Shown here: in pieces, positions 1 to 64,000 of the stretch
How positions within the stretch are numbered: the first letter of the stretch is position 1
Layout: every line of letters starts with the position of its first letter
Made by a program: the position numbers and the translations under genes
Notes under the pieces: generated by a model
Databases searched by the model: none
What the model was told of the DNA's origin: nothing
The model's input: the letters and a program-made list of their open reading frames with translations, nothing else
From: Myxococcota bacterium
Lineage (GTDB): Bacteria; Myxococcota_A; UBA9160; UBA4427
Assembly (NCBI GenBank): GCA_030748735.1
Contig: JASMLK010000027.1
Span: 1-64,000, forward strand
Reading direction: 5' to 3'
Length of the DNA: 64,000 nt

Positions 1-2
1 GC

Positions 3-179
3 TTCGGTAGGCCCGACTATAAGATGTGGCGTCTTTACAAAACGGCGCTCGCTGTCACAAGCAAGGATGCGATTGTTCGAGCAATGCACATAGTGATGGC
101 CCCGCTTCGGAGTTTTTCGCCCAGGGCGAACTCAGTTGACATAGCGCTACTTATCGGCGAAATCCGGAAACCCAGCTAA
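3..179 (+). CDS. C-terminal fragment of an unknown protein cut by the window start
   Basis: Open frame from base 3 to TAA at 177-179: FGRPDYKMWRLYKTALAVTSKDAIVRAMHIVMAPLRSFSPRANSVDIALLIGEIRKPS*. Not in the ORF track because the start is outside the window. Confidence 0.4.
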   Translation, partial: FGRPDYKMWRLYKTALAVTSKDAIVRAMHIVMAPLRSFSPRANSVDIALLIGEIRKPS

Positions 180-472
180 TTCCTCCTATGCGCCGTGAAC
201 GCCTTCGCCCCCTTCGATGGCCTGAACGGAAGACATGGGTGCCTCTGCGCGGCGATGGCGTCCGGACAGCAGTCGTCCGACGGCGTCGCAGCCGTGTGGT
301 TCGGATGATGTTCTGGGCGCGGGGGTGGCGATGAAGGGGCGCCGGCGGTGGGACTCGATGGCGCCGTCGCAGCGCGTGCGGGGGCGCACCGCGCGCGGAG
401 GAGAGGGACTCTAACGCACCGAAACCAAAGCGAAACGCCGGGCTCACACGGAAAGCCGACGAGCGCCCGGCT

Positions 473-676
473 CTACCCGGTGGCCGCCCCTTCCTGCTCG
501 TCCGGCACGTCGGTTTCGGGGTCGTCGCGCAGCGGCAGCGTGACCGTGATGCAGGTCCCCTCGCCCGGTTCGCTTTCCACGGCGATCTCGCCGCCGTCTC
601 CCATCACGATGCCATGAGCGACCGATAGCCCGAGCCCGGTTCCCCCTTCGTGGACACGCGTCGAGAAGAACGGGTC
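473..676 (-). pseudogene. Histidine kinase HATPase_c C-terminal remnant
   Basis: Translation DPFFSTRVHEGGTGLGLSVAHGIVMGDGGEIAVESEPGEGTCITVTLPL matches the F/G boxes of HATPase_c; no N-box, HisKA or sensor region upstream. Confidence 0.65.
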
Positions 677-745
677 GGTGCACCCTCGAAGCGCCGGGCA
701 TGCTCGCGTAGAGCGCATCACGAGCCACCTTGCGCGTGAAAACGG

Positions 746-780
746 CACGGGAGAACCGCCGCTCGAACGGTTCTCCCGTG
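746..780 (-). terminator. Rho-independent terminator of the pnt operon
   Basis: 13-bp perfect inverted repeat CACGGGAGAACCG/CGGTTCTCCCGTG with 9-nt loop, followed on the minus strand by GCCGTTTTC; just downstream of pntB. Confidence 0.75.
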
Positions 781-810
781 GTTCCCAGAAGATCTGCAGT
801 GCGACTCGCG

Positions 811-2214
811 TTAGTAGTTGCGCACCGCTTCGGCCAGCGAGATCACGACCTTCTTCGCGTCGCCGAAGATCATCATCGTGTTGTCCTTGAAGAACAGCGG
901 GTTCTGGATGCCCGCGAAGCCCGGGTTCATCGAGCGCTTGATCACGAACACGTGTTCAGCGAGATCGACGTTGAGGATCGGCATGCCGTAGATCGGGCTG
1001 CCCTTCTCTTCGCGCGCCGAAGGATTGACGACGTCGTTTGCACCCAGCACCAACGCCACGTCGGTTTCGGGGAAGTGCGGGTTGATCTCGTCCATTTCGA
1101 CCAGGCGGTCGTAGGGGACGTCCGCCTCGGCGAGCAACACGTTCATGTGGCCGGGCATCCGACCCGCGACCGGGTGGATCGCAAACTTCACGTCGATCCC
1201 CGACTCGGCGAGCGTATCGGTCAACTCGCGCACTGCGTGCTGCGCCTGCGCGACCGCCATGCCGTAACCGGGCACCACGATCACCGACTGGGCGTTCGAG
1301 AAGATCACCGCCGCGTCTTCCGGCGTGTAGGACACGACATTGCCCTGGTCCTGTCCGCCGGCCGCAGCAGCCGCACCCTCTTCCGAGGCCGCACCGAACG
1401 CGCCGAAGAGCACGTTGCCCAACGAGCGGTTCATCGCCACGCACATGATCTGGGTGAGGATGAGACCCGAAGCACCGACCAACGAACCACTGACGACCAG
1501 CGTGCTGTTGTCGAGCACGAAGCCCGTCGCACAAGCGGCCAGGCCCGAGTAGGAGTTGAGCAGCGAGATCACGACCGGCATGTCGGCGCCGCCGATCGGA
1601 ATCACGAGCAGCACGCCGAGCAGCAGCGAGATCCCGACGACGCCGTAGAAGGCCGTCACGTTGCCGGTGTCGGCCATCAGCATGCCCGCGAGCCCGAGCA
1701 CGGCAATACCCAGCGCGCCGTTCACGAACTGCTGTCCGGGATACGTCACGGCCGCACCGCCCACGAGTTCCTTGAGCTTCGCGAACGCCACGAGAGAACC
1801 GGTGAGGGTGACGGAACCGATCAAGACGGATGCCGCAATCGCGAAGGGCACGATGCCCGCGAGTTCTGCGCCTGTCTCTTGCGCGCCGAGCAGCTCGGCC
1901 GAAGCCACGAAGGCCGAGGCCGCGCCACCGAAGCCGTTGAGCAGGGCCACCATCTCGGGCATCGATGTCATTTCGATGCGCATCGCGAGTACGGCACCGA
2001 TCAAGGAACCGACGACGATGCCTGCGATGATCACGGTGTAAGAAACGATCGCCCCGTTGACCAGGGTCGCCACGATCGCGATGAGCATGCCGGTCGCCGC
2101 GAGCTGATTGCCGCGAACCGCTGTCTTGGGCGAAGAGAGGTTGCGCAGGCCCAGGATGAACAGGACCGCCGCAACGAGATAAGCCGATTGGATGACTGTG
2201 GGACTGAGACTCAT
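811..2214 (-). CDS. pntB: NAD(P) transhydrogenase subunit beta
   Basis: 467 aa; C-terminal VPGYGMAVAQAQHAVREL..FAIHPVAGRMPGHMNVLLAEA..GANDVVNP typical of the PntB NADP(H)-binding domain. Confidence 0.95.
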   Translation of the reverse strand: MSLSPTVIQSAYLVAAVLFILGLRNLSSPKTAVRGNQLAATGMLIAIVATLVNGAIVSYTVIIAGIVVGSLIGAVLAMRIEMTSMPEMVALLNGFGGAASAFVASAELLGAQETGAELAGIVPFAIAASVLIGSVTLTGSLVAFAKLKELVGGAAVTYPGQQFVNGALGIAVLGLAGMLMADTGNVTAFYGVVGISLLLGVLLVIPIGGADMPVVISLLNSYSGLAACATGFVLDNSTLVVSGSLVGASGLILTQIMCVAMNRSLGNVLFGAFGAASEEGAAAAAGGQDQGNVVSYTPEDAAVIFSNAQSVIVVPGYGMAVAQAQHAVRELTDTLAESGIDVKFAIHPVAGRMPGHMNVLLAEADVPYDRLVEMDEINPHFPETDVALVLGANDVVNPSAREEKGSPIYGMPILNVDLAEHVFVIKRSMNPGFAGIQNPLFFKDNTMMIFGDAKKVVISLAEAVRNY

Positions 2215-2225
2215 GATGACGATCT

Positions 2226-2510
2226 CTACTTCTTCTTGAACATGGCAAGCATGCGATTGGTCACCAGGAAGCCGCCCACCACGTTGATGGTGGCCATCAC
2301 GATCGCGACGAACCCGAGCACGGTTGCCGTCGTGCCGTTGTCGCTACCGGCAGCCAGAATGGCGCCGACGATCGTGATGCCGGAAATGGCGTTGGACCCG
2401 CTCATCAGCGGCGTGTGCAGCAGCGGCGGAACCTTGGTGATGACTTCGACCCCGACGAACAGGGCGAGAACCAGAATCGTCAGCGCAGCAATTGCGGGCG
2501 CTTCGAGCAT
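2226..2510 (-). CDS. pntAB: NAD(P) transhydrogenase subunit alpha part 2
   Basis: 94 aa membrane protein, HTPLMSGSNAISGI...NVVGGFLVTNRMLAMFKKK; between pntAA and pntB. Confidence 0.93.
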   Translation of the reverse strand: MLEAPAIAALTILVLALFVGVEVITKVPPLLHTPLMSGSNAISGITIVGAILAAGSDNGTTATVLGFVAIVMATINVVGGFLVTNRMLAMFKKK

Positions 2511-2592
2511 GGGGAGTCTCCTTGCCTTTCGATTTGGCGGGCACGCGGCTGCGCGCCCATGACTTCGATGCCTCGATGAACCTGAGGGCGAA

Positions 2593-3726
2593 CTAGCCTT
2601 CGATCCGCGACTTGATCATCTCGTGGATGACGCTGCCACCGTGGGTCACCAGGGTGCCGGAGGTGATCTCGTCTTCGAGGTCGATCACCAGCTTGCCCTC
2701 GTCGAGCAGGTGCTCGAGGAAGGTCACGACGTTCTTCGAAAACATCTGGCTGGCGTGGGCCGGAACCAGAGCCGGCAGATTCGTATTGCCAATGATCGTC
2801 ACGCCGTCGACAACGATGTCCTTGTCGGGCTCGGTGAGTTCGCAGTTGCCGCCCTTCTCGGCGGCGAGATCGACGATCACGGAGCCGGGGCGCATGGCGC
2901 GCACCGCGTCGGCGGTGATCAGCAGCGGCGCTTCGCGTCCGGGGACCAACGCCGTCGTGATCACGACATCGGCCTGAGCGACCTGCTTGGCGAGTTCTTC
3001 GCGCTGCTTGATGTAGAACTCCTCGGTCTCCGCCTTCGCGTAACCACCGGAGTCTTCGGAATCGCCGGTGTCGAGGTCGAGTTCGATGAACTTGGCGCCG
3101 ACACTCTGCACCTGCTCGCGCACCGCCACGCGGGTGTCGTAAGCCGAGGTGATCGCGCCCAGGCGCTTGGCGCTGCCCAGGGCCTGCAGGCCCGCGACGC
3201 CGGCGCCAATGATGAACGCCTTGCCGGGACGCAGCGTCCCCGCCGCCGTCACCATCATCGGGAACACGCGCGGCAGGGCCATCGCGGCCATCAAGACCGC
3301 GCGGTAGCCCGCGATCGTGCTCTGCGAAGAAAGGACGTCCATCGACTGTGCACGCGTGATGCGCGGCATCATCTCGAGGGAGAATGCGTTCACGTTGCGA
3401 CCGGCGAGTTGCTTGGCCAGGTCGAGCAGATCGAGGGGCTTGAGCAGGCTGATCAGCGAGGTGCCCTCGCGCAGGGCCTCGACCTCGTCGCCCCCCGGCG
3501 GCTGCACCTTCAAGACGAGATCGGCCGCGCCGAACACCTCGGCGGCGCTCGCTGCGATCCTGGCTTCTTCTTCTACGTAGGCGTCGTCGAGAAAACCGGC
3601 GGCGCTACCCGCGCCGGTTTCGATCAGCACGTCTACGCCGAGCTTCTTGAGCGCCTTCACGCCCTCGGGAATCAACGCCACGCGGCGTTCATCCGTGGCG
3701 ATTTCCTTGGGTACTCCAATGATCAC
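2593..3726 (-). CDS. pntAA: NAD(P) transhydrogenase subunit alpha part 1
   Basis: 377 aa AlaDH/PNT family: MIIGVPKEIATDERRVALIPEGV...GAGVAGLQALGSAKRLGA. Confidence 0.95.
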   Translation of the reverse strand: MIIGVPKEIATDERRVALIPEGVKALKKLGVDVLIETGAGSAAGFLDDAYVEEEARIAASAAEVFGAADLVLKVQPPGGDEVEALREGTSLISLLKPLDLLDLAKQLAGRNVNAFSLEMMPRITRAQSMDVLSSQSTIAGYRAVLMAAMALPRVFPMMVTAAGTLRPGKAFIIGAGVAGLQALGSAKRLGAITSAYDTRVAVREQVQSVGAKFIELDLDTGDSEDSGGYAKAETEEFYIKQREELAKQVAQADVVITTALVPGREAPLLITADAVRAMRPGSVIVDLAAEKGGNCELTEPDKDIVVDGVTIIGNTNLPALVPAHASQMFSKNVVTFLEHLLDEGKLVIDLEDEITSGTLVTHGGSVIHEMIKSRIEG

Positions 3727-4048
3727 GATGCGTACTCCAACTCTTTGCGCAGTTGCGCCGCTTTAGAACGTTTCGTTCGCGTCGGGGCACCGGGGGTGGA
3801 TGACGCGAACCGCCCCACTTCCAACCGGCTCATGGGCACATAGCAGGCTCGAAACGGGAGGGGGGCGACCGGCAAATCGGGGCGTACTTCCCGATTCCGC
3901 GAACCATTGTTTAGGTGATTTCCGGTCGATTGGCAGGGTGGCGCCCAGTCTCGCTTTCGGGGACAAGCAACAAAATCCGAAAAGCCACGTTTCCACGCGG
4001 GCTTGCTAATGTCCCGCCCCCAATTTCAAGGAGTTTCAAGGAGCGGCA

Positions 4049-5161
4049 ATGAGCGAGAAGCTTCGCGTCATCGAGAAAAAGACCGGGAATTTCCTGGAGG
4101 ACTTCGGCCCGGGCCAGATCCTCCGCCACCGCGGCGGCAAAACGATCACCGACGGCCTGTTTTCGACCTTCAACGACTTTTCTTTCTGTACCCACCCGAT
4201 CACCAAGAACCGCCGCTACGCGAAGGCGCACGGCTACCGCGATCTCGCCTGCCCGCCCGGCCTGGTGATGCTCGTCGCCTTCAGCCAGACGGTTGGCGAC
4301 ATCTCGGAAAACGCACGGGCGAACCTCGAGTACATCAACATGCGCTTCGGCGCGCCGGTGTACGTCGGCGACACGATCGAAGTCGAAACGAAGATCCTCG
4401 GCGTGCGCCCGTCTTCGAGTCGGCCGAACCTCGGCATCGTTCACGTGCAGTCGACGGCACGCAAGAACATCGGCAGCAAGGAAGAAGCCATCGTCCTCAC
4501 CTTCGAGCGCAAGGTGCAGGTGTTCAAGGGCGACGACGACGTCACGGTCGAAGGCTTCGAGGTCGATGCCGACCCGATCGAATGCGATCTCTGGCTCCCG
4601 CCCTATGCCGGGCAACGCCAGAAGTACGCCGAAATCGCTCATCTCGGTGGCGACGACGGTTACTTCGAAGACTTCGAACCCGGCACCCTGCTCGCGCACT
4701 CGCGTGGTCGCACGGTGACGAGTGAGCACATCCACCTGACGGGCATCCTCGACAACACGTCACAGGTGCACTGCAACCAGCACATGATCGACCTCGAGCC
4801 CGAGCGCTATCTCGGCGGTCAGCTCGTGGTCTACGGAGGAATCCCCTTCGTGCTGTGCCTCGGCATCTCGGGTCCCGACATCGGCGACCAGAGCTTCGGC
4901 GATGTGATCTACAAGACGGGACGCCACACGGCACCACTTGCGGCTGGAGAAACCGTCTTCGCTTCGACCGAAATCCTCGGCAAGCGCGATCACGCCACGC
5001 GCGAAGATCTCGGCATCGTCGAAACCCGCCTCTACGGACACAAATTCGACAAGGAAGACGGGGCGACCCACGAAGACGCGCCCGCCGGTTGCAAGCGGAC
5101 GAAGATCTTCGAGCTCGACCGAGACGTCATCGTGAAGCGACGCTCGCACTACACGGTGTAA
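4049..5161 (+). CDS. mch: MaoC-like double hot-dog dehydratase, mesaconyl-CoA (beta-methylmalyl-CoA) hydratase family
   Basis: 370 aa; FLEDFGPGQILRHRGGKTIT...DISENARANLEYINMRFGAPVYVGDTI resembles Rhodobacter Mch from memory. Confidence 0.75.
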   Translation: MSEKLRVIEKKTGNFLEDFGPGQILRHRGGKTITDGLFSTFNDFSFCTHPITKNRRYAKAHGYRDLACPPGLVMLVAFSQTVGDISENARANLEYINMRFGAPVYVGDTIEVETKILGVRPSSSRPNLGIVHVQSTARKNIGSKEEAIVLTFERKVQVFKGDDDVTVEGFEVDADPIECDLWLPPYAGQRQKYAEIAHLGGDDGYFEDFEPGTLLAHSRGRTVTSEHIHLTGILDNTSQVHCNQHMIDLEPERYLGGQLVVYGGIPFVLCLGISGPDIGDQSFGDVIYKTGRHTAPLAAGETVFASTEILGKRDHATREDLGIVETRLYGHKFDKEDGATHEDAPAGCKRTKIFELDRDVIVKRRSHYTV

Positions 5162-5182
5162 CGAAGCCGGTTCACGAAGAGC

Positions 5183-5210
5183 GACCGCTTCGCCGCGAGG
5201 CGGAGCGGTC
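5183..5210. terminator. Bidirectional terminator between convergent genes
   Basis: GACCGCTTCGCC-GCGA-GGCGGAGCGGTC stem-loop (one G:T pair) between convergent stops. Confidence 0.6.
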
Positions 5211-5215
5211 GTCCC

Positions 5216-6046
5216 TCACTCCGTGGCCAGCACCACGGAAGCACAGCCTTCACCGACCACGAGTTCGAACGCAATGCCGCCGTCGAGTGAGGCATCTCGC
5301 ACCGGCGGGCCGAGACTCACGTAGACATCGTCGCGTTCGAGGGCTGCGGCCACGTTGCCACATAGGACATTCAGGAACTCGCCGAGCCCGTCGTAGACAG
5401 AGTCGCTGTCGAGGCGGCCCTCGTCGATGCACGCGGTGGCCGCCGCGAGCTTGCGACCGAGGTGTTCGTCCGCGACGAGCGTCACCTGCAGGTTCGGCGG
5501 CCCTTCCATCCGCAAGCCGACGTTGTACGGAAACGACGCGAGCCTGCTGAGCGAAAGTCCGAACCCTGTCTTCATCTTCACTTTCGCGATGCGCAAGCAG
5601 AACTTCGGCAGCATGTCGAGCACGAGATGTGCCACCGGGTTGCCGTCGAGTTCGCCGGGGAGGGTTTGCACTTCGGCTTCGTAGGGAGCCTGGTCGGCCT
5701 TAAACTCGTCGAGCAGCCGCGGGAGTTGGTCGGGTTCGAGGCTGCCGAGTTCGACGAGCACTTCGCCGATCTGCACGCGGGTCTTTTGCTGGGTCGTGCT
5801 CACTTCGTCCAGCTGGGACTCGGTGAGCAGCCCGAGCGCGCAGGCGAGTTCGCCGAAGGGGCGGTCGCCGTTTCGTTGTTCGCGATTGATGCGGTCGGCG
5901 GCGGCGCGCGTGAGACAGCCGGCCTCGACCGCGATCTCGCCCAGCGGTCGGTTCTGGGCGTCCATGCGCAGGAGTGCTTCGCGCAACTGCGTGGCGTCGA
6001 TCTCACCCTGTTCGATCAGGAACTGCCCGAAGAATTTCACGCTCAT
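5216..6046 (-). CDS. Protein with four GspE-N/MshEN-like repeats and a CheX-like C-terminal domain
   Basis: 276 aa; repeating G-x-hydrophobic..G.L/I..hydrophobic units of about 35 aa, then a chemotaxis phosphatase CheX-like region. Confidence 0.6.
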   Translation of the reverse strand: MSVKFFGQFLIEQGEIDATQLREALLRMDAQNRPLGEIAVEAGCLTRAAADRINREQRNGDRPFGELACALGLLTESQLDEVSTTQQKTRVQIGEVLVELGSLEPDQLPRLLDEFKADQAPYEAEVQTLPGELDGNPVAHLVLDMLPKFCLRIAKVKMKTGFGLSLSRLASFPYNVGLRMEGPPNLQVTLVADEHLGRKLAAATACIDEGRLDSDSVYDGLGEFLNVLCGNVAAALERDDVYVSLGPPVRDASLDGGIAFELVVGEGCASVVLATE

Positions 6047-6050
6047 CGTG

Positions 6051-6473
6051 CTACTCCCCGCCTCCCTCGGCGCTGCGATGTTCGCGTTCGGTTTCGAAGA
6101 GCGCCTCCAGGATGCTCCGCTCGAAGGGCTTGCTGATCACCTGGATCGCACCGAGGCGGAACGCCTCTTCGGCCTTCGACGCCGCGCCCGCGAGAGACGA
6201 GAGCATCGCGACCCGCGTATGGGAGAAGTTCGCGTTGATCAGGCGCAACGCAGCGAGGCCATCCATGCCCGGCATCACGATGTCCAGGATCGCGAGGTCC
6301 GGTTGCACTTCGCGAATCACGCGAATCGCGCTTGCACCGTCGTTCGCCGTCCCGACGACCTCGACATCGTCGATCGAACCGATCAACTCCTCGAGCTGCG
6401 TGAGCACCACCCTGCTGTCGTCGACCAGGACGACCGAAAGGGGCTTGCTCGATATGGACTGCGCGTCAGACAT
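6051..6473 (-). CDS. Single-domain response regulator
   Basis: 140 aa from internal ATG (cat 6471-6473); VVLVDDSRVV..DLAILDIVMPGMDGL..ISKPF receiver motifs. Confidence 0.85.
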   Translation of the reverse strand: MSDAQSISSKPLSVVLVDDSRVVLTQLEELIGSIDDVEVVGTANDGASAIRVIREVQPDLAILDIVMPGMDGLAALRLINANFSHTRVAMLSSLAGAASKAEEAFRLGAIQVISKPFERSILEALFETEREHRSAEGGGE

Positions 6474-6612
6474 GCAGGTCTCCGTGAAACCTGCAGGTGG
6501 ACATCGTCCTGTGCGTTTGCAGGATTGAGACGCAAACGCACGACTCGCCCGCTGACGCTTGCCCGCGTTGGGCCTTCGCAATAGAGTACGCGCCCACTCA
6601 GGAGAACCCCCG

Positions 6613-7662
6613 ATGCGAAGTGCCAAGGATTTCTTCCAGCCGCTCGCCCTCGGCGCACCGGCGCCCGAGCGCGAGATTCCCCTGCGCCCGTCGCGCATGA
6701 TCCACTTCTTCGACCCGAGCAATCCAAAGATGGTCGACAAGGTTCCGCAGATCGCCACCAGGTGTGACGTGCTGCTCGGCAACCTCGAAGATGCGATCGA
6801 GACCGACAAGAAGGAAGCGGCGCGCGAGGGCTTGATCAACATCGCGAACAACACCGACTTCGGTGCTTGCCAGCTGTGGACGCGAATCAACAGCCTCGAC
6901 TCGCCCTGGATGCTCGACGACATCACCAGCATCGTGCTCGAAGCCGGCGAGAAGTTCGACGTCATCATGGTGCCCAAGGTCGAGGGGGCCTGGGACATCC
7001 ACTACATGGATCGCCTGCTCGCGCAGCTCGAAGCGAAAGCCGGGCTTTCGAAGCCGCTGCAGATCCACGCGATCCTCGAAACCGCGCTCGGCGTGGCGAA
7101 CGTCGAAGAGATCTGTTCGGCATCGCCCCGCATGCAGGGCCTTTCCCTTGGTCCGGCCGACCTCGCTGCAAGCCGCCGCATGAAGACGACGCGCGTCGGC
7201 GGTGGCCACCCGGGCTACGTGGTTCGCACCGATCCCGTGGAAGACGAACCCGATTCGGCGCGCATCTCGGCACAGCAGGACCTGTGGCACTACACGATGG
7301 CGCGCATGGTCGACGCCTGTGCGGCGAACGGCATCTACGCCTACTACGGCCCGTTCGGCGACATCAAGGACGAACTCGCCTGCGAGGACCAGTTCCGCAA
7401 CGCGTTCCTGATGGGCTGCGTGGGGGCGTGGAGCTTGCACCCGGCGCAGATCGCCATCGCGAAGAAGGTGTTCTCGCCACCCGCAGAGGAAGTGCTCTGG
7501 GCGAAGCGTGTGCTCGAGGCGATGGGTGATGGGTCGGGGACGGCGATGATCGATGGCAAGATGCAAGATGATGCGACGGTCAAGCAGTGTCGGGTCATGA
7601 TCGATCTTGCGACGCTTCTGGCAGAGAGTGATCCGGAGCTCAAGAGCGCTTACGAGTTCTAG
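6613..7662 (+). CDS. mcl: HpcH/HpaI aldolase family, L-malyl-CoA/beta-methylmalyl-CoA lyase-like
   Basis: 349 aa; [46 protein letters not shown] resembles Mcl1. Confidence 0.78.
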
Positions 7663-8629
7663 CCGAAAGCGCGAGCATCCGCTCGATCGGCACCAACGCC
7701 TTCACCCGGATGTCTTCCTTCACCTCGACCTGCGGGCGCAGATCGCGAAGGGCCGTGTAGAGCTTTTCCATGGTGTTGAGCCGCATGAACGGACACTGGT
7801 TGCACGAGCAGCTCTCGTCCATGCCAGGCGCCTGGTGCAGCACCTTGCCGGGCACCTGCTGCAGGATCGAATGAAACACACCGTCTTCGGTCGCGATGAT
7901 CGAGGGGCGGTCCGGCGTTTCGACCGCACGCCTGATGATGCCGGTCGTCGACGCGATGAAGTCGGCCTGGTCGAGCACCGCCTGGTCGCATTCGGGATGG
8001 GCGAGCACTTCGGCTTCGGGGTGCTGCACGCGCAGTCTGGCGAGCCCCTTCGCGCTGAACAACTCGTGGACCAAACAGGCGCCCTGCCACACGGCGAGAT
8101 CGTCGCGGCCGGTTTCCTGCATGACCCAGCGTGCGAGATGGCGGTCGGGGGCGAAGACGATCTTCTCGCCCTTCAGCGCTTCCACCATCTTCACCGCGTT
8201 CGACGAGGTGCAGATGAGATCGCTCATCGCCTTCACTTCTGCCGACGCGTTGATGTACGTCAGCACCTTCGCGCCCGGGTATTGGTCGACGAAGGCCTGG
8301 AACTCCTCGGCCGGGCAGCCGTCGGCCAGCGAGCAGCCGGCTTCCATGTCGGGCACCACGACCGGCTTGTCGGGGTTCAAGATCTTCGCCGTCTCGGCCA
8401 TGAAGTGGACGCCGCAAAAGGCGATCACGTCACAGTCGGCGCGCTGGGCCGCCTGGGCGAGCGCGAGTGAATCCCCCACCACGTCGGCGACGTCCTGCAG
8501 GTCGTCGTCCTGGTAGTAGTGCGCGAGGATGATCGCGTTGCGCTCGCGCTTGAGGTCGAGGATGGCGCCCTCGAGATCTTCGGGGAGGTCCCCCGTTGCG
8601 GGGTCGGTCGTCGATGCCATGGAGATCAC
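7640..8629 (-). CDS. nadA: Quinolinate synthase
   Basis: 329 aa; [46 protein letters not shown]. Confidence 0.95.
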
Positions 8630-8704
8630 GGTCCTGGGTTGGGGGGCGCTTTGAAAACGAACGCATCTTGCCCCGGGAATTCTAGCCGGGACTGCGCTGA
8701 GCGA

Positions 8705-9199
8705 TCAGTATTCGGCGAGTTCGCGTTCGAGCTGGCGCTCGAGTTCGGGGTCGACCGGAGCCTTCGGTTCGCTGCTGGGTGCAGCCGGCTTTTCGGGCTC
8801 GCCACCACCGCCCGTGAGACGTCGAATGACCCAGAGCGCAATCGGCAGCCCCACAACGAAAGCCGCGATCGGAACCGCGTACGCCGAGAGCCCCCAGCCT
8901 TCGGCGCGAGGCGCAGCGAGGAGCACGTCCCCGAACCGCTGCGCGAGCATCTCGCGAACCTCTTCTTCGGAGACGCCGGCCGCGGCCTGGTTGAGGATCC
9001 AGAAGCGCAGTTCGGCCGCGTTCGGGCTCGGGCATTCCGCCAGCGTGCGGCCCGGGCAGTAGGGGCTCATCAATTCGTGCGCCATCGCGTACGCCCAGTC
9101 GGGTGCGCCTTCGACGGCCGATGCCGATGTCGTCAGCAGCGGGACCGCGAGGGCAAGCACCAGGGCAGACGAGAACGCGCGCCGTTTCACAGATCCCAT
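8705..9199 (-). CDS. ccmH: CcmH-like cytochrome c biogenesis protein
   Basis: 164 aa; signal peptide, LMSPYCPGRTLAECPSPNAAELRFWI, EEVREMLAQRFGDVLLAAPRAEGWGL, C-terminal TM. Confidence 0.75.
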   Translation of the reverse strand: MGSVKRRAFSSALVLALAVPLLTTSASAVEGAPDWAYAMAHELMSPYCPGRTLAECPSPNAAELRFWILNQAAAGVSEEEVREMLAQRFGDVLLAAPRAEGWGLSAYAVPIAAFVVGLPIALWVIRRLTGGGGEPEKPAAPSSEPKAPVDPELERQLERELAEY

Positions 9200-10149
9200 T
9201 TCAGTTGCTCCACGGTGGCGGGGTCTTCGTCACGGACCGCCTGATGGGGCGGCTCGGCGACGACGTGCGAGCCCGCTTCGATCGACTTCGTGATCCAGAC
9301 GTTGCCGCCGATCACGCTGCCGGTGCCGATCACGGTGTCGCCGCCCAGGATCGTCGCACCCGCGTAGATGGTGACGTCGTCTTCGACCGTCGGGTGTCGC
9401 TTTCGCCCACGCAACGACGGGCCGTCGCGCAGCGAGGCCGCGCCGAGGGTCACGCCCTGGTAGATGCGCACGCGATCGCCGATCACGGTCGTCTCGCCGA
9501 CCACCACGCCAGTGCCGTGATCGATGAAGAAGTAGTGGCCGATCGTGGCGCCCGGGTGGATGTCGATCCCCGTCGTGCTGTGCGCGTACTCGCTCATGAT
9601 GCGCGGCAACGTCGGCACAGCGAGGTTGTGGAGTTCGTGAGCCACCCGGTGGACGGCGAGAGCCTGTAGCGAGGGATAGGAGACGGCGATCTCGGTGTAG
9701 CTCTGGGAGGCGGGATCACCCTGATACGCCGCTTCGATATCGAGGGAGAGCACGTAGCGGATGGGTGCGAGCTTCATCACGAACGCGCGCGCGATCGAAT
9801 CGGGCGTCGCATCCGCCGGAAGCTCCACTTCACCGAGAAGCACCGCGAGCCCGCGCGCGAGCTCGGGCACTTCGGCGCGCAGCAGGTCTTCGTCTCGTTG
9901 ATAGAGGATCAGGCGCCGCGCGAACTCGGTCCACACGACCACCTCGGCGGGGTCCACGATGCCGCCGCAGGCGGCTTCCGAGAGCGCATCATCGGCACAC
10001 TCGGTGAGGTCGCCGACGATCTCCTCGAGTTCATCGTCGTTCAAGAGTTCGCTCACTTCACCATTCGGGGTTTCGGGCTCGATCGCCCGAGGGCCGCTAC
10101 GGACCGAGGCCTTCGCCTGGGCCGCCGCCCAGACCTTGTTGCGCGACAT
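9187..10149 (-). CDS. cysE: Serine O-acetyltransferase family
   Basis: 320 aa; hexapeptide repeats, GIDIHPGATIGHYFFIDHGTGVVVGETTVIGDRVRIYQGVTLGA. Confidence 0.88.
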   Translation of the reverse strand: MSRNKVWAAAQAKASVRSGPRAIEPETPNGEVSELLNDDELEEIVGDLTECADDALSEAACGGIVDPAEVVVWTEFARRLILYQRDEDLLRAEVPELARGLAVLLGEVELPADATPDSIARAFVMKLAPIRYVLSLDIEAAYQGDPASQSYTEIAVSYPSLQALAVHRVAHELHNLAVPTLPRIMSEYAHSTTGIDIHPGATIGHYFFIDHGTGVVVGETTVIGDRVRIYQGVTLGAASLRDGPSLRGRKRHPTVEDDVTIYAGATILGGDTVIGTGSVIGGNVWITKSIEAGSHVVAEPPHQAVRDEDPATVEQLKWDL

Positions 10150-10352
10150 GGTGCTCCTCGTCTCGTGGCGCGTGGCGGGAGCTTAGCAGCCCGATTGCGA
10201 GCCCTCGGCACGTCCCACCGATGGCAGCGCGACGGGGGATCGAGTACCCCTCCGCGCACCCCGCTCGAACACCTGGCAATCGCCATTCCCGTGCACGTCG
10301 TTTCCATTGCCCCCGCCCATCGACCCAGCCGGCCGAGGTCCCAAACCGCGCG

Positions 10353-11117
10353 ATGACGATCTACAGCCACTCTCGCCTGGCGAGTTTCGAGAAGTGCCCC
10401 AAGCAGTTCGAATACCGCTACATCCAGGAGCTGCCGGCCGAGCGTGAGGGCATCGAGGCCTTCATGGGCAAGCGCGTCCACGAAGTTCTCGAACGGCTCT
10501 ACGAGTTTGCCGGCCAGGGCATGATCCCCTCGCTCCCCCAGGTGATCTTCCGCTACCACGCATTCTGGGACGAACACTACGACGACAAGCGCGTCCAGGT
10601 CGTACGCAAGGGGACGCCCGTCTCGCACTACCGCAACCTCGGTGTGCGCTGTCTCGAGTACTACTACCGCCGCTATCACCCCTTCGACCAGGACGAGACC
10701 CTGGGCGTCGAAGAAGAGGTGAAGTTCGACCTCGACGGCAACGGCGACTACGCCATGCGCGGGGTCATCGACCGCATCGTGCGCGGCGAAGACGGCGCGA
10801 TCGAAATCCACGACTACAAGACCGGGCGTTACATGCCTTCACAGAAGGAACTGAACAACGACCGGCAGCTCGCCCTCTACCAACTCGGGCTGCGCGACCA
10901 GTACGGCCACGACAGCGAGTACCGCCTCGTGTGGCACTACCTGCAGCGGCACGAATTCCGCACGTCCACGCGCAGCAACGATCAACTCGACGCCCTGCGG
11001 GAACAGACGATCGGCGTCATCAACGAGATCGAAGCCGCGAGCGCGTATCCGGTGCAGCGCAACCGGCTGTGCGACTGGTGCGAGTACAAGGACCGCTGCC
11101 ATGCCGAACATCCCTGA
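10353..11117 (+). CDS. PD-(D/E)XK nuclease family protein (RecB C-terminal/Cas4-like fold)
   Basis: 254 aa from internal ATG; YSHSRLASFEKCPKQFEYRYI, AMRGVIDRIVR..IEIHDYKTGR, C-terminal LCDWCEYKDRC. Confidence 0.82.
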   Translation: MTIYSHSRLASFEKCPKQFEYRYIQELPAEREGIEAFMGKRVHEVLERLYEFAGQGMIPSLPQVIFRYHAFWDEHYDDKRVQVVRKGTPVSHYRNLGVRCLEYYYRRYHPFDQDETLGVEEEVKFDLDGNGDYAMRGVIDRIVRGEDGAIEIHDYKTGRYMPSQKELNNDRQLALYQLGLRDQYGHDSEYRLVWHYLQRHEFRTSTRSNDQLDALREQTIGVINEIEAASAYPVQRNRLCDWCEYKDRCHAEHP

Positions 11118-11242
11118 AATTGGTCACGCGCGACGCGATGATCGGCGTCGCCCGCGTGCCATCGCCATAGACCGACGCACCGAGCCTGCAGTCTCACGCG
11201 CGCCGGGCCCGTTGTTCTGCCTACCCGGTGTCCAACCGACCG

Positions 11243-11749
11243 TCACGAAGACGTTCGAAGCACCCGACGGAACACTTCGGGCAGCCGGCTCGTCACCTGC
11301 TCGTCCGTCCATTCGGTGACGCGGTGGACCGCGTCGAGGGCGTCGCCCTGCCCCGACCAGTGCGAGCGCACCACGTCGGGGTGCACGCTCTTGAGCAAGC
11401 GCGAAAGCGCCGTCCCCACGACCAGCAGGTCGTCGATCAGGCCAATCGGGCCGAGCAAGATCTCGGGCAGGACTTCGATCGGCGAAAGCACGTAGCCCAC
11501 ACCCAGCCCGGCGATCAGTTTCGCTCCGATGGGTACCCGTGGGTCGCGCGCCAGGCGAAACAACAGGACAGCCAGGTCGGGCAACAAGAGCAGTAGATCG
11601 GTGAGGCTGCTCCCCACCCCGCTTCGCGGCGCCACCACCGCTGAACGGATGCGATCGTAGAACCGCGCCTCGCGCGGATTGAGTTCGATCTCGATCAGTT
11701 GTTCCTGCCGGTGTGCCATGAAGTGCTTCGATCCAACTTCCATTCGCAC
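11243..11749 (-). CDS. YkvA/DUF1232-type membrane protein
   Basis: 168 aa; GVGYVLSPIEVLPEILLGPIGLIDDLLVVGTAL. Confidence 0.65.
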   Translation of the reverse strand: MRMEVGSKHFMAHRQEQLIEIELNPREARFYDRIRSAVVAPRSGVGSSLTDLLLLLPDLAVLLFRLARDPRVPIGAKLIAGLGVGYVLSPIEVLPEILLGPIGLIDDLLVVGTALSRLLKSVHPDVVRSHWSGQGDALDAVHRVTEWTDEQVTSRLPEVFRRVLRTSS

Positions 11750-11826
11750 GGGCGCGCCATCACCTGCCGTCGCGCGTCCGATTCGCGGGTGATCCGTGCT
11801 ATATCATAGTTCCCCAAAGGGAATCC

Positions 11827-12549
11827 GTGGTCGACCAGAGCCCGCAATTCAAAGAATTCCAGATCCCCCTGCCCGAGAGTGTGGGCGGGGTCGATTCCGT
11901 TTCGGCGGTAATGGGCATCCCCGAGTGGTGGCCCACCTGCCAGCGCATCGCGATGGTGATCGCACACGACGCCGACGCCGACATCCATCATCCGATGCTC
12001 GAGCACCTCCAGCAGCGCCTCACCCACGAAAAGTTCCTCACGCTGCTCTTCAACTTCCCCTTCGCCGAGCTGTCCGAGCGGACCGAGCACGATTCGGGCG
12101 AAACGCTCCTGCGCATCTTCCGCGCAGCCATTGCCGCCCTGCTCCGCGACCCGACTTCGGCGCCCGCTCACATCTTCATCGCGGGCCACGGACTCGGTGC
12201 CCGGGTCGCCGCACAGATCGCGACGACGCAGATCCGGATCGAGGGCACCGTCCTGTTGAGCTTTCCGCTCCATCCGCCCGGCCAACCCGACCAGGTAAGC
12301 GCGGAGCAGCTCTACCGGATCACATCGCCCACCTTGTTCGTGCAGGGCAGCCGCGATCGTCACTGCGACCTTTCCGTCCTCAAGCAGGTCGTGCGCCGCA
12401 TGGGGACGACGATCGAAGTGCGCAGCGTCCACGAAGCCGACGAAGACTTCACGGTCCCCGGCGAATCCCTTCGCAGCCCCGACGAGATCTACGACGAGAT
12501 CTGTGGATACCTGCTCCAATGGAGTGACAAGCACCACGCTGCGAGCTGA
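11827..12549 (+). CDS. Alpha/beta-hydrolase fold protein (KANL3/Tex30-like)
   Basis: 240 aa; HIFIAGHGLGARVAAQIA, SPTLFVQGSRD. Confidence 0.6.
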   Translation: MVDQSPQFKEFQIPLPESVGGVDSVSAVMGIPEWWPTCQRIAMVIAHDADADIHHPMLEHLQQRLTHEKFLTLLFNFPFAELSERTEHDSGETLLRIFRAAIAALLRDPTSAPAHIFIAGHGLGARVAAQIATTQIRIEGTVLLSFPLHPPGQPDQVSAEQLYRITSPTLFVQGSRDRHCDLSVLKQVVRRMGTTIEVRSVHEADEDFTVPGESLRSPDEIYDEICGYLLQWSDKHHAAS

Positions 12550-12821
12550 CTTCGAATGCATGCATGACGCTGGCTTCGCGCTCTTCGCGACTCGCATGCA
12601 GATGTGCGCGAACCCCCCGAAAAGTGACCGGAATTCGCCGCTTATCGCCACTGTGCACCCGTTGAAATGGGTGGGGGGCTCCGTTAGGGTTCCGGCCGCT
12701 CCACGGCTCCCGGAGGTTCCCCTCCGTCGCGAGCCCATCCACCCAGTTCAGCACTCAGCGCGTCACTCATCGCAATTCCATCGCAATTATTGTCATTGCA
12801 ATTTCTGGAGGTTTTCCCCCC

Positions 12822-13598
12822 ATGAAGGTCATGGTGTGTCTCAAGCAGGTCCCGCACCAGGATGCACGGCTCGACGTGAACGCCGACGGCACCTGGATTC
12901 AGGACGGCAACATCAAGTTCGAAATCAACAGCTACGACACGTACGCACTCGAAGAGGCGCTCAAGATCAAGGACGCCGGCGAAGCGGACGTTGTGGTCGT
13001 GTCGATCGGGCCCGACCGCGTGACCCAGGCCCTGCGCACCGCGCTCGGCATGGGGGCTGACCGCGCGATCCACGTGAAGGATGACGACGCCGATCTCTCC
13101 GACACGCTCGGCTGCGCCAAGATCCTCGCGGCGATCGCGAAGGAAGAGAACCCGGACATCGTTTTCACGGGCTTCATGTCGGACGACGGCAACTTCTCCG
13201 CCGTTGCGCCGATGCTCGCCGAGCTGCTCGACCTGCCGTCCGCCACGGGCGTGCTCAGCGTCGAAGTCGGTGACTCGCTCAAGTGCGAGCGCGAACTCGA
13301 AGGCGGTGCCCTCGAAGTCGTCGAGCTGCCGAAGCCCTGCCTCGCGGCCATCCAGACCGGTGCGAACCAGGTCCGCTACGCCTCGCTCAAGGGCATCATG
13401 CAGGCCAAGAAGAAGCCCGTCGACGTGAAGACGATGGCCGACCTCGGCGTTTCCGACGCCGGCGCAGGCGCCGTCAAGGCGAAGATCGAAAAGGTCTACG
13501 TCCCGCCCAAGGGCGATTCGGCGGAAATCCTCAGCGGCTCGACGGACGAAATCGTTGGTCAGCTCGTTACCAAGATCAAGGAACTCGGCGTGCTGTAA
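12822..13598 (+). CDS. etfB: Electron transfer flavoprotein subunit beta
   Basis: 258 aa; MKVMVCLKQVPHQDARL..NSYDTYALEEALKIKD. Confidence 0.93.
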   Translation: MKVMVCLKQVPHQDARLDVNADGTWIQDGNIKFEINSYDTYALEEALKIKDAGEADVVVVSIGPDRVTQALRTALGMGADRAIHVKDDDADLSDTLGCAKILAAIAKEENPDIVFTGFMSDDGNFSAVAPMLAELLDLPSATGVLSVEVGDSLKCERELEGGALEVVELPKPCLAAIQTGANQVRYASLKGIMQAKKKPVDVKTMADLGVSDAGAGAVKAKIEKVYVPPKGDSAEILSGSTDEIVGQLVTKIKELGVL

Positions 13599-13709
13599 TC
13601 CAGCTGCTTGCGGGGCTCCGCCCCACGCAGCTGGGGATTCAGGCATTCGAGTCCAATTGGCCGACGCCTCGTTTCGAGAGAGCGGGCCTTTCAAAGAGAG
13701 AAATCAACC

Positions 13710-14678
13710 ATGGCAAGCGTTCTGGTCGTTACTGAAGTCAACAATGGAGCCATCCGTGAATCCAGCCTCGAGCTGGTTTCGTTTGCGCGCAAGGTCGCCG
13801 AGTCGAGCGGTCGTGAGGTCAAGAGCCTCGTGATCGGCAGTGGCGTCGACGGCATCGCGGGCGAATTCGCGGGCAAGGGCGGAGGCGAGACCCTCGTGGT
13901 CGACAGCGCCGACGCCGCCAACTACAACGTCGACGTCTACAAGAAGGCGATCCTCGCCGGTGTCGAAGCCGCAGGCGCGGACCTCGTGCTCATTTCGAAC
14001 ACACCGCAGGGTTGGGACGTGGCACCGCGCATCGCCGCCGCCCTCGACTGCGCCTTCGTCTCCGACTGCACCAACGTCGAGGCCAGCGGTTCGAGCACCA
14101 CGTTCACGCGACGCGTATTCAACGGCAAGCTCGACGCACAGCTCTCGGTCGAAGGCACCGCGGTGGCCAGCGTGCAGCCCGGCGCAACCGAGCCCTTCGC
14201 CGGTTCGGCCGACGGCAGCACCACCGCCCTCGACGCGGACGTTTCGGGCGCCCGCGCGAAGTTCGTCGAGATCAAGCAGAGCGAGAGCACGGGCATCGAC
14301 CTCACCAAGGCCGATGTCGTCGTCTCGGGTGGCCGCGGCGTCGGAGACCCCGACAAATTCGCCGAAGTCATCCAGCCGCTGGCCGACGCGCTCGGCGGCG
14401 CGATGGGCGCTTCGCGCCCGGTGGTGGACGCCGGCTGGCTGCCCCACGCCCACCAGGTCGGTTCGTCGGGTCAGGTCGTCACGCCGAAGCTCTACGTTGC
14501 GGCCGGCATCAGCGGCGCGATCCAGCACCTCGTCGGCATGAAGGGTTCGAACTTCATCGTCGCGATCAACAAGGACGCGGACGCGCCGATCTTCGAGATC
14601 GCCGATGTCGGCGTGGTGGCCGATCTCTTCGAGATCGTTCCCGCCCTCACCGAGGCTGCGAACGCGGCCAAGGGTTGA
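13710..14678 (+). CDS. etfA: Electron transfer flavoprotein subunit alpha
   Basis: 322 aa from ATG 13710; [67 protein letters not shown]. Confidence 0.95.
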
Positions 14679-14718
14679 TCCAAACGGCGCCTCGGCGCCG
14701 GCAAGGCAAGACCTCCAG

Positions 14719-14747
14719 GGCCCGCGATCCGGAATGGATCGCGGGCC
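14719..14747 (+). terminator. Terminator of the etf operon
   Basis: 12-bp perfect stem GGCCCGCGATCC/GGATCGCGGGCC, loop GGAAT, then TTGTTCGTT. Confidence 0.7.
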
Positions 14748-14785
14748 TTGTTCGTTCGGCCATCAGCCAACCGTCACTTCTGCGC

Positions 14786-15067
14786 ATGACGGCCGCTAAA
14801 CGATTGTTTGGGAAACTCGTTTCCGTGTTCCGGGCAAAGTCGTTCCGATGCGAACCCAGCCCGCACGCGAGCTTCTACGCCGTCAGGCCCTGTGGTCTCT
14901 CGGTTGGCAGCGCACGTGACTTCGCGCTCGACGTCGGAACCACGGGCTCGGGCGATTCCAGCGACTTCGTCCACACCCTGAACTTCAACGTCGCAGTCCC
15001 CGAGCCTGGCACTGGCCTGCTCTTCGGCCTCGGACTGCTCGCGCTGGCTGGCTCGCGACGGCGCTAA
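14786..15067 (+). pseudogene. Orphan PEP-CTERM sorting-signal C-terminus (remnant of an exported protein)
   Basis: Frame ends HTLNFNVAVPEPGTGLLFGLGLLALAGSRRR*: VPEP motif, hydrophobic span, Arg tail. No signal peptide or full mature domain upstream. Confidence 0.7.
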
Positions 15068-15097
15068 CCGTTCTCGACAGCCCCGGTTCTCGATTTC

Positions 15098-15132
15098 GAG
15101 GCCCGCCCACCAGGGCGGGCCTCGTTGTTTTT
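15098..15132 (+). terminator. Rho-independent terminator after PEP-CTERM remnant
   Basis: 11-bp perfect stem GAGGCCCGCCC/GGGCGGGCCTC, loop ACCA, followed by GTTGTTTTTT. Confidence 0.85.
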
Positions 15133-15416
15133 TGCAGCCCCGAGCTTCGGTTCTGCGCAACCGAGATACGCCCTGTCGGCTTCCCGCCACGGGTCCCTGC
15201 TCGATCGGCAGCGGGAAGAACCCTCCGCTATGCTGCGCGCCGCCTCGCAACCGCGGGGTCAAGTCAACGGCAGAATCACGCGATAGGAACGCTGTCGGTT
15301 CGGCATTCGAGCCACTGCGGTCGTCATCGTCTCCGTTGTCCCTGTCGGCATCGATTCTCCTCATCCGCGCGCATCCCGTGCAGACGAAACCGGGCGCGCA
15401 CGAAAGCGATTGGAAC

Positions 15417-15983
15417 ATGGCACTCAGCACTTCGGACTTCAGAAACGGACTCAAGATCGACATCGACGGCGCGCCCTGGGTCATCACCTACTTCCAACAC
15501 GTGAAGCCCGGCAAGGGCGGCGCCTTCGTGCGCACCAAGGTGAAGAACCTGCTCAACGGCAAGACGGTCGACAAGACCTTCCGCGCGGGCGAGAAGGTCA
15601 GCGAAGCCGAAGTCGAAGAGCGCGGCATGCAGTACCTCTACAACGACGGCGAGTCGTGCATCTTCATGGACAGCAAGGACTACGAACAGATCCCGATCAG
15701 CGACGAAGTGATCGGCGATAACTCGAAGTTCCTGCTCGAGAACGCAGAAGTCGACGTGCTCTTCTGGAAGGGCAAGCCGGTCAACATCGAACTGCCGTCG
15801 TTCGTCGAGATCGTGATCCAGAAGTCGGATCCGGGCGTCAAGGGCGACACCAGCTCCGGTGCGACCAAGCCCGCCACGCTCGAGACGGGCGCCGTCATCA
15901 ATGTTCCGCTCTTCATCAACGAGGGCGAGAAGGTCCGCGTCGACACCCGCACCGGCGAGTACTGCGAACGCGTCAACGACTAA
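15417..15983 (+). CDS. efp: Elongation factor P
   Basis: 188 aa from ATG 15417; KPGKGGAFVRTKVKNLLNGKTVDKTFRAGEKV..VDTRTGEYCERV. Confidence 0.96.
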   Translation: MALSTSDFRNGLKIDIDGAPWVITYFQHVKPGKGGAFVRTKVKNLLNGKTVDKTFRAGEKVSEAEVEERGMQYLYNDGESCIFMDSKDYEQIPISDEVIGDNSKFLLENAEVDVLFWKGKPVNIELPSFVEIVIQKSDPGVKGDTSSGATKPATLETGAVINVPLFINEGEKVRVDTRTGEYCERVND

Positions 15984-16007
15984 CGTCCGGGTAGGAAGGC
16001 GAGCCGG

Positions 16008-17258
16008 GTGCATCAGCCGGAGATCAAGCGCGCCATCGTGTTGGCGGGCGGCGGGGCGCGAGGCGCCTACGAAGCCGGCGTGCTCAGCTATCTGCTCGAG
16101 GACCTGCCCAGGGAACTCGGTCGGCCGATCGATTTCGACATCGTCTGTGGCACGTCCGTGGGCGCCATTCACGCCGCCTTTCTCGCGGCCACGGCCGACG
16201 TCGAAGAGGGGCGCGGTCACGCCCTGAAAGAGATCTGGGAACGCCTCCGCGTCGACGAGATCTTCCAGTTCGGCTTGAGGGATTTCCTGCGCATCCCGAA
16301 GCGCATGATCGGCGTTCGCCGGGTCGCCCGGCGCCTGCACGAGGGCCAGCGCCCCGACCGGCTCTACGGCCTGCTCGACACCCAGCCCCTCGAACGACTG
16401 GTGCTCGATTCGATCCCCTGGCGCGGGATTCGGCGAAACCTGCGCAACGACCGCCTCGAGGCCGTCTGCATCGCGACCACCCAGATCGCGACCGGGCACG
16501 CCGTCATCTTCGTCGAGCAGAAGGAACGCGCGCTCCCCGACTGGGCCAACCAGGACAGCGTGCGCATGCAGCCAATCCGGCTTTCGCCCATGCACGCGCT
16601 CGCTTCGGCAGCGATCCCCATGCTGTTTCCCGCCGTGCGCCTGGGCTCGCGCTACTACGCCGACGGCGGCCTGCGACTCAACACCCCCCTGGCCCCCGCC
16701 GTGCGCCTGGGCGCCAACCGTGTGCTCGTAATCGGCACGGGGACGAAGGACGTGGCCAACATCAACGAAGAACTCGCCCAGCAACGCACCGAGGGCTTCG
16801 GCAACCCGATGTTCCTGGCCGGCAAGGTGCTGAATGCCCTGATGCTCAGCCCGGTGGACGCCGACCTCGCGCGCCTGCGCCTGATCAACCGCTTCATCGA
16901 CAACGCGTCGCAGACCTACGGCGACGACTTCCTCGCGCGCGTGAACGCCACCGCGGCGACGACCGAGGACCACCGCCCGATGCAGAAGATCCACGACCTC
17001 GTCGTGCGCCCCTCGGAGGACCTGGGCGTGCTCGCCGGCCAGCTCCTCGCCAACTCGCGTGACCAGTTTTCCCTGTCTCCCTTCCTCCGCCTCGTGATGC
17101 GCATGCTCGGCAGCGGGGCGGAAGCCCGCGAATCGGACCTGCTCTCCTACCTGCTGTTCGACCACGCCTATTCGCGTCCGTTGATCGATCTCGGCTACCG
17201 CGACGCCATGGCCCAGCGCGACGAGCTGGCGGCGTTCTTTTCCGACGACCCGCTGTAG
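16008..17258 (+). CDS. Patatin-like phospholipase
   Basis: 416 aa; VLAGGGARGAYEAGVL, GTSVGAIHAAF, YADGG. Confidence 0.92.
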   Translation: MHQPEIKRAIVLAGGGARGAYEAGVLSYLLEDLPRELGRPIDFDIVCGTSVGAIHAAFLAATADVEEGRGHALKEIWERLRVDEIFQFGLRDFLRIPKRMIGVRRVARRLHEGQRPDRLYGLLDTQPLERLVLDSIPWRGIRRNLRNDRLEAVCIATTQIATGHAVIFVEQKERALPDWANQDSVRMQPIRLSPMHALASAAIPMLFPAVRLGSRYYADGGLRLNTPLAPAVRLGANRVLVIGTGTKDVANINEELAQQRTEGFGNPMFLAGKVLNALMLSPVDADLARLRLINRFIDNASQTYGDDFLARVNATAATTEDHRPMQKIHDLVVRPSEDLGVLAGQLLANSRDQFSLSPFLRLVMRMLGSGAEARESDLLSYLLFDHAYSRPLIDLGYRDAMAQRDELAAFFSDDPL

Positions 17259-17296
17259 ACTCCCCATCGCGCCAGACGGCGTGTTCAGGGGGTGTC

Positions 17297-18283
17297 ATGC
17301 GGGGAGATCAGCTCGCACGTCAGTGGCAGTTGATTGCGCGGCTAGCGAAGAGCCGCGCGGGTGTCGGGCTCGACGAACTCGCGCGCGATCTCGATTGCGT
17401 GCGGCGCACGGTGTATCGCGACCTCGACGCGCTGATGTACGCGGGCTTTCCCGTCATGAGCGAAAAACGTGACGGCCGGGTCTTCTACCGCTTCACCGAC
17501 AGCTTCAAGCTGGGCGACGTCCCCTTCACCCCGGACGAACTCCTCGCCCTCGCCTTCAGCGCCGACCTGCTGAAGACCCTCGAAGGCACGGTCTTCCACG
17601 ATTCCATCCAGTCCGCCCTGGCCAAGATCCGCGCCGGGCTCGGCCCGGAACTCGGCGGCGTACTCGACCGCATGGCGGACACCTTTCGGGTCCTACCGGG
17701 CCCTCACAAGCGCTACGAGGGCTCCTCGGAGGCGATTCGCGCACTGAACGAGTCGGTGCTCCAGCAACGCACGGTGGACATCGAATACCGCACGGGACGC
17801 AGCGGCGAGGAAGGCCGGCGCGAACTCGACCCCTACCGACTCTGGTACCGCAACGGTGGGTTGTACGTGATCGGCCACGACCACCGCTCCGGCGAGATCC
17901 GAACCTTCGCCGTCGACCGTATCCTTTCGATCCGCGTCACCGAAAAGGTCTTCGACGCCGACCCGGGCTTCGACTTCGAAACGATCGTCTCGAACGCCTT
18001 CGGCGTCATCGCCGAAACACCCGAACGCGTCCACATCCGTTTCGCCCCCGCCTGGCGCAGCCACGTGATGGAACACACCTGGCACACCAGTCAGCAGATC
18101 GAAGTACGCGAAGACGGCCGCGTCGATCTCACCCTGCAGGTCGGCACCAGCGTCGAACTCCGCAACTGGATCATGTCCTTCGGCGCCGGCGCCACCGTCA
18201 TCGCCCCCGACACCCTACGCCAGGAGATCCTCAGCGAACTCGAAGCCACGCTCCAGAACTACAGCGAGCCCAACGACAGCTAG
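17297..18283 (+). CDS. WYL-domain transcriptional regulator with N-terminal HTH
   Basis: 328 aa; HTH (RRTVYRDLDALMYAGFPV), ELDPYRLWYRNGGLYVIGHDHRSGEIRTFAVDRI. Confidence 0.9.
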   Translation: MRGDQLARQWQLIARLAKSRAGVGLDELARDLDCVRRTVYRDLDALMYAGFPVMSEKRDGRVFYRFTDSFKLGDVPFTPDELLALAFSADLLKTLEGTVFHDSIQSALAKIRAGLGPELGGVLDRMADTFRVLPGPHKRYEGSSEAIRALNESVLQQRTVDIEYRTGRSGEEGRRELDPYRLWYRNGGLYVIGHDHRSGEIRTFAVDRILSIRVTEKVFDADPGFDFETIVSNAFGVIAETPERVHIRFAPAWRSHVMEHTWHTSQQIEVREDGRVDLTLQVGTSVELRNWIMSFGAGATVIAPDTLRQEILSELEATLQNYSEPNDS

Positions 18284-18310
18284 CCCAACGACAGCCAGCC
18301 CAACGACAGC
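18266..18310 (+). repeat. Three 15-nt tandem repeats, NAGCCCAACGACAGC, spanning the WYL stop codon
   Basis: Units 18266-18280, 18281-18295, 18296-18310 differ only at the first base (G/T/C). Confidence 0.95.
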
Positions 18311-18324
18311 TGACCGGGCCGCCT

Positions 18325-19755
18325 CTACCAGGTGACGACCTCGACTTCTCCAAGCCCATCGAGCCTGGGCACCAGCGCTTCAGCCGGCCCCACGATCACG
18401 ACCGCCAACCGATCCGGATGCAACAGTGATTCGGCGAGCCCATGCACCTGTTCGAGCGTCACGCCATTGACCCGCGCCCGATAGGTATCGAGGGAGTCCT
18501 CGGGAAGACCGTAGACCGCAAGGTTGACCAGCCTGCCGAGCACCGCACCGGACGTTTCGAGGCCCAGTGCAAAGTGACCGAGGCTGAACGCCTTGGCGTT
18601 GCGCAGTTCTTCCTCGCTGACGGGTCGCTCGCCGCGAATCGCTTCGAGTTCTTCGAGGATCGACTCGATCGCGGGGCGCGCCTGATCGGCGCGCGTAAAG
18701 GTCGAGACCCCGAAGCGGCCCGGCCGGCGGCGCAACACGAAGCCCGAGCGAATGCTGTAGGTGAGGCCTTCGTTCGAGCGCAGGCGCACGGTCAGGCGAG
18801 ATGAAAAGCCGCTGCCACCGAGCACGTTGTTGAGCAAGGACGCCGGGATGCGACGCTCGTCACTTCGCTGCAGACCTTCGTGCGCCAGCGCCATCTGCAC
18901 CTGGACCATCTCCGGTCGGTCGACGACCATGATGCGCGGGGCGGGTGGCGTCGTCCGCGGAGGCGCGGCGACGGGCTTCGCGACGGGCCCCGGACGCCAG
19001 TTGCCGAACGCGGCTTCGATCTTCGCCAGCAGTGTTTCGGGATCGAAGTCACCTGCAGCGTGAAAGATGGCGTTGTTGGGATGAAAGAGCCGGCCATGCA
19101 TCGCGCGGACGTCTGCGACGCCAAGGGGCTCGACGGTTTCGGGCAGGCCAGCCGACGGCACGCCGTAACGATGGCTCCCGAACAGCGTGCGCTGGAGCTG
19201 CCATCCCAACACGTTGCGCGGGTTGTCGAGACTCGCGGCGAGCCCCGCCAACTGCTCGCTACGCGCGCGCTCGACTTCACCCACTTCGAAGCGCGGGCGC
19301 AGCGCAACGTCGGCCACGAAGCCCAGTAGCGCATCCGTATCGCGCGATAGCCCCGAAGCCCCGACACCCGTCGAATCCCAACCGACCGAAACACCGAGAT
19401 CCGCCCCCAGGGCTTCGACATCGCGGGCGAGTTCGAGCGCGTCTCGATCGCCGGCGCCGCGCTGCATGACCTCGCCCATCAAGACCGCGAGGCCCTCTTT
19501 GCCAGCGGGATCGATCGCAGCGCCCCGCTTCAGCTCGAGCCCCAGCGAAATCATCGGGCGCGAGCGATCGCGTAGCAGCATCACGTGGAGCCCGTTGGGC
19601 AGGCGCTTCTCGACGAGCGCTCCTTCGGCCACGATCGGCACTTCGCGCGCCGGCGGTGCCGGCAGCTCCCAGGCCGGGCGCGTCGATGCGCAACCGGAAA
19701 GCAGCAGGCACACCACAACGAACGAAAGGAGCTTTGCCTGAACGACCGACCTCAC
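18325..19755 (-). CDS. M16 family peptidase-like lipoprotein lacking the zinc-binding motif
   Basis: About 476 aa from GTG 19755; lipobox LLLSGCAS; M16 fold; HXXEH position reads VLMGEVM. Confidence 0.85.
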   Translation of the reverse strand: MRSVVQAKLLSFVVVCLLLSGCASTRPAWELPAPPAREVPIVAEGALVEKRLPNGLHVMLLRDRSRPMISLGLELKRGAAIDPAGKEGLAVLMGEVMQRGAGDRDALELARDVEALGADLGVSVGWDSTGVGASGLSRDTDALLGFVADVALRPRFEVGEVERARSEQLAGLAASLDNPRNVLGWQLQRTLFGSHRYGVPSAGLPETVEPLGVADVRAMHGRLFHPNNAIFHAAGDFDPETLLAKIEAAFGNWRPGPVAKPVAAPPRTTPPAPRIMVVDRPEMVQVQMALAHEGLQRSDERRIPASLLNNVLGGSGFSSRLTVRLRSNEGLTYSIRSGFVLRRRPGRFGVSTFTRADQARPAIESILEELEAIRGERPVSEEELRNAKAFSLGHFALGLETSGAVLGRLVNLAVYGLPEDSLDTYRARVNGVTLEQVHGLAESLLHPDRLAVVIVGPAEALVPRLDGLGEVEVVTW

Positions 19756-21152
19756 GGTGTTTCCTCCCCGGTCGGCGGTACCAGGCGCACGACGCTGCGT
19801 TGATCGGTGCGAATCACCTTGCGCAAGGCGCGTTGCACGTCTTCGGCGCTGACCGCGCGAATCTCGGCGATGCGCTCCGCCAGCGGACGCACACGAGCGA
19901 ACAGCGACATCTCCCGACCGATGCGATCGGCCGTCGCGTGCGCGGTACCCAGCCCGCCGACCAACGACACTTCGAGTTGTCGCTTGGCCTTTTCGACTTC
20001 GTCGAGCTCGACGCCTTCGCGCGCTGCCTCTTCGATGACCTCGAACATGCGCGCTTCGGCGGCGTCGATCGACCCGCCGGGACGCACGGCCGCGGTCGCG
20101 TACAGGAGCCCCGCGTGCATGTACTCGATGTAGTAGGCGTGAACCGAGTTCACGAGTGGCTCGTCGTAGACCAGCGCACGATACAAGCGACTCGAACGGC
20201 CCCCCGAAAGAACCAGGCTCGCCACGTCGAGGGTGACTGAATCTTCGTGCCCCGCTTTGGGCGCATGCCAGGCGGCGTAGACGAGGGGGGCCTGCACCTC
20301 GAAGGTGACCGTGCTGCGACGCTCGCCCCGCTGTTCGGGTTCTCGCCTGACGGGACGCACGACTTCGGGGCCGCGCTCGAAGCCCCCGAACGCTCGCTCG
20401 ACGTGGGCCAGGGTCTCGGCCGTGTCGAAGTCGCCCACGATCACGATCCGATAGTTGTTCGGTGCGTAGTAGGTGTCGAAGAAATCGCGACAGGCTTCGA
20501 GGGGAACCTCGGCGACATCGCTTCGCCAACCGATCACGGGGTGCCGGTACGGATGGGCCTGCCATGCAAGCGCCGAGAGCGCCTCGTACGCGCGCCCGTT
20601 CGGGCGGTCTTCGTACCTGAGCCGCCGCTCCTCGAGCACCACCTCGCGCTCGCTTTCGAGCATGCGGTCGGACAGGTCGAGAGAACCGAAGCGCTCCGCC
20701 TCGAGGTCGATCACCAGCGGCAGCGACTCGGCCGTGATGTCCTCGTGGTAGACCGTCACGTCGCGGCTCGTGAAGGCGTTCATGCGCCCGCCACGGCGCT
20801 GAATCCACTGGGCGTGCTCCTCGGGCCCGAGCCGCTTCGAGCCCTTGAACATCATGTGCTCGAACAGATGCGCGAGGCCCGTGTAGCGGGTTTCGTCCTT
20901 CGAACCGACCTGCACCCAGATCTGGAACGAGACGACGGGCGTAGAGTGATCCTCCAGGGTGTAGACGCGCAGACCGTTTGCGAGAACGGTCTCGTCCACG
21001 CGTGCCGCGGGGTCGTCGAAGCTGGCCTCGTCGGCCGAGGCCGGGGCCGCGGGCGCCAGGGCCAGGACCGCCGGAGCCACGACCGCCGGAGCCATGAAAA
21101 GCGCGAAGATCGGGAAGGTCGCCAAGCCCGCGACGACCTTCGGAAAAACCAT
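19752..21152 (-). CDS. M16 family zinc peptidase (active subunit)
   Basis: Start ATG at 21152; GLAHLFEHMMFKGS carries HXXEH; ATGA-type overlap with the next M16 gene. Confidence 0.9.
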   Translation of the reverse strand: MVFPKVVAGLATFPIFALFMAPAVVAPAVLALAPAAPASADEASFDDPAARVDETVLANGLRVYTLEDHSTPVVSFQIWVQVGSKDETRYTGLAHLFEHMMFKGSKRLGPEEHAQWIQRRGGRMNAFTSRDVTVYHEDITAESLPLVIDLEAERFGSLDLSDRMLESEREVVLEERRLRYEDRPNGRAYEALSALAWQAHPYRHPVIGWRSDVAEVPLEACRDFFDTYYAPNNYRIVIVGDFDTAETLAHVERAFGGFERGPEVVRPVRREPEQRGERRSTVTFEVQAPLVYAAWHAPKAGHEDSVTLDVASLVLSGGRSSRLYRALVYDEPLVNSVHAYYIEYMHAGLLYATAAVRPGGSIDAAEARMFEVIEEAAREGVELDEVEKAKRQLEVSLVGGLGTAHATADRIGREMSLFARVRPLAERIAEIRAVSAEDVQRALRKVIRTDQRSVVRLVPPTGEETP

Positions 21153-21383
21153 GGGCCGAAACGTCAGCCCCTTTCGCGGTACGCCGAGCGTGCTGTGCAT
21201 GGCGCGGTACCGTATCGGGCGCCTTGATCGATGTCGACGGCCCGGCCCGCGAAAACTCGCACCCAACTCGCGCGCACGCGGGAAGCAAACGGCGACATCG
21301 CGCTCCCCCAGCACCCGAGACGACCGCGATACACGCACCAGGCGCCCCCCGGATCTGAACCTGCAAGGACGCAAGGAGAAGGC

Positions 21384-21815
21384 GTGAGCACCACACCGGA
21401 CGACGACAAGAAGTTGCGTGAGATCCTCGAAGAATCCAAGACGATCGCCGTGGTCGGCGTCAAGAGCGACGAAAGCGAGGATGCCTACCGCGTGCCCCTC
21501 TACATGCAGGAACACGGCGCTCGCATCATCCCGGTCAACCCCAAGATCGACAGCATCCTCGGAGAACAGGCACACCCGAGCCTGCGCAACGTGAAGGAAC
21601 CGATCGATCTGGTGAACCTGTTCCGCGCGCCAGAGAACATCCCCGACCACGTGCGCGAAATTCTCGCCCTCGACCCCCTGCCCAAAGCCGTGTGGATGCA
21701 ACTCGGCATCCATCACGGAAAGGCGGCGGCCGCGCTTCGCGCAGCGGGGATCGACGTCGTCCAGGATCGCTGCATCATGGTCGACCATCGCCGTCTGGTC
21801 GGCGAAAGCGCCTAG
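21384..21815 (+). CDS. CoA-binding domain protein (YccU-like)
   Basis: 143 aa from GTG; KTIAVVGVKSDESEDAYRVPLYMQEHGARIIPVNP..VWMQLGI..GIDVVQDRCIMVDH. Confidence 0.87.
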   Translation: MSTTPDDDKKLREILEESKTIAVVGVKSDESEDAYRVPLYMQEHGARIIPVNPKIDSILGEQAHPSLRNVKEPIDLVNLFRAPENIPDHVREILALDPLPKAVWMQLGIHHGKAAAALRAAGIDVVQDRCIMVDHRRLVGESA

Positions 21816-21828
21816 GCGGTTTCCTCCG

Positions 21829-22200
21829 ATGTCCTCACGAAATCGCGACAACCTCGTCTACTCGTCCGAGCACGGACGCATGTGCCCCCACTGCGGGCTT
21901 CCGAGCAAGCGCTGCCAATGTCGCAAGAACCCCCGGCAGCGCGAAGCCGTGCCCGAGGGCGATGGCATCGTGCGCGTGCGGCGCGAAACCAAGGGCCGTG
22001 GCGGCAAGACGGTGACGACCCTCACTGGCATCCTGCTCGCCGAAAGCGAACTCAAGGCCCTCGCCAAGGAACTCAAGCGACGCTGCGGTGGCGGAGGTTC
22101 GGTGAAGGACGGTGTGATCGAGATCCAGGGCGACCACCGCGACGTGCTGGTCGAAGAACTCGAAAAGCGCGAGTTCAAGGTCAAACGCGCCGGAGGCTGA
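21829..22200 (+). CDS. SUI1/eIF1-like translation factor (YciH family)
   Basis: 123 aa; N-terminal CPHC..CQC, RRETKGRGGKTVTTLTGI, CGGGGSVKDGVIEIQGDHRD. Confidence 0.9.
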   Translation: MSSRNRDNLVYSSEHGRMCPHCGLPSKRCQCRKNPRQREAVPEGDGIVRVRRETKGRGGKTVTTLTGILLAESELKALAKELKRRCGGGGSVKDGVIEIQGDHRDVLVEELEKREFKVKRAGG

Positions 22201-22202
22201 AC

Positions 22203-22775
22203 GTGTCTCCCGAGCTCGAAACGGAGCGCCTGCTGCTGCGACGCTGGCGCGACGACGATCGCGCACCCTTTGCCGCGTTGAACCGCGACCCCGAAGTCGT
22301 CGAGTTCCTGACGGGTGCGCTCACGCGCGAAGCCAGCGATGCCATGATCGATCGCATCGAGGCGCATTTCGACGAGCGGGGCTATGGACTGTGGGCCGGG
22401 GAGCCGCGCGAAGGCGGCCCGTGCGTGGGATTCGTCGGGCTGTGGACGCCGAACTTCGAAGCCCACTTCACGCCGGCGGTCGAAGTCGGCTGGCGGCTCG
22501 CCCGTTCCGCATGGGGGCACGGCTATGCGAGCGAAGGCGCCCGCGCGGCACTGCGCTTCGGGTTCGAAGACGCAGGCCTCAGCGAAATCGTTTCGTTCAC
22601 GGTACCGGCGAACACCCGCTCCCGATCGGTAATGGAGCGGATCGGCCTGCACCGCGACCCGGCCGACGACTTCGACCATCCGAAACTCGCCGAGGGCCAC
22701 CCCTTGCGACGGCACGTACTCTACCGGCTGGCTGCAGACGAGTGGCGTGAGCAGTCGCGCGATCGCGCTGGCTAG
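22203..22775 (+). CDS. GNAT N-acetyltransferase (RimJ-like)
   Basis: 190 aa from GTG; LETERLLLRRWRDDDRAPFAALN, WGHGYASEGARAALRFGFE, NTRSRSVMERIG. Confidence 0.9.
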   Translation: MSPELETERLLLRRWRDDDRAPFAALNRDPEVVEFLTGALTREASDAMIDRIEAHFDERGYGLWAGEPREGGPCVGFVGLWTPNFEAHFTPAVEVGWRLARSAWGHGYASEGARAALRFGFEDAGLSEIVSFTVPANTRSRSVMERIGLHRDPADDFDHPKLAEGHPLRRHVLYRLAADEWREQSRDRAG

Positions 22776-23536
22776 ACGCGCCGCCCGTAGCGCAGGGCGC
22801 GGCGCTGCATCCAACACACGGCCAGCAGATCGGCAATCGAAACAAAGAGCCGATTGCCGATGCCGTACTTCGACGTGCCGTAGCGGCGCGGGCGATGCGA
22901 GACCTCGACCTCGCGAAGGCGCGCCCCTTCCATCGCGAGCAGCGTGGGCAGGAAGCGATGAAGCCCGTTGTAGAGCTTGATCCGTCGCACATGGTGCGCC
23001 CGCATCACGCGCAGCGAGCAACCGATGTCACTCACCGGTACGCCGGTCGCGCGGTTTCGCACCGCGTTGGCCACGCGAGACGCCAGACGTCGCGACCAGG
23101 AATCGAAGCGGGGGGTGCGGATGCCGTTCACGACATCGGCCCCCTCGAGCAGCGGCAGAAGCCGCACGATGTCGGCCGGGTCGTTCTGGAGATCGGCGTC
23201 GAGGGTCGCGATCACTTCGCCGCGCGCGGCACGGAACCCTGCGCCCAGGGCCGCCGACTGGCCCGCGTTCACATCGAGCGCAATCACGCGAACGCGCGCG
23301 TCCTTGGCTTCGAGTGCTTTCGCGATGCGCAGACTCTCGTCGCGACTCCCGTCGTCGACCAGGACGATCTCACTGCGCCCTTCGACACGCGCGAGCACAT
23401 CGACGAGTTCGCCGTAGAGCGGATCGAGAGATTCGGCTTCGTCGTAGACAGGGACCACGACCGAGAGGTACACGCCGCCCTCGCCCGATTCCCCGGTCCC
23501 CGTCACCCGCTCAACGACCTTCCCTGCAGAGGACAA
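22772..23536 (-). CDS. Family 2 glycosyltransferase (dolichol-phosphate mannosyltransferase-like)
   Basis: 254 aa; LSVVVPVYDEAESL, VLVDDGSRDESL, VIATLDADLQNDPADI. Confidence 0.9.
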   Translation of the reverse strand: MSSAGKVVERVTGTGESGEGGVYLSVVVPVYDEAESLDPLYGELVDVLARVEGRSEIVLVDDGSRDESLRIAKALEAKDARVRVIALDVNAGQSAALGAGFRAARGEVIATLDADLQNDPADIVRLLPLLEGADVVNGIRTPRFDSWSRRLASRVANAVRNRATGVPVSDIGCSLRVMRAHHVRRIKLYNGLHRFLPTLLAMEGARLREVEVSHRPRRYGTSKYGIGNRLFVSIADLLAVCWMQRRALRYGRRV

Positions 23537-24143
23537 ACCAGTTCCCCGTGTCCTTGCCGTGACGCGCCGCGGAACCGATCGTGACGTGTTCCGAAACCCG
23601 CCGCAGCGTGTCGATCATGAACCCGTAGACGAAGCGCGCCAACCCGCGGTCGTTGGGCTTGATCTCCGGCCAGCCGTCGGGATGACAATCCGGCAGCAGG
23701 TTGTAGTCGACCAGCACTTCACGGCGGTCTTCGTCTTCGCGTGCGAGGTAGTACCCAGGACCCGTGATCGGGGACATGGTCTGGAAATTGAAGCCCATAA
23801 GTTCGCTGGGGGCTTCGGGATCGCGACCCGGCGGGCGAGAAAAGCGTTTCTCGAAGTGGCTGAAGAGAGGAAGCGAATTCTTGCCGTGATGCCGCACCTC
23901 GGTGAGGTCGGGAATCAAGGGCGAAACGAGATCCACCAGCCGCACTTCGGCGAAACCGTCGGCCGCGTCGTAGAGCCGACTCTGCTCCTTCGCACCGAGT
24001 GCGCGAATCGCGCTGACGCGCTCGTCGTGCGAAAGCGCGTCGAGAAACTGCGCGATCTCGGCAGTCTTGATCGAGTGGTCGCGCAGACGACCGACAAGCT
24101 CCTTGCCCGGTTCGCCTGTGGCCTGGGGCGACGCTGTGCTCAT
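23511..24143 (-). CDS. Uncharacterised 210-aa protein
   Basis: Complete ORF with GC-typical codon usage; no family recognised. Confidence 0.65.
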   Translation of the reverse strand: MSTASPQATGEPGKELVGRLRDHSIKTAEIAQFLDALSHDERVSAIRALGAKEQSRLYDAADGFAEVRLVDLVSPLIPDLTEVRHHGKNSLPLFSHFEKRFSRPPGRDPEAPSELMGFNFQTMSPITGPGYYLAREDEDRREVLVDYNLLPDCHPDGWPEIKPNDRGLARFVYGFMIDTLRRVSEHVTIGSAARHGKDTGNWFVLCREGR

Positions 24144-24247
24144 GGGGCACCTCCTCTTGCAGCAGGGTAACGTCGATCGGCCCGAAACCGCAGCGTGCTG
24201 GACTGCCTCGCGAACCGCCCTCGAAATCCACCTCGACTGGCCACCGC

Positions 24248-25984
24248 ATGTTCCCAGAAGCCATGAATTCGATCGAAAGGCGTCTGTTCGCGCTGCTTCT
24301 GTGCGCGGCGACGCTGATGTTCAGCTTCGGGCTCGGGGCGACGGATCTGTGGGCTCCGGACGAGCCACGCTTTGCGGCGGTCGCCGAAGAAGTCCGGCAG
24401 CTCGAGCACGGCGCCGAAAGCCTGGTCGTGCTGCGCCTCGCGGGCGAGCCCTACACCCAGAAGCCGCCTTTCTACTACTGGCTGGTCGCGGGTCTCGCGT
24501 CCTTCGAAGGGCACGTGAGTGAGATCAGCGCCCGGCTGCCTTCGGCGCTGGCCGGCCTCGTGTGCATCTGGCTGACGGTTCACTTCGGCGCGGCGGTGGC
24601 ACGACGGCCCACGGTGGGTTTGTGGAGTGGCGCCATTCTGCTCACCGTCTTTCGCTTCGCGCACCTCGCGCGACGCGCACAACTCGACGTGATCCTCACG
24701 GCCTTCGTACTGCTCGCGCTCCATGCGCTCTTTCGTCTGCGCGATTGCCGCGGATTGCGCGGCCGTGACTTCTATCTCCTGCACGGCGCTCTCGCACTCG
24801 GGGTGCTCACCAAGGGGCCGGTTGCCCTGCTGCCGATCCCCGCGTTCGCGATCTACCTGGCATGGCAGGGGCGGTTGTCGGGGTTCTCGCGCGTGTTCCC
24901 GCTCTGGAGCTTCGGGCTCTCGCTTGGCCCGGTGCTCGCCTGGATCGGCCTCGCGGTGGCCCTCACACCACCGGGCTTCTTCGAGGCGGCGGTCGTCGAC
25001 AACGTGTTCGCGCGCTTTGCGTCGGGCACGGCCCACGTCCGGCCCTTCTACTACTTCTTCTATCAGTTTCCCCTCGAGTTCCTGCCGTGGACTTTGCTCT
25101 GGCCGGCTGCAGCGCTGTTCGCCATGAAGAGCGTGAAACAACGAGACGACGACGCGCTGCGCGACGCGACCCGCCTGCTCACGACCTTCGTGGTCTTGTG
25201 CTTCGTCTTCTTCTCGCTGTCGGCGGGAAAGCGCGGTTTGTACCTCCTACCCACCTACCCTGCCGTCGCCCTGCTGTGCGGCATGGCGCTGGACGACCTC
25301 TCGCGCAGGAGCACCCCGATGCCACGAGCGGTGTGGTACGGCGCAGCCGCTGCGGGTGCCCTCGCGATCGTGTTCGGTGCGTGGGTCTGGTTGGGAGACG
25401 GTTTCGCCCTCGCGCCGTGGCCCGCTTTTCGCCTGCCCGCCGCATTCGGCGCGGGACTCGCGGCCGCAGTCGGTGCCTGTGTCGTCGCGGGATGGCTCGC
25501 GGCGCACCGGGGCTGGCCCACCGCGGGGCGACTGGTCCCCGTGGTCGCCGGGCTCTTCGCGCTCGAATGGCTCGTCTTCAGCCTGGCCTACCCGGCCTTC
25601 GACAGCGAAAAGTCGCCTGCGCCGATCGCGCGAGCCGCAGCTTCACTGAGCCAGAAAAACGCCCCGATTGGCGTCTTCGATCACACCGCGATGAAGGGTG
25701 GTATCGCGTTCTATTCCGGCCATCGCGTGGTCGATCTGCGAAGCGAGGAGAGCGTTCGCGCCTTCTTCGCAAGCGGCGGCGAGAACATCATCGTGAAGGC
25801 TTCGAAACTCGACCGTGTCCCTGCAGTCACGGACTTCGAAGTCCGTGCGGCTTTTCGCCGCGGATCCCGCCGCGTTCTTGTCATCGGGCCGACACCTGCG
25901 ACCGCGAATCCCAGCCGCCGTACGATATGGGTCGAAGAATCCAAGCCGGGTCGAGCGCGTGACCGTGTGAGAACACACCGCTGA
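24248..25984 (+). CDS. ArnT/PMT-like family 39 glycosyltransferase
   Basis: 578 aa multi-TM; LWAPDEPRFAAVAEEV..YTQKPPFYYWLV. Confidence 0.88.
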   Translation: MFPEAMNSIERRLFALLLCAATLMFSFGLGATDLWAPDEPRFAAVAEEVRQLEHGAESLVVLRLAGEPYTQKPPFYYWLVAGLASFEGHVSEISARLPSALAGLVCIWLTVHFGAAVARRPTVGLWSGAILLTVFRFAHLARRAQLDVILTAFVLLALHALFRLRDCRGLRGRDFYLLHGALALGVLTKGPVALLPIPAFAIYLAWQGRLSGFSRVFPLWSFGLSLGPVLAWIGLAVALTPPGFFEAAVVDNVFARFASGTAHVRPFYYFFYQFPLEFLPWTLLWPAAALFAMKSVKQRDDDALRDATRLLTTFVVLCFVFFSLSAGKRGLYLLPTYPAVALLCGMALDDLSRRSTPMPRAVWYGAAAAGALAIVFGAWVWLGDGFALAPWPAFRLPAAFGAGLAAAVGACVVAGWLAAHRGWPTAGRLVPVVAGLFALEWLVFSLAYPAFDSEKSPAPIARAAASLSQKNAPIGVFDHTAMKGGIAFYSGHRVVDLRSEESVRAFFASGGENIIVKASKLDRVPAVTDFEVRAAFRRGSRRVLVIGPTPATANPSRRTIWVEESKPGRARDRVRTHR

Positions 25985-26314
25985 CCCATTGATTTCCAAG
26001 ACGTTTCCGGGTCGCGGTCTCCCCGCCGCTATCGCGATCGGCTAACCTGCCGGACGCACCACCGGTGGCATTGGCTCGTCGCAGACCCGTCGAAATCGAA
26101 TGGGTCCACGGTCGAACATCCGCAGCGTTCGAGCCCGACGACCGGCGTGCAGACCAGCAAACCGCCAGGCTCGCACCCACTCCCCCACAAGATGCGCTGC
26201 AATTGCGAAGCACCGCGATCGCGGCCACGGGGCGAAATCAGGGGCGAGCCCAGGCCGCATCGAAGCGGCCGCAGGGCGAATCATGCGACCAATCAGGCCA
26301 GGGGAGGGAAACCG

Positions 26315-27601
<1,287 letters not shown>

Positions 27602-27620
27602 TCGGTCGCGCGCATCCGAG

Positions 27621-28421
27621 ATGCTTCCACTCTGGTTCGACGGACGGATCGTCGAACGCGGGGACCCTTGTCTCTCCGTGCTTTCGGACCCGACCGAGCG
27701 GCCGGTCTGCTGCACGGCCGCGCGCGTTCGCGGCGGACGGGTCCGGCACGAAGCAGCGCATCGCGCGAGGCTGACGCGCGACGCCATGACGCTCGGGGCG
27801 GGTCGAGTCGATGACGATCGGCTGACCGAGGCCTGGGCACAGCTCTCGGAAGCGGCCTTCGGCGCCGCTGGCGCCGAGGGGATCATCCGCATCGAGGCGC
27901 ATCCCTCGGAAGACGGCGAGGCCGCCCACCTGTTGGGAACGCCGCGAGAAGTCGGCGACGAGCCCACGACCTGGAAAGCGATCAGCTGCCCCACGCCGCA
28001 CCCGGGCCCCGGCGCACACCGCGGCGCGAAGCTCGTCCACTTCCCGGCGTACGAAGCTGCGCGAGCACATTCGGCGTCGGCCGGTGTCGACGAGGGGTTG
28101 CTCTTCAACGGCATCGATCATGTCGTCGAGGGGGCGCGCAGCAACCTCGTCGTCGTGCGAAGCGACGGGAGCGTGGTGACCCCCGACCCCAAGCTCGGTG
28201 CGGTTCGCGGCGTCGGCCTTTCGGTATTGCAGGGCGCCATCGCCGAGATCAAGCCGGCGGCCGTGACGCGCGACGAACTGCGAGCCGCGCGAGAACTCAT
28301 CGCGGTCAACGCGGTGCGCGGTGCACGCGCCATCGTGGAAGTCGACGCAGCGCCTGTGGGTGACGGCAAGCCGGGAGACTGGGCCGCCCGGCTCGACGCC
28401 GTTCTCAGCGACGGCGACTAA
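27621..28421 (+). CDS. Class IV aminotransferase family (ADCL/BCAT-like)
   Basis: 266 aa; GAKLVHFPAYEAARAHSASAGVDEGLLFNGIDHVVEGARSNLVVVRSDGSVVTP. Confidence 0.72.
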   Translation: MLPLWFDGRIVERGDPCLSVLSDPTERPVCCTAARVRGGRVRHEAAHRARLTRDAMTLGAGRVDDDRLTEAWAQLSEAAFGAAGAEGIIRIEAHPSEDGEAAHLLGTPREVGDEPTTWKAISCPTPHPGPGAHRGAKLVHFPAYEAARAHSASAGVDEGLLFNGIDHVVEGARSNLVVVRSDGSVVTPDPKLGAVRGVGLSVLQGAIAEIKPAAVTRDELRAARELIAVNAVRGARAIVEVDAAPVGDGKPGDWAARLDAVLSDGD

Positions 28422-28543
28422 CCAGCGATCACCTGCTGGCGTCGAAGGGGGTGTCGAAGCAGAGGCCGTCGATCTCGTCGCAGCCCCATGGCCAGGGCGA
28501 AGGCGACGGTCATCGAAAGCACGAGTTCAATGGACAGCTTCAT
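28418..28543 (-). CDS. Putative 41-aa small membrane peptide
   Basis: MKLSIELVLSMTVAFALAMGLRRDRRPLLRHPLRRQQVIAG; TM-like segment plus Arg-rich tail, GGAGAA upstream of ATG. Confidence 0.35.
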   Translation of the reverse strand: MKLSIELVLSMTVAFALAMGLRRDRRPLLRHPLRRQQVIAG

Positions 28544-28703
28544 GGGTCGTTCTCCATCCACGCCGGTCGGCGGGTCGCGGGTCGCGGGTCGCGCGTCGTG
28601 TCGGATCGAAAACACAAACGCGCGAGCCAGGGGGCAGAGCGTGAATCGCGCTCACCCGGAAGTGTTCAGCGTGCACCCGGGCTTGCATCACATCTCACAC
28701 GAA

Positions 28704-29996
28704 TCATTCAACGAAACATGCGAATGGAGGCGCTCGAGGTTCCACTGCAACCGGATCGGAGTTGCGCCGCAACGGCGTCGCGAACGACTCACCCCACATG
28801 AAGTTCACGCGGTAGGTGAAATTGAGTTCGTCGTCGGTCCACTGGCCGAGGATGCCCGTTTCGATCGCCAACCCGCGAGACGGATGAAACACGAGGGTGC
28901 CTCCGAGCTGCGCGTAGTCTTCGAGTTGGTAGAGCGGGTCGCCGCGCTCGAGCACGAGATCGTTGCCGCGGAAGTACGACGCGTGAATGCGGCCTTCGGT
29001 GGTTCGGTTGAGCGGCACGACCGCGATCGTTTCGACTTCCCAGCCGGTGCCGCTTTCGCTGTCGATGTCGCGGCCCGACTTGCGCGAATGCAGGAAGCGC
29101 CCGCCCAGGCGGAGATCGCCGAGACAGGGGGCACTGCACGAACGTGCGTATCCAACCGAAGCACCGCCGAGGAAGATCAGGTCGTTCTCGAGCCGATCGC
29201 TTTCGGTGATCTGTCCACCCGCGTGAACCCAGATCGCCTGCGCGTCGACGAAGAGCCAGTCGTCGAAGAAGCGCCCCTGGCTCGCCGAGGCAATTTCGAA
29301 TTCTTCGGGCTCGGCACGCGTTTCGCGGATGAACCAGTTCACCCAGAGGTCCTGCTTGAAGCGCCTCTTGTCGACGCGGAGCTGAACGCCCTGCTCGGCG
29401 CGACCGCGCAGCTTGTTCGTGTCGTCGACCAGCGCGTCGTGGATCCAGTGTGTGGGCAGGATCGTCCCGGCGATCACATAGACGCGGTTGTCCGGCGCAC
29501 CCGGCGCGAAGGTCAGGCGGATGAGCGGCTCAGCGACGTTCACGCGCTGGTCGTCGCCGAAGTCCTCGCCCACGATCGCACCGAACTCGAACTGCAAGTG
29601 CTTTGTTGGGCGATAGCGAAAGCGCAGCGGGAGCAGCGCGCCGAAGAGGGTTTCCCCTTCGACCGTTTCGAGGCCGAGAAGTTCCATGTTCTTGAAGTAG
29701 AAGGCCGACTCGGCCACGAAGTCGACGCGCCCGACACTGGCTTCGGCGCGGGGATCACCGACCGGCGCATCCGCGGTACCGGTCGACAGGCCGTGGTTGA
29801 AGCCGAGGACCGTGCTGTTGCGAAAGGTCGCGCGCTCATCGGCCTGGGCCGATGGCACCGCCAGCATGGCGAGCGTCACGACGGGCGCCGCCATCCGCGC
29901 GAACCGGAACACACGTCCGATGAAATCCCCTCGCACCACTCCCCCCGGGCCGGTCGCAACGGTGTGACGAGTCACACGAGCAACACCACAGCACAT
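28704..29996 (-). CDS. Outer-membrane beta-barrel-like hypothetical protein
   Basis: Signal-like segment (VTLAMLAVPSAQA) followed by alternating aromatic/glycine strands; start codon uncertain. Confidence 0.55.
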   Translation of the reverse strand: MCCGVARVTRHTVATGPGGVVRGDFIGRVFRFARMAAPVVTLAMLAVPSAQADERATFRNSTVLGFNHGLSTGTADAPVGDPRAEASVGRVDFVAESAFYFKNMELLGLETVEGETLFGALLPLRFRYRPTKHLQFEFGAIVGEDFGDDQRVNVAEPLIRLTFAPGAPDNRVYVIAGTILPTHWIHDALVDDTNKLRGRAEQGVQLRVDKRRFKQDLWVNWFIRETRAEPEEFEIASASQGRFFDDWLFVDAQAIWVHAGGQITESDRLENDLIFLGGASVGYARSCSAPCLGDLRLGGRFLHSRKSGRDIDSESGTGWEVETIAVVPLNRTTEGRIHASYFRGNDLVLERGDPLYQLEDYAQLGGTLVFHPSRGLAIETGILGQWTDDELNFTYRVNFMWGESFATPLRRNSDPVAVEPRAPPFACFVE

Positions 29997-30113
29997 CGCG
30001 TAGCAAACTAGAGGTCCGGCCGAACCTCTAGCCCCGAGTGCGACACGGGGCGCGGCGCTTTCTGCGCTAGCGCGTGCGAAAAGAGGCGCGGCGCTTGCGG
30101 GAACCGGGACGGA

Positions 30114-30533
30114 TCAGTGGAGCAGGCGCTCCGGGAAGATCTCTTTCAGCAGGGTCCCGTTGTCGAGGTTCTCACAGCCGGGCGGCACGAGGAAGTAGTG
30201 CATGTCGAAGGCGGGGTCCTTCGAGATCGGGAATTCCTCGAGGAACTCCTCCATCAGACGCGTGATCACCGACTGGCCGCCGTCCATGTCGAGGTCGGCG
30301 AGGTGAACCACGGCCCGTTCGCGGGTCATCCGGAAGATGCCGTCTTCGACGCGAAGTGCGCTGCTCAGGAATTCCACGAACTCTGGAAACAAACGGCCGC
30401 CCGTAGGCGCGGCCAGACCGACGATCACCGACCCCACGTTGTGGGCCTGGGAAAGTTCGGCGACGCGTGCGAGAAGCGAACTCAGTTTGCGGGGATCATC
30501 GACGGAGGGCTTCGGCGTAGATTCTTCAATCAT
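30114..30533 (-). CDS. Uncharacterised 139-aa protein, possibly a degenerate GGDEF-like domain
   Basis: EDGIFRMTRERAVVHLADLDMDGGQSVITRLMEEFLEEFP has GGDEF-like spacing without the catalytic motif. Confidence 0.45.
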   Translation of the reverse strand: MIEESTPKPSVDDPRKLSSLLARVAELSQAHNVGSVIVGLAAPTGGRLFPEFVEFLSSALRVEDGIFRMTRERAVVHLADLDMDGGQSVITRLMEEFLEEFPISKDPAFDMHYFLVPPGCENLDNGTLLKEIFPERLLH

Positions 30534-30745
30534 GATGCGGGGCTTATCGACCCGGCGCTTGGGGATCTGAAGACCTCCCCGCGGCCATGTCCCCCCATGG
30601 GGCGGAGGGCCGTGACACGCGGAGTTGCGTCGAGGCGATACGCGGCGGTTGCCTGCTCGCGATGCTAAGAACTCGCGACTTCGCCGCTCAGCGGCAGCCC
30701 GGATGAATCGTCCGGGCTACCGCCATTCCGCTCCGAGGAGACACG

Positions 30746-31225
30746 ATGAAGGCCTACCAGATCTTCGCCAGCATGGACCCCGACCGCTGCGAGGCGTTCT
30801 TTCGCGAGATCGCCGAGAACTCGCCGGGCGCCTTCACGCAGGCGGTCTACGCCGCGGCCGCGGCCTTCAAGAGCCGCCCCAAGGCCGTGATCAAACTGCC
30901 CTTCGGCAAGCGGGCTTCGATGGTGCGCCGCGCCCTGGCCCGGGTTTCGAGCAACGTCGTTGCCGAAGAAATGCTCGCCATCTACTTCCTCGAGTGCAAA
31001 CAGGACATGCTGGTCGAATGGCTCGACATGCTCGGCATCGAGCACGAGGAGGGAAGTCTCAAGGAGAACAACCCCGCCGAGCCCGCGAAGGACAAGCTCG
31101 AAGCGACGATCAAGGACTTCTGCGGCAAGGACAACGACCCGGACCGCGGGCTCCTGCTGAAGGCCTTTGCCTCGCAGGACGCGATCGACTGGCCGCTTCT
31201 CGACGCCTACAACGAGGCCGGCTGA
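30746..31225 (+). CDS. Uncharacterised 159-aa protein
   Basis: ATG with upstream GAGGAG; intact ORF, no family recognised. Confidence 0.65.
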   Translation: MKAYQIFASMDPDRCEAFFREIAENSPGAFTQAVYAAAAAFKSRPKAVIKLPFGKRASMVRRALARVSSNVVAEEMLAIYFLECKQDMLVEWLDMLGIEHEEGSLKENNPAEPAKDKLEATIKDFCGKDNDPDRGLLLKAFASQDAIDWPLLDAYNEAG

Positions 31226-31254
31226 CCGCCCACCAACGCACCTCGAAACGCAGA

Positions 31255-31286
31255 CGGCCCGACCGAGCCAACGCTCGATCGGGCCG
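31255..31286. terminator. Bidirectional terminator between convergent genes
   Basis: CGGCCCGACCGAGC-CAAC-GCTCGATCGGGCCG, 14-bp stem with one mismatch. Confidence 0.65.
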
Positions 31287-31291
31287 GGCCT

Positions 31292-32146
31292 CTAGCTGCG
31301 GACCGTTACCGCGCAGTTCGAGATGATCTTCGCGTCGCGTTCTTTCGAAGTCGCTTCGACGTAGATCTTGTCGCCCTCGTTCCAGTAGTCGATCAGGTAC
31401 GTCTCGCCCGGGAAGCCGACGCCCGCGAAGCGCGCCGCGTAGCCTGCCACCTTCGTGGTGTCGCCACCGAGGCAGTTGTCGACGATCGCCTTGCACACGA
31501 CACCGTACGAACACAGCCCGTGGATGATGGGCGTGTCGAAGCCCGCCATCTTGGCGAACTCGGGGTCGGCGTGGAGCGGGTTCTTGTCTCCCGAAAGGCG
31601 ATACAAGAGCGCCTGCTGGGGCAGCGTCGGCACCTCGATGCGACCATCGGGTGCGCGGTCCGGCGCCACGTTGCCCGCGGCCGGGCCGGGCTCACCACCG
31701 AAGCCGCCCTCGCCTCGCAAGAAGAGCGAATAGCGGTTGGTGAAGAGGGGCTCTCCGTTTTCATCACTGGTGTCGACTTCGAGCACGCACAGGCAAGCCT
31801 TGCCCTTGTCCCACAGTTCGGCAACGCGACCGCGATTGGTCACCTTCGCTTCGACCGGGAGCGGCTTGTGCAGGATGATTTCCTGCTCGCCGTGCAGCAG
31901 CATCGCGAAGTTGAACTCGAGACCTTCGATGCCACCCACGCCCATCATCGAGCCGAAGGTCGGGATCACCGCGAAGCTCGGCAGCGCCTTCAGGTTCTTT
32001 TCGTAGGTGTATTCGAGTTCGTTCGGGTCCGTCGGCGGGTTGCCCGCACCAACGCCGAGGTTGTAGAGGATGATGTCATCCTGGGTCCAGCTCCCCGTAC
32101 CTTCGCCAATGTCGGCGCCAAGGGCTTTCGAGGGATCGATCGGCAT
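31292..32146 (-). CDS. MaoC-like 2-enoyl-CoA hydratase 2 (MFE-2 hydratase type)
   Basis: 284 aa; QDDIILYNLGVGAG, LYRLSGDKNPLHADPEFAKMAGFDTPIIHGLCSYG. Confidence 0.9.
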   Translation of the reverse strand: MPIDPSKALGADIGEGTGSWTQDDIILYNLGVGAGNPPTDPNELEYTYEKNLKALPSFAVIPTFGSMMGVGGIEGLEFNFAMLLHGEQEIILHKPLPVEAKVTNRGRVAELWDKGKACLCVLEVDTSDENGEPLFTNRYSLFLRGEGGFGGEPGPAAGNVAPDRAPDGRIEVPTLPQQALLYRLSGDKNPLHADPEFAKMAGFDTPIIHGLCSYGVVCKAIVDNCLGGDTTKVAGYAARFAGVGFPGETYLIDYWNEGDKIYVEATSKERDAKIISNCAVTVRS

Positions 32147-32185
32147 GTCTTTCTTCTCCTTGTCTCGACGGCTGCGTGAACCGGC

Positions 32186-33097
32186 TCAGGAAGATTCTTC
32201 GAAGGACTTCGCCACGGCCTGCATCTCACCCGCGATGCTGGTCGGGATCGTGTAGCCAGAGGTGTCGTGGATCTCGCCGATGCCGTCGCGAATTTCTTCG
32301 GCGCTGGGCTTCGCGGCCTTGCCGAAGGTCTTGCCTTCGCAGAGACCGACGAAGATGCGCGCGTAGCGGCCTCCGCCCACGTCGTAGATTTCGTGGGTCT
32401 GCTCGCAGGCCTCGCTCGCGAGGTAGGTGACGAGCGGGGTCACGCATTCGGGGTCGAGGGCTTCGGCGAGCGGGCCGAGCAGGTTCTCGGTGAGACGTGT
32501 ACGCGCGATGGGGGCGATCACGTTCGACTTGATGTCGTACTTGGCGCCTTCGACGGCGAGCACGTTGGAAAGACCCACGAGGCCCATCTTGGCGGCGCCG
32601 TAGTTCGTCTGGCCGAAGTTGCCGAAGATGCCGGCGCCCGACGCGGTGAACACGAAGCGGCCATAACCCTGGTCCTTCATCACGCGGAAGGCCGGCTGCG
32701 AAACGAAGAACGCGCCCTTCAGGTGCACGTCGATCACGATCTCGAGATCGGCGGGTTCGAGCTTCGCGAAGGTCTTGTCCCGCAGAATGCCAGCGTTGTT
32801 GATGACGACGTCGACCTTGCCGAAGTTGTCGAGCGCAGTCTGCACGATGGCTTCGCCGCCTTCGGGGGTCGCGACCGAATCGTGGTTCGCCACCGCCTTG
32901 CCGCCGGCTTCGGTGATCTCCTTCACCACTTCGTCGGCCGGGGTCGCGCCCGAGCCCGTGCCGTCTGCAGCACCGCCGAGGTCATTCACCACGACCATCG
33001 CGCCGCGGCGCGCGAATTCGAGGGCGTAGGTCTTGCCGAGGCCGCCGCCGGCGCCGGTCACGATGGCTACACGATCCTGGAAACTGATATCGCTCAT
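32186..33097 (-). CDS. SDR family 3-hydroxyacyl-CoA dehydrogenase (MFE-2 dehydrogenase type)
   Basis: 303 aa; RVAIVTGAGGGLGKTYALEFARRGAMVVVNDLGG, NYGAAKMGLVGLSN. Confidence 0.92.
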   Translation of the reverse strand: MSDISFQDRVAIVTGAGGGLGKTYALEFARRGAMVVVNDLGGAADGTGSGATPADEVVKEITEAGGKAVANHDSVATPEGGEAIVQTALDNFGKVDVVINNAGILRDKTFAKLEPADLEIVIDVHLKGAFFVSQPAFRVMKDQGYGRFVFTASGAGIFGNFGQTNYGAAKMGLVGLSNVLAVEGAKYDIKSNVIAPIARTRLTENLLGPLAEALDPECVTPLVTYLASEACEQTHEIYDVGGGRYARIFVGLCEGKTFGKAAKPSAEEIRDGIGEIHDTSGYTIPTSIAGEMQAVAKSFEESS

Positions 33098-33554
33098 GCT
33101 GGGTTCCTATTCTGGATGGGTGGGGTTGCGGGTCGGGGGTGACCGTGGGGCTCGGAGGCCGCTGTGGGATCGCTCGGCGGCGAGTGGTTCGCCTCGAAAC
33201 CGGCCCGGCTCGGCGACTTGCAACGGCGGAGCGCCGGAGTCGTCGAGCGCGCGGCAGCATAGCGAAGGGGGTCCTGATCGCTGCGGATCCCCTGTGGGGA
33301 TCATGCTGTGCTGGAGTAGCCGCGGGCTCTGACGGGCGGCAGCGGCAGCGACAAGCTGGCCTAACATCGCGCGCGGCCTGCGCACGACCTTCACTTCGCA
33401 ATGGAGCGAGTCTCGAAGTCACACCGCACATGCGCAGCAGCGACGCGGCACGGACACGGCATGACGGCAGCCCGCTTTTGTCGCGTAACCAATGGCGGTT
33501 ACGGCGCGTAACTGGGGCGAGTCGAAACAACCATTCGGAGGAAGTGCACGCGTC

Positions 33555-34715
33555 ATGCCCCCAACGAGTTCCTTGCCCAATTCCGAACGCGCCACCGCTG
33601 ACCGTTACAGCGCAGCGGCCCTCGAACGCGAAGCTGCCCTGTGCTGCCCGGTGGATTACGACCCGCAATATCTCGAGATCATTCCGGCCGAGGTCCTCGA
33701 ACGCGACTACGGCTGCGGCGACCCTTCGCGCTACGTGCGCGAAGGCGACCGCGTGCTCGACCTCGGAAGTGGCGGCGGCAAGATCTGCTTCATCGCTTCG
33801 CAGATCGTGGGCCCGAAGGGCCAGGTGACCGGTGTCGACATGAACCTCGACATGCTGGCCCTGGCGCGCGGCTCGGCACCGGCCGTTTCGCAGACGCTCG
33901 GCTACCGCAACGTCGAGTTCAAGCGCGGACGCATCCAGGACCTGGCCCTCGACATGGACGACCTCGAGCGCTTTCTCGCTGAGCATCCGGTGCAGAGCGT
34001 CGAACACCTCGACGCCCTCGAAGACGCCAAGGCCCAGCTCCGGCGCGACGCCACGATGATCCCCGACGGCTCGGTCGACATCGTGGTGAGCAACTGCGTA
34101 CTGAACCTCGTGCGCGAAGAAGACAAGCAGCAGCTCATCCAAGAGATCTACCGCGTGCTCGACCACGGCGGCCGTATCGCGATCAGCGACATCGTCAGCG
34201 ACGAGGTCGTGCCGGCAGAGCTGAGGGCCGACCCGAAGCTCTGGAGCGGTTGCATCTCGGGTGCTTTCTACGAGCTGGATCTAATCCAGAAACTCGAAGA
34301 CGCGGGCTTCTACGGCATCGAAATCGACAAATGGGAAGACGAACCGTTCGCGGTCGTCGAGGGCATCGAGTTCCGCTCGGTGACCGTCACCGCACGCAAG
34401 GGAAAAGAAGGCTCTTGCCTCGAAGCCAATCAGGCGGTGATCTACCGCGGCCCGTGGAAGGAAGTCGTGGACGATGACGGCCATACGCTGAAGCGGGGTG
34501 AACGCACGGCCGTTTGCGCCAAGACCTATGCGATCTACCACCAGGCACCCTACCGTGATGATTTCATCGCTGTGCCGCCTCGCGTGCACGTGCCCGAAGA
34601 CGAACGCGGTGAATTCGATTGTTGCCGCGACCAGGTGCGCGACCCGCGCGAAACCAAGGGACAGGACTATCGCCTGACCCGCGAACCCGGCGAAGGTGAA
34701 AGCTCGTGCTGCTGA
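33555..34715 (+). CDS. arsM: ArsM-like SAM methyltransferase (arsenosugar-type)
   Basis: 386 aa; YGCGDP, VLDLGSGGGKICFIASQIVGPKGQVTGVDM, SNCVLNL, GGRIAISDIV, SGCISGAFY; C-terminal SSCC; overlaps arsS. Confidence 0.78.
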   Translation: MPPTSSLPNSERATADRYSAAALEREAALCCPVDYDPQYLEIIPAEVLERDYGCGDPSRYVREGDRVLDLGSGGGKICFIASQIVGPKGQVTGVDMNLDMLALARGSAPAVSQTLGYRNVEFKRGRIQDLALDMDDLERFLAEHPVQSVEHLDALEDAKAQLRRDATMIPDGSVDIVVSNCVLNLVREEDKQQLIQEIYRVLDHGGRIAISDIVSDEVVPAELRADPKLWSGCISGAFYELDLIQKLEDAGFYGIEIDKWEDEPFAVVEGIEFRSVTVTARKGKEGSCLEANQAVIYRGPWKEVVDDDGHTLKRGERTAVCAKTYAIYHQAPYRDDFIAVPPRVHVPEDERGEFDCCRDQVRDPRETKGQDYRLTREPGEGESSCC

Positions 34716-35761
34716 AAGACGAACCGGACATCGCAGCGGGCAGCGTAGGCGCGGCGGCGGACGAAGGAGTGACGACGGCGCGCGAAGCAGCGAGCGTCGC
34801 AGACGCCAACTTCGATAGCTACGCGCGCGACGCCCTCGGCACGGGCCTCGTGCGCGGTGCGGCGACGACGCTGCAGGTGAACATCACCAAGCGCTGCAAC
34901 CTCGCCTGCCATCACTGCCACGTCGAAAGCGGACCGAAGCGCAGCGAGGCGGTGAGCGAGAAGATCGCCAACCGCGTGCTCGAACTGCTCGAACGGAACC
35001 CCTCCCTCGAGGTGCTCGACCTGACTGGCGGCGCACCGGAGTTGTCCGGTCAGTTTCGCCGACTCGTCACCGGTGCGCGCGCGCTCGGACGCCGGGTGAT
35101 CGATCGCTGCAACCTCACGATCCTGTACGAACCCGGCCAGGAAGACACGGCCGCCTTCCTCGCCGAAAACCGCGTGGACGTCGTGGCCAGCCTTCCCTGC
35201 TACACCGCCGAAAACGTCGAAGCCCAGCGCGGGCGCGGCGTGTTCGACAAGAGCATCGAGGGGCTCCGCTGGCTTGTGGAGCTGGGTTATGGCGACCCGG
35301 GAGGCGACCTCGTCCTCGACCTCGTCTACAACCCGGGCGGTGCCTTCCTTCCACCCGCGCAAGCCGAACTCGAAGCCACCTATCGCGATCGACTCGCAGG
35401 CAACTTCGGTATCCGCTTCAACCGGCTGCTCACCATCACCAACATGCCGATCAAGCGCTTCGCGCACGACCTCGAACGCGAGGGCCGTCACGGCGAATAC
35501 ATGTCGTTGCTCGTGAACCACTTCAACCCCGACACGGTGGCGGGGCTCATGTGCCGCGAAACCATTTCGGTAGGCCACGACGGCCAGCTCTACGACTGCG
35601 ACTTCAATCAACAACTCGAATTGGGAATGACGGGCCCCGCGAGCTCGATCTTCGACTTCCACGACGCGGCCGCTCTGACCGGTCAGCGCGTGGCCACCGC
35701 GGCACACTGCTTCGGCTGCACGGCCGGCGCGGGATCGAGCTGCGGTGGCGCCCTGGACTGA
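34706..35761 (+). CDS. arsS: Arsenosugar biosynthesis radical SAM protein ArsS-like
   Basis: 351 aa from GTG; TLQVNITKRCNLACHHCHVESGPKRSE (CX3CX2C), DLTGGAPEL, C-terminal CFGCTAGAGSSCGGAL. Confidence 0.85.
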   Translation: MLLKDEPDIAAGSVGAAADEGVTTAREAASVADANFDSYARDALGTGLVRGAATTLQVNITKRCNLACHHCHVESGPKRSEAVSEKIANRVLELLERNPSLEVLDLTGGAPELSGQFRRLVTGARALGRRVIDRCNLTILYEPGQEDTAAFLAENRVDVVASLPCYTAENVEAQRGRGVFDKSIEGLRWLVELGYGDPGGDLVLDLVYNPGGAFLPPAQAELEATYRDRLAGNFGIRFNRLLTITNMPIKRFAHDLEREGRHGEYMSLLVNHFNPDTVAGLMCRETISVGHDGQLYDCDFNQQLELGMTGPASSIFDFHDAAALTGQRVATAAHCFGCTAGAGSSCGGALD

Positions 35762-35771
35762 ACCACCCCTC

Positions 35772-36521
35772 ATGAAACGAGAGACGAACGACGCCGCGGA
35801 CGAAAGCGGCGAGAGCAACACCACGCGTCTCGTGGTCGGGGCCGCCGTGCTGGTGGCCTTGCTCTTCGGCGCACGGCACCTCGGTGGCTACCTCCCGCAG
35901 GTCGTCGAATATGTCGAAGGACTCGGGGCACTGGGCCCCCTGGTCTTCATGCTCGCGTACATCGTCGGGGTGGTGGCGTTTCTACCGGGTGCGCTTCTCA
36001 CGTTGACCGGTGGCGCACTCTTCGACATCGGCCCGGGCACGGTCTACGTGTTCGTCGCCGCAACGATCGGTTCCGCGCTGGCCTTTCTCGCTTCGCGCTA
36101 CATCGCGCGCAGCATGATCGAAGCCAGACTGCGCGAGAACCCGCGCTTCGCTGCGCTCGATGAAGCCGTCGGCGACCAGGGACGCAAGATCGTCTTCTTG
36201 CTGCGACTCTCGCCCGCCTTCCCCTTCAATTTCATGAACTACGCGCTCGGGCTCACCCGCGTGAGTTTCCGCGACTACTTCATGGCGAGCGCGGGCATGT
36301 TGCCGGGGACGCTCTTGTACGTCTATTACGGCAAGGTGGCCGGCGACGCTGCGGCACTGGCGGCGGGAGCGACCGTCGAGAAAGACGCCAGCCAATACGT
36401 CGTGCTCGCTCTCGGGCTGGTGGCCACCATTGCGGTAACCACCATCGTGACTCGCATCGCACGCAAGGCACTCGCCGAAACCACCCACATCGCCGAGCCC
36501 GCGGACAGGAACGCGACATGA
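35772..36521 (+). CDS. TVP38/TMEM64 (DedA-like) membrane protein
   Basis: 249 aa; FLPGALLTLTGGALFDIGPGTVYVFVAATIGSALAFLASRYIAR, LRLSPAFPFNFMNYALGLTRVSFRDYF. Confidence 0.88.
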   Translation: MKRETNDAADESGESNTTRLVVGAAVLVALLFGARHLGGYLPQVVEYVEGLGALGPLVFMLAYIVGVVAFLPGALLTLTGGALFDIGPGTVYVFVAATIGSALAFLASRYIARSMIEARLRENPRFAALDEAVGDQGRKIVFLLRLSPAFPFNFMNYALGLTRVSFRDYFMASAGMLPGTLLYVYYGKVAGDAAALAAGATVEKDASQYVVLALGLVATIAVTTIVTRIARKALAETTHIAEPADRNAT

Positions 36522-38101
36522 ACGAAGCCAGCGCGATCAGTGACGTCATCCCCGTCGAAGTGCCGCCGATGGACGCGCACAACCGCAAGCTCGTGGACAA
36601 TGTGCACCCGGCCGAGTGGCCCAACCCGGAACCAGCCCCCTCGTACAACCTCGTGGTCATCGGAGGCGGCACTGCGGGGCTCGTCGCCGCCGCGGGTTCG
36701 GCGGGGCTGGGTGCGAGGGTTGCGTTGATCGAGCGGCACCTGCTCGGCGGTGACTGCCTCAATTCCGGCTGTGTCCCTTCGAAGTCCCTGCTGCGTTCGG
36801 CCCATGCGATCGCGGACATCCGGGCGGCGGCCGACGTCGGTGTGGCAGTCGACCCGAGTGGGGTGAAAGTCGACTTCGGTTCGGTGATGGAAAGGCTTCG
36901 AGAGATTCGCAGCCGGATCAGCAAGCACGATTCGGCGACCCGGTTTCGCGACGAGTTGGGCGTCGACGTCTTCATCGGCGATGGCAGATTCAAGAGTGCG
37001 GGCGAAATCGAAGTGGCGGGCAAGACCCTGAAGTTCAAGAAGGCGGTAATCGCCACCGGGGCACGGCCTTTCGTACCGCAGATCCCCGGGCTCGAAGGAG
37101 CCGGCTATCACACCAACGAGAGCATCTTCGGCCTGACCGAACTACCCGCTCGCATCGGGATCATTGGCGGCGGGCCGATCGGGTGCGAACTCGCGCAGTC
37201 TTTCGCGTGCCTGGGCAGCAAGGTGACGTTGATCGAGCAGTCGCATCAGTTCCTGGTCCGCGAAGACCCCGACGCGGCGGACACCCTGCGCGCCGCCCTC
37301 GAGCGTGACGGGGTCGACGTCGCGTTGGACACCGCGGTAGCCGCAGTCGAGGGCAGCGGCGAAGAGAAGCGGATGAAGCTGGTCCGGGGCGGGAGCGCGG
37401 GCGGCGAACAGAGCGCAGGCGAACAGACGAGAGAAGAATGGATCGAGGTCGACGCCATTCTGGTCGGCGCCGGCCGCATTCCCAACGTCGAAGACCTGGG
37501 CCTCGAAGCCGCGGGCATCGAGACCGATCGCGCGGGCGTCGTGGTCGACGACCAGCTGCGCACCACCAACCCCAACGTCTACGCCAGCGGCGATGTATGC
37601 ATGTCGACCAAATTCACCCACGCGGCCGACTTCGCTTCGCGCGCCGTCATCCAGAACGCGCTCTTCTTCGGCCGCAAGAAGGTATCGAGCCTGACCATCC
37701 CCTGGTGCACCTACACCCGCCCCGAGATCGCCCACGTGGGGATGTACGAGCGCGACGCCCGGGAAAAGGGGATCGAAGTCGACACCTGGGTTCGCTCGTT
37801 TGCCGAGGTGGACCGCGCGATCGCCGAAGGCGAAGAAGAAGGCTTCGTGAAGATCCACACGGTGAAGGGCAAGGACACGATCGTGGGCGCAACCATCGTG
37901 GCGAAGCACGCGGGCGAGATGATCAGCGAGGTGAGTGTCGCGATGGCCGGTGGCCTCGGGCTGTCGAAGCTTTCCGCAGTGATCCACCCCTACCCCACCC
38001 AGGCCGAAGCGATCCGGCAAGTGGGGGATGCCTTCAATCGCACGAAGCTGACGCCGCTCGTAACGAGGCTCTTCGATCTGATTCTGCGCTGGCGGCGGTA
38101 G
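36518..38101 (+). CDS. Flavin-dependent disulfide reductase (mercuric reductase/LpdA-like)
   Basis: 527 aa; VVIGGGTAGLVAAAGSAGLGARVALIERHLLGGDCLNSGCVPSKSLLRSAH; GIIGGGPIGCELAQSF; 4-nt overlap with upstream gene. Confidence 0.88.
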   Translation: MNEASAISDVIPVEVPPMDAHNRKLVDNVHPAEWPNPEPAPSYNLVVIGGGTAGLVAAAGSAGLGARVALIERHLLGGDCLNSGCVPSKSLLRSAHAIADIRAAADVGVAVDPSGVKVDFGSVMERLREIRSRISKHDSATRFRDELGVDVFIGDGRFKSAGEIEVAGKTLKFKKAVIATGARPFVPQIPGLEGAGYHTNESIFGLTELPARIGIIGGGPIGCELAQSFACLGSKVTLIEQSHQFLVREDPDAADTLRAALERDGVDVALDTAVAAVEGSGEEKRMKLVRGGSAGGEQSAGEQTREEWIEVDAILVGAGRIPNVEDLGLEAAGIETDRAGVVVDDQLRTTNPNVYASGDVCMSTKFTHAADFASRAVIQNALFFGRKKVSSLTIPWCTYTRPEIAHVGMYERDAREKGIEVDTWVRSFAEVDRAIAEGEEEGFVKIHTVKGKDTIVGATIVAKHAGEMISEVSVAMAGGLGLSKLSAVIHPYPTQAEAIRQVGDAFNRTKLTPLVTRLFDLILRWRR

Positions 38102-38136
38102 TCGCCGCCCCGTAACGGGGACGGCATACTGCGCCC

Positions 38137-39015
38137 ATGACGATCGGCATCGACATGGGCGGCACCGGCGTGAAGATCGCCAGTGTGGAGGGACCGCGCG
38201 TGCTGGGCTCGTGTTCCATCCCAACGGATGTGAGCGGCGGGCCACTTGCGTTGCTGGATGCGATTGCCGAGGCAGCCCTCGGCCTGGAGGCGAAGCCGCG
38301 CGCCGCCGGCTTCGGCGTACCGGGTGAAGTGGACGACGAGGGGCGCTGTTATCGGCTGCCGAACGTGCCCGGCTTCGAAGGCGTTGCGATGCAGGCGGAA
38401 ATGGAAGCGCGGCTCGGTTGTCCGGTGAAGGTGGAGAACGAAGCGACGGCGGCCGGCCTGGCGGAGCTGCACTACGGGCATGGCCGCGAACATCCGACCT
38501 TTCTGTTGATCACGCTGGGCACCGGGGTCGGCGGTAGCGTCGTGATCGACGGCAAGGTGCGGCGCGGCCGGCACGGCTTCGGCGGCGAACTTGGGCACAT
38601 CGCTCTCCACCGCGAGGAATCGTGGTCTTGTGCGTGTGGGCAACACGGGTGTCTCGAGGCGTACGCGGGAACCAGGGGATTGATGCGCTACTTCGAGGCC
38701 GGAGGCGGGCGCGCGAAAGAGGTGCGTGACATCGCAGACAGCGCACGACGCGGCGAGCGTGCGGGGCTCGCAGCGTTCGAACAGATGGGCGAGGCGTTGG
38801 CCGATGGGATTCGCTCGCTTCAGTGCGTGCTGGACGTCGATGCGATCGTCTTCTCGGGCGGAATCTCGGCAGCGTTCGACCTGTTCGAGCCGAGCTGCCG
38901 AAGGGCACTCCGAGCGCGGGCTTATGGGCCGCCGTTGGGAGAGGTGCCGCTACTGGTCAGCGCGCTGGGCGAGCAAGCCGGGCAGGTGGGGGCGGGGTTG
39001 TTGCCGAGCGCGTAG
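38137..39015 (+). CDS. ROK family sugar kinase
   Basis: 292 aa; IGIDMGGTGVKIA, TLGTGVGGSVVIDGK, zinc motif CACGQHGCLE. Confidence 0.92.
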   Translation: MTIGIDMGGTGVKIASVEGPRVLGSCSIPTDVSGGPLALLDAIAEAALGLEAKPRAAGFGVPGEVDDEGRCYRLPNVPGFEGVAMQAEMEARLGCPVKVENEATAAGLAELHYGHGREHPTFLLITLGTGVGGSVVIDGKVRRGRHGFGGELGHIALHREESWSCACGQHGCLEAYAGTRGLMRYFEAGGGRAKEVRDIADSARRGERAGLAAFEQMGEALADGIRSLQCVLDVDAIVFSGGISAAFDLFEPSCRRALRARAYGPPLGEVPLLVSALGEQAGQVGAGLLPSA

Positions 39016-39018
39016 CCC

Positions 39019-39768
39019 CTACGCCGTCGCGGGGTTGTTCTCGACCGTCACGATCTCCGCGACTTTCGAATCGTCGCGAACCAGCGAGATGACCACTTCG
39101 GCGATCTGTTCGGGGCTGAGCAACGTCACGCCGTCATGGACGGGGCGCAGCCAGTCGGCGACCTCGCCTCCTCCCGTCTCCAGGATCATCGGCGTATCGA
39201 CGAGCCCCGGACAGATGCAATTGACCCGGACACCGTGGCTCTCTGCGAGCGGAACACACGAACGCGTGAAGTGCACGACACCGGCCTTCGTCGCCGCATA
39301 CACCGCCTGCGGAGGCAGCGGCACGAACGCGCCGCCAGACGAGGTATTGATGACGACACCGCCACCACTTCGCTTCATCGGATCGAGGGCGAGCTGCGTA
39401 CCCAACACGACACCCGTGAGGTTCACACCGACGATCGCAGCACACCGCGCAGGGTCGACGTCGGGCCAGATGCCACTGCCTTCTCCCATGCCAGCGTTGT
39501 TGTGGAGAATGTCCAACCGGCCGAAGGTCTTCTCGGTCTGATCGAAGAGCGTGCGCAACGAGCCGAGGTCCGACACGTCGGTCTCGACCGGGAGCGCTTC
39601 GGCGCCCGCGGCCTCCACCGCAGCTACCGCGGCATCGAGCCCTTGCACGTCTGCCAGAACCACACCACGCGCACCGGCCTGCGCGAGCGCAATCGCTGTC
39701 GCGCGACCGATGCCACTCGCAGAACCCGTGACGATGGCAACGCGATCCTTCACATCCATGGTGGGCAA
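39019..39768 (-). CDS. SDR family oxidoreductase
   Basis: 249 aa; RVAIVTGSASGIGRATAIALAQAGARGVVLADV, YAATKAGVVHFTRSC. Confidence 0.92.
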   Translation of the reverse strand: MPTMDVKDRVAIVTGSASGIGRATAIALAQAGARGVVLADVQGLDAAVAAVEAAGAEALPVETDVSDLGSLRTLFDQTEKTFGRLDILHNNAGMGEGSGIWPDVDPARCAAIVGVNLTGVVLGTQLALDPMKRSGGGVVINTSSGGAFVPLPPQAVYAATKAGVVHFTRSCVPLAESHGVRVNCICPGLVDTPMILETGGGEVADWLRPVHDGVTLLSPEQIAEVVISLVRDDSKVAEIVTVENNPATA

Positions 39769-39797
39769 GCTAGCACCGCTTCACGCCTCGCTCGAAC

Positions 39798-41534
39798 TCA
39801 CCTTTGCGCCGAAGCCCGCACCACGAAGTCGCCCACCACCAGTACGTCCATTCCCGTCTCACGGAACGTCCGCACCGCATCGTCGACCGTGTTCACGATC
39901 GTATCCCCCTTGATGTTGAAGCTCGTATTCATCAACACGGGGGTTCCGGTCTCCTGGCGAAAGGACTCGATCAATTTCCAGTAGCGCGGATTGACGTCGC
40001 GCTTCACGGTATGTGGGCGCGCCGTACCGTCGACATGGACGACCGCCGGCACCTCCTCTCGTCGCTCGGGCTCCACCTCGAAGGTCAGGATCATGAAGGG
40101 TGAGTCCTTTGCACCCACGAGGTAGTCGTCCTTCGCTTCGTCCAGGATCGATGGACAGAAGGGGCGCCAGGCTTCGCGGAACTTGATGATCTCGTTGATC
40201 CTGTCGTCCATGCCGGGGATCTTGGGGTTGCCGAGAATGCTTCGATTGCCGAGCGCGCGTGGCCCCACTTCCGCCCTGCCCTGAAACCAGCCGACGATCT
40301 TGCCCGCGGCCAGCTCGGCCGCGGTTTCCGACTCGACGTCATCGCTACATGCGTAGTCGAGGCCGGCCCTGTCGAGCGCTTCTTCGATGGCTTCCTCGGA
40401 GACTTCGGGCCCGTAGTAGGTGTGCTCCATCTTCCACTTCGTCTCGTTGCCGAGACGCGCGTTCAGCTCGAGCGCGGCACCCAGGGCTACACCCGCATCG
40501 TTCGCTACCGGCTGCACGAACAACCCGTCCACCAGGCCGCTCTGCAAGAGCTCGCCGTTGTTCTTGCAGTTGAGCGCGACGCCACCGGCGAGACACAGGT
40601 TGCGCGAACCGGTCTGCTCGACGGCCCGCTCGACCAGATGCCGCGAAACGTCCTCCAACCGCCTCTGTATCGAAGCCGCGACGTTCTTGTGCCGCTGATC
40701 GATCGGGGCATCGTCATCGACCCGGCGCGGACCGCACAGCGCCTCCAATGCGTCCACCCGAAAGCGGCCCTGCGGTATCGAGTACCGGTAGAAATACTTC
40801 GGATCGAGTTCATACCCATCGCTCGTGTCGCGGATGATCTCGGAAAGGTCGAACTCGGGCTCCCCATACGAAGCCAGCCCCATGACCTTGTACTCGTCGT
40901 TGTTGCGAACGAAGCCCAGGTATTCGGTGAACTCGCTGTACGCGCGGCCCAGGGAATGAGGGACCGAGATCTCGCGAAGGGTTTCGATTTCGTTCCCGCG
41001 GCCGTGTCCGATGTAGGTCGCAGTCGTCTCCCCGGCCCCGTCGAAGTTGACGAGGGTCGCTTCGTCGAAGCCCGAGCAGCGAAAGCTACTCGCCGCGTGA
41101 CAACGGTGGTGGTGAATGCAGGTGATCGGTGGCACGTATGAACCGAAGTGCTTCTTGAACGCCCGCTCGAGTCCACCCGCCACCAGTTCCAGGGCATCGA
41201 TCGTGAGCACACCGAGCGGATACTCGGTCTTGAACGCAAGACCGCTGCGCACGTAGGTCGAGAGCCGGTTCCAGACGAGGCCCGGAATGTTCATCCACCC
41301 GTAGGCGACGTGATCGACCTCTTCGATCGAAAGGCCCTGGCTTTCCAGGCAGTAGCGGATCGATTGGGCGGGAAAGCCGCCGAACTGCTTCACATGCGTG
41401 AAACGCTCTTCTTCGACGAAGGCCTCGAGTTCGCCGTCCACCAACAGGCAGGCGGACGCGTTGTGCATACCGCCGAAGCGACGAAACAAGCCGTCGCGCA
41501 GGGTGCTGCCGTTGATGCCGAGGATGGTGGTCAA
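39798..41534 (-). CDS. NodU/CmcH family carbamoyltransferase
   Basis: 578 aa; ILGINGSTLRDGLFRRFGGMHNASACLLVDGELEAFVEEERFTHVKQFGGFP, GWFQGRAEVGPRALGNRSIL, FRPF-like AWRPFCPSIL. Confidence 0.93.
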   Translation of the reverse strand: MTTILGINGSTLRDGLFRRFGGMHNASACLLVDGELEAFVEEERFTHVKQFGGFPAQSIRYCLESQGLSIEEVDHVAYGWMNIPGLVWNRLSTYVRSGLAFKTEYPLGVLTIDALELVAGGLERAFKKHFGSYVPPITCIHHHRCHAASSFRCSGFDEATLVNFDGAGETTATYIGHGRGNEIETLREISVPHSLGRAYSEFTEYLGFVRNNDEYKVMGLASYGEPEFDLSEIIRDTSDGYELDPKYFYRYSIPQGRFRVDALEALCGPRRVDDDAPIDQRHKNVAASIQRRLEDVSRHLVERAVEQTGSRNLCLAGGVALNCKNNGELLQSGLVDGLFVQPVANDAGVALGAALELNARLGNETKWKMEHTYYGPEVSEEAIEEALDRAGLDYACSDDVESETAAELAAGKIVGWFQGRAEVGPRALGNRSILGNPKIPGMDDRINEIIKFREAWRPFCPSILDEAKDDYLVGAKDSPFMILTFEVEPERREEVPAVVHVDGTARPHTVKRDVNPRYWKLIESFRQETGTPVLMNTSFNIKGDTIVNTVDDAVRTFRETGMDVLVVGDFVVRASAQR

Positions 41535-41549
41535 GCCAGGCGATCCAGG

Positions 41550-42080
41550 CTAACGGGGGGCGATTTCGCGGATGAACTTCGCGGGGTTGCCGGCGTAGAT
41601 CCCGGGCTTGGTGATGTCCTTCGTCACCACCGCACCGGCGCCGATCACGACGTCGTCACAAATCGAAACGGGCATGAGGGTCGCGTTGCTCCCGACCGAA
41701 ACCCGGTCACCGATCACCGTCGCGTGCCATTCCGAGGTGTCGAAGGAAGGCCCACCCGTGTGGAAGGGGTCGTTGATGGTCACGACGCCGTGACCGATGA
41801 AGCAGTCCTCGCCGATGCTCACCATCTCGCACAAGAAGCTGTGGGACTGCACGCGCGTGCGAGCACCGATCTTTACGTGGCGCTGGACCTCGACGAAGGG
41901 GCCGATGAAGCAGCCGTCGCCAATCTCGCAGCCGTAGAGGTTCACCGGACGCACCACGCGCACGTCCTTGCCGAACTTCACATCGACGATGTCTGCGTCG
42001 ATGAATCGAACGCCGTCCACGATGCTCCCGCCTTCTAGTTTGACCGGTTGGCCCGTCCGCGCGCAGGATACCCCAGCCAC
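41550..42080 (-). CDS. Left-handed beta-helix acyltransferase
   Basis: 176 aa; hexapeptide repeats, VSVGSNATLMPVSICDDVVIGAGAVVTKDITKPGIYAGNPAKFIR. Confidence 0.9.
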   Translation of the reverse strand: MAGVSCARTGQPVKLEGGSIVDGVRFIDADIVDVKFGKDVRVVRPVNLYGCEIGDGCFIGPFVEVQRHVKIGARTRVQSHSFLCEMVSIGEDCFIGHGVVTINDPFHTGGPSFDTSEWHATVIGDRVSVGSNATLMPVSICDDVVIGAGAVVTKDITKPGIYAGNPAKFIREIAPR

Positions 42081-42130
42081 GCGCGAGTGGTCCCCGTCGC
42101 GCCGGGCCTCGGCTACCCTCGCTGATCACC

Positions 42131-43117
42131 ATGACCACACCCCGCGTATCCATTGCCATGACGACCTGCAACGCGGGTCCGTGGCTGGCCGGACAACTCG
42201 AGAGCTTCGTACGCCAGAGCATGCCCCCCGACCAGGTGGTCATCTGCGACGACGGCTCCACCGACGGCACCATCGACGCGCTGCAGGCCTTCGCGCAGAG
42301 CGCCCCCTTCGAGGTGCAGGTCGTGTGCAATCCCGAGAACCTCACCACGACACCCAACTTCGAACAGGCGGTGTCGCTGTGTCGGGGCGAGTTCATCTTC
42401 TTCGCGGATCAGGACGACGTCTGGCACGAAGACAAGATCGAAACACTCGTGGGCACTCTCGAAGCCGACCCCGAAGCGGGGGCCGTGTTCAGCAACGGGC
42501 GTGTCGTCGACGAAAGTCTGGCGCCGCTCGGCTACACGCTGTGGGACTCGCTCTGGTTCCACCCGAACGAACGCGTGCTGGTGCGCAGCGAACGCGAGGC
42601 CAAAGTCTTCGTGCGCCACGTGGTCGCGGCGGGGACCACCCTCGCGTTTCGATCCTGCTATCGCGACGTCTTCCTGCCTTTCCCCGATCTGCACGATTGT
42701 CACGACGCCTGGGTCACGTTCAGTATCTGTGGTGTCGCGAAAGTCCGAATCGTCGAGCGCGACCTGATCGAATACCGCCTTCACGGGCAGAACCAGTTTG
42801 GCCTGCAGCGCTTCAACCTGCGGGAACAGTTCGCCAAGGCCAAAGAGCAACTCGAGATCGGCGCCTTCCATCACAACGTGGTCTTCTTCACGACCGCGCG
42901 CGACCGCTTTCGCAAAGTCGAAGCCGAAGGACGAACGCTGCGACCGGAGGTCGTGGCCCTTGCAGAGGGAAAGATCCGTCATGCGGGCCTACGCGACGCC
43001 ATGTCGGGCGGCTTCTTCGAGCGGCTGCCGACGATCGTGCGCGAGGTACTCAATCGCGGCTACTGGCGCTTTGGCTATGGCGTAAAGAGCCTGGCACAGG
43101 ACCTTCTCCTGCGTTGA
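42131..43117 (+). CDS. Family 2 glycosyltransferase
   Basis: 328 aa; VSIAMTTCNAGPWLAGQLESFVRQSMPPDQVVICDDGSTDGTI, FFADQDDVWHEDKI. Confidence 0.92.
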   Translation: MTTPRVSIAMTTCNAGPWLAGQLESFVRQSMPPDQVVICDDGSTDGTIDALQAFAQSAPFEVQVVCNPENLTTTPNFEQAVSLCRGEFIFFADQDDVWHEDKIETLVGTLEADPEAGAVFSNGRVVDESLAPLGYTLWDSLWFHPNERVLVRSEREAKVFVRHVVAAGTTLAFRSCYRDVFLPFPDLHDCHDAWVTFSICGVAKVRIVERDLIEYRLHGQNQFGLQRFNLREQFAKAKEQLEIGAFHHNVVFFTTARDRFRKVEAEGRTLRPEVVALAEGKIRHAGLRDAMSGGFFERLPTIVREVLNRGYWRFGYGVKSLAQDLLLR

Positions 43118-43129
43118 TCCAGCGCGCCC

Positions 43130-43735
43130 CTACGCCGGGGCCTTCCGCCCGATCGCCACGAACTCGTTGTGCGGGAACACGTGCCCGACGAAGCGCGGGA
43201 AGGGAAACGAATAGGCACGCTCCTGCGGTGCGCCCGCACCTTCGAGGATGCGCGCGAGCTTGGGCGGATCCATGAATTCGACGTGCGTCGCGTCCGTGCG
43301 GTAGCCCGCCTGCTGCGGCGCGATCAAGACCACCCGCCCCCCGGCGCGCAGGTACTGCAGGTAGCTCGCAATCATCTGCACCGCTTCGTCCAGCGACATG
43401 TGTTCGACTACGTGCGCACAGAGCAGCGAGTCGAAGCGACCTGCGACCGCATATTCCGAAGCCCCGAAGTCCGCGGGCACGAAGGCCTCGCATCCGCGCT
43501 CGCGGGCCGCAGCGACCGAATCCGCGTTATGGTCGACGCCGACGCCGTTGTTCTGCAGATGCACGAGATTGCGCCCGATGCCGCAACCCACGTCGAGCAC
43601 GAACCCCAGGTCGAGCCCGCGCACGTGCCGGCGATACGGCGCCTGCACATCGAGCCACTGCTTCCACCCGGCTTCGCCCAGGGTTTCCAGACGACGGGTG
43701 TAACTCTCGCCGCGTGTCGACCGCTCTTCGCTCAT
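43130..43735 (-). CDS. Class I SAM-dependent methyltransferase
   Basis: 201 aa; FVLDVGCGIGRNLVHLQ, LLCAHVVEHMSLDEAVQMI. Confidence 0.88.
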   Translation of the reverse strand: MSEERSTRGESYTRRLETLGEAGWKQWLDVQAPYRRHVRGLDLGFVLDVGCGIGRNLVHLQNNGVGVDHNADSVAAARERGCEAFVPADFGASEYAVAGRFDSLLCAHVVEHMSLDEAVQMIASYLQYLRAGGRVVLIAPQQAGYRTDATHVEFMDPPKLARILEGAGAPQERAYSFPFPRFVGHVFPHNEFVAIGRKAPA

Positions 43736-45153
43736 GGCTCCAACTCCAGCGCCGCACCCGCACTCGACGTCTTCTGCACACGCTCATAATGGCGCGAAGG
43801 ATCGACGCGCGGCCACTCGAAACCGGGACCTTCGCGCTTGGTGAAGACCAACCCCACGGTAAACACGGAGGCCGACCCCAGCAGCAACGCACCCAGCAAC
43901 ACTCCCACCACACCGCGGCGCAACGCATTCCCCGCAGTCAGCCAGTCAGCGAGCACTTCACTCGAATACACCCCGAACGGCACCGCGGCGCCCAGCAAGT
44001 AGCTCGCTTTCACGGTCGCGTACCACGGATTGTTCCAGGTGAACATCACGTAGCCGGCGATCGTCAACACGACGAGCGCGACGAAGACCGTGTCCGCACC
44101 TCCCGGATCGCGAAGCGCGCGCTTCACACCGCGCGTGAACCCGATCGCGAATGCCATCGTGGGGAGCAGCCCCAACAACAGCAACAGCGTGCCCGTGTTT
44201 TCGACCGGAGGCGCCGAACGCGGCAGCATCACACGATGCCCGTCATACCACAGCGTCGTATAGGTCGTGCCCCAGACCGAATGCAGCAGGTCGGGCGATA
44301 GCACCTGCGGGTCAGTGAACGTAGCCAGCGGGAATCGCAGGTAATCGGTCGCGAACCGCTCTCCCGGCGGCATCGTGAACATGATCTCGTGCACCGAGAG
44401 GTTCTGGGGATAGAAGTAGCCGTACTGCACGAAGTTGAGCACATACGGCCAACCACCGATCACCGTCGCAACCGAACCGAAGAGCAGGATTCGCACAGCG
44501 GCGTCACGAATCGCTCCCCGCTTCCAGCCCGCAATCGCCCAGGCCAGGCACGCCGCCACCATGACGAGCACGCCCGTGAGCTTGGTCAGGAAGCCGAACC
44601 CAGCGACCACGCCCAACCCCGCAACCAGCGGCACGGACAGCCCCCAGCCCTCCTCGCTTGCGAGATCCAGCGCCACTCCGAGCACCACGATCGAGATCAA
44701 CGCACTCGATAGAATCTCTTCCCCGAGCATTGCGCTCATGTAGAGATGCGCAGGCAAGAAGAGGATGAGCGCAGCGGCGATCACAGCCCGCAGCGCCCGT
44801 CCGGGGTCGACACGTCGTACCCAAACGACTGCGCAACCTGCCGCCGCGAGTCCCACAAGACTGCTGAACACCCGCACCGCGATCGTGATCGTCTGCTTGT
44901 CGCCGGCGATCACGCGCCCGAGCAACGCCGACACGTAGTAGAAGAACGGCGGATGCGCGGTCGACCAACCTTCATTGGGCCGGGGCAGACGCCACGAAGA
45001 AAGCAGGTGCTGGATGTAGTCCCAATTCGCAGGCGCATCGAACCCGAAGTGGAGCGGGTACGCGAACGCGTTGTGGATGCGGATCGCAGTCGCCGTGAGA
45101 ACGATGCCGACGCCCCACCAGCCGATTCGAGTTGACTTCTGTTGATCCGTCAC
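43732..45153 (-). CDS. Membrane glycosyltransferase (ArnT/GT39-like)
   Basis: About 473 aa from GTG 45153, multi-TM; STAHPPFFYYVSALLGR; ATGA overlap with methyltransferase gene. Confidence 0.75.
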   Translation of the reverse strand: MTDQQKSTRIGWWGVGIVLTATAIRIHNAFAYPLHFGFDAPANWDYIQHLLSSWRLPRPNEGWSTAHPPFFYYVSALLGRVIAGDKQTITIAVRVFSSLVGLAAAGCAVVWVRRVDPGRALRAVIAAALILFLPAHLYMSAMLGEEILSSALISIVVLGVALDLASEEGWGLSVPLVAGLGVVAGFGFLTKLTGVLVMVAACLAWAIAGWKRGAIRDAAVRILLFGSVATVIGGWPYVLNFVQYGYFYPQNLSVHEIMFTMPPGERFATDYLRFPLATFTDPQVLSPDLLHSVWGTTYTTLWYDGHRVMLPRSAPPVENTGTLLLLLGLLPTMAFAIGFTRGVKRALRDPGGADTVFVALVVLTIAGYVMFTWNNPWYATVKASYLLGAAVPFGVYSSEVLADWLTAGNALRRGVVGVLLGALLLGSASVFTVGLVFTKREGPGFEWPRVDPSRHYERVQKTSSAGAALELEP

Positions 45154-45294
45154 CGCAGGCAAGCGTACTCGTTCACTGGAGCCCCCACAAAACGCGCTTG
45201 ATCGACATCGGCCCGTGGCCGAAACTCCTGAACCGCACCGCGCCACGTGGGTACAGGATCGTCACAACCCGTTCATTCTCTGAGGAGCCCCACA

Positions 45295-45831
45295 TTGTCC
45301 CTGCTCAAGCGTTTCCTGGGCCTCGACATCGACGACGCCAACACGGCGCCCTCCCCCGGGCTCGACCGGATCATCGAGGCTCTCGAACACCTGCCGACCG
45401 ATCGCGCGCGCTACCTGGCCGCGTTCGCCTGCGTGCTTGCACGCGTGGCGCACGCCGATCTCAAGATCGAGGAGTCCGAAGTCGACGCGATGCGCCGCGC
45501 AGTCGCATCACTCGGGAACTTGAGCGAAGACGAAGCGTTACTCGCGGTCGACATCGCCGTGAATCACGCCGTGGAAGACGGCGGCACGCAGAACTACCTG
45601 GTGACCCGCGAGTTCAAGGAAATCGCCAACCGCGAGCAGCGCTTCGGGCTGGTGGAATGCCTCTACGCCGTGTCGGCGGCCGACGGCTCGATCTCGACGA
45701 CCGAGAGCGGCGAGGTGCTCAAGATCGCCGAGGAACTCGGCCTATCGCGCAACGAAACGATGGCGCTCCGCTCGGGATGGAAGGAGCACCTCGCGGAGTT
45801 TCAGGGGCTCAAGCAGTCGCCGAAGGAATGA
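45295..45831 (+). CDS. TerB-like tellurite resistance family protein
   Basis: 178 aa from TTG with GAGGAG upstream; LAAFACVLARVAHADLKIEESEVDAMRR..EIANREQRFGLVECLYAVSAADGSIS. Confidence 0.82.
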   Translation: MSLLKRFLGLDIDDANTAPSPGLDRIIEALEHLPTDRARYLAAFACVLARVAHADLKIEESEVDAMRRAVASLGNLSEDEALLAVDIAVNHAVEDGGTQNYLVTREFKEIANREQRFGLVECLYAVSAADGSISTTESGEVLKIAEELGLSRNETMALRSGWKEHLAEFQGLKQSPKE

Positions 45832-46615
45832 GCCGCTCGCGAAAGACCTCGATGATACGGTAGAGCGCCGCCTGCGTGGGGTGACCGTCCTCGTCCACCA
45901 GTTCGGTGGTGACGACCGAATGCGCCGCCCTCGTGAGGCCGTGCGGATTGCCGGGGCCCGAATCGATTTCGATGGCTTCGAACCCATCGCCCAACTCCGC
46001 TTCGAGGCGACGAAAGCGTTCGCCCGGACACATGGGATCACCTGTGAAGCGCATCGCCAGCACGCCCGCCCCTTCGTTCGCCCGCCGCTTCACGATCTGG
46101 AGATCTTCATCCGAAAGGTGAAGCGCTTCGCGATGCGACGCACTCACACCAAAGGGCAGTGAAGGCTGACTCAGCACCGGGGCCATCACGCTTTCGTCGA
46201 CCATCAGCGACAGCGCGAAGTTGCCCGTCAAACACATGCCGATCGCACCGACGCCCGACCCGCCGCATTCCGCGTGGGCATGGCGGCAGAGGGCGCGGAG
46301 CCAATCGGTGATCGGGCTCGATTCGTTGCGCGCCAACACGCTGAATTCTCGTGAGATGCATGCGCGCCCCATCTGGCCCAGTACGTAGGGCATGCTCAGC
46401 GGCTTGTTCGGTTTGCCGAACATGTGGGGCATGTAGACGGTGAAACCTTCTTCGGCGACGCGGCGCGCAAAGCCCGCGACCTCCGGCGTGATCCCGGGAA
46501 TCTCGTGCATCACCACGACGCCCGGCCCCGAGCCACGGCGATAGACTGGACGGGCCACTCCGTCATGGGCGAACTCGAAATCGTCGAAGCCTTCGAGCGA
46601 CGCTTCTGCTGACAT
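45809..46615 (-). CDS. Dienelactone hydrolase family protein
   Basis: 268 aa; GVVVMHEIPGITPEVAGFARRVAEEGFTVYMPHMFG, GAIGMCLTGNFAL. Confidence 0.85.
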   Translation of the reverse strand: MSAEASLEGFDDFEFAHDGVARPVYRRGSGPGVVVMHEIPGITPEVAGFARRVAEEGFTVYMPHMFGKPNKPLSMPYVLGQMGRACISREFSVLARNESSPITDWLRALCRHAHAECGGSGVGAIGMCLTGNFALSLMVDESVMAPVLSQPSLPFGVSASHREALHLSDEDLQIVKRRANEGAGVLAMRFTGDPMCPGERFRRLEAELGDGFEAIEIDSGPGNPHGLTRAAHSVVTTELVDEDGHPTQAALYRIIEVFRERLIPSATA

Positions 46616-46812
46616 CGCGGGGCAACCTCCTCTCTTCGGGCCGCGGCGGATCCGGTCCGGCAGATTTCGATGCGCACCGCGAACGTAGCTCTCGTGCATC
46701 CCCCTGACCCGCGTGTGAGTCATCTCAGATGGGGTGGGCAACACTCGCGTTGGGCCCCGGACAACGGCCCCACGATGGTTCTTTCGATCGCTACCGGGTA
46801 TCGTGAATCGCA

Positions 46813-48591
46813 ATGGAAACCCTCGACTGGCAGGGCTGGTTCACGCTCGGCGTGATCTTCTTGGTCCTGGTCGCCATGATTCGCGGGATCGCCGCGCCCG
46901 ATTTCGTGATGATCGCCGGCTTGATCACGCTCGGGCTCGCGGGGGTGCTCTCGCCCGAAGAAACCTTCGTCGGTTTCGCGAACCCCGCCATGGCCACGGT
47001 CGCGGCACTCTTCGTGCTGTCGGCGGCAATGCGCGAAACCGGCGCACTCGAAATCACGCTGGGGCGCCTCTACGGCAAGGCGAAGAGCGAACTCAGTGGC
47101 ATGGTGCGAACCCTGCCCGTGCTCGCGGGGCTTTCCGGCTTCCTGAACAACGCACCGATCGTGGCCATGATGACGCCACTCGTGATCGACTGGTGCCGCC
47201 GCAATCGCATCGCCCCGAGCCGGGTTCTGATTCCACTTTCGTATTCCACGATCCTGGGTAGCTCGTGCACGGTGATCGGCACCAGTGTGACGCTGATGGT
47301 CGTCGGCCTCGTGGCACAGAGCGACATGGAACCCATGACGCTCTTCGAAGTCGCGCCGGTGGGCGTTCCGATCACCCTGGTCGGCTTGCTGTACCTCATC
47401 TTCATTGCACCGCGCATCCTGCCCGAACGCATCGACCCGGCTTCCGACGTCGGGAACAAGCGGCGCGAGTATACGGTCGCGATGCTCGTGGAAGACGACT
47501 GCGCGCTCATCGACCAGAGCATCGAAGATGCGGGCCTGCGCGACCTACCCGGCCTCTTTCTCTTCGAGATCCGACGCAGCGATGAGACGATTCGCAACGT
47601 GGGTCCGTCCGAAGTCATTCACGGTGGCGACCACCTGGTCTTCGCCGGAGTCGTTTCGACCATCGTCGACCTCCAACGCATTCGAGGTCTCGTCCCGATC
47701 GACGACGACGACCTGCCCGCCCGCGGTTCTTCTCGCCACCGCCTGACCGAAGCCGTGATCTCGCGCTCTTCGCCCCTGGTGAACCGCACCCTCAAGGCGG
47801 CGAACTTTCGCACCATGTACAACGCCGCGGTGATCGCGGTGCATCGCAATGGCGAGCGTGTCCAGGGCAAGCTCGGGCAGATCGTCCTCAACGCCGGCGA
47901 CACCCTCGTCTTTCAGGCGACATCGAACTTCGCCGAACGCCACCGCAACAGCCCCGACTTCTATCTGGTGAGTGAAGTCGAGGACTCGCACTCTCCCGAA
48001 CACGAAAAAGCGTGGCTGGCGATCGGGGTGTTCGCGCTGATGGTCGTGCTCGCAGCAACGGAAGTGGTCCCGATCGCAATTGGGGCCTTCGTCGCGAGCG
48101 GCATCCTCATGACCATGCGCTGCATCACCGGACAGATGGCGCGCAAGAGCGTGCAGCTGCATGTCCTGGTCGTCATCGCTGCGGGCCTCGGCATTGCGTC
48201 GGCCATCGAGAAGACTGGCGCCGCGACGGCGATCGCCCATCTGCTCGTTTCGCAGTCCGAAGCCTTCGGGGCGCTCGCGATCCTCGCGACCGTCTATCTG
48301 CTCACCAACGTGATGGCCGAGATGCTCCACCACAACGCATCGGCTGCCATCATGTTTCCAATCGCCGTCGCAGCGGCAAACGAAGCTGGAGTCGACCCGC
48401 GCAGCTTCATCATCGCCGTCACCCTCGGTGCACAGCTTTCCTTTTCGTCGCCCGTCGCATACCAGACCCATCTGCTCGTCTATGGCCCGGGCGGTTATCG
48501 CTTCACCGATTTCGTGAAGGTCGGTCTGCCGCTGAACCTGATCTGCGCGGCCATTGCCCTGTACGTGATCCCGATCGTCTGGCCGTTCTGA
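46813..48591 (+). CDS. SLC13-type permease with TrkA-C domains
   Basis: 592 aa multi-TM; SGFLNNAPIVAMMTPLVIDWCR, paired RCK-C-like segments, NASAAIMFPIAVAAA. Confidence 0.9.
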   Translation: METLDWQGWFTLGVIFLVLVAMIRGIAAPDFVMIAGLITLGLAGVLSPEETFVGFANPAMATVAALFVLSAAMRETGALEITLGRLYGKAKSELSGMVRTLPVLAGLSGFLNNAPIVAMMTPLVIDWCRRNRIAPSRVLIPLSYSTILGSSCTVIGTSVTLMVVGLVAQSDMEPMTLFEVAPVGVPITLVGLLYLIFIAPRILPERIDPASDVGNKRREYTVAMLVEDDCALIDQSIEDAGLRDLPGLFLFEIRRSDETIRNVGPSEVIHGGDHLVFAGVVSTIVDLQRIRGLVPIDDDDLPARGSSRHRLTEAVISRSSPLVNRTLKAANFRTMYNAAVIAVHRNGERVQGKLGQIVLNAGDTLVFQATSNFAERHRNSPDFYLVSEVEDSHSPEHEKAWLAIGVFALMVVLAATEVVPIAIGAFVASGILMTMRCITGQMARKSVQLHVLVVIAAGLGIASAIEKTGAATAIAHLLVSQSEAFGALAILATVYLLTNVMAEMLHHNASAAIMFPIAVAAANEAGVDPRSFIIAVTLGAQLSFSSPVAYQTHLLVYGPGGYRFTDFVKVGLPLNLICAAIALYVIPIVWPF

Positions 48592-48817
48592 TTCCACCCG
48601 GAGCCGAAAAAATCAAGCAGTTCATGAAGATGTACAAGTCGGCCAAGTGGCTGGCGGACAACTTCGAGCAGTACCCGCTGCTGCTGGGGGAACCGGTCGG
48701 TTTCGAGATCCCCTACCCTCCCTGGCCCGACCCGGAATAATCGGGTATCGAGTCAGCATCGGGTTCGACCGATGAGTGAAGACCGGGAAGCCCACTGAAC
48801 GGCGAGTTCGAAAACGC

Positions 48818-49219
48818 ATGAAATTCCAGCAGCGCATACGGCTCATCGCAACGCTTGCAGCGATCATCATGCTGCAAGCGCCGTTCTGCGCCGTCGCATG
48901 CACGCTCGAACCAACGCCGCCCCCGAGCGATGCGGCGCACACCGACATGCCTCCCTGTCACGGCGCCTCGAACGACACCGAGGTGCCAGCCGCTCCCCAC
49001 GAGTCGAACGAAGACTGCGGATGCGACGACGCGCTCCAGGCCGCGATCCCAGCACCCGGGCAGAACACTCCTGCGAACCCGACCGCGCAGCTTACGCTGG
49101 CTCTGCCGTTGGCCCCGTCTCTCGCACAGGCCCACGCCACGTATCTGCTGGCGCCTCTGCGCGAAACCGATCTTCCTCCACCGAAGATCCTGCTGCTGAA
49201 GCAATCGTTTCTGATCTGA
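48818..49219 (+). CDS. Small exported Cys/His-containing protein upstream of Cu/Ag efflux genes
   Basis: 133 aa; signal-peptide-like N-terminus, DMPPCHGASND..HESNEDCGCDD, C-terminal LPPPKILLLKQSFLI; 100 bp before the TolC-family gene. Confidence 0.65.
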   Translation: MKFQQRIRLIATLAAIIMLQAPFCAVACTLEPTPPPSDAAHTDMPPCHGASNDTEVPAAPHESNEDCGCDDALQAAIPAPGQNTPANPTAQLTLALPLAPSLAQAHATYLLAPLRETDLPPPKILLLKQSFLI

Positions 49220-49318
49220 TTCCCGACTTCTCAAGATGAGGCCGCGCGCTGGTTTGCGCGGCACCGCGCATGGCGTTGATCCGCCGTGCGATCGATCGAG
49301 AACTCGGGAGCCAGAAAG

Positions 49319-50683
49319 ATGACAACACAGATTGCAGGTCCGCGCACCAGACGCGCATGGGCCGACCACGCCGGCTGGCGGACACGCGGCCTCCGCGCAG
49401 TGCTCTTCGCGGGCGGCTTCGGCCTCTTCGCCAGCTTCGCCCTCTTCGCGACACAGGCGCAGGCCGGTACGCCCGCGCAACTCCCACCCGTGCTCACCCT
49501 CGAGTGGTGTCTCGAACGGGCGAAGAGCGCGAACCCCTCGCTCGAAGTCGCGCGTGCGCGCGCAACGGCGGCGGAACATCGCGTGAAGCCTGCGGGCGCC
49601 TTCGACGACCCGCGCCTTTCGTACAACGCGAGCAACATCCCGGCCGGTGACTTCGATTTCGCTTCCACTCCGCTTTCGGGGCACCAGTTCGGACTTCGCC
49701 AGAAGCTCCCCTTCCCGGGCGAACGCTCGAACCGCCGAAGGGCGGCGGCACGCGAAGCGACGGCACTGTCGCTATCGGCCGAAGACGAACGACTCGCCAT
49801 CGAAGCGACCGTCGAATCCGCCTGGGCGGAACTCGGTTTCGCGAGGCGGGCCCTCGACATCACGGACCGCAACATCCAGCTCCTGCGTCAACTCGCTTCG
49901 ACCGCCGAAGCGCGGTACCGGGTCGGAAACGGTCTGCAACAGGACGTCCTTCGCGCCCAGGTGGAACTCACCGCGCGACTCGAGGAACGCCTGCGGCGAG
50001 AGGAAGCCATCGAAGCGAGCGCCGCGCGCCTGGTTGCGCTCCTCGACCTGCCGCCGACGACCGCCCTTCCCCCGATCGAAGCGCTGGGGCTCACGACGGC
50101 CGAACCCGCGCTCGAACCCCTGCTGATCAATCTCGATGAGAAGAGCCCGCGCCTGCTTGCCGCGCGCGCGCAGGTTTCGTCGGCGCGACACCGCGTGCGC
50201 GCGACCGAACTCGAGGGGTTGCCCGACATCGATCTGGACGTCGGCTATCGCGTGCGGCGCGACCACCCGGGCGACGCCGTCGACGGCGACGACTTCATCT
50301 CGGCCGGCTTCACCCTTCGCCTGCCGGTAGATCGCGGCCGCTGGCGTGCGCGCGCTGCGGAACAGAAAGCGAACCTGCGTCGCGCAGAAGCCGAGCTTCG
50401 AAGTGCGCGTGCGCACCTCGCATCGCGGGTGCGCACGGCGCACGCCCAACTCGTTCGCGCCGCTTCCGAAGTCGAACTGCTTCGAACGGGCCTCGTGCCC
50501 CAGGCCCAGCAATCCCTCGAGTCGAGCCGCTCCGCGTACAAGGTCGGCCGAATCGAATTTCTGAGTCTGCTCGATAGCCAGGTGCGACTGCTCAACGCAG
50601 AGCTCAGGCTCGCGCGCGCAACCGCGGACACACATCACGCGTTTGCGTCACTCGAAAGTGCCGCGGGAGAAAAACTCCGATGA
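49319..50683 (+). CDS. cusC: TolC-family outer membrane efflux protein (CusC-like)
   Basis: 454 aa; LTLEWCLERAKSANPSLEVARARATAAEHRVKPAGAFDDPRLSYNASN, first gene of CBA set. Confidence 0.85.
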   Translation: MTTQIAGPRTRRAWADHAGWRTRGLRAVLFAGGFGLFASFALFATQAQAGTPAQLPPVLTLEWCLERAKSANPSLEVARARATAAEHRVKPAGAFDDPRLSYNASNIPAGDFDFASTPLSGHQFGLRQKLPFPGERSNRRRAAAREATALSLSAEDERLAIEATVESAWAELGFARRALDITDRNIQLLRQLASTAEARYRVGNGLQQDVLRAQVELTARLEERLRREEAIEASAARLVALLDLPPTTALPPIEALGLTTAEPALEPLLINLDEKSPRLLAARAQVSSARHRVRATELEGLPDIDLDVGYRVRRDHPGDAVDGDDFISAGFTLRLPVDRGRWRARAAEQKANLRRAEAELRSARAHLASRVRTAHAQLVRAASEVELLRTGLVPQAQQSLESSRSAYKVGRIEFLSLLDSQVRLLNAELRLARATADTHHAFASLESAAGEKLR

Positions 50684-52008
50684 TTCTCATGACATCCACG
50701 ACGAATTTCGCCCGCACGTTGCTCACCGTCGCCGGCCTTGCACTCGCCCTCGCGGCCGGCTGGTTTTCCCGCGACCTCTTCCCGCCGACACACACACCGG
50801 CGATGGACCCCGAGGACGAACACGCCGCGCATGCGGTCGGCTCGCCCTGCCCCGGCGGCGCGGCACCGCGTTACTGGAAGGCGCCCATGGACCCGACCTA
50901 CGTGCGCGACGCACCAGGCAAGTCTCCAATGGGGATGGACCTGGTCCCCGAATGTCCCGCCGACGACGCGGACGCTCCCGAAGGTGCGGTGGTCATCGAC
51001 GCTGCAACGATGCAGAACATGGGCGTACGCACGGCGCGCGTCGAACGTCGCGACCTCGTTCGCACGGTGCGCGCCTTGGGCCGCGTCGCCTACGACGAAC
51101 GTCGCGTTGTGCACATCCACACCAAGGTGCAGGGCTGGGTCGAAGAACTCTTCGTCGACTACGTGGGCCAGACCGTTCAGCAAGGCGAGCCGCTGCTCGA
51201 GATCTATTCACCCGAACTCGTCGCCACGCAGGAAGAACTCCTGCTCGCCCACCGCTACACGGCGGCCACGCAGGAAAGCCCCTTCGAAGACGTACGCGAA
51301 AGCGGAGCGTCGCTCTTCGACGCCACCCGGCGCCGTCTCGAACTGATGGACATCCCCGAGCGAGACATCGACCGGCTGCTCGAAACGGGCGAAGCGAAAC
51401 GTACGCTCACGCTCTATGCCCCCTCTTCGGGCATCGTGACGCAGCTGGGCGTGCGCTCGGGTATGGAGGTGAGACCGAACTCGAACCTCTACACGATCTC
51501 CGACGTCTCGCGCGTATGGGTGCTGGCCGACGTCTACGAGTACGAACTCCCGTGGCTGGCCGTCGGACAGAATGCCAGCGTAGAGCTCAGCTACCTCCCG
51601 GGCGAAACCATGGAAGGCCAGGTCAGCTATATCGCCCCCTTCCTCGACCCGACGACGCGAACCGCCGAGGTCCGGGTCGAACTCGACAACGCCGAAGGGA
51701 AACTCAAGCCCGAGATGTTCGGCAACGTGCTGATCGCGGGGGCGCCCCGTCCGGACACCGTTGCGATCCCGCAAGACGCGGTGATTCGTTCGGGCACGCG
51801 CACCCTCGCCATCGTCTCCCTCGGCGATGGACGTTTCGAACCCCGCCCCGTCGAAATCGGCCTCGACACCGGCGACGGATGGTTCGAGGTCGTGGCGGGT
51901 CTCGACGTCGGTGAGGAGATCGTCTTGTCGAGCCAGTTCCTGATCGACAGCGAGAGCAATCTCCAGGAAGTCGTGCGCAAGCGCCTCGCCAAGAGTGGAG
52001 GCGAGTAG
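50680..52008 (+). CDS. cusB: HME-RND periplasmic adaptor with heavy-metal-binding domain (CusB-like)
   Basis: 442 aa; YWKAPMDPTYVRDAPGKSPMGMDLVPEC, VVHIHTKVQGWVEELFVDYVGQTVQQGEPLLEIYSPELVATQEE. Confidence 0.92.
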   Translation: MILMTSTTNFARTLLTVAGLALALAAGWFSRDLFPPTHTPAMDPEDEHAAHAVGSPCPGGAAPRYWKAPMDPTYVRDAPGKSPMGMDLVPECPADDADAPEGAVVIDAATMQNMGVRTARVERRDLVRTVRALGRVAYDERRVVHIHTKVQGWVEELFVDYVGQTVQQGEPLLEIYSPELVATQEELLLAHRYTAATQESPFEDVRESGASLFDATRRRLELMDIPERDIDRLLETGEAKRTLTLYAPSSGIVTQLGVRSGMEVRPNSNLYTISDVSRVWVLADVYEYELPWLAVGQNASVELSYLPGETMEGQVSYIAPFLDPTTRTAEVRVELDNAEGKLKPEMFGNVLIAGAPRPDTVAIPQDAVIRSGTRTLAIVSLGDGRFEPRPVEIGLDTGDGWFEVVAGLDVGEEIVLSSQFLIDSESNLQEVVRKRLAKSGGE

Positions 52009-52013
52009 ACGTC

Positions 52014-55000
52014 ATGCTGAGGAAGATCGTCGAAGGTTCTGCGCGCAACCCGTTCCTGGTCGCCATCGGCATTGCGGCGCTGCTGGCATGGGGAAGCTAC
52101 GCCGTCGTCAACACGCCACTCGACGCGATCCCGGACCTGTCCGATGTGCAGGTGATCGTCTTCACGGAATACCCCGGCCAGGCGCCTCAAGTCGTCGAAG
52201 ACCAGGTCACCTATCCGCTCTCGACCGCGATGCTCGGCGTCCCGTTCGCGAAAGTCGTGCGGGGCTACTCGTTCTTCGGGCTGTCGTTCGTCTACGTGAT
52301 CTTCGAAGACGGCACCGACCTCTATTGGGCGCGCAGCCGGGTGCTCGAGTCACTCAACTTCGTTTCGGGACGCCTGCCCAAAGGTGTCAGTCCGACACTC
52401 GGACCGGACGCGACGGGCGTGGGCTGGATCTACGAATACGCGCTGGTCGATCGCACCGGCACCCACGATCTCGCGGCACTTCGCTCGGTTCAGGATTGGC
52501 ATCTCCGGTACGAACTCCAGAGCGTGCCCGGCGTGGCCGAAGTCGCGAGCGTCGGTGGTCACGTGCGTCAGTACCAGGTCGAAGTCGACCCGAACCAGCT
52601 CGCGATCTACGGGCTTTCGCTCGATCACGTCCGACACGCGATCGAGCGCAGCAATCGCGACATCGGCGGCAGGCTCGTCGAGCAGGCCGAAACCGAATTC
52701 ATGGTGCGCGGTCGCGGTTACATCGCATCGACGCAAGACCTCGAACAGATCGCCGTCGGGGCGAACGCAACCGGCACGCCGGTCCTGCTGCGAAACGTGG
52801 CCAGCGTGTCACTGGGACCGGAGCTGCGCCGCGGACTCACCGACCTCGACGGTGAAGGCGACGTCGCTGCGGGCATCGTCATCATGCGCTCCGGCGAGAA
52901 CGCGCTCGAGACCATCGCGAAGGTCAAGGAAAGACTCGCCCAACTCAGCGAGAGCCTTCCGGCCGGCGTCGAGATCGTCCCCGTCTACGATCGCGCGCCA
53001 TTGATCGAGCGCGCGATCGAAAACCTGCGTGAGAAGTTGTTCGAGCAGGGGTTCATCGTGGCGCTCATCTGCGTGGTGTTCCTTGCGCACGTGCGAAGCG
53101 CGCTCGTCGCCATCCTGCTCTTGCCGCTGGGCATCCTCTTTTCGTTCGTCGTGATGTTCCACCAGGGCATCAACGCGAACATCATGTCGCTCGGCGGGAT
53201 CGCGATCGCCATCGGCACCATGATCGACGCAGGCATCGTCATGGTGGAGAACGCGCACAAGCATCTCGAACGAGACGGCGGCAAGCGGCCGCGTCGGGAA
53301 ATCCTCATCGAAGCCGCGGTGGAAGTCGGGCCTTCGCTCTTCTTTTCGCTGCTCATCATCACCGTGTCGTTCTTGCCGATCTTCGCGCTCGAAGCGCAGG
53401 AAGGAAGGCTCTTCAAGCCACTCGCATTCACGAAGACCTATGCGATGGGAGGCGCCGCGCTTCTATCCATCACGGCCGTTCCCGCGCTCATGGTCTGGCT
53501 CGTGCGCGGGAAGGTCCGCCCGGAGCGAAAGAACCCCCTGAACCGACTCGCGCTCGCGGCCTATCGACCGCTACTGGCCGCTGCACTTCGCCATCGCTTC
53601 GTGGTGCTGGCCGTGGCGGTCCTGGTCTTGTTGTCGAGCCTGGTACCGCTCCAACGCATCGGCTCGGAATTCATGCCGCCGCTCGATGAAGGCGACCTGC
53701 TCTACATGCCCACCACCCTGCCGGGGCTCTCCATTACGAAGGCGCGGGAGATTCTCCAGCAGACCGATCGCCTGATCGCGACCGTGCCCGAAGTAGAGCG
53801 CGTATTCGGCAAGATCGGGCGCGCCGAAACCGCCACCGACCCGGCGCCACTGTCGATGATCGAGACCACCATCACGCTCAAACCCAAGAGCGAATGGCGG
53901 TCGGGCATGACGACCGAGAAGCTGATCGCCGAGCTGGACAGCTTGATTCGTTTTCCGGGTCTCACGAACGCGTGGACCATGCCGATCAAGACGCGGCTCG
54001 ACATGCTGGCGACGGGAATCAAGACCCCGGTCGGCATCAAGGTTTCGGGCCCCGACCTCTCCACGCTCGAAACCCTCGGGCGAGAGATCGAAGCCACGCT
54101 GCGAGATCTTCCCGGAACGCTCAGCGTCTATTCGGAGCGTGTCGTGGGCGGCAACTATCTCGACTTCGACGTCGACCGCGCGCAGATCGCTCGCTACGGG
54201 CTGACCGTCGGCGACGTTCAGGACGTGATCCAGACCGCGGTCGGCGGCATGAACATCAGCCAGACCGTCGAAGGCCTCGAACGCTACCCCGTGAATCTCC
54301 GCTACAGCCGCGAGCTTCGCAGCGATGTCGCAGCACTCAGGCGCGTACTCGTCCCCACTCCGAGCGGGGCCCAGGTGCCGCTCGAGCAACTCGCCGAGCT
54401 CCGCTTCACGAAAGGGCCGCCCGCGATCAAGACCGAAAACGCGCGACCGAACGCAACGATCATGGTCGACCTCGAAGGGATCGATGTCGGCACCTACGTG
54501 CGCAACGCCCGGGCGGCACTCGCCGAAGGTGTCGACCTGCCGCCCGGCTATTCACTCACCTGGAGTGGCCAGTTCGAATACCTCGAGCGCGCGATCGACC
54601 GCCTCATCCTGGTCGTGCCCGTCACCCTCGGCGTCATCTTCCTGCTGCTCTTCTTGAACTTCCGCGCGGTCGTCGACACCCTGCTCGTGATCGGTGCCAT
54701 TCCATTCGCACTCGTGGGCGGCCTCTTCCTGCTCTGGGTGCTCGACTACGACTTCAGCGTTGCGGTGGGCGCAGGCTTCCTCGCCCTGGCCGGGCTCACG
54801 GCGGAAACCGGCGTGATCATGCTGCTCTTCTTGAACCAGGCGCGAGCACGTGCTTCGCAGGCGGGAACACTGCGAACCGTCGAAGATCTCTGGCACACGA
54901 CGATCGAGGGCGCGACCTCGCGCGCACGCCCCCTGCTCATGACCGTGGCGTCCGACGTGATCGGACTGCTCCCGATCATGTGGGGTATCGGAACGGGCTC

Positions 55001-55139
55001 GGAGACCATGCGCCGCATTGCGGCCCCGATGGTGGGCGGCGTGCTGAGCGCGACGCTCGTCACCCTGTTCGTCATCCCGGTGCTGTACGTCGTGATCCAC
55101 GGGTGGAGGCTCCCCCGCGCCGAACGGTCGCCGAAATAG
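52014..55139 (+). CDS. cusA: HME-RND Cu(I)/Ag(I) efflux pump (CusA-like)
   Basis: 1041 aa; GDLLYMPTTLPG, ETATDPAPLSMIETTI, TRLDMLATGIKTPVGIKVSG carry Met at the three CusA metal-site positions. Confidence 0.94.
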   Translation: MLRKIVEGSARNPFLVAIGIAALLAWGSYAVVNTPLDAIPDLSDVQVIVFTEYPGQAPQVVEDQVTYPLSTAMLGVPFAKVVRGYSFFGLSFVYVIFEDGTDLYWARSRVLESLNFVSGRLPKGVSPTLGPDATGVGWIYEYALVDRTGTHDLAALRSVQDWHLRYELQSVPGVAEVASVGGHVRQYQVEVDPNQLAIYGLSLDHVRHAIERSNRDIGGRLVEQAETEFMVRGRGYIASTQDLEQIAVGANATGTPVLLRNVASVSLGPELRRGLTDLDGEGDVAAGIVIMRSGENALETIAKVKERLAQLSESLPAGVEIVPVYDRAPLIERAIENLREKLFEQGFIVALICVVFLAHVRSALVAILLLPLGILFSFVVMFHQGINANIMSLGGIAIAIGTMIDAGIVMVENAHKHLERDGGKRPRREILIEAAVEVGPSLFFSLLIITVSFLPIFALEAQEGRLFKPLAFTKTYAMGGAALLSITAVPALMVWLVRGKVRPERKNPLNRLALAAYRPLLAAALRHRFVVLAVAVLVLLSSLVPLQRIGSEFMPPLDEGDLLYMPTTLPGLSITKAREILQQTDRLIATVPEVERVFGKIGRAETATDPAPLSMIETTITLKPKSEWRSGMTTEKLIAELDSLIRFPGLTNAWTMPIKTRLDMLATGIKTPVGIKVSGPDLSTLETLGREIEATLRDLPGTLSVYSERVVGGNYLDFDVDRAQIARYGLTVGDVQDVIQTAVGGMNISQTVEGLERYPVNLRYSRELRSDVAALRRVLVPTPSGAQVPLEQLAELRFTKGPPAIKTENARPNATIMVDLEGIDVGTYVRNARAALAEGVDLPPGYSLTWSGQFEYLERAIDRLILVVPVTLGVIFLLLFLNFRAVVDTLLVIGAIPFALVGGLFLLWVLDYDFSVAVGAGFLALAGLTAETGVIMLLFLNQARARASQAGTLRTVEDLWHTTIEGATSRARPLLMTVASDVIGLLPIMWGIGTGSETMRRIAAPMVGGVLSATLVTLFVIPVLYVVIHGWRLPRAERSPK

Positions 55140-55141
55140 CA

Positions 55142-55172
55142 AGCGCCCGGATGCCGTTCGTATCCGGGCGCT
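55142..55172. terminator. Bidirectional terminator between cusA and fusA
   Basis: 11-bp perfect stem AGCGCCCGGAT/ATCCGGGCGCT with 9-nt loop. Confidence 0.7.
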
Positions 55173-55220
55173 CGGTGTGACGTTGGTGGTCGACGTGAAG
55201 GACGACCGTGCAAGCGACGG

Positions 55221-57323
<2,103 letters not shown>

Positions 57324-57689
57324 GGTCTGGCCTTCTTTGGATTGCGATGCTCTGATTCTGGTGCGTGGGCTTTGCTCGGTATGAGATTCACACCGCAGCG
57401 ATCCATTCCGATCTCGAATGGATCAGATGGCTTGTTGCCAGCCCGCGGCCGATCGCTGAAGGAGATCTTCGGCTTCCGGCGGAAGCGGCTGAATCCTTCA
57501 ACTGCGGTCGCTCGTCACGCGTGTGACGAGATGCGATGGGCTGCGATTGACTTCGCTTGTGGACTGGGGGGGACCCGCTCAGGGGACGGTCTCGGGTCCT
57601 TAGTGGCCGCGCACTCTAGCTAGGTGTCAAAGGCTTTTCCAGCGGGGAAACCCCCGTCGCGATTGACGAATCGCTGGTCCCCGTGGGAA

Positions 57690-58412
57690 TCAGCTGCCGC
57701 GGAAGTGCGCGGTCATGTGATGAGCGAGCGCTTCGCTCGAATAGCGCGATGCAGTCCCGATCGGACAGGCGAGCCTGGCGTCGCAACGCGAGGCGCATTG
57801 CGCTTCGCGGTGCCGCCAATCGCTGCAGCGAGCGATGTCGATTCCCACCTCGCCGACGGCTCCGGCCGGGCATGCGACGACGCACGGGGCAGCGCAATCA
57901 CTGCAGAAATCAGGGGTGGGAGGCGCTTCGCTTCCGGCTGGGGCGGCGCGATCGGTCAAGAGAACCGCGCGAATCGCGAACCAGGGGCCGTGCTCGCGGT
58001 GCAGCAGCACGCCGATGCGGCTGCGCACACCCAGCCCTGCGGCGTGGGCAATGGCCACGAAGTCGGCGAACTCACCCTCCCCGGCCCCGCGCCGTTCCCA
58101 ATAGAAGAGTGCGCGGCTTTCGACGTCTCGTTCGCGAAGTTGCGCGACGACCGTGGTCACGCGCGCTTCGCAAACCTCGTCCAGCGGATGCGGGCTGTCG
58201 GGGCGCTCGCCACGTGCATGTTCGTAGAATGCCGAGCCGCCAGACCCGATCACGTAGGCCGATGCGGCGCCGGGCAGAAGTGCACCGCTCTGCCAGGCGT
58301 CGGGGACGAGCGAATCGTAGGTGTCGACGCGGAGCACCCCCGCGACGTTGAGGCCGCAAGCGCCCAGAGCGGGCTCGAAGCCCAGGGCATCGGGTGTGCC
58401 AGCGACCGGCAT
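57690..58412 (-). CDS. 4Fe-4S protein, QueG-like
   Basis: About 240 aa; CSDCAAPCVVACPAGAVG..CASRCDARLACPIG; start codon uncertain. Confidence 0.55.
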   Translation of the reverse strand: MPVAGTPDALGFEPALGACGLNVAGVLRVDTYDSLVPDAWQSGALLPGAASAYVIGSGGSAFYEHARGERPDSPHPLDEVCEARVTTVVAQLRERDVESRALFYWERRGAGEGEFADFVAIAHAAGLGVRSRIGVLLHREHGPWFAIRAVLLTDRAAPAGSEAPPTPDFCSDCAAPCVVACPAGAVGEVGIDIARCSDWRHREAQCASRCDARLACPIGTASRYSSEALAHHMTAHFRGS

Positions 58413-58443
58413 CGACCCGGTCCGCGGCAGCGACGCTCCGTTC

Positions 58444-59367
58444 TCAGCCGAGTCGATCATCCTCTTGCACACCCTGTTCGGCCGCCGCGGTCTTCTTGCC
58501 ATCCGCACCACGCGCCTTGGCGACGAACACCGCGCCCTTGCCACACGCCACCACGATGCCACCGTCGCGCACCGCGACCACGGTGCCGGGCTCTCGCGCG
58601 ACCGAAGCGTCATCGAGCCGGCCCCCGAAGAGCCGGATGTCCTCGTCACCACGCCGGGCGAGCGCACCCGGCGAGGGATCACAACCGCGGATCTTGCGAT
58701 CGACGACGACCGCGTCCTCGCTCCAATCGATGCGCGCCGCTTCGTCGTTCACCAGCCCCTGCTCACTCGCTCCCGCTTCGCTTTGCTCCACGAACTGCGC
58801 CGAGCCATCCGCCACGCCGCTCACCGCGTCGAGCATGGCGGTCACACCCATCGGATAGAGCTTGTCGAAGTAGAGCGAGCCCATGGTGTCCTGGTTGCTG
58901 ATCTCGACACCACCGCGTTGCACGACGAGCGGGCCCGCGTCCACACCCTCGGTCACCTTGAAGACACTCACTCCGCTTTCGCGCGCACCCATGATGATCT
59001 GCCACGAGAGCGCCGCGCCCCCGCGAAACGCGGGCAAGAGCGATGGATGGAAGCAGAGGGAGCCCTGGGGCGGCGCATCGGTGATTTCGGGCGGCAGGAT
59101 CGCCGTCGTGAACGGCAACACATTCAGGTCGACGTCGAAGCGCTTGTACTCGTCGACGATCTCGGGGATCGCGACACCCTTCTTGCGGAAGCGCTTGTAG
59201 CGAAAGAGCGGCCAGCCGCGCTCTTCGGCGAGCGTCGCCAACGGATCGGGGCGGCCTGCGTCCGGAGGTGCGTAGACGACGGCGATCTCGAAGCCGGCGT
59301 CTGCGAGTTTCTCGGTCACCTCTGCACCGAAGGGGGCCTGTCCAAAGACGGCGAGCTTGAGCGACAT
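58444..59367 (-). CDS. Formyltransferase-fold protein resembling the hydrolase domain of 10-formyl-THF dehydrogenase (ALDH1L)
   Basis: 307 aa; KLAVFGQAPFGAEVTEKLADAGFEIAVVYAPPDAGRPDPLATLAEERG, DLNVLPFTTAILPPEI, SLCFHPSLLPAFRGGAALSWQIIMG. Confidence 0.78.
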   Translation of the reverse strand: MSLKLAVFGQAPFGAEVTEKLADAGFEIAVVYAPPDAGRPDPLATLAEERGWPLFRYKRFRKKGVAIPEIVDEYKRFDVDLNVLPFTTAILPPEITDAPPQGSLCFHPSLLPAFRGGAALSWQIIMGARESGVSVFKVTEGVDAGPLVVQRGGVEISNQDTMGSLYFDKLYPMGVTAMLDAVSGVADGSAQFVEQSEAGASEQGLVNDEAARIDWSEDAVVVDRKIRGCDPSPGALARRGDEDIRLFGGRLDDASVAREPGTVVAVRDGGIVVACGKGAVFVAKARGADGKKTAAAEQGVQEDDRLG

Positions 59368-59418
59368 CGCGGGGGGTCCTCTTTGCTGGAATCGAATGAG
59401 TATGGAAGCAGGCCGGCG

Positions 59419-60084
59419 TCAGCGTGCGAGTGACGCGCGATCGCCGACCTTGCTGTAGAGCCTCGCCGGATTACCGGTCACGACGGTGTGGGGTTCGACG
59501 ATGCCACGCACGAGCGATCGCGTCCCCACGACGCTCTCGCGGCCGATCGTCGCACCGCGCAGGATCGTCGAATCCGCGGCGATCCACACGTGATCTTCGA
59601 TGCGCACGGGCAAAGAGACCTCGGGGTGCTCGCTGTCGACGGGGTGCTGATCCGAATCGAACACCCGCGAGCCCATGCCGAGCAACACGTTTTCGCCGAC
59701 ATCGACTTCGACCTTGGCGCTCAACATGCAGCTATTGAGTTGGCTGGCCCGCCCGACCCGGAGATACCCGCTCTCGAAGGCCCGGAGAAACAACGGACCC
59801 AATTCCGAGCGCAGCCAGACGTCGTTCTCGATCTTGACCTCGGCGTTCGCCGCAACGCTGAACCGCACGCCATCGCGGATGCGCTCGGCCACGACGCCGT
59901 CGCCGATCGAGAGCTTCGCTCCTGGTGCCAGGTCGAAGCGCGCGACGGCGAGGTTCGTGCTTGCGCCGGGATGGATGTCGAGACCCGGGTGGCGGACCAT
60001 CAACATACGCAGGCGCACGCGATCCCAGGCCCGAACCCCCTTCAAGAGCAAGACCTGCAAGCGGAAGAGCAGACGGGAAACCAT
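59419..60084 (-). CDS. Hexapeptide-repeat acyltransferase
   Basis: 221 aa; IEDHVWIAADSTILRGATIGRESVVGTRSLVRGIVEPHTVVTGNPARL. Confidence 0.88.
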   Translation of the reverse strand: MVSRLLFRLQVLLLKGVRAWDRVRLRMLMVRHPGLDIHPGASTNLAVARFDLAPGAKLSIGDGVVAERIRDGVRFSVAANAEVKIENDVWLRSELGPLFLRAFESGYLRVGRASQLNSCMLSAKVEVDVGENVLLGMGSRVFDSDQHPVDSEHPEVSLPVRIEDHVWIAADSTILRGATIGRESVVGTRSLVRGIVEPHTVVTGNPARLYSKVGDRASLAR

Positions 60085-60105
60085 CGCCCTGGGACGGGCC
60101 GGGGC

Positions 60106-60351
60106 TCAGCCCTGGCCGGGGCCGCTCTGACCTTCGCGCAGGCGGAAGGTGATGAAGCCATGGGTCGGGTCGTAGGGAGAAAGCCCAACGGTCACGCGGT
60201 CGCCGGGGATCACGCGGATCCGAAAGCGCCTCATGCGGCCCGACAACTGAGCGGTGACTTCCTGACCTGATTCGAGGGTGATCTGATATCGGCCACCGCC
60301 CAGAATCTTGTCGACACTGCCTGTCGCCTGGATGAGGTCGTCGCGCGCCAA
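60106..60351 (-). CDS. infA: Translation initiation factor IF-1
   Basis: 81 aa; S1 fold VDKILGGGRYQITLESGQEVTAQLSGRMRRFRIRVIPGDRVTVGLSPYD. Confidence 0.92.
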   Translation of the reverse strand: MARDDLIQATGSVDKILGGGRYQITLESGQEVTAQLSGRMRRFRIRVIPGDRVTVGLSPYDPTHGFITFRLREGQSGPGQG

Positions 60352-60501
60352 ATGCCTGCTCCCGTGTTGCTGTTTCCTCGAGTGTGATCACCCGAACTCG
60401 CGCAGACCCTAGCGGAAAGGACCGCCACTGAGAACCCAGGGTCAATTCAGGCCGAACTCCGCGACCGCGCTCGCGAAAGAGATGCTAGCCTCGCCCGCCG
60501 C

Positions 60502-60593
<92 letters not shown>

Positions 60594-60673
60594 CCAACAC
60601 TCATCTTTTTGGGTGTCCCGGGCGGCATTTCGCTGACGAGATCAACCCACGCCATCAATCTCTCGAGAACCAG

Positions 60674-62518
60674 CTACGAGAGTTCCGAGCCGTTGGCGGC
60701 ACCGGCGACCTCTTCGGGTGATCTAACGTGCTGGTAGAAGGCAATGATGTCTCTGAGGTTGATATGACCGAGCAATCCTCCGCGCTCACCGGTGGTCTCG
60801 ACGATCGGTAGGTTCTCGAATTCACCTTCACCGAAGAACTCGAGCGCTCGGATCAAGCTGTCCCCAGGGCTGAGATGGATGATGCGCCGGTTGGCGAGAT
60901 CGTGCGCGACCACGAGAGGTCCGAGGTCTTCGATGTTCTCTCGATCGGCGATCTCGTTGAGTGACAAGAGGCCAGACAGTTCACCGCAGTCATTCGCGAG
61001 CAATAGGTCGCTGTGCCCTGTGCTCTCCGCGACGGATTCGATCTCGGAGAGTCGCGCCTGTGGAGATACGATCGCTGACCGGTCGTAGACACCGCGCATG
61101 GCCTCACCGATCGTGACGCGGTTGAGAACTCTCGGATTCATCTCCCAGAGGTGAGCTCGTGTCGCGAATTTGTTGTCGACCTGCGCGACGTAGATCGACC
61201 AGCGCCGCGACGTCACGAGAGCAATGATGGCCACAACCATCAACGGCGGCAGGAGTTCGTAGGCGCCGGTGAGCTCGCTGACCATCATGAGTGAGGCGAT
61301 CGGAGCGTTTGCGACGCCAGCGAAGAACGCCCCCATTCCAACGATGACGAACGGAGTCACATCGGGAACGAGTTCGGGAAAGGCTTGATGACTCAGCATT
61401 CCGACGCATCCCCCCAACATCGAGCCAATGAAGAGACTTGGAGCAAAGACACCACCGGATCCTCCCGACGAAATCGTAAACGAAGTCGTCACGATCTTGA
61501 GCACTGCGAGTGTCGCAAGCAGTCCCACGGTGATATCGAGCCCGTCGACGGGCTTACGGAGAATCAGTTGTTGGACGTATCCGAACCCCTGGCCCATTAC
61601 TTGTGGATAGGCGAGGCCGACCAAACCGACGAGAAGTCCGCCTAGCGGCGGGACGAGGTACCGGTTGATGGGCAGCCTGTCGAAGAAGAGTCGCTTCGAA
61701 CCATGGAGGAAGTTCACGTACAGGTAGCCCGCCCCCGAGCAAACGAGGCCGAGTACGGCATAGAAGAGGAGCTGTATCGGGGTGTGAAACGTGTCACTGC
61801 TGTAAGCGAAAACGTGATGAAAGCCGTTTGCCGAGCAAAATACGGTGTAGGCGGTGACGGACGACAGAATCGCGGGGGTCAGTGCGTCGGTCTCGAGGTC
61901 TTCCTTGTAGAGGACTTCGACGGCCGTGAGTGCTCCGCCGAGTGGTGCGCGAAAGATCGCACCGAGTCCGCCGGCTGCGCCGGCCACCATCATCGTACGT
62001 CGGGCCCGCGCTCCCATCTTGAGATAGCCGCCCAATGCGGATCCGATTCCCGCACCAATCTGAGCGATTGGCCCTTCTTTCCCCGCGCTACCACCGGATG
62101 AGAGGGTTGCGAGAGTGGCCAGCGACTTGACCAGCGGCACGCGACCTCGCATCGCTCCGGCTTTGTTGTGGAACGCATCGATGTATCCGTCTGTGCCCGT
62201 GCCCTCGGCTTCTGGAGCAAAGGTCTTCACGAGGAGGCCCGAAACGAGCCCACCCGCGACGGGAAGAACAAATAGAACCCACCGCCTCGGTGGACCGTCA
62301 GGCATCAGCGCACCAGATGCCTCGCCGGACGGGTGCGGCAAATTCACCTGCGCCCACCATCCCATCGTGACTTCGGTGGCGACGTGCAACAGTTCGTTGA
62401 AGAGGATCGCCCCGAAGCCTGAGAGCAAGCCGATCGCTATGGAGTACAGGTAGATGGTTCGAGGGTTCAGGCTGGTGAAGAGCCGCTGCAGCACCTTGAA
62501 TTCGGGCCGCGATTTCAT
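60674..62518 (-). CDS. ClC-type chloride channel/transporter with C-terminal CBS pair
   Basis: 614 aa; SGGSAGKEGPIAQIGAGIGSALG, FRAPLGGALTAVEVLY, GGSGGVFAPSLFIGSMLGGCVG, CBS segments. Confidence 0.93.
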   Translation of the reverse strand: MKSRPEFKVLQRLFTSLNPRTIYLYSIAIGLLSGFGAILFNELLHVATEVTMGWWAQVNLPHPSGEASGALMPDGPPRRWVLFVLPVAGGLVSGLLVKTFAPEAEGTGTDGYIDAFHNKAGAMRGRVPLVKSLATLATLSSGGSAGKEGPIAQIGAGIGSALGGYLKMGARARRTMMVAGAAGGLGAIFRAPLGGALTAVEVLYKEDLETDALTPAILSSVTAYTVFCSANGFHHVFAYSSDTFHTPIQLLFYAVLGLVCSGAGYLYVNFLHGSKRLFFDRLPINRYLVPPLGGLLVGLVGLAYPQVMGQGFGYVQQLILRKPVDGLDITVGLLATLAVLKIVTTSFTISSGGSGGVFAPSLFIGSMLGGCVGMLSHQAFPELVPDVTPFVIVGMGAFFAGVANAPIASLMMVSELTGAYELLPPLMVVAIIALVTSRRWSIYVAQVDNKFATRAHLWEMNPRVLNRVTIGEAMRGVYDRSAIVSPQARLSEIESVAESTGHSDLLLANDCGELSGLLSLNEIADRENIEDLGPLVVAHDLANRRIIHLSPGDSLIRALEFFGEGEFENLPIVETTGERGGLLGHINLRDIIAFYQHVRSPEEVAGAANGSELS

Positions 62519-62823
62519 TGCGCTTCCTTGGCTGTTCTTGCGGTGGAGGTGAGCGCAAGATACATCGCATGAGCAGCGATTGCGGCGCCAACTCGCTCCT
62601 GGAGTAGCTGCTTCATGATCGTAGGGAGTTCTTTCGAGTTGCCAAACCCCGATAGGTACATCGCATTCAGCACAGATGCCTGCCTTGAACTATCGACGCA
62701 GTTGTTGGTTCGGCCGCAGATCATCGACACGTGGCTCGACGCGCACCGCCCGGCAGCGGCCGCTGTCCCGAGGAACACACTTCAGGAATGGTCCGTCATC
62801 GGAACCCCAGGGCGGTGCCTGCC

Positions 62824-63674
62824 CTACGGCTTCCAAAAACGCGGGAGCATCAGAGCAAGAACAGCGAAGAACTCGAGCCGCCCCAGCCACATGAGGAGAA
62901 TCATCACGAGTTTCTGCCATCCCGCGAAGAATGCGAAGTTCTCTGTGGGGCCGACCGACGACAGGCCAGGCCCGATGTTCGAAACGGTCGCAAGCGAGGC
63001 CGTCGCAGCTGTCACGATGTCGGTGTCCCCCACCGACAGCAAGAGGGCGCCGCCTCCACAGCCGAGTGCCCAGAAGAGGAGAAGTGCTGTGACTCCTCGG
63101 GCACGACCTGGTCGCCGACGGTGATGGCAACAACCGAGTTGGGGCTGAACGTCAGGCGAACCTCTCGGAGGGCGACTTTGGCTCCGATCAGCAACCGGAT
63201 GACCTTCGCGCCACCAGCGGTCGAGCCAGCGCAGCCGCCAACGAACATCAACGAGAGAAGCGTGGCGTGGGCGAATCCCGGCCAGCCTGAGAAGTCCGCT
63301 GTAGCGAAGCCAGTCGTCGTGAGGAGGGAGACGACCTGGAAGGTGGCATCGAACAGTGCATGGACAGGGGCAGTGTCGATGCCTGAAGCGTAGATGTCGA
63401 CTGCGACAACGGCCGCCGCAAAGGCTGCCATCGAGAGATAGACACGGAACTCGACGTCGCGGAGGGCTTCCAATCTGGCGTGGCCCAAGAGCGAATAGTA
63501 AAGGGCGAAGTTCACACCCGCGGCCCGTCGAGCGACCCAGGTGTCAACGAAGCGATCCTGGGGGGGGCCTGCGTCGACGGCAACGGAGGTTGGTAGTGAA
63601 CCTGCGACTGGTGTTGCGCGGCCTTTCTGGGAATCGCGCCGAAACCCAACCTGTCCTTCCTGCATGAGTGGCAC
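62824..63674 (-). pseudogene. trkH: TrkH potassium uptake protein remnant: N-terminally truncated and frameshifted
   Basis: Frame 1: NFALYYSLLGHARLEALRDVEFRVYL..VSLLTTTGFATADF..GGCAGSTAGGAKVIRL; frame 2: SVGDTDIVTAATASLATVSNIGPGLSSVGPTENFAFFAGWQKLVMILLMWLGRLEFFAVLALMLPRFWKP. Confidence 0.85.
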
Positions 63675-63766
63675 GCCGCTTGCTGTGAGACCTGTAGCTC
63701 AACCCGAAACACGACCTCTGGCGGTACGAGCCCGTGACCGCCTTCGCACGATTTCAGTCTGAACCC

Positions 63767-64000
63767 ATGCATACACAGAATCGAAACACCCCTTCGAACC
63801 AGACCGGAAGTCCAACGAAAGGCAGCGCATCAGCACGCCCCGCGAAGCTTATGCGAGCCGAAACCGGCTACCGCTACGTGTGGCCGAGACCCGATCCTTC
63901 CGAGCAGAAGCATCTCTACGAGAGGGTTTTCTACGAGAACGATCACCCCGGCATCCTGAACAAGATGGAGCGCGAGCTCGACTACTGGAATGCCATCTGG
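63767..64000 (+). CDS. 5' portion of an ORF cut by the window end, possibly the N-terminus of a class I SAM methyltransferase
   Basis: ATG 63767, open to the end: MHTQNRNTPSNQTGSPTKGSASARPAKLMRAETGYRYVWPRPDPSEQKHLYERVFYENDHPGILNKMERELDYWNAIW. Confidence 0.5.
   Translation, partial: MHTQNRNTPSNQTGSPTKGSASARPAKLMRAETGYRYVWPRPDPSEQKHLYERVFYENDHPGILNKMERELDYWNAIW

Follow-up and report, generated by a model that had tools for sequence, protein, structure and literature searches.

An ordinary arsMS operon with its usual TVP38-disulfide reductase neighbours, adjoined by a ROK kinase gene, in a Myxococcota-type bacterium

Five closely spaced genes in a Myxococcota-type bacterium raise the question of whether they form one dedicated arsenosugar pathway or a shorter arsenic operon among other neighbours. 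The initial steps of arsenosugar synthesis are catalysed by SsArsM and SsArsS (PMC8552651) and the later ones are unsettled; here homologues of both enzymes are followed by genes for a membrane protein, a flavin disulfide reductase and a sugar kinase. The features are listed in coordinates of the whole 64,000-nucleotide stretch of DNA that was analysed, hereafter the window.

33555..34715, + strand: ArsM-type arsenite methyltransferase, 386 aa, with conserved Cys54, Cys181, Cys233 and C-terminal Cys385-Cys386
34706..35761, + strand: ArsS-type radical SAM protein, 351 aa, GTG start, with C64xxxC68xxC71 and DUF3641
35772..36521, + strand: TVP38/TMEM64 (VTT, COG0398 DedA-type) membrane protein, 249 aa, PF09335
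36518..38101, + strand: FAD pyridine-nucleotide disulfide oxidoreductase of the PRK06370 subfamily, 527 aa, NF004991
38108..38120, + strand: short inverted repeat CCCCG-TAA-CGGGG in the gap 5' of the ROK gene, read from the sequence
38125..38130, + strand: CATACT, a -10-like element before the ROK ATG, conserved in the genus and a putative promoter element
38137..39015, + strand: ROK-family sugar kinase homologue, 292 aa, PF00480, with ENEAT at the catalytic Asp

All five open reading frames lie on the + strand, and the genes, overlaps and gaps reported in a preliminary description of this DNA were recovered exactly: the ArsM and ArsS frames overlap by 10 nt, TVP38 follows ArsS after 10 bp and overlaps the reductase frame by 4 nt (ATGA), and 35 bp separate the reductase from the ROK gene. 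The GTG start of ArsS is supported by the recurrence of the 10-nt ArsM/ArsS overlap in other genomes (G001, G002, L042 and L050), and an SD-like GGAGGAAG precedes the ATG of arsM. The TVP38 and FAD disulfide reductase genes are probably co-transcribed with arsMS. Direct reading of the gap between the reductase and ROK genes found no T-run 3' of the CCCCG-TAA-CGGGG repeat, an inverted repeat that is at most a putative terminator. Another inverted repeat, CGTAACC...GGTTACG, lies just 5' of arsM (window about 33482-33510) and is not kept in three same-genus relatives; a conserved operator was sought in this region, where the upstream sequences of four genus members align poorly. The locus is a well-formed but ordinary arsMS operon with its usual TVP38-reductase neighbours. 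At a distance of 10 kb from it, an RND efflux set (window 49286-55139) comprising an outer membrane protein, a CusB/HlyD-type adaptor with a heavy-metal-binding domain and an AcrB-type pump constitutes a candidate metal efflux system.

Support for an arsenosugar-type core of ArsM and ArsS, as the preliminary description had proposed, comes from family models, from the catalytic cysteines and from synteny. ArsS exceeds its curated cut-off (TIGR04167, 423.6 bits against 300) and carries PF12345, and both its radical SAM cysteines C64, C68 and C71 (CX3CX2C) and its C-terminal cysteines C283, C298, C335, C338 and C346 are kept in at least 124 of the 125 rows of the alignment. Members of the ArsS family can be selenoproteins; the window copy is the Cys form, not the Sec form. 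Arsenic adenosylation by ArsS has been described (Cheng 2021, as cited in PMC12159101), and the window protein is predicted to adenosylate a dimethylarsenical.

ArsM is less readily placed by family models, its best curated match being the arsinothricin model NF040538 (363 bits, cut-off 500 missed), with lower scores against the arsenosugar-ArsM model NF038099 (127 bits, cut-off 400 missed) and PRK11873 (189 bits, cut-off 263 missed). Its match to the arsenite methyltransferase 8xt7 has E=5e-33, and its C54 (YGCG), C181 (SNCV) and C233 (GCIxGA) align with cysteines of PDB entries 8xt7 and 5evj. C181 and C233 are kept in all 40 of the 40 ArsS-linked ArsMs and the C-terminal Cys-Cys in 39 of them, and C54 in 24/24 rows aligned at that position. 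These features point to a protein that would methylate arsenite. As in Synechocystis, where SsArsM and SsArsS (PMC8552651) likewise pair an arsenite methyltransferase with an ArsS radical SAM enzyme, ArsM would convert arsenite to a dimethylarsenical, to which ArsS would add a 5'-deoxyadenosyl group to yield dimethylarsinoyl-adenosine, reactions demonstrated for homologues of both enzymes. The window system differs from that of Synechocystis in that its ArsM falls outside NF038099 and has an extra segment around residues 131-168, and in that glycosyltransferases are unlinked in the window genome.

Two further ArsM-like methyltransferases are encoded in the same genome. One (G000:C88:14385-15137, - strand; L241/L243) has an in-frame TGA exactly where ArsM carries its third conserved cysteine (DLWTG*IAGA), and a 45%-identical homologue in G012 (L244) has a TGA at the same site, which suggests a putative selenocysteine-containing ArsM; the other (G000:C58:119-775, - strand) has no internal stop and shares 45% identity with the C88 protein.

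Overall, we consider it likely that the locus combines an arsMS operon, which would open arsenosugar-type metabolism by forming the C-As bonds, with a TVP38-reductase module and a ROK housekeeping neighbour. This places arsMS with TVP38-reductase in uncultured Myxococcota-type bacteria.

The standing of the remaining genes was assessed by a neighbourhood survey based on an iterated HMM scan, which sampled ArsS loci from the 80 nearest in GTDB genomes and from 60 relatives, these being the closest relatives of the window ArsS and not a random sample. Genes were counted when on the same strand and within 5 kb, and the wider set comprised 52 loci flanked on each side by 4.5 kb or more. Across phyla the commonest ArsS neighbours in this set were TVP38 and the disulfide reductase (33 loci each), followed by TIGR04282-like and TIGR04283-like genes (22 each), ArsM (19), MTAP (8), sterol desaturase (4) and ROK (1); the 25 order-level loci gave TVP38 18, reductase 18, ArsM 8 and ROK 3. 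The three VTT genes of the window's own 5.08-Mb genome would, by simple arithmetic, place TVP38 within 5 kb of ArsS in only about 0.6% of cases, against 63% observed, so the association of ArsS with TVP38-reductase lies far above chance. ArsS adjoins TVP38-reductase in Acidobacteria and in Alpha-, Gamma- and Bdellovibrio-type genomes, with differing gene orders, and several loci of the last three groups (L057, L061, L063, L064, L066 and others) encode the two as a single fused protein. In one same-genus genome (G002; L154:9013-10293, - strand) a probable membrane protein of 426 aa, for which a search of NCBIfam gave no match, lies between ArsS and TVP38.

The TVP38 protein matches PF09335 with 97.9 bits, has matches in 55 of 61 relatives and shows strongly conserved residues over 72 aligned ArsS-linked copies. 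In the window its VTT domain adjoins a PF07992+PF02852 protein, the pairing of COG0398 DedA (TVP38) with a pyridine-nucleotide disulfide oxidoreductase (PNDR) that also supplies the commonest COG0398 fusions and has been tied to aerobic metabolism (PMC10127716); arsenic is not mentioned for those pairs, whereas the window pair follows arsMS. The reductase exceeds its cut-off (NF004991, 773 bits against 620), and its active site comprises GGDCLNSGCVPSK (GGDC(80)LNSGC(85)VPSK) and His490 in HPYPTQAE. It belongs to the same flavoprotein superfamily as MerA, which provides its closest PDB matches (5x1y), but an identification as MerA was rejected: the TIGR02053 score of 370.6 bits lies below the cut-off of 454, the C-terminus (RLFDLILRWRR) has no Cys pair, and the His is retained. 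Since HPYPT keeps this His where MerA 5x1y has APYLT, the enzyme is assigned to the thiol-disulfide type.

Because the TVP38-reductase pair occurs in 53 of the 61 relatives, including 11 of the 16 that have no ArsS, we read it as a module of general use and not as a step reserved for arsenosugars; given its occurrence in those 11 genomes, its link with arsenic may be only an indirect one. Close orthologues of the reductase nearly all have TVP38 alongside on the same contig, with ArsS near or not. The preliminary description had put forward the reductase and TVP38 as candidate pathway steps; their recurrence beside ArsS upholds part of this proposal, and the presence of the pair in ArsS-lacking relatives tells against the rest. 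It is nonetheless plausible that the pair acts with ArsS in redox chemistry or at the membrane, since the two genes recur beside arsS in several phyla: most likely, the pair would provide reduced (di)thiols or low-valent arsenic for ArsM and ArsS, or handle product at the membrane. A stronger version, in which the pair is a dedicated ArsS partner in several phyla, TVP38 moving an organoarsenical intermediate that the tethered reductase keeps reduced, can be advanced only tentatively; if true, it would supply one of the undefined steps in arsenosugar metabolism.

The opposite reading makes the pair an unrelated resident, with arsMS merely lying inside an old SDR-TVP38-reductase neighbourhood. 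Besides the breadth of its distribution, it draws on three genomes, two without ArsS (G009 and G038) and one with ArsS elsewhere (G004), in which the pair occupies the same syntenic site beside an SDR gene. Local synteny cannot, however, explain the Acidobacteria, Alpha-, Gamma- and Bdellovibrio-type loci, since in these ArsS also stands beside TVP38-reductase, in other orders and with fused forms. A weak positive co-occurrence with ArsS within the order (reductase present in 42 of 45 ArsS-bearing and 11 of 16 ArsS-lacking genomes; Fisher p=0.024, phylogeny uncorrected) likewise argues against it, and we regard an unrelated resident as rather unlikely.

The ROK kinase gene presents a different pattern. 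Its product matches PF00480 above the cut-off (179.5 bits), carries the Zn motif CxCGxxGCxE as CACGQHGCLE, and scores 161 bits against the TIGR00744 glucokinase model, missing the cut-off of 260. The gene adjoins the reductase across short gaps in each of the four genus genomes (G000-G003) and is under purifying selection similar to that of its neighbours (G002: dN 0.167, dS 1.35), and therefore retains a function of some sort. The preliminary description had named the kinase as a candidate for a sugar-handling step and had called for a survey of its conservation next to arsS, counting a lack of conservation together with separate transcription against the proposal; when that survey was run, the linkage appeared only in these four genomes of one genus. 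No further case of a ROK gene linked to ArsS was found among 61 relatives and the 52 well-flanked wider loci, the single ROK in the latter set being the same record as G001, and none of the well-flanked loci outside the genus has ROK beside ArsS. Most relatives are draft assemblies, in which contig breaks could mask such links; in the single-contig genome G030, ROK lies 1.06 Mb from ArsS. The nearest orthologue outside the genus (G005, 53-54%) is unlinked to ArsS and stands beside a trehalose-phosphate-synthase-like gene, as read from its sequence.

The sequence upstream of ROK points to separate expression. CATACT lies 6 nt 5' of the ROK ATG in the window, and CATACTG aligns 6-9 nt before the start in all four genus genomes while the surrounding gap has diverged. 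Leaderless transcription of ROK is plausible because TANNNT elements stand at a similar distance 5' of other genes in the same genome. CATACT occurs near a start at 1/5 sites, against 15/1012 for 60 anagrams, sites too few for statistics; it is therefore from its conservation that we infer a promoter-like element upstream of ROK. A single polycistron including ROK is possible, and the gene is probably a co-located housekeeping sugar kinase, separately promoted, that adjoins the operon in this genus and stands outside the pathway.

These observations also bear on the proposal that all five genes form one dedicated arsenosugar pathway, with ROK phosphorylating an arsenosugar or ribose intermediate. 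Tight spacing, constant adjacency within the genus and shared purifying selection all speak for it, but every other ArsS locus examined is without ROK, the G005 orthologue resides elsewhere and a promoter-like element intervenes. Furthermore, this is the sole ROK gene found in its genome, where a search for a PF02685 glucokinase found none, and the window copy reads ENEAT instead of ENDAT/ENDGT, a Glu at the catalytic Asp that is unique to it, the Asp being kept in the 29 other ROKs compared. Synteny, the lack of another ROK and the promoter-like element disfavour ROK as a pathway enzyme, and a five-gene pathway is improbable.

Least probable is that the operon makes another organoarsenical, such as an arsinothricin-like product: ArsM has NF040538 as its best curated model and the arsinothricin cluster arsQML (PMC8552651) likewise joins ArsM to a radical SAM enzyme, but the score misses the cut-off, the radical SAM partner in the window is ArsS (TIGR04167) and not ArsL, and the five genes and their immediate neighbours hold no arsQ-type permease, so that ArsM is disfavoured as an arsinothricin enzyme.

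For an arsMS operon devoted to the first arsenosugar-type steps, the survey weakens the kinase as a candidate for what follows, and better candidates are the TVP38-reductase pair together with an MTAP-type phosphorylase and two glycosyltransferases, families that accompany ArsS in other lineages. The ArsS clusters of Alpha-, Gamma- and Bdellovibrio-type genomes and of Acidobacteria share ArsS and TVP38-reductase, and in many cases ArsM, with the window; MTAP and TIGR04282/TIGR04283 lie in the cluster there, whereas the window cluster ends at the reductase, followed by ROK. No glycosyltransferase was found in the five-gene cluster, and the families in question are encoded on other contigs of the same genome: TIGR04283 on C53 (203 bits, cut-off 182), TIGR04282 on C65 (148.5 bits, cut-off 134) and MTAP on C20 (297 bits, cut-off 275). 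Because these families are encoded together with ArsS in other lineages, the MTAP-type phosphorylase would be the best candidate for adenine removal after ArsS, while glycosylation and the sugar aglycone would have their candidates in the TIGR04282 and TIGR04283 glycosyltransferases. The C20 MTAP gene lies near an apt-like gene and for this reason may serve methionine/purine salvage only. Within the order, co-occurrence of the glycosyltransferases with ArsS is weak (TIGR04282 p=0.05, TIGR04283 p=0.27; phylogeny uncorrected). In several gamma-type loci (L078, L089, L099, L106 and others) a sterol-desaturase/OlsE-like membrane hydroxylase adjoins ArsS or the glycosyltransferases and might relate to arsenolipids.
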